A DNA stretch of 33,023 nt from Gemmatimonadota bacterium (GTDB taxonomy: Bacteria; Gemmatimonadota; Gemmatimonadetes; Longimicrobiales; Gaopeijiaceae): NCBI GenBank assembly GCA_007130605.1, contig SLSF01000231.1, forward strand, positions 1-33,023. Direction: 5' to 3'. Positions 1-33,023 of this stretch are shown here, piece after piece. The notes beneath the pieces were generated by a model, which searched no databases, had not been told where the DNA came from, and saw only the letters and a program-made list of their open reading frames with translations. The position numbers and the translations under genes are program-made. Each line of letters begins with the position of its first letter. The stretch's first letter is position 1.

Positions 1-805
1 CGAGCCCCGAGGTGACGAGGGCGAGGAAGGCCGCCATGTGGTACCCGGGGATTCGGGCGTTCTCGTCGGTGAATCCGAAGATCCCCTGGACCTCGGAGGT
101 CCCCTCCATGAGGAGCCCGTAAGGCGCCAGGATGAACCGGACCCCGATGAGGGCCAGAAAGACCGAGAGGAGGATCCCCAGGTGTGCTCGGGGCAGGTCG
201 TTGACGGCGACCCGTCCTCCCCCCCAGCGGATGGAGCCCGTCGCGGTGTACCCGGCGATGACGGCGGCGGCCAGGAAGACGACGGCCACCATCCCGAAGG
301 TGACCATCCCCGAGAGGACCTCGTAGCGAAAGAGGTAGAAGCCCAGGTCTCGACCGAGGATGGGGTCGTCCACCCCCACCGATGGACCGTGGAGGAAGAG
401 CAGCGCCCGGAGGCCCGTCCCCGAGGGAACCGCCGCCAGGAACCAGAGCCCGATGAGGACCGAGGCGCCCAGGAGTCCCCAGCGCAGGTATCGGGTGGGG
501 ATCTGCTCCTGGATCACCAGGTCGCCAACCTTCCGCTGGAGACGGATCCCCGAGAAGGTCTTCGCCACGAACCGGAGGTTGTACCACGCCAGCAGACCGG
601 TGAGCAGACCGATCCCAATCCTCGTCCCCCACTCCCAGAGGGCGCGGGTCCAGTAGACCCTCGCGTGCCCCTCGGCGGAGAACCAGAGGTGGTCTACATA
701 GATCGAGGAGATCCATCGGAGGAGAAGGAGCAGGACCAGGCCACCCAGGAAGGTGACGAGGATCGTCTTTCCACTCCGGAACCACCGTGGAAGGAGATCA
801 GACAT
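1..805 (-). CDS. UPF0182 family large membrane protein, N-terminal part (cut by window edge)
   Basis: I translated the minus strand from the ATG at 805; the frame stays open to the window edge, giving 268 residues. Hydrophobic segments lie at about 13-31, 62-76, 106-126, 165-188 and 207-228. The motif DDPILGRDLGFYLF (146-159), the WFS...VYWTR segment near 41-54 and an RAHLGILLS segment before the last helix are what I know from the UPF0182 (COG1615) family, which are integral membrane proteins of roughly 900 residues with no established function. The start overlaps the phosphomutase stop by 8 bp (798-805), which suggests translational coupling. About two thirds of the protein should lie beyond the window. 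The family call is firm; the role is unknown. Confidence 0.85.
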   Translation of the reverse strand, partial: MSDLLPRWFRSGKTILVTFLGGLVLLLLLRWISSIYVDHLWFSAEGHARVYWTRALWEWGTRIGIGLLTGLLAWYNLRFVAKTFSGIRLQRKVGDLVIQEQIPTRYLRWGLLGASVLIGLWFLAAVPSGTGLRALLFLHGPSVGVDDPILGRDLGFYLFRYEVLSGMVTFGMVAVVFLAAAVIAGYTATGSIRWGGGRVAVNDLPRAHLGILLSVFLALIGVRFILAPYGLLMEGTSEVQGIFGFTDENARIPGYHMAAFLALVTSGL

Positions 806-2174
806 TCACATTGTGCTGGCGGAGCCAGCCCTCGACCTCGGTACGGATCTCGGCGAGGCGATCGGGGGAACGGGCTTCGAAACGTGCCACGATGACCGGC
901 TGGGTGTTGGACGACCGAAGGAGTGCCCAGCCATCGCCGAAGAGGATCCGCGCACCATCCACATCGATGACCTCGTGGTCCCTGGAGAAGTGTTCCACCG
1001 CGGCAGCCACCACCCGTACCTTCTCTTCCTCGGTGACCTCGATACGGAGTTCCGGGGTCGAGAAGTAGGCGGGAAAGGCCGCGGTCCATTCCGAGAGCGG
1101 ATGCTCGGCATCGGCAACGAGCTCCACCAGGCGAAGCGCGTTGTAGAGGGCGTCGTCGATGCCCAGGTAGCGGTCGGCGAAGCAGATGTGGCCGGAGAGT
1201 TCTCCGGCAATGGGTGCTCCGGTCTCCTTCATCTTCTCCTTGATGAGGGAGTGGCCGGTTTTCCACATGAGGGTCCGCCCCCCTGCCTTCTCGTAGACCT
1301 CGGGGAGGAGCTGGGAGCACTTCACATCGAAGATGAGGAGCTGGTCGGGCCCCTTCCGCTCCAGGAGGTCGAGCCCGAAGAGGAGGAGGAGGACATCTCC
1401 CCGGATGATCCGGCCCTTCTCGTCCACGGCCCCGAGGCGATCCGCGTCTCCGTCGAAGGCGATCCCCAGGTCCGCTTCGTGACTGCGCACCAGCTGGATG
1501 AGGTCTTCGAGGAATTCGTCCACCGTCGGGTCGGGATGGTGGTTCGGGAAGGTCCCGTCCGACTCGCAGTAGAGGGGGATCACCTCGGCCCCGATGGCCT
1601 CCAGGAGGCGGACGGCCACCACGGAGCCCGTGCCATTTCCGCAGTCCACCACCACCCGCACCGGGCGGGAGAGGGGGAGGTCGAAGCGGCCGGACAGGTC
1701 CTCGACGTAGTGGTCGAGGACCGGGTGCCCGATGCGTTCCCCCGCCCCCTTCACGAAATCGCCGGCGAGGATCCGCGCGCGGAGTTCCCGGACCCCTTCA
1801 CCATAGAGAGACCGCCCCAGGCGGGTCATCTTGATGCCATTCCACTCGGGGGGGTTGTGGGATCCGGTGAGCTGGATCGCCCCATCGGTCTCCAGGGTCG
1901 GTTCCGCCCACCAGGTGACCCCGGTGGGGACGATGCCCAGGTCGAGCACCTCCACACCGGTGGAGACCAGGCCGGAAATGAGTGCGTCGACGAGGCGTGG
2001 AGAGTGGGGGCGGTTGTCGTGACCCACCGCGACTCGGGGCGTTCGCCCCTCCACCGCCTCGGAGAGGATCGAGCCGTACGCCTTCCCCACCGCCTCGGCC
2101 ACGGGTTCCGTCAACTGGGTGTCGACGATCCCACGGATGTCATACTCTCGGAAGATCTCGTCCGGGATGTTCAT
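798..2174 (-). CDS. phosphomannomutase/phosphoglucomutase
   Basis: A 458-residue alpha-D-phosphohexomutase, the usual length for the AlgC/ManB type. It interconverts hexose 6-phosphate and hexose 1-phosphate in the cytoplasm, feeding nucleotide-sugar synthesis for envelope polysaccharides. All four signature sites are present: the phosphoserine loop TGSHNP (Ser105), the Mg loop DGDADR (241-246), the sugar-binding loop GELSGH (324-329) and the phosphate-binding loop RSSNTQP (420-426). The N-terminal REYDIRGI is also typical. The ATG at 2174 has GAGGGA upstream on the minus strand. It lies 54 bp after nuoN, with no obvious promoter between, so it probably reads from the nuo transcript, and it overlaps the UPF0182 gene. 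Whether mannose or glucose phosphate is preferred cannot be told from sequence. Confidence 0.95.
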   Translation of the reverse strand: MNIPDEIFREYDIRGIVDTQLTEPVAEAVGKAYGSILSEAVEGRTPRVAVGHDNRPHSPRLVDALISGLVSTGVEVLDLGIVPTGVTWWAEPTLETDGAIQLTGSHNPPEWNGIKMTRLGRSLYGEGVRELRARILAGDFVKGAGERIGHPVLDHYVEDLSGRFDLPLSRPVRVVVDCGNGTGSVVAVRLLEAIGAEVIPLYCESDGTFPNHHPDPTVDEFLEDLIQLVRSHEADLGIAFDGDADRLGAVDEKGRIIRGDVLLLLFGLDLLERKGPDQLLIFDVKCSQLLPEVYEKAGGRTLMWKTGHSLIKEKMKETGAPIAGELSGHICFADRYLGIDDALYNALRLVELVADAEHPLSEWTAAFPAYFSTPELRIEVTEEEKVRVVAAAVEHFSRDHEVIDVDGARILFGDGWALLRSSNTQPVIVARFEARSPDRLAEIRTEVEGWLRQHNVNV

Positions 2175-2228
2175 GCCGTCGGGTCCCTCGAATGTTTGGG
2201 GTAGGGTCCGGTCCGGGCCTCGGGCCGG

Positions 2229-3746
2229 TCAGGGCCTCAGGCCGAGCAGGGCCTCCCCAACCACACCCCCGAGACCACTGGCCGCCAGGCGCGCGCCCTC
2301 CATGAGTCCGCCGGGGAAGATCCCGAGGTAGAGGATGACTCCGGCCGATGCCACGAGTCCCATCCGGATGGAGAGCGGGGCCCAGACCGGGCCGGAGGAG
2401 CTTCCGGCGGGCTCCGGACGCATCCACATGTACCACGCCACCTTCAGATAATAGTAGTACGATACCACCGTCACCACCGCCAGGATGATGGCGAGGGTCC
2501 AGAGACTGCTCTCGACCGCCCCCTGCAGGAGGTAGATCTTGGCCATGAAGCCACCGGTTCCCGGAAAGCCGGCGAGGGAGAGGAGGAAGATGGTGAGGAT
2601 CGTTCCCAGGAGGGGTTCCTTCCAGCCGAATCCCCCGTAGTCCTCGATCTGAAGGCGCTTCTCCGAGTGGTTCGATACGATCATGACGACGCCGAGGGCG
2701 CCCACATTCATGACGGTGTAGACCAGGAGGTAGAAGAGGAGTCCCGCCATCGCCGTCTCGTTGGCGGCCACCAGGGCCACCAGGAGGTAGCCTCCATGGG
2801 CCACCGAGGAGTAGGCGAGCATCCGCTTCACATTGGTCTGGCTCAGCGCGATGAGGTTCGGGATGATCATGGTCAGCGCCGCCAGCCACCAGATCACCGG
2901 ATACCAGGTCTCGTAGAGCGCCGGGAAGGCCTCCATGAAGACCCGCACGAAGGCGATGAAGGAGGCGGCCTTCACCGCGGCGGCCATGAAGGCGGTGGCC
3001 GGCGTGGGCGCGCCCTCGTAGACATCGGGGGTCCACATGTGGAAGGGCACTGCCGCCACCTTGAAGGCGAACCCGATCCCCAGGAGTCCCATCCCCGCCA
3101 GGAGGAGGGGGGAGAAGGCGGCGCCTTCCTGGATCACTGCGGCGATCTCCGGAAGACTCACACTCCCGGTGGCGCCCCAGACCAGGGCGATCCCGTAGAG
3201 GAGGAAGGCGGAGGAGAAGGCCCCCAGGAGGAAGTACTTGAGTCCCGCCTCGGCCGACCGCCGGTCCCGGCGATTGAACGCCGTCAGGACGTAGGCCCCG
3301 ATGGACATGGTCTCGATGGCAAGGAAGAGGAGGATCAGGTTGCGGGTCCCCCCCATGAACATCATCCCCACCGTCGCCAGGAGGAGGAGGCTGTAGAACT
3401 CGCCCACCTGGAGGCGCTGCCGACCCAGGTAGGGCATGCTCATGAGGATCGTGAGCCCGGCACCGGCCAGGAAGAGCCAGTTGGAGAAGAGGCGGAAACC
3501 ATCCATGGCGATCATGGGTGAGTCCGCCACCGTTCCCACGCCGTAGAGCCAGCCATTGGCGAGTCCCGCGGCCAGGATCCCGGCGAGGGAGAGCCATCCG
3601 AGGGTGTTGGCCTCTTCCGGGGGAAACTCGCCCGGGCGGTTCCGGAAGACCCCGACGATGAGGACCACCATCGCCGATGCGCTGAGGATGATCTCCGGCA
3701 GGAGGGCCCAGAGGTAGTCCGCGTTCGAAGTGAAGTCGAGTTCCAT
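2229..3746 (-). CDS. nuoN: NADH-quinone oxidoreductase subunit N
   Basis: A 505-residue antiporter-like membrane subunit of complex I, with about 14 predicted helices, one of three proton-channel subunits (L, M, N). The conserved glutamate in FLAIETMSIGAY (Glu145) and the lysine in FAFKVAAVPFHMWTPD (Lys229) match the charged residues that line the half-channels, and Lys259 fits the second conserved lysine. The ATG at 3746 sits 5 bp after the nuoM stop; an in-frame GTG further upstream would run into nuoM and lacks the family's N-terminus. It is the last nuo gene. The protein ends with a short Gly/Leu-rich tail. Confidence 0.96.
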   Translation of the reverse strand: MELDFTSNADYLWALLPEIILSASAMVVLIVGVFRNRPGEFPPEEANTLGWLSLAGILAAGLANGWLYGVGTVADSPMIAMDGFRLFSNWLFLAGAGLTILMSMPYLGRQRLQVGEFYSLLLLATVGMMFMGGTRNLILLFLAIETMSIGAYVLTAFNRRDRRSAEAGLKYFLLGAFSSAFLLYGIALVWGATGSVSLPEIAAVIQEGAAFSPLLLAGMGLLGIGFAFKVAAVPFHMWTPDVYEGAPTPATAFMAAAVKAASFIAFVRVFMEAFPALYETWYPVIWWLAALTMIIPNLIALSQTNVKRMLAYSSVAHGGYLLVALVAANETAMAGLLFYLLVYTVMNVGALGVVMIVSNHSEKRLQIEDYGGFGWKEPLLGTILTIFLLSLAGFPGTGGFMAKIYLLQGAVESSLWTLAIILAVVTVVSYYYYLKVAWYMWMRPEPAGSSSGPVWAPLSIRMGLVASAGVILYLGIFPGGLMEGARLAASGLGGVVGEALLGLRP

Positions 3747-3751
3747 TCTCG

Positions 3752-5449
3752 TCAGTCCTGATCCCCGATGGCCACCCGGATCCACTCGCGCTGGGCAGCG
3801 GAGCCGTGGATGAGTTCAGCAGTCGCTTCGATCCGATCCATCGCACTGGTGCCGAGTTCGGCGGTGGTGGGCACCGCCGGCGGCGGAGCCTCGCGCACTC
3901 CGGCGGGTCCCTTCGCTTCCTCCATGAGCGCCCCACCGGCGGCGCCCTCGTCGACCCACTCGATGATGGCCTGCACGCCGGGCTCCATCCGATCGAGGAT
4001 CGGCCCGGGGAAGACCCCGATGAGGAGCATGAGGCCCACGAGGGGAGAGAGCACCGCGATCTCTCTTCCCGAGAGGTCCTTCATCGCCCGGTTCTCCTCC
4101 CGGTCCAGTGGGTTGAAGAGGATCTTCTGGACCATGGGGAGCATGTAGTACGCGGCGAAGATCACCCCGGTGGCCGCCAGGAAGGCGAGGACCGGGTAGC
4201 GCTCGAAGGTCCCCAGGAGGGCCAGGAACTCGCCGACGAAGCCACTGGTTCCCGGCACGCCGATGGAGGCCATGGCGGTGATGACCAGAGCGGTGGCCAG
4301 GAGTGGGGCCACCTTGGCGATCCCGCCGAACTCCTCGATCTCGCGGGTGTGTCGGCGCTCGTAGAGCATGCCCAGGATGAGGAAGAGCGCCCCGGTGGAG
4401 ATCCCGTGGGAGATCATCACGATGAGGCCTCCCTGGAGGCCATTGGTGGTGAGGGCGAAGATCCCGATGAGCACGAAGCCCATGTGGGCCACCGAAGTAT
4501 AGGCCACCAGCTTCTTGGCGTCGGGCTGCACCGCGGCAACCCAGGCGGCATAGATGATCCCGATGACCCCCAGGGTGAGCATGATCATCACCACCGTGGG
4601 GTGGGCCGATGCCTCCGGGAAGAGGGGGAGGACGAAGCGGAGGAAGCCGTAGGCGCCGAGCTTCAGGAGGACGGCGGCCAGCACCACCGATCCCGGGGTC
4701 GGTGCCTCCACGTGGGCGTCGGGAAGCCAGGTGTGGAAGGGGAAGAGGGGCACCTTGATGGCGAAGGCGAGCCCGAAGGCCACAAAGAGCCAGAGCTGTT
4801 CCGTCAGGGTCAGCGGGGTCCCGAGGAGGTCGAAGAAGTGGAAGGACGGGTACCCCAGGTTGAGCTGTGCCTGCCAGTAGAGATAGAGGATCCCCACCAG
4901 CATGAGGAGGGATCCCAGCGCCGTGTAGAGGAAGAACTTCACCGCGGCGTAGATCCTGCGCTCTCCGCCCCAGATCCCGACGATGAAGTACATGGGGACC
5001 AGGGTCAGCTCGAAGAAGACGTAGAAGAGGAAGAGGTCCATGGTGGCAAAGACCCCGACGATCCCCGTCTGCAGGAGGAGCATGAGGGCGTAGAAGGCTC
5101 GCTGCCGCTCCTTCACGTACTTGAACGCCCCAAGGATGGCGATGGGCATGGTGAAGGTGGTGAGCAGGATCATGAAGAGGCTGATCCCGTCGATCCCCAG
5201 GGCGTACGAGATCCCGAAGGCCCCGATCCACTCGGTGGAACTCATGTGCTGGAAGAGTGGCCCGGCCGGGTCGAAGGACCACCAGAGCCCCAGGCTCAGA
5301 ACGAAGAGACCGGTCGTCCACCCGAAGGCGATCTCCTTCGCCCGCTCCTCCGGGGCAAGGAGTACGGCCCCGATCCCCACCAGGGGGAGCCAGATCAGGG
5401 CATGGAGGATCCACTCTCCGAAGCCCACCGCATCGAGAAATCCCGTCAT
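3752..5449 (-). CDS. nuoM: NADH-quinone oxidoreductase subunit M
   Basis: A 565-residue antiporter-like complex I subunit of the inner membrane. Conserved channel residues are visible: Glu147 in FFELTLVPMYF, Lys232 in AFAIKVPLFPFHTWLPDAH and Lys263 in VLLKLGAYGFLRF. After the last helix (about residue 480) there is a soluble Pro/Ala/Glu-rich tail of roughly 75 residues that E. coli NuoM lacks; its function is unknown. It lies 10 bp after the nuoL stop and 5 bp before nuoN, so it is a middle gene of the operon. Identity is firm. Confidence 0.97.
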   Translation of the reverse strand: MTGFLDAVGFGEWILHALIWLPLVGIGAVLLAPEERAKEIAFGWTTGLFVLSLGLWWSFDPAGPLFQHMSSTEWIGAFGISYALGIDGISLFMILLTTFTMPIAILGAFKYVKERQRAFYALMLLLQTGIVGVFATMDLFLFYVFFELTLVPMYFIVGIWGGERRIYAAVKFFLYTALGSLLMLVGILYLYWQAQLNLGYPSFHFFDLLGTPLTLTEQLWLFVAFGLAFAIKVPLFPFHTWLPDAHVEAPTPGSVVLAAVLLKLGAYGFLRFVLPLFPEASAHPTVVMIMLTLGVIGIIYAAWVAAVQPDAKKLVAYTSVAHMGFVLIGIFALTTNGLQGGLIVMISHGISTGALFLILGMLYERRHTREIEEFGGIAKVAPLLATALVITAMASIGVPGTSGFVGEFLALLGTFERYPVLAFLAATGVIFAAYYMLPMVQKILFNPLDREENRAMKDLSGREIAVLSPLVGLMLLIGVFPGPILDRMEPGVQAIIEWVDEGAAGGALMEEAKGPAGVREAPPPAVPTTAELGTSAMDRIEATAELIHGSAAQREWIRVAIGDQD

Positions 5450-5459
5450 TCTGTCGGCC

Positions 5460-7610
5460 TCAGAAGATGAAGGCCCCGAGCACCACGAGGGCGCTCAGCG
5501 CGATGATGAAGGCGTAGGTGTTGATCTGCCCGGTCTGGAAGAGGGAGCCGAACCAGCCGACTCCCTTCGATACGGCCCCAACCGCATTCACGGTGCCATC
5601 GATGACCACCCGGTCGATCACCCGCCAGCAGAAGCGGGAGGTGGCGAGGATGGGCCGGACGATGATGCGATCGTAGAACTCGTCCACGTACCACTTGTTG
5701 TACAGGACCTTTCCAATCCCGCTCTCCGGTTCACCGTCGATGTGCGCCGGCTGCACTTCCCGGGCGAGGAAGTGGCGGGCGGTGAGGATCACCACCACGA
5801 GAGCCATGGTGGTGGCAATGGCCCCCCACACCACATGGCCTCCTCCCACCGGCGAGACGTCGGCGTAGGCCCCCAGCTCCGCCATCCGGATGGCATCGGC
5901 TCCGGCAGTCACGGGGGCAAGCCACGAATCGAGCCACGCCGACATGGGCAGGAGCCCGAAGCCGCCGAAGAAGGATTCGCGGACGGAGCCCGGGACATTG
6001 ATCCATCCACCGAAGACCGAGAGCACCGCCAGCACCCCCAGGGGGATCGTCATGTTGAGGGGCGCCTCGTGAAGGTGCTTCGCTTCGTCCTCACCAGTGC
6101 GGTTCGGGCCATGGAAGGTCATCACCATCATCCGGGTCATGTAGAAGGCGGTGAGGACCGCGGCGGCCAGGGCCATCCCCCAGAGGACGACGTAGAGGCC
6201 CGAGAAGGCCCCGGCAGTCCCCACGTACCAGATGATCTCGTCTTTCGAGAAGAAACCGGCGAAGGGCCAGATCCCGGCGATGGCCAGGGTGGCGATCCAC
6301 ATGGTGATCCAGGTGGCGGGCATGAAACGCTTGAGCCCCCCCATATTCCGCATGTCCTGTGCGTCCCAGTCCTTGTGCGTGCTGTGGAGGGCGTGGTGCA
6401 TGGAGTGGATCACCGCTCCGGCGCCCAGAAAGAGGAGGGCCTTGAAGAAGGCGTGGGTCATGAGGTGGAAGACCCCCGCCGCGTATGCACCCACCCCGAC
6501 CCCCATGAACATGAAGCCCAGCTGCGAGACGGTGGAGTACGCCAGCACCTTCTTGATGTCGTATTGCTTCAGTGCGATGGTGGCCGCGAAGAGCGCGGTG
6601 AGGGCACCGATGGTGGCCACGGCCGCGGCCGATGCCGGCGCCATGGCGAAGAGCACCGAGCTCCGGGCCACCAGGTAGACTCCCGCCGTCACCATGGTGG
6701 CGGCGTGGATCAGGGCGGAGACCGGGGTCGGTCCCGCCATGGCGTCGGGGAGCCAGACATAGAGGGGAATCTGCGCGCTCTTCCCCACGGCTCCCAGGAG
6801 GAGGAAGAGAGTCACCGCCGTCACCGCCGCACCACCATAGACGAAGAGCTCGGGCGCCTGCTGGAAGATGGCGCCGTAGTCCAGCGTGCCGAAGGTGGCG
6901 AAGAGGATGAACATCGCCATGAGAAGACCGAAGTCTCCCACCCGGTTCACGATGAAGGCCTTCTTGCCGGCGTCGGCCTTCTCCCGGTCCTGGAACCAGA
7001 ACCCGATGAGGAGATAGGAGCAGAGCCCCACTCCCTCCCACCCCACGAACATCACGGGGAAGTTCGCCCCCATGACGAGGACGAGCATGAAGAAGACGAA
7101 GAGGTTCAGGTAGGCGAAGTACCGGGGGTAGCCCGGGTCCTCCTTCATGTAGCCCACACTGAACATGTGGATCAGGAAGCCCACCCCGGTGATGACCATC
7201 ATCATGATCATGGAGAGCTGGTCGAGCTGGATCGCCGCATCGACCGAGAGGGTCCCGGTGGGCATCCAGCTCCAGTAGCTCCGGATCACCGGCTCGGTGA
7301 GTTCGACCCCGAGCATCCGGAAGAAGTTGATGGCCACCAGGATGAAGGCGCCCAGAAGGACCCCGGGCCCGATCCAGGTCGGGAGGGTGTGGGTGAAGGG
7401 CTTCTTCCCGTCGGGGCCCGCGATCGCCGCGCCATCCCCACCCCCCCGGATCCGGTCCGCCGCACGGGATCCGGCCATGAGCGCCAGCACCCCGTTGGCG
7501 GCAAAGCCGAGCAGGGGGAGAAGCAGGATCAGCCCCGGAAGGAGTGGATCATAGCCACCCGATGCCCCTCCCTGTGCCACTCCTTCCGCAATGAATCCCA
7601 GAGAGATCAT
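5460..7610 (-). CDS. nuoL: NADH-quinone oxidoreductase subunit L
   Basis: A 716-residue distal proton-pumping subunit of complex I, longer than the 613 residues of E. coli NuoL. The conserved glutamate lies in the VGWEGVGLCSYLLIGFW segment (Glu192), and KSAQIPLYVWLPDAMAGPTPVSALIHAATM is the classic broken-helix region. The C-terminal part carries the long lateral helix and a final anchoring helix ending in AFIIALSALVVLGAFIF. An insertion of about 25 polar, Gly-rich residues (48-75) separates the first two helices. The ATG at 7610 follows the nuoK stop by 4 bp. Confidence 0.97.
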   Translation of the reverse strand: MISLGFIAEGVAQGGASGGYDPLLPGLILLLPLLGFAANGVLALMAGSRAADRIRGGGDGAAIAGPDGKKPFTHTLPTWIGPGVLLGAFILVAINFFRMLGVELTEPVIRSYWSWMPTGTLSVDAAIQLDQLSMIMMMVITGVGFLIHMFSVGYMKEDPGYPRYFAYLNLFVFFMLVLVMGANFPVMFVGWEGVGLCSYLLIGFWFQDREKADAGKKAFIVNRVGDFGLLMAMFILFATFGTLDYGAIFQQAPELFVYGGAAVTAVTLFLLLGAVGKSAQIPLYVWLPDAMAGPTPVSALIHAATMVTAGVYLVARSSVLFAMAPASAAAVATIGALTALFAATIALKQYDIKKVLAYSTVSQLGFMFMGVGVGAYAAGVFHLMTHAFFKALLFLGAGAVIHSMHHALHSTHKDWDAQDMRNMGGLKRFMPATWITMWIATLAIAGIWPFAGFFSKDEIIWYVGTAGAFSGLYVVLWGMALAAAVLTAFYMTRMMVMTFHGPNRTGEDEAKHLHEAPLNMTIPLGVLAVLSVFGGWINVPGSVRESFFGGFGLLPMSAWLDSWLAPVTAGADAIRMAELGAYADVSPVGGGHVVWGAIATTMALVVVILTARHFLAREVQPAHIDGEPESGIGKVLYNKWYVDEFYDRIIVRPILATSRFCWRVIDRVVIDGTVNAVGAVSKGVGWFGSLFQTGQINTYAFIIALSALVVLGAFIF

Positions 7611-7614
7611 GCCC

Positions 7615-7908
7615 TCACCACTTGAGGAGGTTGAAGTTGTTCACATTCACCGTCTCGTAGTGCCGGAAGATCGCGATGATGATGGCGAGCCCCACGGCGG
7701 CCTCGGCGGCCGCGACGGTCATGACGAAGAAGACGTAGATCTGACCCTCGATGCCCATGAAGCGTGAGAGGGCGACGAAGGAGAGATTCACCGCATTGAG
7801 CATGAGCTCGACGCAGAGAAAGATGATGATCGCATTCCGACGCACGAGCACACCGAGCATGCCCACGACGAAGAGGATCGCACTGAGTATGAGCGCTTCC
7901 ACAAGCAT
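7615..7908 (-). CDS. nuoK: NADH-quinone oxidoreductase subunit K
   Basis: A 97-residue, three-helix membrane subunit (MrpC-like) of complex I, of the usual length. The two membrane-embedded glutamates needed for coupling in other species are present as Glu34 ([12 protein letters not shown]) and Glu69 ([12 protein letters not shown]). It sits 5 bp after nuoJ and 4 bp before nuoL. Confidence 0.97.
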
Positions 7909-7913
7909 CGACG

Positions 7914-8438
7914 TCAGACCCTCCGCTTGGCGATGGCGATGGCTCCCACGAGAGCCACCAGGAGGAGAATTCCAGTGAGTTCGAAGACGATCACATAGTC
8001 GGTGAAGAGGGGCCGGGCGATGGCCCCGATGATGCCCTGTTCAGCCAGGAGGGCGTCCATCCCCTCCGGACCGGGGAAGGCCGCAAGCATGGGGCTCGTC
8101 TCGGCGCCTCCGAACTGCCGGACGAGGATCCCCGCAATGAGACCCGTGGTGGCGAAGGCCAGCACCATGCCCACCCCGACCTGGATGTCGCGTCGGTAGT
8201 CGTGCCCCAGGTTCAGGAGCATGATCACGAAGAGGAAGAGCACCATGATGGCCCCGGCGTAGACGATGATCTGGATCGCCGCCAGGAAGTGCGCTTCGAA
8301 GAGGACGAAGATTCCGGCCAGGCTCGCCAGGGTCGCCACCATGAAGAGGAGGCTCCCCACCGGATTCTTCTGCAGCACGACGCCGAAGGCGCTGCCTACC
8401 GCCACCGCTGCGAAGATGTAGAAGAGGATCTCGATCAT
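7914..8438 (-). CDS. nuoJ: NADH-quinone oxidoreductase subunit J
   Basis: A 174-residue, five-helix membrane subunit of complex I. The family signature covers residues 49-76, with [20 protein letters not shown] at its core; this is the pi-bulge helix (TM3) known to move during coupling. The ATG at 8438 is 12 bp after the nuoI stop, and the stop lies 5 bp before nuoK. Confidence 0.96.
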
Positions 8439-8450
8439 TGAGGTCGTTCC

Positions 8451-8951
8451 TTACTCCGAGCGGGGGTCGGAAGGATCCCAGAGGAGAGTCGACTCGTGGT
8501 CCTGCTCCATGAGGCGATCCAGGTCGTAGACGAAGCGCTCCCGGGTATACTCGGCGTTCTCGAAGTGCTGTCCCACATGGATTGCCTCCACCGGGCACAC
8601 TTCCTGGCACATACCACAGAAGATGCACCGGAACTCGTCGATCTCGTAGACGATGGGGTAACGATTCCCCTGGTCGTCCTCGCCTCCGACGAGGCGGATG
8701 CAGTTGGCCGGACAGACGGTGGGACAGAGCCCACACGCCACGCACTTGGGGCGACCGTCGGCATGGACTTCCATGACATGGGTTCCACGCCACCGCGGAG
8801 AGAGCTCCACCGGCTCCTCCGGATACTGGTGGGTGGCCTTGTCGGGGTTGATCATGTGCTTGAAGGTCAGCCCCATGCCCTTGATCGCCGACCTCAGGTA
8901 GGAGGTGGTTCCGGCCGCGGGGCGGCGCATCACTTTTACCGTGGCTGCCAT
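8451..8951 (-). CDS. nuoI: NADH-quinone oxidoreductase subunit I (two 4Fe-4S clusters)
   Basis: A 166-residue ferredoxin-like subunit of the hydrophilic arm, carrying clusters N6a and N6b that pass electrons towards NuoB. Two 4Fe-4S motifs are visible: CVACGLCPTVCP (Cys70, 73, 76, 80) and CIFCGMCQEVCP (Cys109, 112, 115, 119). The ATG at 8951 gives the family's N-terminus and lies 16 bp after nuoH; longer in-frame starts run into nuoH. The acidic C-terminal tail of about 40 residues is common in this family. Confidence 0.97.
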   Translation of the reverse strand: MAATVKVMRRPAAGTTSYLRSAIKGMGLTFKHMINPDKATHQYPEEPVELSPRWRGTHVMEVHADGRPKCVACGLCPTVCPANCIRLVGGEDDQGNRYPIVYEIDEFRCIFCGMCQEVCPVEAIHVGQHFENAEYTRERFVYDLDRLMEQDHESTLLWDPSDPRSE

Positions 8952-8967
8952 CAGTCTGTCCTTTTCG

Positions 8968-10296
8968 TCACTTGGAGGTGTAGTCCGACTCGCCACCCAT
9001 CTCGGCCCCGGCCAGCCTGGGGCGGAGACCCGACTGGGCGACGGGGGTGCGGACCTCGCGGACTTCTCCGGACCGCGACCGCGACGCACCCGACATGATC
9101 CGGTCGCGGTCGAGGGCGAAGACAAAGATTCCTGTGGCCACAGCACTCACCGCGGTGAGAACCGCTCCGAAGAGGAAGCCCTCCACCGCCATCTGGTCGA
9201 GCACCAGCACCGTGGCCGCCACCAGCATCACGTAGGCGAGCGAGGTGGGGAGCATCACCTTCCACCCCAGGTGCATCACCTGGTCGTAGCGGAAGCGTGG
9301 GAGCGTCCAGCGCACCCAGACGAAGACGAGGATGAAGAAGCCCGTCTTCAGGGCGAAGGCCGCCAGGGTGAGAAGCGTCTTCCAGATGGCCGGCTCCGCC
9401 GCAACGGGTTCTCCTGCCGCGGTGAAGCCCGAGATGAGCATCCCCTCGTACCAGAACATGTGGTCGCCACTCCAGAAGGGAACGCTCCATCCCCCGAGGA
9501 AGAGGGTCGCCATCAGCGCCGAGACCACGAGGATGTGGGCGTACTCCCCGATCATGAACATGGAGAACTTCATGGAGGAGTACTCGGTGTGGTAGCCGGT
9601 GACCAGCTCCGATTCCGCCTCGGGCATGTCGAAGGGGAGTCGGTTCGTCTCGGCGAAGCCGGAGATCACGAAGAGAAGGAAGGCGAGGGAGAGTGGGAAG
9701 AGGTACCAGAATCCCAGCATCTGCTGCTGCCAGACGATCTCGGTCAGCGTCACATTCCCGGCGAGGATGAAGACCGGAATCAGCGAGAGTCCCAGGGCCA
9801 CCTCGTAGCTCACCATCTGCGACGAGGAGCGAAGGGCGCCGAGGAAGGCGTACTTGTTGTTGGACGCCCATCCCGCCAGCACGGTGCCGTACACCCCGAG
9901 CGAAGAGAAGGCGAGGATGAAGAGGATCCCCACGGGAATGTCGGCGACGACCATGTCCACCACGCCCCAGGGGGTCGGAAGGGGCGCCGCGAAGGGCACC
10001 ACCCCGATAAGCACCACCGCCAGGAAGATCGAGAGCATCGGCGCGAGGATGAAGAAGGGACGATTCGCCGTGGCCGGCATCGTCTCCTCCTTCAGGAAAT
10101 TCTTGATCCCGTCGGCGATGGGCTGAAGAAGCCCGAAGGGCCCCACCCGGTTCGGCCCCAGGCGATCCTGGATGAATCCCGAAACCCGGCGCTCCAGGAG
10201 CGTCATGTACGCGACGACCAGGAGCGAAACCGAGAATACGAGAAAGACCTTGATCGAGGAGGAGATCAGGAAAGCTGTCGGAGAAAGTTCTTGCAT
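8968..10296 (-). CDS. nuoH: NADH-quinone oxidoreductase subunit H, C-terminally extended
   Basis: A 442-residue membrane subunit that forms the quinone chamber with NuoB and NuoD; E. coli NuoH has about 325. Signatures include LLERRVSGFIQDRLGPNRVGP (from residue 34) and AETNRLPFDMPEAESELVTG (215-234), which carry the conserved acidic residues of the E-channel. Two additions stand out: a loop of about 30 residues (275-303) between late helices, and, after the usual last helix (about 349-367), an extra hydrophobic segment (about 374-394) with a charged tail of nearly 50 residues. The ATG at 10296 is preceded by CGAGGA. A 100-bp gap, the largest inside nuo, precedes it. Confidence 0.96.
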   Translation of the reverse strand: MQELSPTAFLISSSIKVFLVFSVSLLVVAYMTLLERRVSGFIQDRLGPNRVGPFGLLQPIADGIKNFLKEETMPATANRPFFILAPMLSIFLAVVLIGVVPFAAPLPTPWGVVDMVVADIPVGILFILAFSSLGVYGTVLAGWASNNKYAFLGALRSSSQMVSYEVALGLSLIPVFILAGNVTLTEIVWQQQMLGFWYLFPLSLAFLLFVISGFAETNRLPFDMPEAESELVTGYHTEYSSMKFSMFMIGEYAHILVVSALMATLFLGGWSVPFWSGDHMFWYEGMLISGFTAAGEPVAAEPAIWKTLLTLAAFALKTGFFILVFVWVRWTLPRFRYDQVMHLGWKVMLPTSLAYVMLVAATVLVLDQMAVEGFLFGAVLTAVSAVATGIFVFALDRDRIMSGASRSRSGEVREVRTPVAQSGLRPRLAGAEMGGESDYTSK

Positions 10297-10329
10297 TCCT
10301 CGGGCTTCTTCACTGGTGGTCGTGTCGTG

Positions 10330-10367
10330 CCGCCGCCGGGGCGCCCATGCTTCGGGTCACGCGGCGG
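10330..10367. repeat. inverted repeat in the nuoG-nuoH gap
   Basis: CCGCCGC at 10330-10336 pairs with GCGGCGG at 10361-10367 across a 24-nt loop that itself holds a short CCC/GGG pair. No T-run follows on the minus strand, so it does not look like an intrinsic terminator. It may be an mRNA structure that separates or stabilises the two halves of the nuo transcript, or chance in a GC-rich gap. Confidence 0.3.
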
Positions 10368-10372
10368 GGCGG

Positions 10373-10400
10373 AACATAACGAAAATCTGCCGTACGTCAG
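10373..10400 (-). promoter_or_regulatory. possible internal promoter before nuoH
   Basis: On the minus strand, CTGACG (10395-10400) and TATGTT (10373-10378) are separated by 16 bp, overlapping the nuoG stop codon. This is an unusually AT-rich island for the region. It could give extra transcription of nuoH and the membrane-arm genes. The match is partial (four of six at each box). Confidence 0.33.
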
Positions 10401-12010
10401 GCCCCCGGGAGCGCAACCGGCTCATTGGCCAGCGCTCCACGGGTTCCCAGGTCCTGGTAGGTGATCCCCTGAAAGTGCGGTGTCAGCTCTCCGGCCTTGA
10501 GGAACATCTCCTCCGCCCGCTGGGGCACCGCGGTGCCTTCGAGGTGGGCGGCGAGAGCCGCCAGCACGAGCCAGCCCGGCCGCGCCGCCCCCGGCGCCTC
10601 GAGCCCCGGCCAGAAGCGCTGCACCCGCCCTTCGAAGTTGGTGAAGGTGCCCTCCTGCTCGGCGTGGGTGGCGATGGGCAGTCGGAAGTGAGCCGCCTCG
10701 GTAGCCCGGCTCGTGTACGAACCCAGGTGGATGTGGAGGGCCGCGTCGGACCCGAAGTCGGGCGCGCAATCCGGGAGCGCATCCCCCACCACCAGGAGGA
10801 TCCCGTCGAAGCCTTCCAGGCCCTCCAGTCCACCGGTGGCGTCGTCGTCGCCCACCCGCGCCATCCCCAGGAACTCGGCCCCCTTCACATTGGGGGCGAG
10901 GTCCTTTCTCCGGGTCAGCTTCGGGAAGCTCGGGAGGGGGATCTCCTCGTCGGTACGAGGAGACCGGAAGTGGATCTCTCCACCACCCAGCGCATTCACC
11001 AGGAGGCGGAGAGCCGCGAGTTCCTCGTTGGAGGAGAAGGGCGAGGCGATGGCCCGCACCGGGCGATCACCGACCTCCTCGAGCCGGGCGGTGAGGGCTT
11101 CGAGGGCCTCTGCCCAACCGGTGGCCACCCGGGAATCCTCGCGCTCGATCATGGGAGCTTCCAGGCGATCGGTCCGGTTCATCCAGTCATACCGGTGTCG
11201 CCCGTAGTCACACATCCAGTACTGGTTCACATCGAGGTTGGGCCGGGGCTTCAGCCGGTGCACCCGGTTGTCACGGGTGTGGAGGTCGATGTTGCATCCC
11301 TGCGAGCAGTTCGGGCAGATGGAGGGCGTGTGGTCGAGATCCCACGCTCGGGCCTTGTGCAGGAAGTCCTTGGAGACCAGGGCACCCACGGGGCAGATGT
11401 CGACGATGTTTCCGGCATAGGGCGACCCCTCGAGCCCCTCGTCGAAAAAGGTGTCGATGACGGAACGGTTCCCCCGCTCCACCACCGTGAGGAGAGGATC
11501 CTGTGCCGCCTCGTTCATGAAGCGGACGCAACGGGTGCACATGACGCACCGATCCCCGTAGAAGAGGATGTCCCCCCCGAAGTCGTCCCGGCCGAAGACC
11601 CGCTTGGGCTCCCGGTTTCGGCCGTGCTTGCGGCCCTCGGCGAAGACGTAGTCCTGTAGCTTGCACTCCCCGGACTGGTCGCAGATGGGACAGTCGAGGG
11701 GGTGGTTGGCCAGGTAGAACTCGAGAACGCCCTTCCGCTGGCGGAGCGCATCGTCGCTCTGCGTGTGCACCACCTGCCCGTCCTGGGCGGTGGTGATGCA
11801 GGAGGCCTGCAGCTTCGGCGCGCCCTCCACCTCGACGAGACAGAGCCGGCACTGCGCAGGCGCGGAGAGTCCCGGATGGTAGCAGTAGTGAGGGATCCGG
11901 TTGCCCAGTGCCTCGGCTGCCTCCAGGATGGTCGTCCCCTTCTCGACGGACACCTCACGACCGTCGATGGTCAGGGTCACGCGCTCGGTCTTGGTTCCGC
12001 TATCGGCCAT
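10397..12010 (-). CDS. nuoG: NADH-quinone oxidoreductase subunit G, short form with N7 ligands
   Basis: A 537-residue Fe-S subunit of the NADH-oxidising arm. Ligand sets are all readable: 2Fe-2S N1b (Cys43, 54, 57, 71), 4Fe-4S N5 with its His (His103, Cys107, 110, 116), N4 (Cys155, 158, 161, 206) and the off-path N7 cluster (Cys232, 235, 239, 267; spacing C-x2-C-x3-C-x27-C). The molybdopterin-oxidoreductase-like region that follows is only about 270 residues, against more than 600 in E. coli (about 908 in all). The ATG at 12010 begins MADSGTKTERVTLTIDGREV; longer frames upstream lack family character. It lies 55 bp after nuoF. Confidence 0.96.
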   Translation of the reverse strand: MADSGTKTERVTLTIDGREVSVEKGTTILEAAEALGNRIPHYCYHPGLSAPAQCRLCLVEVEGAPKLQASCITTAQDGQVVHTQSDDALRQRKGVLEFYLANHPLDCPICDQSGECKLQDYVFAEGRKHGRNREPKRVFGRDDFGGDILFYGDRCVMCTRCVRFMNEAAQDPLLTVVERGNRSVIDTFFDEGLEGSPYAGNIVDICPVGALVSKDFLHKARAWDLDHTPSICPNCSQGCNIDLHTRDNRVHRLKPRPNLDVNQYWMCDYGRHRYDWMNRTDRLEAPMIEREDSRVATGWAEALEALTARLEEVGDRPVRAIASPFSSNEELAALRLLVNALGGGEIHFRSPRTDEEIPLPSFPKLTRRKDLAPNVKGAEFLGMARVGDDDATGGLEGLEGFDGILLVVGDALPDCAPDFGSDAALHIHLGSYTSRATEAAHFRLPIATHAEQEGTFTNFEGRVQRFWPGLEAPGAARPGWLVLAALAAHLEGTAVPQRAEEMFLKAGELTPHFQGITYQDLGTRGALANEPVALPGA

Positions 12011-12065
12011 GTCGCCTGCGTTCCGGTGTTTCGGTGGTCGGGTATCGAGTCGTCCGGGGAGAGGG

Positions 12066-13358
12066 TCAGGCCGCGCCGACTCTCTCTCCACGGCGGATGA
12101 GTGCAAGGTAGTCGTCGCGGAACTTCTCGATTGACGAGGCCACCGGTGCGGCGGCGGAGTCCGAGAGCACGCAGATGGTGGTCCCGGTCATCTGGTCGCC
12201 CAGCTCCAGAAGGGTGTCCAGGTCCTCCTCGGTTCCCTTCCCGTTCTCGATCCGGACCAGGATCCGGGAGAGCCACTGCGTCCCCTCGCGACAGGGTGTG
12301 CACTGACCGCACGACTCGTGGGCGTAGAAGTCCACCATCCGGCGAACCTGCTTCACGATGTTGGTGGAGTCGTCCATGACGATCACCGAGGCACAGCCGA
12401 GCATCGACCCGCACTCGATGACCCCCTCGTAGTCGAGGGTGCACGACGCGCATTCTTCCGCATTCATGATGGGGACCGACGATCCCCCGGGAATGACGGC
12501 CTTCAATGTACGGCCGGGACGGAGACCGCCGCAGACGTCATTGATGAGTTCCATCATGGGAAAGCCGAGGGGAAGCTCGTAGTTGCCGGGCCTGCGCACG
12601 TGCCCGCTCACGCAGAAGAGCTTCGTGCCGGGCGACTTCTCGGTGCCCTGCTCCCGGTACCAGGCGCCGCCCCGGTTGATGATGTGGGGAACCGCGCAGA
12701 GGGTCTCCACATTGTTGATGGTGGTGGGCTGTCCGAATGCGCCGATGGCGGCGGGAAAGGGCGGCTTGACCCTGGGCAGTCCCCGGCGACCCTCCAGCGA
12801 GTTCATGAGCGCCGTCTCCTCGCCACAGATATAGGCTCCGGCACCGGCCACCACCGTCAGCTCGATATCGACGCCGGTTCCGAGAATGTTCTTCCCGATG
12901 AGGCCGGCTTCGTACGCCTCCTCCACCGCGCGGGCCAGGACCTGTGTCGCCTCGAAGAACTCCCCGCGACAGTAGATGTAGACATGCTCGGCGCGAATGG
13001 CGTGCGCGGCGATGAGGCATCCCTCGATGACCTGGTGCGGGGTCCACCGCATGAGCTCCCGGTCCTTGAAGGTCCCGGGTTCCGATTCATCGGCGTTGCA
13101 ACAGAGGTAGTGCGGCCCCTTCTTCTCCTGCGGCATGAAGGACCACTTCACCCCGGTGGGGAAACCTGCGCCCCCCCTGCCCCGGAGCCCCGAAGACTTC
13201 ACCTCTTCGATGACCTCCTCGTACGGGAGGTTGAGCGCCTTCTCCAGCGCCGTGTATCCTCCCATCTCCTTCCACCGGGCGAGGGTCCGGGTCGCCGGAT
13301 CTCCGAAGCCCCGTGAAAGGACGACCGTCTCCTTCTCGTGCGAATAGGGATATCCCAT
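12066..13358 (-). CDS. nuoF: NADH-quinone oxidoreductase subunit F (FMN, NADH site)
   Basis: A 430-residue flavoprotein subunit that binds NADH, FMN and cluster N3 at the tip of complex I. The Gly-rich FMN/NADH segment GRGGAGFPTGVKW (60-72), the NADH-side segment GAGAYICGEETALMNSLEG (172-190) and the N3 ligands ESCGQCTPC plus a later cysteine (Cys350, 353, 356, 396) are all present. The ATG at 13358 overlaps the nuoE stop by one base (TGATG), which argues for coupled translation. Identity is firm. Confidence 0.97.
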   Translation of the reverse strand: MGYPYSHEKETVVLSRGFGDPATRTLARWKEMGGYTALEKALNLPYEEVIEEVKSSGLRGRGGAGFPTGVKWSFMPQEKKGPHYLCCNADESEPGTFKDRELMRWTPHQVIEGCLIAAHAIRAEHVYIYCRGEFFEATQVLARAVEEAYEAGLIGKNILGTGVDIELTVVAGAGAYICGEETALMNSLEGRRGLPRVKPPFPAAIGAFGQPTTINNVETLCAVPHIINRGGAWYREQGTEKSPGTKLFCVSGHVRRPGNYELPLGFPMMELINDVCGGLRPGRTLKAVIPGGSSVPIMNAEECASCTLDYEGVIECGSMLGCASVIVMDDSTNIVKQVRRMVDFYAHESCGQCTPCREGTQWLSRILVRIENGKGTEEDLDTLLELGDQMTGTTICVLSDSAAAPVASSIEKFRDDYLALIRRGERVGAA

Positions 13359-14038
13359 CAGGCTCCCTCCTCCCGGAGGCGGTCCAGAAGCGCCGGAACG
13401 TCTTCGGGCTGGACATTTTCGTAGTAGCGGGAGTTGATCTGGACGGCGGTGGGAAACCCGCACGCCGCCAGGCACTCGACCTCGGTGATGGTGAAGAGGC
13501 CGTCATCGGTGGTTTCACCCATCTCGACACCGGCATGCTTCAGGAAGGCGGCCAGCACCTCGTCTCCTCCACACAGGTTGCACGAGATGTTGGTGCAGAC
13601 CTGGATGAGGAAACGACCTACCGGTGCCTTGTTGTACATGGTGTAGAAGGTGGCGACCCCGCGCACGTAGGCGTCGGACAACTCGAGCTCGGCAGCCACC
13701 TCCTTCATGGTCTCGGAGGTGAGGTGCCCCCGGATCTCCTGTGCCAGATTCAGCACGGGGATCAGCGCCCCCCTCAGGTCCGGATACCGGGACCGGATCT
13801 TGTCGAGTCGCTCCCGGTACTCGCCCTCGAAGAGCGGCGCGTCCGGGGACTTCTCGTCGAGGATGTAGGGCATGGTGGTGGAGATGGAAGGGTGTCCTCC
13901 ATCCTTCGAACGGATCCCGACGTACTCCTCCCCACGCACCTCGGCCTCGCTCAGTTCGTACTCACCCGTATTCCCGGCCCATCCCGGATTCCGGAAAGGC
14001 ACGTTCCGATCGGGTCCTCCACGCTTGGAATCACTCAC
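13358..14038 (-). CDS. nuoE: NADH-quinone oxidoreductase subunit E (2Fe-2S)
   Basis: Carries cluster N1a next to NuoF; thioredoxin-like 2Fe-2S fold. Ligands are CTNISC (Cys148, 153) and CLAAC (Cys189, 193). With a GTG start at 14038, overlapping the nuoD stop by 4 bp (GTGA), the protein has 226 residues, about 60 more than E. coli NuoE. The first 55 residues are polar and not typical of the family. An internal ATG at 13873 (MPYILDEKSP) would give a normal 171-residue protein but leave a 161-bp gap after nuoD. I favour the GTG because of the overlap, but the start is not settled. Confidence 0.93.
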   Translation of the reverse strand: MSDSKRGGPDRNVPFRNPGWAGNTGEYELSEAEVRGEEYVGIRSKDGGHPSISTTMPYILDEKSPDAPLFEGEYRERLDKIRSRYPDLRGALIPVLNLAQEIRGHLTSETMKEVAAELELSDAYVRGVATFYTMYNKAPVGRFLIQVCTNISCNLCGGDEVLAAFLKHAGVEMGETTDDGLFTITEVECLAACGFPTAVQINSRYYENVQPEDVPALLDRLREEGA

Positions 14039-15312
14039 CGGTCGATCTCCCCCAGTACGATGTCGAGGCTCGCGTTCACCATGATCACGTCGGCGAGCAG
14101 TTCACCTTCCACGAGCTTCGGGATCACCGAGAGGTTCACGAAGGAGGGGGGACGCACCCTCCACCGGATCGGCTTCGGCCCGCCATCACTCACCACGTAC
14201 ATCCCCAGTTCTCCCTTCGACCCCTCCACCGGGAAGTAGCACTCGCCGGGAGGCGCCTTGATACCGTCCATGATCTGCTTGAAGTGGTGGATCATGGACT
14301 CCATGTCGTTCATGGCGTCGGTCTTGGTGGGAAGGACCACACGCGGGTCGTCCACGTCGACGGGGCCGTCGGGAAGGCGGTCGAGGGCCTGGTGGAGGAT
14401 CCGCACGGACTGGCGCATCTCCTCCATCCGGACCATGTACCGGTCGTAGCAGTCCCCATGCTCCCCGATGGGCACCTCGAAATCGTAGGTCTCGTAGTCG
14501 TAGTAGGGGCGATCCTTGCGCACGTCGTACGGAACCCCGGACGCCCGGAGGTTCGGCCCGGAAAAGCCGTAGTTGATGGCATCCTCCCCCGAGATGGCGC
14601 CGACTCCCTGGGTCCGCCCCAGGTGGATCGAGTTGGTGGAGAGGAGGTATTCGACCTCGTCCAGGGTCTTCACGACCCCGTGGGCGAACTCTCTCACCCC
14701 CTCGGGCCATCCCTCGGGAACATCGGCCATGAGACCCCCGACCCGGGTCGCCGAGGTGGTGATCCGGGCGCCCGTGAAGGACTCGTGGAGGGAATAGACC
14801 TTTTCCCGCTCCTGGAAGGAGTAGAGGAAGGGGGTGAAGGCTCCCACATCGATGGCCCACGTTCCCAGCCAGAGGAGGTGCGAGAAGATCCGGTCCAGTT
14901 CCATCATGATGACCCGGAGCACCTTGCACCGCTCGGTGACCTCGATGCCCATGAGCTTCTCCACCGCCATCACATGGGCACAGTTGTAGATCAGGGGCGC
15001 CAGGTAGTCCATCCGATCGGTGAGCGTCACGATCTGGTTGTACGTCCGGTACTCCGCGAGTTTCTCGAAGGAGGAGTGGAGGTACCCGATGTTCGGCTCG
15101 CACCGCACCACCGTCTCGCCGTCCAGCTCGAGGATCAGCCGCAGGACCCCGTGGGTGGCGGGGTGCTGGGGGCCCACATTGATGAGCATGTTCTCGGACA
15201 GGAGGCTGGGCTCCTCGAGCTCCGTGGGCGTCATGAGCCCCTGGGCCGGCTTGAAGTCGGTCCCCAACTCGGGCGTTCGGGACACCTGGTACTCGACGGT
15301 CCGTTTGGTCAT
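14035..15312 (-). CDS. nuoD: NADH-quinone oxidoreductase subunit D
   Basis: A 425-residue 49-kDa-type subunit that builds the quinone site with NuoB. NVGPQHPATHG (45-55) holds the conserved quinone-site histidine, and Tyr91 in EYRTYNQ corresponds to the quinone-binding tyrosine. The C-terminus SLDIVLGEIDR is the family's conserved end. It is a separate gene, not fused to nuoC as in E. coli. The ATG at 15312 overlaps the nuoC stop by 4 bp (ATGA). Confidence 0.97.
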   Translation of the reverse strand: MTKRTVEYQVSRTPELGTDFKPAQGLMTPTELEEPSLLSENMLINVGPQHPATHGVLRLILELDGETVVRCEPNIGYLHSSFEKLAEYRTYNQIVTLTDRMDYLAPLIYNCAHVMAVEKLMGIEVTERCKVLRVIMMELDRIFSHLLWLGTWAIDVGAFTPFLYSFQEREKVYSLHESFTGARITTSATRVGGLMADVPEGWPEGVREFAHGVVKTLDEVEYLLSTNSIHLGRTQGVGAISGEDAINYGFSGPNLRASGVPYDVRKDRPYYDYETYDFEVPIGEHGDCYDRYMVRMEEMRQSVRILHQALDRLPDGPVDVDDPRVVLPTKTDAMNDMESMIHHFKQIMDGIKAPPGECYFPVEGSKGELGMYVVSDGGPKPIRWRVRPPSFVNLSVIPKLVEGELLADVIMVNASLDIVLGEIDR

Positions 15313-16046
15313 GGTCCTTCCTCCTTCGTTCCGTCGCCACTCTCGGCGTCGGGCTCCCGCTTCTTCACCGGCTCTCCACCCAGTTCCTGCCAGGGGACCA
15401 GCTGGGGCTCGCGGCCCGGTCCGAGCTGCGCCTCCACGTAATAGTCATCCGCATCCATCTCGAGGGCCCGTCGCGTCTGCTCCGCCCGGGAAAATCGCCC
15501 CCGGAGCGGAAAGTCCTTGCGGAGAGGGTGCCCCTCCGCATAGTTGGGCGGCATGAGGATCCGGCGGAGGTCCGGATGGTTCCGAAAGCGAACCCCGAAG
15601 AGGTCGTAGACTTCGCGCTCGAGCCAGTTCGCCGACTGCCAGAGGGAGACCACCGAGTCGATCTCCAGCGCCTCCACCGGGAGTTCCACCTTGATCCGGA
15701 GGGCCCTTCGGAAGGGGATGGAGTAGAGCTGATAGACCACCTGGATGGGCCGATCCCCCCCGTAGTCCACGGCGGTGACGTCGGAGAGGTAGTTGAAGCT
15801 CTGGTCCGGATCATCCTTCAGCCACTCGAGGATCTCCAGGCTGCGCTCGGCTTCCACATAGACGATGTGTTCGTCCCCCGCCGACACCTCGTGCCGAAGG
15901 ATCGCGTCGCCGAATCGTGCGCCGAGGGGATCGATGGAGGGATGGGTCTTCTCGATCCCCTCGGGCATCCGGGCTGAAGATGCGTCGATCTCGGTCCCCT
16001 CGCCTTCGATGCCCTCGAAGGCGGAAGGCTGGCTTTCGTCCGTCAT
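15309..16046 (-). CDS. nuoC: NADH-quinone oxidoreductase subunit C
   Basis: A 245-residue 30-kDa-type subunit of the hydrophilic arm. The signature LEREVYDLFGVRF (142-154) and HPLRKDFPL (173-181) identify it. It has an acidic N-terminal extension of about 35 residues and a charged C-terminal tail. The ATG at 16046 is 88 bp after nuoB; earlier in-frame codons read through that gap as low-complexity Arg/Pro sequence and were rejected. The 88-bp gap shows no clear promoter. Confidence 0.95.
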   Translation of the reverse strand: MTDESQPSAFEGIEGEGTEIDASSARMPEGIEKTHPSIDPLGARFGDAILRHEVSAGDEHIVYVEAERSLEILEWLKDDPDQSFNYLSDVTAVDYGGDRPIQVVYQLYSIPFRRALRIKVELPVEALEIDSVVSLWQSANWLEREVYDLFGVRFRNHPDLRRILMPPNYAEGHPLRKDFPLRGRFSRAEQTRRALEMDADDYYVEAQLGPGREPQLVPWQELGGEPVKKREPDAESGDGTKEEGP

Positions 16047-16134
16047 CCGGATCTCCTCTGGGTGTGCCGAGGCTGGAGGGGCCAGGCGGCGACAAAGGGT
16101 GCGGGCGGGCCGTGGACGGAGTGGAAGGTGGCAG

Positions 16135-16815
16135 TCACGGCAGGCGGTCCCCGGGGCGCTCCCTGCGGGAGGCCGGCACGAGGCCACTGGTCCGGTTCTG
16201 TCGAGTCGAGTTCCCGAAGGGGCCGGAGAGCGCCGCCACCTTGAACTCGTCGGCGTGGGGCCGCCCCACCTCGTCCGGGGACTCGGCACGATGCTCCGAA
16301 TGGCGACCCAGCGTCTCTCCCCGGATCTTCTCCTGGATCATCATGAGGCCGTAGATCAGCCCCTCGGGACGGGGCGGACACCCCGGCACATAGACGTCCA
16401 CCGGGATGATGGTGTCGATGCCCTGGACCATGGAGTAGGCGTCGAAGACCCCTCCCGACGAGGCACACGCTCCCATGGAGACCGACCACTTGGGCTGTGG
16501 CATCTGGTCCCAGATCCGGCGAAGCACCGGGGCGAGCTTGTACGGCACCCGACCGGCACAGATGAGAACATCCGCCTGGCGCGGCGAGAAGGACATCCGC
16601 TCCATGCCGAAGCGTGCCAGGTCGTTCTTCGTGGCCGCCGAAGCCATCATCTCGATGGCGCAGCACGCGGTTCCGAAGGGCATGGGCCAGAGGGAGTTCC
16701 GCCGAGCCCAGTTGATTACGAAGTCGACCTTCGTGGTCAGGAAGGTGGGGGTTCCGGAGCCAAAGATTCCGCCCGGAAGCCCGCTTCCCGCCTTTTCAAT
16801 CGAGGAGTCACTCAT
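16135..16815 (-). CDS. nuoB: NADH-quinone oxidoreductase subunit B (cluster N2)
   Basis: A 226-residue PSST-type subunit holding cluster N2, the last electron carrier before quinone. The four ligands are the tandem Cys51-Cys52 ([11 protein letters not shown]), Cys117 ([10 protein letters not shown]) and Cys146 (VPGCPPRPE). The ATG at 16815 overlaps the nuoA stop by 4 bp (ATGA); I preferred it to an in-frame ATG at 16842 inside nuoA. The last 45 residues after the conserved domain are polar and poorly conserved. Confidence 0.96.
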
Positions 16816-17168
16816 TCCCAGTCCAGCCCTCCCTTCTGCCATTCATAGACGAACCCCACCACCAGGACCATGACGAAGATGGACATGGCGATGAAGCCCT
16901 CCCAGCCCAGGTATCGCATCTCGACGGCCCAGGGGATGAGGAAAATGGCTTCCAGATCGAAGATGATGAAGCTGATGGCCACCATGTAGAACTTCACCGA
17001 GAAACGGGCCCGGGTGTCCCCGAGGGGAATCATCCCGGACTCGTACGGCATGTCCTTCTCCGGCGTCGGTCGCCTCGGGTTCAGGATGTGGGAGGCGACC
17101 GCCATGCCGATGGCGTTCACGACCGACACACCGAAGAGCATGAGAATGGGCAGGTAGGACGACGACAT
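16812..17168 (-). CDS. nuoA: NADH-quinone oxidoreductase subunit A
   Basis: A 118-residue, three-helix membrane subunit of complex I and first gene of the operon. The segment around [20 protein letters not shown] (from residue 42) is the long loop that closes over the quinone channel, followed by [14 protein letters not shown] with its conserved Asp/Glu pair. The ATG at 17168 gives the usual N-terminus. Its Shine-Dalgarno match (GGGG) is weak. An in-frame start at 17246 lies upstream of the predicted transcript start and was rejected. Confidence 0.96.
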
Positions 17169-17188
17169 GTGGCCCCGGCGAAAACGTT

Positions 17189-17204
17189 TGTGAAATCGGT
17201 CACG
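17189..17204. promoter_or_regulatory. CRP-like palindrome in the nuoA leader
   Basis: TGTGA-N6-TCACG (17189-17204) matches the CRP half-sites TGTGA/TCACA at nine of ten positions. It lies just downstream of the predicted nuo transcript start, a position where binding would normally repress. It is followed by CACGTG (17201-17206). No CRP/FNR-family gene is in the window, so the regulator is inferred. Confidence 0.4.
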
Positions 17205-17216
17205 TGTTAGGGGCAA

Positions 17217-17246
17217 AATGTACCCGCGTACCGCGACGAGTGTCAA
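17217..17246 (-). promoter_or_regulatory. promoter of the nuo operon
   Basis: On the minus strand, a perfect -35 TTGACA (17241-17246) and a -10 TACATT (17217-17222) are separated by 18 bp. Predicted transcript start is near 17210, about 42 nt before the nuoA ATG. It is the best sigma-70-type match in the 230-bp gap and points towards nuo. Confidence 0.7.
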
Positions 17247-17296
17247 CCCGAGGCCTCCCCTGATTTCGGGTTCTATTCGCCCGGAGTCACCCTGGA

Positions 17297-17325
17297 TTGC
17301 CCCCTCCGTGATTCCTCCCTATACT
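17297..17325 (+). promoter_or_regulatory. promoter of dcd
   Basis: TTGCCC (17297-17302) and TATACT (17320-17325) with a 17-bp spacer face dcd; the predicted start is near 17332, about 67 nt before the ATG. An inverted repeat CACCCT-CCCG-AGGGTG (17327-17342) covers the expected start point and could be an operator or a 5'-end hairpin. Confidence 0.65.
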
Positions 17326-17398
17326 CCACCCTCCCGAGGGTGGCACTTCAGCCCCGTCACGGGAAATCGTCCTTCTGCACCAGACCCCACCGAAGCCC

Positions 17399-17953
17399 AT
17401 GACCATTCGAAGCGACCGCTGGATCCGGGAGATGGCCCAGGAGCACGGGATGATCGAGCCCTTCGAGGCCGATCAGATGCGCGATGGATGCATCTCGTAC
17501 GGGGTCTCCTCGTACGGGTACGACATCCGGGTCGCGCCCGAGTTCAAGGTCTTCACGAACGTGCACAACGTGGTCGTCGATCCGAAGGAGTTCGACGATC
17601 GCTCCTTCGTGGACGTGGAGGCGGACTCGTGCATCATCCCCCCGAACTCCTTCGCACTGGCGAGGACGGTGGAGTACTTCCGGGTTCCACGGGACGTCCT
17701 GGTGCTCTGTGTCGGGAAAAGCACCTACGCACGGTGCGGGATCATCGTGAATGTCACCCCGCTGGAGCCGGGATGGCGGGGGTATCTCACCCTGGAGATC
17801 TCCAACACGACCCCCCTTCCCGCCCGGATCTACGCCAATGAGGGGATCGCCCAGCTCCTCTTCTTCCGAGGCGAGGAGGCTCCCGAGGTCGCCTACTCGG
17901 ACCGGGGAGGAAAGTACCAGGACCAGGTGGGCGTCACCCTGCCGAAGCTCTGA
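17399..17953 (+). CDS. dcd: dCTP deaminase
   Basis: A 184-residue cytoplasmic enzyme of the dUTPase superfamily. It deaminates dCTP to dUTP, the precursor route to dTTP; some relatives go directly to dUMP. The signature GKSTYAR (106-112) and the conserved block from [21 protein letters not shown] onward hold the expected catalytic glutamate (Glu133, TLEISN) and the nucleotide-binding residues. The length is normal. It is one of only two plus-strand genes, diverging from nuoA and converging on the FKBP-like gene (19-bp gap). No clear Shine-Dalgarno precedes the ATG. Whether it is mono- or bifunctional cannot be told by eye. Confidence 0.95.
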
Positions 17954-17966
17954 AGCCGAAGCGGCT
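17954..17966. repeat. short hairpin between convergent genes
   Basis: AGCCG-AAG-CGGCT directly follows the dcd stop codon in the 19-bp gap before the convergent FKBP-like gene. It may help end transcription from either side, but there is no T-run, so it is not a clear intrinsic terminator. Confidence 0.3.
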
Positions 17967-17972
17967 CCGGGC

Positions 17973-18512
17973 TCAGTCGGGCCCTCCCCCCTGGCCATCG
18001 ACGGTCACGAGTTCGACCCGGTAGACGAGCCAACTGTGGGTCGGGACCCCGCTGTCCGGGGGCGGCGCCCCTCCGTACCCGAGGTACGGCGGAACAACCA
18101 GGGTACGAATCTCGCCGGTGACCATCCCGTTCACCCCTTCATGCACCCCGGCGACCACTTCGAATTGCGGCTGTCCCAGGACGAAACTCAAGGGATCGAC
18201 GGAATCCCATTCGGCGAAGACCTCGCCGCTGGGAAGCCAGCCGGTCATTGCCACTTCGATCTCCGCACCCGGGCTGGCCTCGGGGCCCTCTCCGAAAGCA
18301 TCCAGCCGGTAGAGGAGGCCGGCAGGGTGGTCCTCGAAGTCATCGAGATCGATCCCCAGTGACGGCGCGAACTGAACATCGTCGGGGTCCTCGGTGAATC
18401 GGTCGTCCTGCGAGGTGAGGTCCGTGCAACCGGACCCCACGAATGCGACCACAAGGAGAAGCCCTCCGACTCGCCGGCTCCAACCCGATCCCTTTTCCTC
18501 TAGAATCATCAT
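17973..18512 (-). CDS. FKBP-type peptidyl-prolyl isomerase-like lipoprotein
   Basis: A 179-residue protein with a lipoprotein-type signal (VGGLLLVVAFVGSGC; lipid Cys about residue 29) and an FKBP fold from about residue 80 to the end. Family landmarks are readable: MTGWLPSGEVF, FVLG, VHEGVNGM, PPYLGYGG and LVYRVEL. Compared with human FKBP12, Tyr26 is Met, Asp37 is Ala and Trp59 is Val, so isomerase activity may be weak and binding or chaperone work more likely. The start is at 18512 or 18509, both served by GGAG; an ATG at 18530 has no ribosome site. It follows the amidohydrolase by 36 bp on the same strand. It probably sits in the periplasmic leaflet of a membrane. Confidence 0.85.
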   Translation of the reverse strand: MMILEEKGSGWSRRVGGLLLVVAFVGSGCTDLTSQDDRFTEDPDDVQFAPSLGIDLDDFEDHPAGLLYRLDAFGEGPEASPGAEIEVAMTGWLPSGEVFAEWDSVDPLSFVLGQPQFEVVAGVHEGVNGMVTGEIRTLVVPPYLGYGGAPPPDSGVPTHSWLVYRVELVTVDGQGGGPD

Positions 18513-18548
18513 TCCTGCTCCATCCACCATCGGTTGTTGGACATCAGG

Positions 18549-20255
18549 TCACCGCTCGTGCACGATCCGTCCGTCGACGATGGTGAGATCGACGGAGATC
18601 TCCTGGAGCTCCGTGGGCTCCACCTCGAGCGGATTCCTTTCGAGGACCACGAGGTCGGCGAGGAAGCCCTCGCGAATCCGACCCTTCTCCTCTTCCATAC
18701 CCTCAGCCCACGCATTGTTCACCGTGTACGCCCGAAGTGCGGTCTCGGCATCGATGCGCTCCTCGGGGATCCAGCCTCCCTCGGGCTCTCCCTCCGGGGT
18801 CTGGCGCACCACCGCAGCATAGATGCCCATGAGGGGATTCGCCGTGTACCAGGCGGCATTGGTTCCCGGCCAGTCACTCCCGAAGGAGAGGGTCACCCCC
18901 GCCTCGTGGAGGGTCCGGAAGGCGTAGGTCCACCGGATCCGATCCGGTCCGATCCGCTCCTCCATCCACCGCATGTCGTCGATGGCATGGTAGGGCTGGA
19001 CCTCGGCGATCACCCCCAGTTCGGCCATCCGTTCCGCCGTCTCGGGACCGGCCAGGTGCTGCGCATGGATCACCCGGAAGCGGCGGTCTTCGCGAGGCCC
19101 GTTCACCTCTTCGACCCGCTGGAAGAGGGTGAGGAGGGTATCGATGGCATGGTCCCCGATGGCATGGACATGGGGCCAGTACCCCATCCGATCCGCCTCG
19201 ATGAGGAGGCGTTCCATGTTCCCCGGCGGATCCATCATCGCCCGCCATGAGCCGAATCCTCCGGTGTGTTCGAAGGGTTCGTAGAACATGGCGGTGGAAT
19301 TGCCCATGATGCCATCCACGAAACCCTTGAGCCCCCCGAGCCGGATGAAGTCGGATCCGAAGTTCCGGGGTAGTCCGAGCCCGGCCTGGTGCTCCACCCG
19401 ATCGAGGGTGGTACGGGCATGGATCCGGGTGGTGAGCTCGCCCTCGTCCAGGAGCGCCTGGTAGACCGGAAAGATCGACGGAGGCGTGTTGTCATGGATG
19501 GTGGTGACGCCGAACTGGCGGAGGTCCGCCAGCGCCGCCCGCGCCTCCTCGAGCTGCTGCTCCATCGACTTCGGGGGCATGACGGCCCGGACCTGCGCCG
19601 CCGCCTCGGGAGTCAGTCGGCCGGTCATGACCCCGTCTGCACACTCCACGCCTTCCCAGTCGCAGGTGGCGTCGGCCGCCTCGAGCGCCACCTCGTTGGC
19701 GAGAAAGACCGAGCGGTCCCACCGATTGAGGAGGACCGGATGGTTCGGCGTCAGGTCGTCGATCATTGCGCGATCGGGGGAGAAGGGTTCTCGGTCGCCC
19801 TCTCCGCCGGGACCCGCGGCGCCCATCTCCCATTCCTCGTAGGCCCCCCAGTCGCCGCCGACCATCCACGCCCCCTCGGGAAGCCGCTCGGTGGCCTCAC
19901 TCACCCGCTGGCGGAGTCCCTCCTCGTCCGCCACATCGAGGAGGTTCGCCCCCAGAAGGAGGGCACCGGCGGAGTTGAAATGGGTGTGGTTGTCGATGAA
20001 GCCCGGGCTGACGAAGCGACCGTCGAGTTCGATCACCCGGGTGCCCTGACCCCGATGAGCCTCGATCTCGGAGGCGCTCCCCACCGCCACGATCCGATTA
20101 CCGGAAATGGCCACGGCTTCTGCCTCGGGACCATCGTCATCGCCGGTCCAGACGACGCCCCCGGTGAGGATCAGGTCGGCCCCGCCTCCGGTGGGTTCCT
20201 CGCATCCGGCCAGGAAGAAGGCTGCAATGAAGAGGATCGGAGCGAATCGAGACAT
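18549..20255 (-). CDS. YtcJ-like metal-dependent amidohydrolase, predicted lipoprotein
   Basis: A 568-residue amidohydrolase-3 (YtcJ/NfdA type) protein. It starts with a clear lipoprotein signal (FFLAGC, lipid Cys18), so it should be exported and membrane-anchored. Metal-site residues expected for the superfamily are present: HTH (His90, His92), a candidate carboxylated Lys310 (GGLKGFVDG), His364 (HVHAIGDHA), His397/400 (HAQHL) and Asp461 (FGSDWPG). The substrate is unknown; relatives act on amides and N-substituted formamides, but the family is poorly characterised. GGGAG lies 5 bp before the ATG. It follows sdhB by 56 bp, probably on the same transcript or from its own weak promoter. Confidence 0.9.
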   Translation of the reverse strand: MSRFAPILFIAAFFLAGCEEPTGGGADLILTGGVVWTGDDDGPEAEAVAISGNRIVAVGSASEIEAHRGQGTRVIELDGRFVSPGFIDNHTHFNSAGALLLGANLLDVADEEGLRQRVSEATERLPEGAWMVGGDWGAYEEWEMGAAGPGGEGDREPFSPDRAMIDDLTPNHPVLLNRWDRSVFLANEVALEAADATCDWEGVECADGVMTGRLTPEAAAQVRAVMPPKSMEQQLEEARAALADLRQFGVTTIHDNTPPSIFPVYQALLDEGELTTRIHARTTLDRVEHQAGLGLPRNFGSDFIRLGGLKGFVDGIMGNSTAMFYEPFEHTGGFGSWRAMMDPPGNMERLLIEADRMGYWPHVHAIGDHAIDTLLTLFQRVEEVNGPREDRRFRVIHAQHLAGPETAERMAELGVIAEVQPYHAIDDMRWMEERIGPDRIRWTYAFRTLHEAGVTLSFGSDWPGTNAAWYTANPLMGIYAAVVRQTPEGEPEGGWIPEERIDAETALRAYTVNNAWAEGMEEEKGRIREGFLADLVVLERNPLEVEPTELQEISVDLTIVDGRIVHER

Positions 20256-20311
20256 GACAACTCCCGGTGGAGTGGATGGCGGGTTCGAGTCCGTACGGTG
20301 GTGCGGTGGAT

Positions 20312-21073
20312 TCAGTCTGGGGTTCCCACTGCCTTGTTCAGGGTCCCCTTGAGCACGTCGCGGTTCAGGCGGGCGATGTAGTCCACCGAGATTCCCTTGG
20401 GGCAGGCTTCCTGGCAGGCACCATGGTTGGTGCAGTTCCCGAAGCCCTCGGCGTCGTGCTGCGATGCCATTCCAAGCGCCCGTTCAAGTCGCTCGGCCTG
20501 ACCCTGGGGCAGGTAGGAGAGGTGTGCCACCTTCGCCGCTGTGAAGAGCATGGCGGAAGCGTTGGGGCACGCCGCGACACACGCTCCGCAGCCGATGCAC
20601 GCCGCCGCGTCGAAGGCCCGGTCGGCATCCCGCTTCGGGATCGGAGTCGCATTCGCGTCCTGCGCACTGCCGGTACGGACCGAGATGTACCCCCCCGCCT
20701 GGATCACCCGGTCGAAGGAGTTCCGGTCCACCACGAGGTCGCGCATGACCGGAAAGGCGGTGGCTCGGAAGGGCTCGATCCAGATTTCATCGCCGTCCTT
20801 GAAACTCCGCATGTGGAGCTGGCAGGCGGTGATGAGCCGCTCGGGGCCATGTGCGACCCCATTGATCATCATCCCGCACGAACCACAGATCCCTTCCCGG
20901 CAGTCGTGCTCGAAGGCGATGGGCTCCTTTCCCTTCCGGGTCAGGTCCTCGTTCACCAGGTCGAGCATGTCCAGAAAGGACATGGAGTCACTGATATCTT
21001 CCGCCCGGTAGGTCTCGAAGGCTCCCGCGTCGTCGGGTCCCGCCTGACGCCAGACATGGAGGGTGAGATTCAT
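20312..21073 (-). CDS. sdhB: succinate dehydrogenase/fumarate reductase iron-sulfur subunit
   Basis: A 253-residue subunit that carries electrons from the flavin in SdhA to haem and quinone in SdhC. The 2Fe-2S ligands are Cys58, 63, 66 and 84 (CREGICGSC...C). The second domain has [12 protein letters not shown] (Cys159, 162, 165, 169) and [12 protein letters not shown] (Cys214, 220, 224), fitting one 4Fe-4S and one 3Fe-4S cluster. The ATG at 21073 overlaps the sdhA stop by one base (TAATG). Longer in-frame starts run through sdhA and were rejected. It belongs to the type-B complex encoded here. Confidence 0.96.
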
Positions 21074-22986
21074 TACTTGTAGCTCCTCTGCGAGAGAGGC
21101 ACATGTTCGAAATGGAGGGGTTCGCGGTGGCGTACGGGTTCCTCGCCCACCCCCTTGAACTCCCAGACCGCGCCGTGGGCGAAGTTCTCGTCGTCGCGCT
21201 TCGCCTCGCCTTCTTCGGTGGTGTGCTCCACCCGGTAGTGGGCTCCGCACGATTCGTCCCGGGTCAGAGCGTCCCAGCACATGACCTCGGCGAACTCGAG
21301 GAAGTCGGCCACCCGGCCCGCCTTCTCCAGCGACTGGTTGAGCGTCGCGCCGCTCCCCGGAACCAGGACCTCCTTCCAGAAGCGCTCCCGGAGCTCCGGG
21401 ATCTTCTGGAGGGCTTCCCGAAGCCCCGCTTCGGTCCGGGCCATTCCGCAGTGATCCCAGAGGATCCGGCCGAGTTCCTGGTGGAAGGAGTCGACCGTTC
21501 GGTTCCCCTTCACCGCCAGGAGTCTCTCCTGGGTGTCGGTGACTTCCCGGACGGCATCCCGGGCCGCCGGGTGGTCCACACCGACATCCATCTTGGGCGC
21601 GTCGGCCAGGTAGTTCCCGATGGTGAGGGGGATGATGAAGTACCCGTCGGCGAGCCCCTGCATCAGGGCCGAGGCGCCGAGCCGGTTCGCTCCATGATCG
21701 GAGAAGTTCGCCTCACCGATGGCGAAGAGTCCCGGGACCGTCGTCATGAGGTCGTAGTCGACCCAGAGCCCGCCCATGGTGTAGTGAGGCGCCGGATAGA
21801 TCCGCATGGGAACGTCGTAGGGGTCCTCTCCGGTGATCTTCTCGTACATCTGGAAGAGGTTCCCGTACCGCTCGGCGACCGCCGCCTTTCCGAGACGCTG
21901 GATCGCGTCCCGGAAGTCGAGGTAGACCCCGTTCCTCATGGGGCCCACGCCATGACCGGAATCCACCATCTCCTTCGCTCTTCGCGACGCGATGTCCCGG
22001 GGGGTGAGATTTCCGAAGGAGGGGTAGAGGCGCTCCAGGTAATAGTCCCGCTCCGAATCGGGGATCGCCGCGGCAGCCCGGGTGTCTCCGGGCTCCTTCG
22101 GGACCCAGATGCGTCCGTCGTTCCGGAGCGACTCGCTCATGAGCGTCAGCTTGCCCTGGTATTCGCCACTCTGCGGAATGCAGGTGGGGTGGATCTGGGT
22201 GAAGCAGGGGTTCGCAAAGCCGGCTCCACGTCGGTGGGCACGCCAGGTGGCCGTAACATTGCACCCCATGGCGTTGGTGGAGAGGAAGAAGGCATTGGAG
22301 TAGCCGCCGGTACCCAGCACCACCGCATCGGCCATGTGGGCCTCGATACGACCGGTCACCAGGTCGCGGGTGACGATCCCTCTCGCCCGCCCATCCACCA
22401 CGATGACATCGAGCATCTCGGAGCGGACATTCATCTGTACGGTGCCTGCCTGCACCTGTCGCTCCAGCGCCTGGTAGGCGCCCAGGAGGAGCTGCTGTCC
22501 GGTCTGGCCCCGGGCGTAGAAGGTGCGGGAGACCTGGGCGCCTCCGAAGGATCGGTTCGCAAGGAGTCCGCCGTACTCCCGGGCGAAGGGAACGCCCTGG
22601 GCCACGGCCTGATCGATGATATTCAGCGAAAGTTCGGCGAGCCGGTAGACATTCGCCTCGCGGGAGCGGAAGTCTCCCCCCTTCACCGTATCATAGAAGA
22701 GGCGATAGACCGAGTCGCCATCCCCCTGGTAGTTCTTCGCCGCGTTGATTCCTCCCTGCGCCGCGATGGAGTGGGCACGGCGGGGAGAGTCGTGGAAGGT
22801 GAAGGCCTTCACCTGGTACCCGAGTTCTCCCATGGTGGCGGCGGCGGCGCCCCCGGCCAGTCCGGTCCCCACCACAATCACCTGGTAGCGCCGCTTGTTC
22901 GCCGGGTTCACCAGCTTCATGTCGAAGCGGTGGCGCTCCCACATCCGGTCGATGGGATGATCCGGAATCCTGGCGTTCAGCTCCAT
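21073..22986 (-). CDS. sdhA: succinate dehydrogenase/fumarate reductase flavoprotein subunit
   Basis: A 637-residue catalytic subunit that oxidises succinate to fumarate. The dinucleotide fold [13 protein letters not shown] (38-50) and the covalent-FAD histidine His72 in [15 protein letters not shown] are visible. IHPTCIP and [12 protein letters not shown] hold the active-site histidines and neighbouring arginine. The length and the [13 protein letters not shown] form resemble the Bacteroides/Bacillus-type (type B) enzyme rather than E. coli SdhA. GGAGG precedes the ATG by 8 bp. A 60-bp gap after sdhC holds a 14-bp palindrome. Confidence 0.97.
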
Positions 22987-23031
22987 TCCCTGCGTCCTCC
23001 AGCTGGTCGATGTCGTCCGGGGTCAACGAGC

Positions 23032-23045
23032 CCCAACACGTTGGG
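23032..23045. repeat. 14-bp palindrome after the sdhC stop
   Basis: CCCAAC-AC-GTTGGG is a perfect palindrome one base beyond the sdhC stop codon. In RNA it can form a 5-bp stem with a CGTG-type tetraloop. It could protect the upstream mRNA end or be a protein-binding site; nothing in the window decides between these. Confidence 0.35.
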
Positions 23046-23046
23046 T

Positions 23047-23763
23047 TCAGAGGGTCAATCCGATCGAGGTCCACCGTCCGGCGAGGACGGCGACCGGGAC
23101 CGAGATGTAGCCCAGGAAGAGTACGATGGCGAGTGCCGCTGCCAGGGGCCGCCGGGCCCGCTCGACGCGAGCGTTCTGAACCCCGAGGGTGGCGAAGGCA
23201 CTCCAGATCCCGTGGTAGACATGGAGCGAGAGCGCCCCGACCGCCACGATGTAGAAGAGTGCCACGGGCGTCGACTGGAAGCCGGTGACGAGGTTGGCGT
23301 AGACCGCGCCGTATTCGAAGTCCGGATGCACATCTCCGGTGGTGAAGTGGAGGATGTGGTAGATGACGAAGAGGAAGATGATGACGCCACCCCACCGCAT
23401 GGTTCGGGATGCGTAACTGAAGACCTGCGACTCCGCCTTCCGGTAGCCCCGGGTGCGCGCCGCCCGGCTCTGGGTCCAGAGACGGTACGCCGCGAACATG
23501 TGTACGAGGACCGCCGCGAGAAGGGCGATCCGCGCCACCCACAGGACGCCGTACTCGGGAAGGATCGGATACCCGAACTCCCTCAGGAACTCACCGTACT
23601 GGTCCAGCGGGTGAAGGGTCCCACCGGCCGGATCCCAGGACTGGAAGGCCTTCAGGTTCCCTGCCATGTGCCCGAAGACGAACCCCACCAGGAGGATGCC
23701 GGTCACCGCCATGAGGGACTTCTTCCCCACCGACGACCGGTACAGGTTGAGCACCCGATTCAT
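23047..23763 (-). CDS. sdhC: succinate dehydrogenase cytochrome b subunit (type B)
   Basis: A 238-residue membrane anchor with five predicted helices (about 15-33, 74-93, 123-141, 163-184, 205-226). Single-subunit, five-helix anchors define the type-B Sdh/Frd, which binds two haems b and needs no SdhD. Candidate haem ligands are His32 (FGHMAGN), His88 (LVHMFAAY), His136/139 (YHILHF) and His181/184 (HVYHGIW). The ATG at 23763 is 4 bp after the mdh stop, which ties the TCA genes into one operon. No separate sdhD is present, as expected. Confidence 0.94.
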   Translation of the reverse strand: MNRVLNLYRSSVGKKSLMAVTGILLVGFVFGHMAGNLKAFQSWDPAGGTLHPLDQYGEFLREFGYPILPEYGVLWVARIALLAAVLVHMFAAYRLWTQSRAARTRGYRKAESQVFSYASRTMRWGGVIIFLFVIYHILHFTTGDVHPDFEYGAVYANLVTGFQSTPVALFYIVAVGALSLHVYHGIWSAFATLGVQNARVERARRPLAAALAIVLFLGYISVPVAVLAGRWTSIGLTL

Positions 23764-23767
23764 TGGG

Positions 23768-24697
23768 TCACACCCCTTCGAGCTTGGCGATGGTCTCGCG
23801 TACCGACTGGGCACTCCGATTCAATTCCTCGCGCTCGTCGTCGGTAAGCTCCACCTCGAGGATCTCCTTGAGTCCGCCCTCACCGAGCTTGCACGGGACG
23901 CCCAGGAAGATGTCGTCCTGTCCATACTCCCCGGTGAGATATGCGGCGGAGGGAAGGATCCGGTTCTTGTCGCGGGCGATGGCCTCGGCCATCTGTACCG
24001 CGGCCGCCGAGGGCGCGTAGTACGCGCTTCCGGTCTTCAGGTAGCCGACGATCTCGGCCCCTCCCTTCCGGGTCCGCTCGATGAGGGCGTCGATCCGCTC
24101 CCGGTCGAGAAGCTGGGTGAGTGGAATCCCACTCACCGTGGTATAGCTCACCAGGGGCACCATGGTGTCGCCATGACCGCCCAGAACCAGGGCCTGGATG
24201 TCCTCCACCGAGCAGTCGAGCTCCAGTGCGATGAAGGAGCGGTACCGGGCGGTGTCCAGAACGCCCGCCATTCCGATCACCCGCTCCCGGGGAAAGCCCG
24301 AAGCCTTCATGGCCACCCACGACATCACATCGAGGGGGTTGGAGACCATGATGATGATGGAGTCCGGAGCGACGCGTGCGATCTCCCTCGACACCTTCGC
24401 CACGATGTCGGCATTGGTCTTGAGGAGGTCGTCCCGGCTCATTCCGGGCTTCCGCGCGATCCCCGCCGTGACGATGAAGAGGTCGGATCCCTCCGCCGCG
24501 TCGTACGAGGTGCTCCCCGTCACCCGGCTGTCGAAGCCCTCGATGGGAGCGCTCTCCCACTGGTCGAGCGCCTTGCCCTGAGGAATCCCGTCAGCGATGT
24601 CGATCATGACCACTTCACGGGCGAGTTCGCGCTCTGCAACGCGCTGGGCCGCGGTGGCACCCACATTTCCGGCCCCAACGACGGTGATCTTCCGCAT
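23768..24697 (-). CDS. mdh: malate dehydrogenase
   Basis: A 309-residue NAD-dependent malate dehydrogenase of the LDH-like type. It carries GAGNVG (8-13) at the NAD fold and an acidic residue after it (MIDI, Asp33) that favours NAD over NADP. Substrate and catalytic residues are Arg82 and Arg88 (ARKPGMSR), Asn120, Asp148, Arg151 and His175 ([10 protein letters not shown]). Arg at position 82, where lactate dehydrogenases have Gln, supports malate as substrate. It is the first gene of the mdh-sdhCAB cluster and has its own promoter about 50 bp upstream. Confidence 0.96.
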
Positions 24698-24744
24698 TCT
24701 ATGTCCCGGAGAAAGTTGAATCTGGAAAGGAAAAAGTCCGCCGC

Positions 24745-24773
24745 AACCTACCCGTGGAGGATGTGGGTGTCAA
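24745..24773 (-). promoter_or_regulatory. promoter of mdh-sdhCAB
   Basis: On the minus strand, a perfect TTGACA (24768-24773) lies 17 bp before TAGGTT (24745-24750). The predicted start is near 24738, leaving a leader of about 41 nt. It sits between the terminator of the upstream operon and the mdh ATG. Confidence 0.7.
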
Positions 24774-24801
24774 CGGGATTTCCCTCCAGGTGCCCGAAAC
24801 G

Positions 24802-24829
24802 AAAAGGACCCCCGGGAGCCGAGGGTCCT
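24802..24829 (-). terminator. intrinsic terminator of the sigma/anti-sigma operon
   Basis: On the minus strand AGGACCC (24829-24823) and GGGTCCT (24811-24805) form a 7-bp stem with an 11-nt loop, followed by TTTTCGTTTCG. It lies about 47 bp past the stop of the Spy/CpxP-like gene and just before the mdh promoter. Confidence 0.75.
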
Positions 24830-24875
24830 CACGTTCTCGAGAGGCCTGAAACCACCGCTCAGGAGGGTCCGGGCG

Positions 24876-25445
24876 TCAGTGGAAGTAGCTTCCGTAGAGG
24901 TCGGTCACCTCGGTTCCGCCATTGCCCAGAAGGGCTTTCTCATCCCCGCCCCCACCTCCACGCCGGCGCTCCAGTTCGCGGATGCGCTCGGTCATGTCGT
25001 CTCGGAGCTTGTGGAAGCGGATGAGCTTGTCCGGGGTCAGGACCTCGAGCATCGCCGCCTCCTCGTCCTGCTGGATCTGGACCTCCCGTACCCGAAGCTC
25101 GTTCTGGCGCTGGAGGAGTCGTGCCGCCTCGGCCTCCGCCCCCCCGCGTTCGGCGAAACGGGCCATCTCCCGCTTGAGCTCCCGTCGATCCCGCATCAAC
25201 TCGCCCCGCTCGTGGCGAAACTCCACGAAGATCTCCCGGAGTCGGTCCATGTCGGCGCTGGTGAGGTCGAGTTCCCGGACCATGCGGTTCTCGAAGCCCT
25301 GGATGATCCGGTTCATCATCTCCTGACGGGGCATTTCGCTTCCGCGCTGCTGGGACTGGGCCACGAGCTCCCCGACCGCCATGGGCGTGGCGAGCACAAG
25401 GAGGGCCACCAGCGCCCCCACGAACCATCGTCCACCGGTGCTCAT
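24876..25445 (-). CDS. exported Spy/CpxP-like helical protein, third gene of the sigma-factor operon
   Basis: A 189-residue protein with an N-terminal signal segment (hydrophobic 8-26, probable cleavage near residue 30). The body is highly charged and helical: LDLTSADMDRLREIFVEFRH and later LTPDKLIRFHKLRDDM resemble the LTxxQ-type repeats of Spy/CpxP/ZraP periplasmic chaperones and metal sensors. A Gly-run precedes the C-terminus. The ATG at 25445 overlaps the anti-sigma stop by 4 bp. By position it may sense or buffer the envelope stress that the sigma factor answers. The family match is by pattern only. Confidence 0.65.
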   Translation of the reverse strand: MSTGGRWFVGALVALLVLATPMAVGELVAQSQQRGSEMPRQEMMNRIIQGFENRMVRELDLTSADMDRLREIFVEFRHERGELMRDRRELKREMARFAERGGAEAEAARLLQRQNELRVREVQIQQDEEAAMLEVLTPDKLIRFHKLRDDMTERIRELERRRGGGGGDEKALLGNGGTEVTDLYGSYFH

Positions 25446-25951
25446 TCGAAATATCCCTCCGTCAGCAGGACCAGCAGGGTCTCGTCGGAGACCCCTTCGA
25501 GATAGGGTGCGCCGGCGATGAACCAATCATCTCCGGCCCAGTCCTCCATCCCTTCTTCCGATTCGACAGCCACCGTCCATCCGGCGAAGTCGCCGCTCGG
25601 GTCGCTGGCCTGGCTCGCCAGGCCGATCCCCATGGCCAGAAGAAGGACGGCGGCGGCCGCCATCGATCCGCTCCACCAGCCACTCGGGCGTCGGGAGAGC
25701 TCTGCTTCGTACTGGGCGAGGGCCTCCATGGCGAAGGAGCGAGGGGGCTGGGGACGTGTGCCGTACACCATGGCCATGAAGCGGAAGTCCTCGGCACACG
25801 CCGAGCACTCCGCCACGTGCCGCTCCGTACGTTCACGCTCCACAAGAGACAGGGACCTGGAAAAATCGACAGAGAGGAGGTCGAGGATCTCCCCGCACGC
25901 CTCCCGCATCTCGTGGGTCCCATCATGTCCGTTCATTCGCTCATTCTCCAT
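25442..25951 (-). CDS. zinc-finger anti-sigma factor, single-pass membrane protein
   Basis: A 169-residue protein with a ZAS-type motif HxxxCxxC (His45, Cys49, Cys52) in its cytoplasmic N-terminal half, one membrane helix (about 95-113) and an acidic extracytoplasmic domain of about 55 residues. This is the usual build of anti-sigma factors that hold an ECF sigma at the membrane until a signal releases it. The ATG at 25951 overlaps the sigma gene by 11 bp; an in-frame ATG at 25936 has a better GGAG spacing and is an equally good start. It is coupled downstream to the Spy/CpxP-like gene. Confidence 0.88.
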   Translation of the reverse strand: MENERMNGHDGTHEMREACGEILDLLSVDFSRSLSLVERERTERHVAECSACAEDFRFMAMVYGTRPQPPRSFAMEALAQYEAELSRRPSGWWSGSMAAAAVLLLAMGIGLASQASDPSGDFAGWTVAVESEEGMEDWAGDDWFIAGAPYLEGVSDETLLVLLTEGYFE

Positions 25952-26504
25952 TTTCGAGCCGTTCCCTCAGCTTGCGGATCCCGTGGTGAAAGTTCACCCG
26001 GGCCGCTCCCTCGGTGGACCCTGTGGCCTCGCCTACTTCCCTGAAGCTGAGGCCGTCAAAGAGCCGAAGTGCCACACTCATTCGCTGCTTCTCCGGCAAC
26101 TCTGCCAGTTCCCGGCGAACCCGCTCCACCTCGGAGCCGCGAATCGCATCGCCCTCCGGGTCGCGGGAATCATCCGCGATCTGCACCACACTTTCCAGAC
26201 TCTGTTCCTTTCTCCGGAGTCCCTGCCGGTAACCGGCGCGAAACTCGTTTCGTGCGATCGCCAGGAGCCAGGTCCGGAAGGACGAGTCCCCCCGAAAGGA
26301 GTCCAGCGAGCGGAGCGCCTTCACGAAGGTCTCCTGAGCCAGATCTCCGGCCTTGTCTTCATCCTGCGTTCGCGAGAGGAGGAATCGGTATACGGTGCCC
26401 TCGTGGCGCTGCAGGAGCGCTCCCAGGGCCGAACGGTCTCCCGTCCGTGCCATCCGCAGGAGCTCCTCCTCCTGAGAATCCGATTCCTCGTCGGTTCTGT
26501 GCAA
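25941..26504 (-). CDS. ECF RNA polymerase sigma factor
   Basis: A 187-residue sigma-70-family protein with only regions 2 and 4. Region 2 includes DKAGDLAQETFVKALRSL and FRTWLLAIARNEFR; region 4 includes LPEKQRMSVALRLFDGLSFREVGEATG, a helix-turn-helix. The reading frame favours a TTG start at 26504, with AGGA 7 bp before it; the next ATG (26453) would remove the first residues of region 2. Overlap with the anti-sigma gene marks them as a pair. The targets are unknown; one possible self-promoter is listed separately. Confidence 0.92.
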   Translation of the reverse strand: MHRTDEESDSQEEELLRMARTGDRSALGALLQRHEGTVYRFLLSRTQDEDKAGDLAQETFVKALRSLDSFRGDSSFRTWLLAIARNEFRAGYRQGLRRKEQSLESVVQIADDSRDPEGDAIRGSEVERVRRELAELPEKQRMSVALRLFDGLSFREVGEATGSTEGAARVNFHHGIRKLRERLENGE

Positions 26505-26529
26505 GGAGATGTCCTGTGGGGCGCGTTCG

Positions 26530-26557
26530 TTAAAGAGGGATGCGGAAGCGGGATTCC
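26530..26557 (-). promoter_or_regulatory. possible ECF-type promoter before the sigma gene
   Basis: On the minus strand GGAATCC (26557-26551) and TTTAA (26534-26530) are 16 bp apart, like ECF promoters with GGAAC-type -35 boxes. The -35 half lies inside a perfect inverted repeat GCGGAA-TCCCGC-TTCCGC (26542-26559). This would allow autoregulation. The match is weak and the repeat may be the real signal. Confidence 0.3.
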
Positions 26558-26641
26558 GCCGTTGCTGAAACCGGCATGATCACCGATGTGAACGGTACCA
26601 TCGGGCATGCACGATTCACTGGAGGGAAGGCAACAGGTCCG

Positions 26642-26935
26642 TCAGTCGAGTTCCTCGCCGGAGACCTGGGCCCGGAAGTGCTTGGAGGGTTTGAAGACTG
26701 GGACCTCTCGCGCCGGCACCTGTACCTCCTCGCCGGTCCGGGGGTTGCGGGCGACACGAGCCTTCCGGTGACGAACCTTGAAGGTCCCGAAGCCCCGGAT
26801 CTCGATATTCTCACCCTCGGTGAGGGCCTGCTTCACCGCATTCAGGAAGCCATCGATGATGAGAGCGACATCCTTCTTCGTCACCCCCGGACCGATCGCA
26901 TCGGACACCTGCTCCACGAGGTCGGCTTTCGTCAT
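26642..26935 (-). CDS. HU-family DNA-binding protein
   Basis: A 97-residue nucleoid protein of the HU/IHF family. The signature GFGTFKVRHRKARVARNPRTG (48-68) includes the DNA-bending arm with its Arg-Asn-Pro tip, and the C-terminal FKPSKHFRAQV is typical of HU. The length is normal. AGAGGT lies 7 bp before the ATG. It is downstream of carA and upstream of the ECF sigma gene on the same strand, with a 137-bp gap before sigma, so it is probably transcribed alone. Confidence 0.95.
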   Translation of the reverse strand: MTKADLVEQVSDAIGPGVTKKDVALIIDGFLNAVKQALTEGENIEIRGFGTFKVRHRKARVARNPRTGEEVQVPAREVPVFKPSKHFRAQVSGEELD

Positions 26936-26986
26936 CTCTCACACCTCTGATGTTCAATCATGCTGAAATCAAATGAATTAGCCGAA

Positions 26987-27016
26987 AGGGTAACCCGGCT
27001 CCGATCCAAGCGTCAA
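26987..27016 (-). promoter_or_regulatory. likely promoter of the HU gene
   Basis: On the minus strand TTGACG (27011-27016), overlapping the carA stop, and TACCCT (26987-26992) lie 18 bp apart. They lead into an AT-rich leader of about 45 nt that stands out from the local GC content. The -10 match is only fair. Confidence 0.4.
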
Positions 27017-28167
27017 GCTACTCTCGTTCCGCCCTGACCCTTCGCCTTCCCTGCCTTCATCAGGTCGATGAAGTCGTCGAAGAGGTATCGGGAGTCGTGG
27101 GGGCCGGGTGCGGATTCGGGATGGTACTGAACCGCAAAGACCGGGAGGGTCCGATGGCGCACTCCCTCCACCGTTCCATCGTAGAGGTTCCAGTGGGTCA
27201 CCTCCAGTTCCGGGGCTCCGGGGAGTTCGCCGGAGCCCTCCGCCCGAACGGCGAATCCGTGGTTCTGAGAGGTGATCTCCACCGTCTTCCGGTGGACGGC
27301 CTTCACCGGGTGATTCCCACCGTGATGGCCGAAGGGAAGCTTGTAGGTCTCGGCACCGAACGCCCTCGAAATAAGCTGATGGCCCAGGCAGATCCCGAAG
27401 ATGGGGACCTCCATTTCCGCGAGCCGGAGGATCGCCTCGGTGGCCACCTCCACTGCAGCCGGGTCCCCGGGGCCATTGGAGATGAAGAAGCCATCCGGGT
27501 CGGCGGCCACGATCTCGTCGACGGTGATGGACGACGGGACCACCGTCACCCGGCACCCCCGCTCGGCCAGGAGTTTGGGAGAGTGCGCCTTCACCCCGAA
27601 ATCCCATGCCAGCACGTGAAACTCCTCCTCTCCCGTCGGCCGGAGTTCGTAGCCGTCGTGGTCCGACACTCCGCACGCCAGGTCCAGTCCCTCCATCTCC
27701 GGGTGCTCGCGGATCTGTTCGAGCAGTTCGGACTCATCGACGTCGGCAGGAGCGATGGCGCCCCGCATGGCCCCCTCCTTCCGGATGTGCCGGGTGAGCG
27801 CACGGGTGTCGACCTCGGTGATCCCTGCGATCCCGTGACGCTCCAGGTAGGCCTCGAGTCCGCCCTCGCTCCGCCAGGAGGAGTCCACCCTGGAAAGCTC
27901 GCGCACGATGAACCCCGCGGCGGCGGGGGCTTCGGACTCCTCGTCCTCGGGGTTCACCCCGTAATTGCCGATGAGGGGATAGGTCATCGTCACCAGCTGT
28001 CCGGTATACGACGGATCGGTCAGGATCTCCTGGTACCCGGTCATCGAGGTGTTGAAGACGACTTCGCCGAAGGCGGGACCGACACTCCCAAAGGAGAATC
28101 CGTCGAAGCGCCGTCCATCTTCGAGGAGGAGATAGGCGCTGGGGCGTTCGTGGGGGAAGGCTGACAC
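27013..28167 (-). CDS. carA: carbamoyl-phosphate synthase small (glutaminase) subunit
   Basis: A 384-residue subunit that hydrolyses glutamine and passes ammonia to CarB for carbamoyl phosphate, the precursor of pyrimidines and arginine. The N-terminal CarA domain begins AYLLLEDGRRFDG. The glutaminase triad is Cys260 (FGICLGHQL), His349 and Glu351 (VQYHPES). No ATG fits the N-terminus, so I take the GTG at 28167; the frame remains open further upstream but without family character. carB is not in the window. The leader carries a long hairpin and repeated motifs described separately. Confidence 0.94.
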   Translation of the reverse strand: MSAFPHERPSAYLLLEDGRRFDGFSFGSVGPAFGEVVFNTSMTGYQEILTDPSYTGQLVTMTYPLIGNYGVNPEDEESEAPAAAGFIVRELSRVDSSWRSEGGLEAYLERHGIAGITEVDTRALTRHIRKEGAMRGAIAPADVDESELLEQIREHPEMEGLDLACGVSDHDGYELRPTGEEEFHVLAWDFGVKAHSPKLLAERGCRVTVVPSSITVDEIVAADPDGFFISNGPGDPAAVEVATEAILRLAEMEVPIFGICLGHQLISRAFGAETYKLPFGHHGGNHPVKAVHRKTVEITSQNHGFAVRAEGSGELPGAPELEVTHWNLYDGTVEGVRHRTLPVFAVQYHPESAPGPHDSRYLFDDFIDLMKAGKAKGQGGTRVA

Positions 28168-28197
28168 GTCGGGTTCCGGATGGCAGGAGGCGTCGGG

Positions 28198-28236
28198 TCC
28201 GTGCTCGCGAGCGACCCCAGGGGGCGGGAGCACGGA
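28198..28236 (-). repeat. 9-bp-stem hairpin in the carA leader
   Basis: TCCGTGCTC (28198-28206) and GAGCACGGA (28228-28236) are perfect inverted repeats around a 21-nt loop. They lie between the predicted carA transcript start and the GTG codon. The loop end and right arm also contain GCTCGCGAGC (28203-28212), a 10-bp palindrome that could form instead, so two exclusive structures are possible. Confidence 0.55.
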
Positions 28237-28247
28237 GGGACACTGAG

Positions 28248-28275
28248 AATTTAGAAGCCTGCGCGCGAAAGACAA
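28248..28275 (-). promoter_or_regulatory. likely promoter of carA
   Basis: On the minus strand TTGTCT (28270-28275) and TAAATT (28248-28253) are 16 bp apart; the predicted start is near 28241, about 75 nt before the GTG. A copy of GAGCACGG (28281-28288 as CCGTGCTC on the plus strand) lies just upstream of the -35 box. Confidence 0.5.
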
Positions 28276-28291
28276 CGGGACCGTGCTCCGG

Positions 28292-28320
28292 TTTACGGGA
28301 GGCCGGGCTCCCGGTACCTT
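28292..28320 (+). promoter_or_regulatory. possible promoter of the RNase H gene
   Basis: TTTACG (28292-28297) and TACCTT (28315-28320) with a 17-bp spacer face the RNase H gene. The spacer region holds an inverted repeat CGGGAG-N6-CTCCCG (28296-28313) that could be an operator. The match is partial. Confidence 0.35.
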
Positions 28321-28374
28321 CCTCCGCGTCGGATCCCAACCTCCCCCACTTCCATGTCGACCCGGTCCTCCCTC

Positions 28375-28950
28375 ATGCGCGTGATCATCCATGCCGACGA
28401 ATCGTGTCTCGGCAACCAGTTCAAGGGCAGGGAGAACCCGGGAGGTGCAGCCGGGCTGGTGGAGTTCTGGGCAGGGGACCGGTGGAAGCGACGGGACTAC
28501 TGGATCTCCGAAGCCGGCACCACCAACAACCGGATGGCGCTGCGCAGTGCCATCGAGGGCCTCCGGGGGCTGAAGAAGCCCTGCGCCGTCCGCTTCGTCT
28601 CCGACTCCCAGTACCTGGTGAAGGGAATGCGGGAGTGGATCCATGGCTGGAAGCGCCGCGGATGGAAGCGGAAGGGTGGAGCCATCGAGAATGTGGAGCT
28701 CTGGCAGGAGCTCGACCGGGAGGCCGCCCGGCACGATGTGGAGTGGGAGTGGGTCCGGGGCCACGACGGAAATCCCCGAAACGAATATGTCGACCACCTC
28801 GCCGTGCGTGCGGCCACCGAGCAGGACCACTCGGGGGGATTCGTCGAATCGGGTTTCGAGCGCTGGCTCGAGAAGGAGCGGGAGGAGCGGGACCGGTACT
28901 TCGACTTCTTCGAGCACGCTCCTCCACCGTCTGAGCCGGACGAGGGCTGA
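28375..28950 (+). CDS. RNase HI-family protein with an altered catalytic site
   Basis: A 191-residue protein (198 if it starts at 28354) clearly homologous to RNase HI, which cuts RNA in RNA-DNA hybrids. Matches to E. coli RNase HI include SCLGN, TTNNRM, SDSQY, the basic protrusion WIHGWKRRGW, ENVELWQELD and WEWVRGH. Catalytic Asp8, Asp77, His130 and Asp140 are kept, but the second carboxylate (E. coli Glu48, in RMELMAA) is Ala55 (RMALRSA). The residue after Asp8 is Glu9, where most relatives have Gly (DGS to DES). An insertion of about seven residues follows SCLGN, and the C-terminal tail is acidic and about 45 residues long. No ribosome site is seen before either start. It converges on lipB. 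Confidence 0.88.
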   Translation: MRVIIHADESCLGNQFKGRENPGGAAGLVEFWAGDRWKRRDYWISEAGTTNNRMALRSAIEGLRGLKKPCAVRFVSDSQYLVKGMREWIHGWKRRGWKRKGGAIENVELWQELDREAARHDVEWEWVRGHDGNPRNEYVDHLAVRAATEQDHSGGFVESGFERWLEKEREERDRYFDFFEHAPPPSEPDEG

Positions 28951-28955
28951 GCTTC

Positions 28956-28977
28956 CGGGAGTCCTTCAGCCCTCCCG
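28956..28977. repeat. hairpin at the RNase H/lipB convergence
   Basis: CGGGAG (28956-28961) pairs with CTCCCG (28972-28977) across a 10-nt loop that includes the lipB stop. It could serve as a two-way terminator for convergent genes, but there is no T-run on either side. Confidence 0.3.
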
Positions 28978-29643
28978 AACGGGAGCGCCTTCCACCACGC
29001 CGAAAACGGCACGCATCTGCCGCTCCACCCCCGCCATCGCTTCGGCGAGTTCCACCGGTCTCCCCAGGACCGACTCGATGGACGCCACCGCACGGTTGTC
29101 GAGCCCACACGGGACGATCATCCCGAAGTAGTCCAGGTCGGTGGAGACGTTGAGGGCAAAGCCGTGGGAGGTGATCCATCCCGACGAGACCCGGACCCCG
29201 ATGGCCGCGATCTTTCCCTCGTCCGTCCAGACGCCGGTGAAGCCCGACGAGCGCCTGGCGACGATCCCGAACTCCTCTAGGGTGAGGATCAGGACCTCCT
29301 CGAGGTCCCGCAGGTAGCGGTGGAGATCCTTTCGATCGGGCTTCAGATCCAGGATCGGATAGCCCACGAGCTGCCCGGGGCCATGGTAGGTGATGTCTCC
29401 CCCTCGCCCGGACTCGTGCAGCTCCACGCCCCGCACACGACGCTCCTCCTCGGCAGCGAGGAGGTGGGTCCGGTCCGCACCGGTCCCCAAGGTGATGACG
29501 TGCGGGTGCTCGAGGAGGAGGAGCTGGTCGTCGACCTCCCCCGCCCGCCGACGGCGGACCAGGTCCTCCTGCAGGCGCTGGGCGTCGGCGTACGGGACCC
29601 GGCCGAGTCGGCGTGTCTGCAGTCTCCGTCCGGCCGGGTCCAT
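28966..29643 (-). CDS. lipB: octanoyl-ACP:protein N-octanoyltransferase (lipoate biosynthesis)
   Basis: A 225-residue cytoplasmic enzyme that moves octanoate from ACP to the lipoyl domains of 2-oxoacid dehydrogenases; LipA then adds sulfur. The signature RGGDITYHGPGQLVGYPI (80-97) and the catalytic pair Lys144 (EGKIAAIGVR) and Cys179 (IVPCGL) are present. It lies 13 bp after the E2 gene, whose lipoyl domain is its natural substrate, so operon and function agree. lipA is not in the window. Confidence 0.96.
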   Translation of the reverse strand: MDPAGRRLQTRRLGRVPYADAQRLQEDLVRRRRAGEVDDQLLLLEHPHVITLGTGADRTHLLAAEEERRVRGVELHESGRGGDITYHGPGQLVGYPILDLKPDRKDLHRYLRDLEEVLILTLEEFGIVARRSSGFTGVWTDEGKIAAIGVRVSSGWITSHGFALNVSTDLDYFGMIVPCGLDNRAVASIESVLGRPVELAEAMAGVERQMRAVFGVVEGAPVREG

Positions 29644-29656
29644 CGTTCGCTCCGTC

Positions 29657-31072
29657 CTAGGCGTCCTCGGGGAAGTCCTCGATCAGCTCCTTGAGCGATG
29701 CCAGGAAGCGGGCGGCGTCGGCGCCATCGACGATCCGATGGTCGTAACCGAGGGAGAAGATGGACCGCTTCCTGATCGCCATGCTGTCCTCGCCGGTCTC
29801 CGGGTCCTCGATGACCACCACCCGCTTCTCGATGGCGCCGGTTCCGAGGATTCCCGCCGTGCCCTTGGGAATCACCGGGAGCCCCACCATGGTCCCGAGC
29901 ACGCCCGGGTTCGTGATGGAGAAGGTCGCGCCCTGGATCTCGTCGGGGGAGAGCTTGCGACTCCGCGCACGCTCCGCCAGGTCGATGACCTTCTTTCCGA
30001 TCCCCACCAGCGAGAGGTGGTCGGCATCTCGGATCACCGGGACGATGAGCCCCGGGTCGAGATCGACGGCGATCCCCACATTCACATTGCCACGGTAGAT
30101 GATGTTGTTCCCCGAAGCGGTGGCATTCACCATGGGGTAGTCGCGGAGGACCCGCGAGATCGCCCATGTGACGAAGGCCGTGAAGCTCACCCGCGCGCCC
30201 TGGTCCGCCCACTTCTTCTTGTTCTGGCGGCGGATCCGGTCCACCCGGGTGAAGTCGATCTCGATGAAGGAGTGGACGTGTGGCGCGATCCGCTTCGCCA
30301 CCACCATGTGCTCGGCGGTGAGTCTCCGGATCTTGTCCATCGTCTCCACCCGATCGGCGTCGCGAACGGGGAACTCGGGGTGCTGGACCTGGCCGTAGAA
30401 GGTCTTCCAGAGATCCGAGGGGGCCTGTGCGGCAGCCGCCGGGCGCTCGACCTTCGCCGGGCGGGCGGGCTTCCGCTCCTCCTTCGCGGGCTCGGGAGCC
30501 GGTGCGTCCTCTTCCTTCTCCAGGTGGTCGAGGAGGTCCTGCTTGGTCACCCGGCCGGCGTGGCCCGTCCCCTTCACTTCGGAGAGGTCCACACCCTTCT
30601 CTTCGGCCATGCGACGGACCACCGGGGTGGAGCGCTGCTTCAGCCGCTCCTCGGCAGAGTCGGGCTCGGCGGACTCGGGAGCCTCTTCGGACGCTTCCAC
30701 CTCCGTCGTCTCCTCGTCGTCCCCTTCCCCTTCGTCGTCGTCCTCCACCGTCTCGGGTTCCGGCTCCGCCGATGCCTCCCGGGCGTCCTCCTGGTCCTCG
30801 TCCGCTTCATCGGCAGACGGGGCGGCACCGCCCTCGGTGTCGATGTAGGCCACGATGGTGCCCACCTCCACCGTCTCCCCCTCCTCGACGGCCACCTCCA
30901 CCAGGGTTCCCGACTGGGGCGCCGGAATCTCCGCATCCACCTTGTCGGTGGAGATCTCGAGGATGGGCTCGTCCCGCTCGACGGTATCGCCGACCTCCTT
31001 CAACCAGCGGGAAACGGTTCCTTCGGCGATCGATTCGCCCATCTGGGGCATGGGGACTTCAATGCGAGCCAC
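29657..31072 (-). CDS. 2-oxoacid dehydrogenase E2 (dihydrolipoyl acyltransferase)
   Basis: A 471-residue core subunit that takes the acyl group from E1 onto its lipoyl arm and transfers it to CoA. Domains in order: one lipoyl domain (1-80; lipoyl Lys44 in ISTDKVDAEIP), a strongly acidic linker (about 82-142), a peripheral-subunit-binding domain (about 147-187; TPVVRRMAEEKGVDL...GRVTKQDLL), a second linker rich in Lys/Pro/Ala, and the catalytic domain to the end with DHRIVDG (His445, Asp449). It starts at a GTG with GGAGA 7 bp before. It could serve pyruvate, branched-chain or another 2-oxoacid; sequence by eye does not decide. Confidence 0.93.
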   Translation of the reverse strand: MARIEVPMPQMGESIAEGTVSRWLKEVGDTVERDEPILEISTDKVDAEIPAPQSGTLVEVAVEEGETVEVGTIVAYIDTEGGAAPSADEADEDQEDAREASAEPEPETVEDDDEGEGDDEETTEVEASEEAPESAEPDSAEERLKQRSTPVVRRMAEEKGVDLSEVKGTGHAGRVTKQDLLDHLEKEEDAPAPEPAKEERKPARPAKVERPAAAAQAPSDLWKTFYGQVQHPEFPVRDADRVETMDKIRRLTAEHMVVAKRIAPHVHSFIEIDFTRVDRIRRQNKKKWADQGARVSFTAFVTWAISRVLRDYPMVNATASGNNIIYRGNVNVGIAVDLDPGLIVPVIRDADHLSLVGIGKKVIDLAERARSRKLSPDEIQGATFSITNPGVLGTMVGLPVIPKGTAGILGTGAIEKRVVVIEDPETGEDSMAIRKRSIFSLGYDHRIVDGADAARFLASLKELIEDFPEDA

Positions 31073-31157
31073 GTGCTTGTCTCCGTAGAATCCGGTGGAA
31101 CGGTTGATGTCGTTCGGGGAGGGCCGTCGTCCGAGCCCCTTTTAACCTACCCCGACC

Positions 31158-32216
31158 TCAATACTTGGCAAGGTACCGGGCCGCCGAGACGATGTCTCCG
31201 ACCCCCGGAAGGAAGTAGTCTTCGAGGCTCCCCGAGTAGGGGACCGGGCTGTCGATGGCCGTCACCCGGAGGATGGGGCCGTCGAGCCACTCGAAGGCGG
31301 CCTCGTTCACTCGCATGGCGATCTCCCCCGCGATCCCTCCAGTACGTGTATCCTCATGTACAACAAGGAGTTTTCCTGTTCGCCTCACCGACTGCATGAT
31401 GGCCTCGTCGTCAAGGGGGAGAAGGGTGCGAAGATCGAGAATCTCCACCGACACGCCCTCCTCGGCAAGGAGCGCCGCCGCCTCCACGGAGCGGTGCACC
31501 ATCATCCCGTAGGTCACCACCGTCAGGTCGTCTCCCTCCTGCACCGTGCGCGCCTTCCCCAGCGGCACCACGTAGTCGTCGTCGGGAAGGACCTCGCGGA
31601 GCTGGGGAGCCCGGTAGAGCCCCTTGTGCTCCTCGAAGATCACCGGGTTGTCGTCGCGGATGGCCGCCTTGAGGAGCCCCTTGGCGTCGCGGGCCGTGGA
31701 GGGATAGACGATCTTCAGCCCGGGCGTGTGGAAGAAGGCCATCTCCACATTCTGGGAGTGGAAGGGGCCTCCCCGATTGCCACCGCCCACCGGCCCCCGG
31801 ATGACCAGGGGCTGCGGGCCACTCCCCCGGTAGAGGGAGGTGGCGATGTAGTTGGTGATCACGTCGTAGGCGGGAGAGATGAAGTCCATGAACTGCATCT
31901 CCACCACCGGCCGCAGTCCCATGTGCGCCGCTCCTGCCGCCGCACCGGTGAATCCGGCCTCCGAGATGGGGGTGTCGATGACCCTGGACTCCCCGAAGTG
32001 CCCCTGGAAGCCGCGGGTGACCTTGAAGGCGCCTCCATACGCACCGATGTCCTCCCCCATCATGAAGACGCGATGGTCGCGGGTCATCTCCTCGAAGAGG
32101 GCTTCGGCGATGGCCTCCAGCATCGTCGCCGGCTCCCCCCTGCGGGTCCGGGTGACCTGTTCGGGGAGGTCTTCCCGGGTCTCTTCGGCGGGCCGGCGGG
32201 GAGATCCAGCGGTCAT
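31158..32216 (-). CDS. 2-oxoacid dehydrogenase E1 component, beta subunit
   Basis: A 352-residue transketolase-like beta subunit that, with alpha, forms the thiamine-diphosphate site and decarboxylates a 2-oxoacid. The family block MGEDIGAYGGAFKVTRG holds the conserved glutamate that activates thiamine diphosphate; RVIDTPISEAGFTGAAAGAA, FMDFISPAYDVI and the C-terminal transketolase_C segment starting at ILDLRTLLPLD are typical. The ATG at 32216 overlaps the alpha stop by 4 bp (ATGA). It adds about 31 polar residues before the usual MLEAIAEAL start, so translation from that inner Met is possible. An 85-bp gap separates it from E2. Confidence 0.94.
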   Translation of the reverse strand: MTAGSPRRPAEETREDLPEQVTRTRRGEPATMLEAIAEALFEEMTRDHRVFMMGEDIGAYGGAFKVTRGFQGHFGESRVIDTPISEAGFTGAAAGAAHMGLRPVVEMQFMDFISPAYDVITNYIATSLYRGSGPQPLVIRGPVGGGNRGGPFHSQNVEMAFFHTPGLKIVYPSTARDAKGLLKAAIRDDNPVIFEEHKGLYRAPQLREVLPDDDYVVPLGKARTVQEGDDLTVVTYGMMVHRSVEAAALLAEEGVSVEILDLRTLLPLDDEAIMQSVRRTGKLLVVHEDTRTGGIAGEIAMRVNEAAFEWLDGPILRVTAIDSPVPYSGSLEDYFLPGVGDIVSAARYLAKY

Positions 32217-33023
32217 TCTGCCTCCGGGGGTCGGTGGAGTCGGGAAAGGGCTTCGGGACCGCCCTGCGGCGTTCCGGGGGTGAGGCCTTCGCGGTACCAG
32301 GGCTCGGAGACCCTCTCACCCGTCCACACTCCGTGGAGCGCCTCGGAGGGTGCGGGAGAGGCGGAGGCGCGCGCCTCCGCCCAGAGTCGTGCCGTTGTCC
32401 GCGCGGTCCCGGACACGAGGGCCCTTCCCCCGTCCACCCGTGAGAGAAGCCACTCGATGGCAGTCTCGGTGGAAAGGGGAGGTACCTCCAGGAGCTGAAC
32501 CCCGTCACCGCCGCGGGCCCGCTCCACGGCATGGGTGACCTCCTCCCGGATCGCCAGCGGATTCGTCGCGGGAAGGGACGTTCCACGGATCCCGTAGCCG
32601 TCGCAGATCTCCAGGAGGCTTCGAAGCCGGGTTTTCCCGCGAGCGTCCGCCGAGGGAGTCGGCACCAGGAGGACCAGCGGGACCTTCCGGACCGCGGCGA
32701 AATTCAATCCCTCGTGCCATGCCCCGGTGGTCACTTCGCCACCGGCGCACTGGAGAAGTGCCACCCTCCGTTCGGCCTGCATGGTGAACGCGAGGGCGAT
32801 TCCGGCCATCACCTCGACGCCGGTTCCTGCCGGACGGAAGGGCCCGAGCACACCGTCCGAGGCATCGGTCCACTGGTCAGCCGGGGGACGGCCACCATGG
32901 GGAGAACCCTCTCGGGCGAGCCACTTTCCGGCGACCTGCTCCGGCTCCATCCCCATGGCCAGGACGGCTTCGGGCACATCGGGCGAGAGTCCGAGAAGAT
33001 CCCCGGCCCCTCGGTCGAGGCCC
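32213..33023 (-). CDS. 2-oxoacid dehydrogenase E1 alpha-like subunit, C-terminal part, cofactor motif lost
   Basis: The frame is open to the window edge, giving 269 visible residues; the N-terminus lies outside. WHEGLNFAAVRKVPLVLLV and the preceding GVEVMAGIALAFTM align with E1-alpha proteins, and the 4-bp overlap with the beta gene supports the call. However, the thiamine-diphosphate motif is broken: where relatives have GDG, this protein has AGG (LLQCAGGEVTTG), removing the Mg-binding Asp, and the second ligand region (normally NN-YAIS) reads VPTPSADARGK. There is no frameshift in this part. It may be a structural or regulatory pseudo-alpha, or active with a second alpha encoded upstream. 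Confidence 0.8.
   Translation of the reverse strand, partial: GLDRGAGDLLGLSPDVPEAVLAMGMEPEQVAGKWLAREGSPHGGRPPADQWTDASDGVLGPFRPAGTGVEVMAGIALAFTMQAERRVALLQCAGGEVTTGAWHEGLNFAAVRKVPLVLLVPTPSADARGKTRLRSLLEICDGYGIRGTSLPATNPLAIREEVTHAVERARGGDGVQLLEVPPLSTETAIEWLLSRVDGGRALVSGTARTTARLWAEARASASPAPSEALHGVWTGERVSEPWYREGLTPGTPQGGPEALSRLHRPPEAE

Follow-up and report, generated by a model that had tools for sequence, protein, structure and literature searches.

The gene at positions 28375 to 28950 on the forward strand of the window, the stretch of 33,023 nucleotides analysed here, very probably encodes a member of the LC9-RNase H1 subfamily, the ordinary resident RNase HI of its Gemmatimonadota host, in which a glutamate beside the first catalytic aspartate (Glu9) stands in the role of Glu48 of the E. 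coli enzyme. The pairing of a lost Glu48 with a gained glutamate is an already published variant and is not new.

The rnhA-like gene is a + strand ORF of 191 amino acids that runs from the ATG at 28375 to the stop codon ending at 28950 (MRVIIHADESCLGNQFKGRENPGG...TTNNRMALRSAIEGL...VSDSQYL...WVRGHDGNPRNEYVDHLAV...), and the protein would be seven residues longer at its N-terminus if it started at another ATG in the same frame, at 28354. The type 1 RNase H family PF00075 matched the protein with 112.7 bits (E 2e-32, Pfam cut-off 25.8). No other Pfam family, RNase HII (PF01351) included, matched it at an E value of 0.001 or below. The NCBIfam equivalog model for ribonuclease HI gave 148 bits, which is under its cut-off of 160 bits and was counted against the assignment, although a score of this kind is to be expected of a diverged subfamily.

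In an alignment of 224 rows, positions 10, 11, 48, 70, 124 and 134 of E. coli RNase HI correspond to D, E, A, D, H and D in the window protein. The codons are those of Asp8 (28396-28398, equivalent to Asp10), the relocated Glu9 (28399-28401, at the Gly11 position), Ala55 (28537-28539, at the Glu48 position), Asp77 (28603-28605, equivalent to Asp70), His130 (28762-28764, equivalent to His124) and Asp140 (28792-28794, equivalent to Asp134). The initial annotation had aligned the protein to the E. coli enzyme by eye, and every Asp, Glu, Ala and His position that it named agrees with the computed alignment; the insertion after SCLGN and the C-terminal extension that it described are likewise real. 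Asp8, Glu9 and Ala55 are invariant in all 42 rows of one alignment of relatives (A1) and in all 57 rows of another (A3), which includes further rows, and the Glu/Ala change is therefore no sequencing slip.

The window protein shares with E. coli RNase HI (RnhA) the type 1 RNase H fold with its basic protrusion and the equivalents of D10, D70, H124 and D134, but has Glu9 and Ala55 where the E. coli enzyme has Gly11 and Glu48. Canonical DEDD enzymes carry their glutamate on helix A, at the Glu48 position, and the window protein with Ala55 is not one of them. The E. coli enzyme also lacks both added segments. The insertion of about five residues (28417-28431) is a loop of low confidence when the window protein is modelled with AlphaFold2, residues 15-17 having pLDDT values below 50. 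The C-terminal extension (28822-28947) includes an added helix at model residues 161-172; S159, F161 and W164, which lie in this extension, are near-invariant across the LC9-type clade.

The closest solved structure found by phmmer was PDB 4ibn (E 1.3e-54), and its alignment to the window protein shows ADESCLGN and NNRMALRS, i.e. the same Glu after the first Asp and the same combination of DES and RMAL motifs. The title of this entry, released on 2013-03-20, describes a type 1 RNase H that carries the type 2 active-site motif. The AlphaFold2 model, built from an alignment of the window protein with 56 of the 80 listed loci described below, had a mean pLDDT of 90.2 and a pTM of 0.86. The best match of the model was 4ibn both in Foldseek and in VIA-align (Z 23.9, 184 residues, 51% identity, 2.4 Å). 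The match covers model residues 1-188 and thus takes in the C-terminal extension, which aligns with the C-terminal part of 4ibn, whereas the other bacterial chains listed by VIA-align had Z scores of 18.5-20.4 over 135-143 residues.

From the shared name, 4ibn is presumably the structure of the LC9 paper (Nguyen et al. 2013, FEBS Lett 587:1418), the title of which names the LC9 motif DEDN. LC9 is 86% identical to the enzyme of a genome of the same class as the window (locus L173, genome G040), which makes it very likely, judging from this resemblance, that LC9 itself came from a Gemmatimonadota. The LC9 study reportedly found that the glutamate had left helix A for strand 1, its place in RNase H2, and that the enzyme still behaved as an RNase H1. 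The window protein resembles LC9-RNase H1 in its DES and RMAL pair, in a structural match that reaches into the C-terminal extension, and in that the nearest relatives of LC9 belong to the bacterial class of the window. It differs in having Asp140 where LC9 has Asn, so that the two active sites are not identical, and this too was counted against the assignment. As read from the alignment, the motif of the window protein is a DEDD in type 2 order and that of LC9 a DEDN. Among the papers searched, none pairs Gemmatimonas with RNase H1, Gemmatimonadota with ribonuclease HI, or 4IBN with RNase H; the wording DEDN, apart from a paper citing the LC9 work, gave two unrelated matches only.

In crystal structures of E. 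coli RNase HI, the side chains that bind metal B are those of Asp10 and Glu48; Asp10 also binds metal A, together with Asp134 and the carbonyl of Gly11 (PMC8900815). The metal site thus already includes residue 11, from which a carboxylate side chain could readily substitute for Glu48. In the window protein the metal-B glutamate of helix A is replaced by Ala, and we propose that Glu9 on strand 1, beside the first Asp, takes over its job in an arrangement like that of RNase H2. Glu9, by analogy with LC9, probably binds metal B, and the substrate is probably the usual one of RNase HI.

A census of relatives was assembled from 297 records, of which 278 matched the A1 profile; the 19 that did not (10 RNase HII loci and 9 distant canonical RNase H loci) were dropped. 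Exclusion of one further locus (L166), merging of 55 duplicates and addition of the LC9 and E. coli sequences left the 224 aligned rows. Positions 11 and 48 were both readable in 219 distinct sequences: 216 had Glu/Ala, three had Gly/Glu and none was mixed. Of the Glu/Ala rows, 213 show the full motif and two are fragments, while in the remaining one the first position is misread. The three Gly/Glu rows are E. coli RNase HI and the loci L143 and L144; a further locus, L142, has Glu at position 48 and, in a separate alignment (A2), TDG. Short RNase H proteins of three outlying families (f8, f10 and f11) have TDG and, where readable, AEY. The census included 187 of the 395 genomes of the phylum that were searched, a figure obtained by subtracting 71 database records from a total of 258; by the same subtraction, 180 of these genomes had Glu/Ala, two had Gly/Glu, one had Glu48 as its only readable position and four had fragments. 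All 80 database-record loci, the best 80 of 382 relatives retrieved by a contig scan, had Glu/Ala as well, but the scan patterns contained the motif itself and the scan is unable to count exceptions.

These data bear directly on the initial annotation, which had suggested that the loss of Glu48 is compensated by the Glu beside the first Asp and that the protein belongs to a distinct subfamily. The suggestion is supported by the same pair in 4ibn and by the absence of mixed sequences; the combination named there as contradicting it, DES with Glu retained in RMEL, occurs in none of the 219 readable sequences. The same counts weigh on the alternative that the loss of Glu48 has made the enzyme mainly Mn2+-dependent, with Glu9 being incidental. 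E. coli mutants at Glu48 and Asp134 have been crystallised with Mn2+, to go by the titles of the entries 1wse and 1wsg and of Tsunaka 2005. Glu9 and Ala55, however, occur together in all 216 readable sequences that have either, which is unexpected for an incidental residue, and 4ibn is described as having a type 2 motif. We consider such a metal switch improbable.

In RNase H2, Glu directly follows the first Asp, which is the type 2 motif. On the basis of this and of the title of 4ibn, the window protein resembles RNase H2 (RNase HII) in that Glu. RNase H2 is a separate family, and its profile PF01351 matched neither the window protein nor, in a profile search, anything else in the window's assembly (93% complete, 342 contigs). 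This lack of a match would suit a type 1 scaffold that does the work of RNase H2 on single embedded ribonucleotides by virtue of its type 2 motif. RNase HII was, however, found in 360 of the 395 genomes of the phylum, including both other sampled genomes of the genus, and with the assembly as incomplete and fragmented as it is, the absence is probably an assembly gap. PF11858 (DUF3378), which we take to be the N-terminal domain of RNase HIII, also had no match in the assembly. Furthermore, PMC4423430 describes RNase H1 as lacking JRNase activity and cites the LC9 paper, among others, for this, from which the type 2 motif appears not to bring type 2 substrate choice; the absence of JRNase activity fits ordinary H1 behaviour of LC9. 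Replacement of RNase H2 was rejected in view of the wide presence of RNase HII, and we regard a transfer of the RNase H2 task to the window protein as highly improbable.

The second, canonical RNase H gene for which the initial annotation had proposed a search was not found with PF00075 in the window's own assembly, where the single match is the gene at 28375-28950. An RNase H that has degenerated and become inactive would be in keeping with the replacement of one canonical catalytic residue. Against this, every full-length relative in the census, bar one misread row, retains the His and both the first and the third Asp, the protein is the sole PF00075 protein found in its genome, and its solved relative LC9 was named as an RNase H1. 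Inactivity is thus extremely improbable, and an active RNase HI with a relocated glutamate remains the reading that we prefer.

A relative of this RNase HI was present in 367 of the 395 genomes of the phylum. Nearly all of the 80 listed records, again the best 80 of 382 relatives, carry Gemmatimonadota names; four are filed under Gammaproteobacteria and look mislabelled. Three metagenome-assembled genomes with titles naming Gammaproteobacteria (loci L078, L080 and L087) have a gene of the Gemmatimonadota type, and the label of L078 is probably wrong. In the window, the gene lies between two neighbours that, from their translations, we take to be carA and lipB. This neighbourhood is conserved: among 143 flanked loci, in which some genomes are counted twice, a match to the carA protein was found in 102 and one to the lipB protein in 78. 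The RNase HI gene is a chromosomal housekeeping gene.

Origin from a phage or plasmid was also considered and rejected. All tblastn matches in 314 phage records and 740 plasmid records were below 60% identity, and four of the five that were inspected have TDG with Glu at position 48; the translation of the fifth (L300) starts past the first Asp and keeps RMEL. A scan of viral contigs with A1 gave one match of 30%, which was excluded. Three genomes of the window's own family (G164, G226 and G264, with loci L144, L143 and L142, respectively) have a canonical RNase HI as their sole PF00075 match. There the canonical gene looks to have replaced the LC9-type gene, and the two types may be interchangeable. 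The canonical proteins of L142 and L144, the two of these loci with ORFs listed, have an N-terminal stretch with paired cysteines.

The fourth active-site residue behaves differently from the Glu/Ala pair. At the Asp134 position, the 213 full-motif sequences of the LC9-type clade have Asn in 152, as in LC9, Asp in 49, the window protein among these, and His in 12, and the sequence around this site aligns cleanly in the rows printed. Asn is therefore not a defining residue of the clade. The window protein has the Glu after the first Asp, the Ala at the Glu48 position and the 4ibn fold with its extension, but its fourth residue, Asp140, is not the Asn of LC9; by its aligned residues, it is a member of the Glu/Ala clade without being a DEDN enzyme. 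On a FastTree phylogeny of 217 rows (the 213 and four canonical sequences), the state at this position changed at least 24 times, in contrast to the Glu11/Ala48 pair, which is unmixed in every row. Canonical RNases HI, mostly from viral contigs, had Asp in 62 and Asn in six of the 68 rows readable at every position, a weak control given that the scan patterns favour Glu48. In E. coli RNase HI, the mutants D134N and D134H are reported to keep activity. Both have been crystallised, as the titles of PDB 1kvc and 1kvb indicate.

The window RNase HI reveals neither a new enzyme nor a new mechanism; rather, the variant for which a compost metagenome yielded a structure in 2013 turns out to be the standard RNase HI across the Gemmatimonadota genomes examined. 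The sole fresh point is the fixed Glu/Ala pair next to a floating fourth residue. It is possible, although we hold this only tentatively and with more doubt than belief, that selection on the metal-A residue was altered by the relocation of the metal-B glutamate to strand 1, with Asn, Asp and His wandering there while the pair stays fixed. If this were true, the phylum would amount to a natural experiment on how the two metal sites interact epistatically, and the window protein would represent the rarer, all-carboxylate state. The Asp, Asn and His variants that occur naturally at the metal-A position, all against an unchanging background with the relocated glutamate, would be useful for probing the role of this residue.
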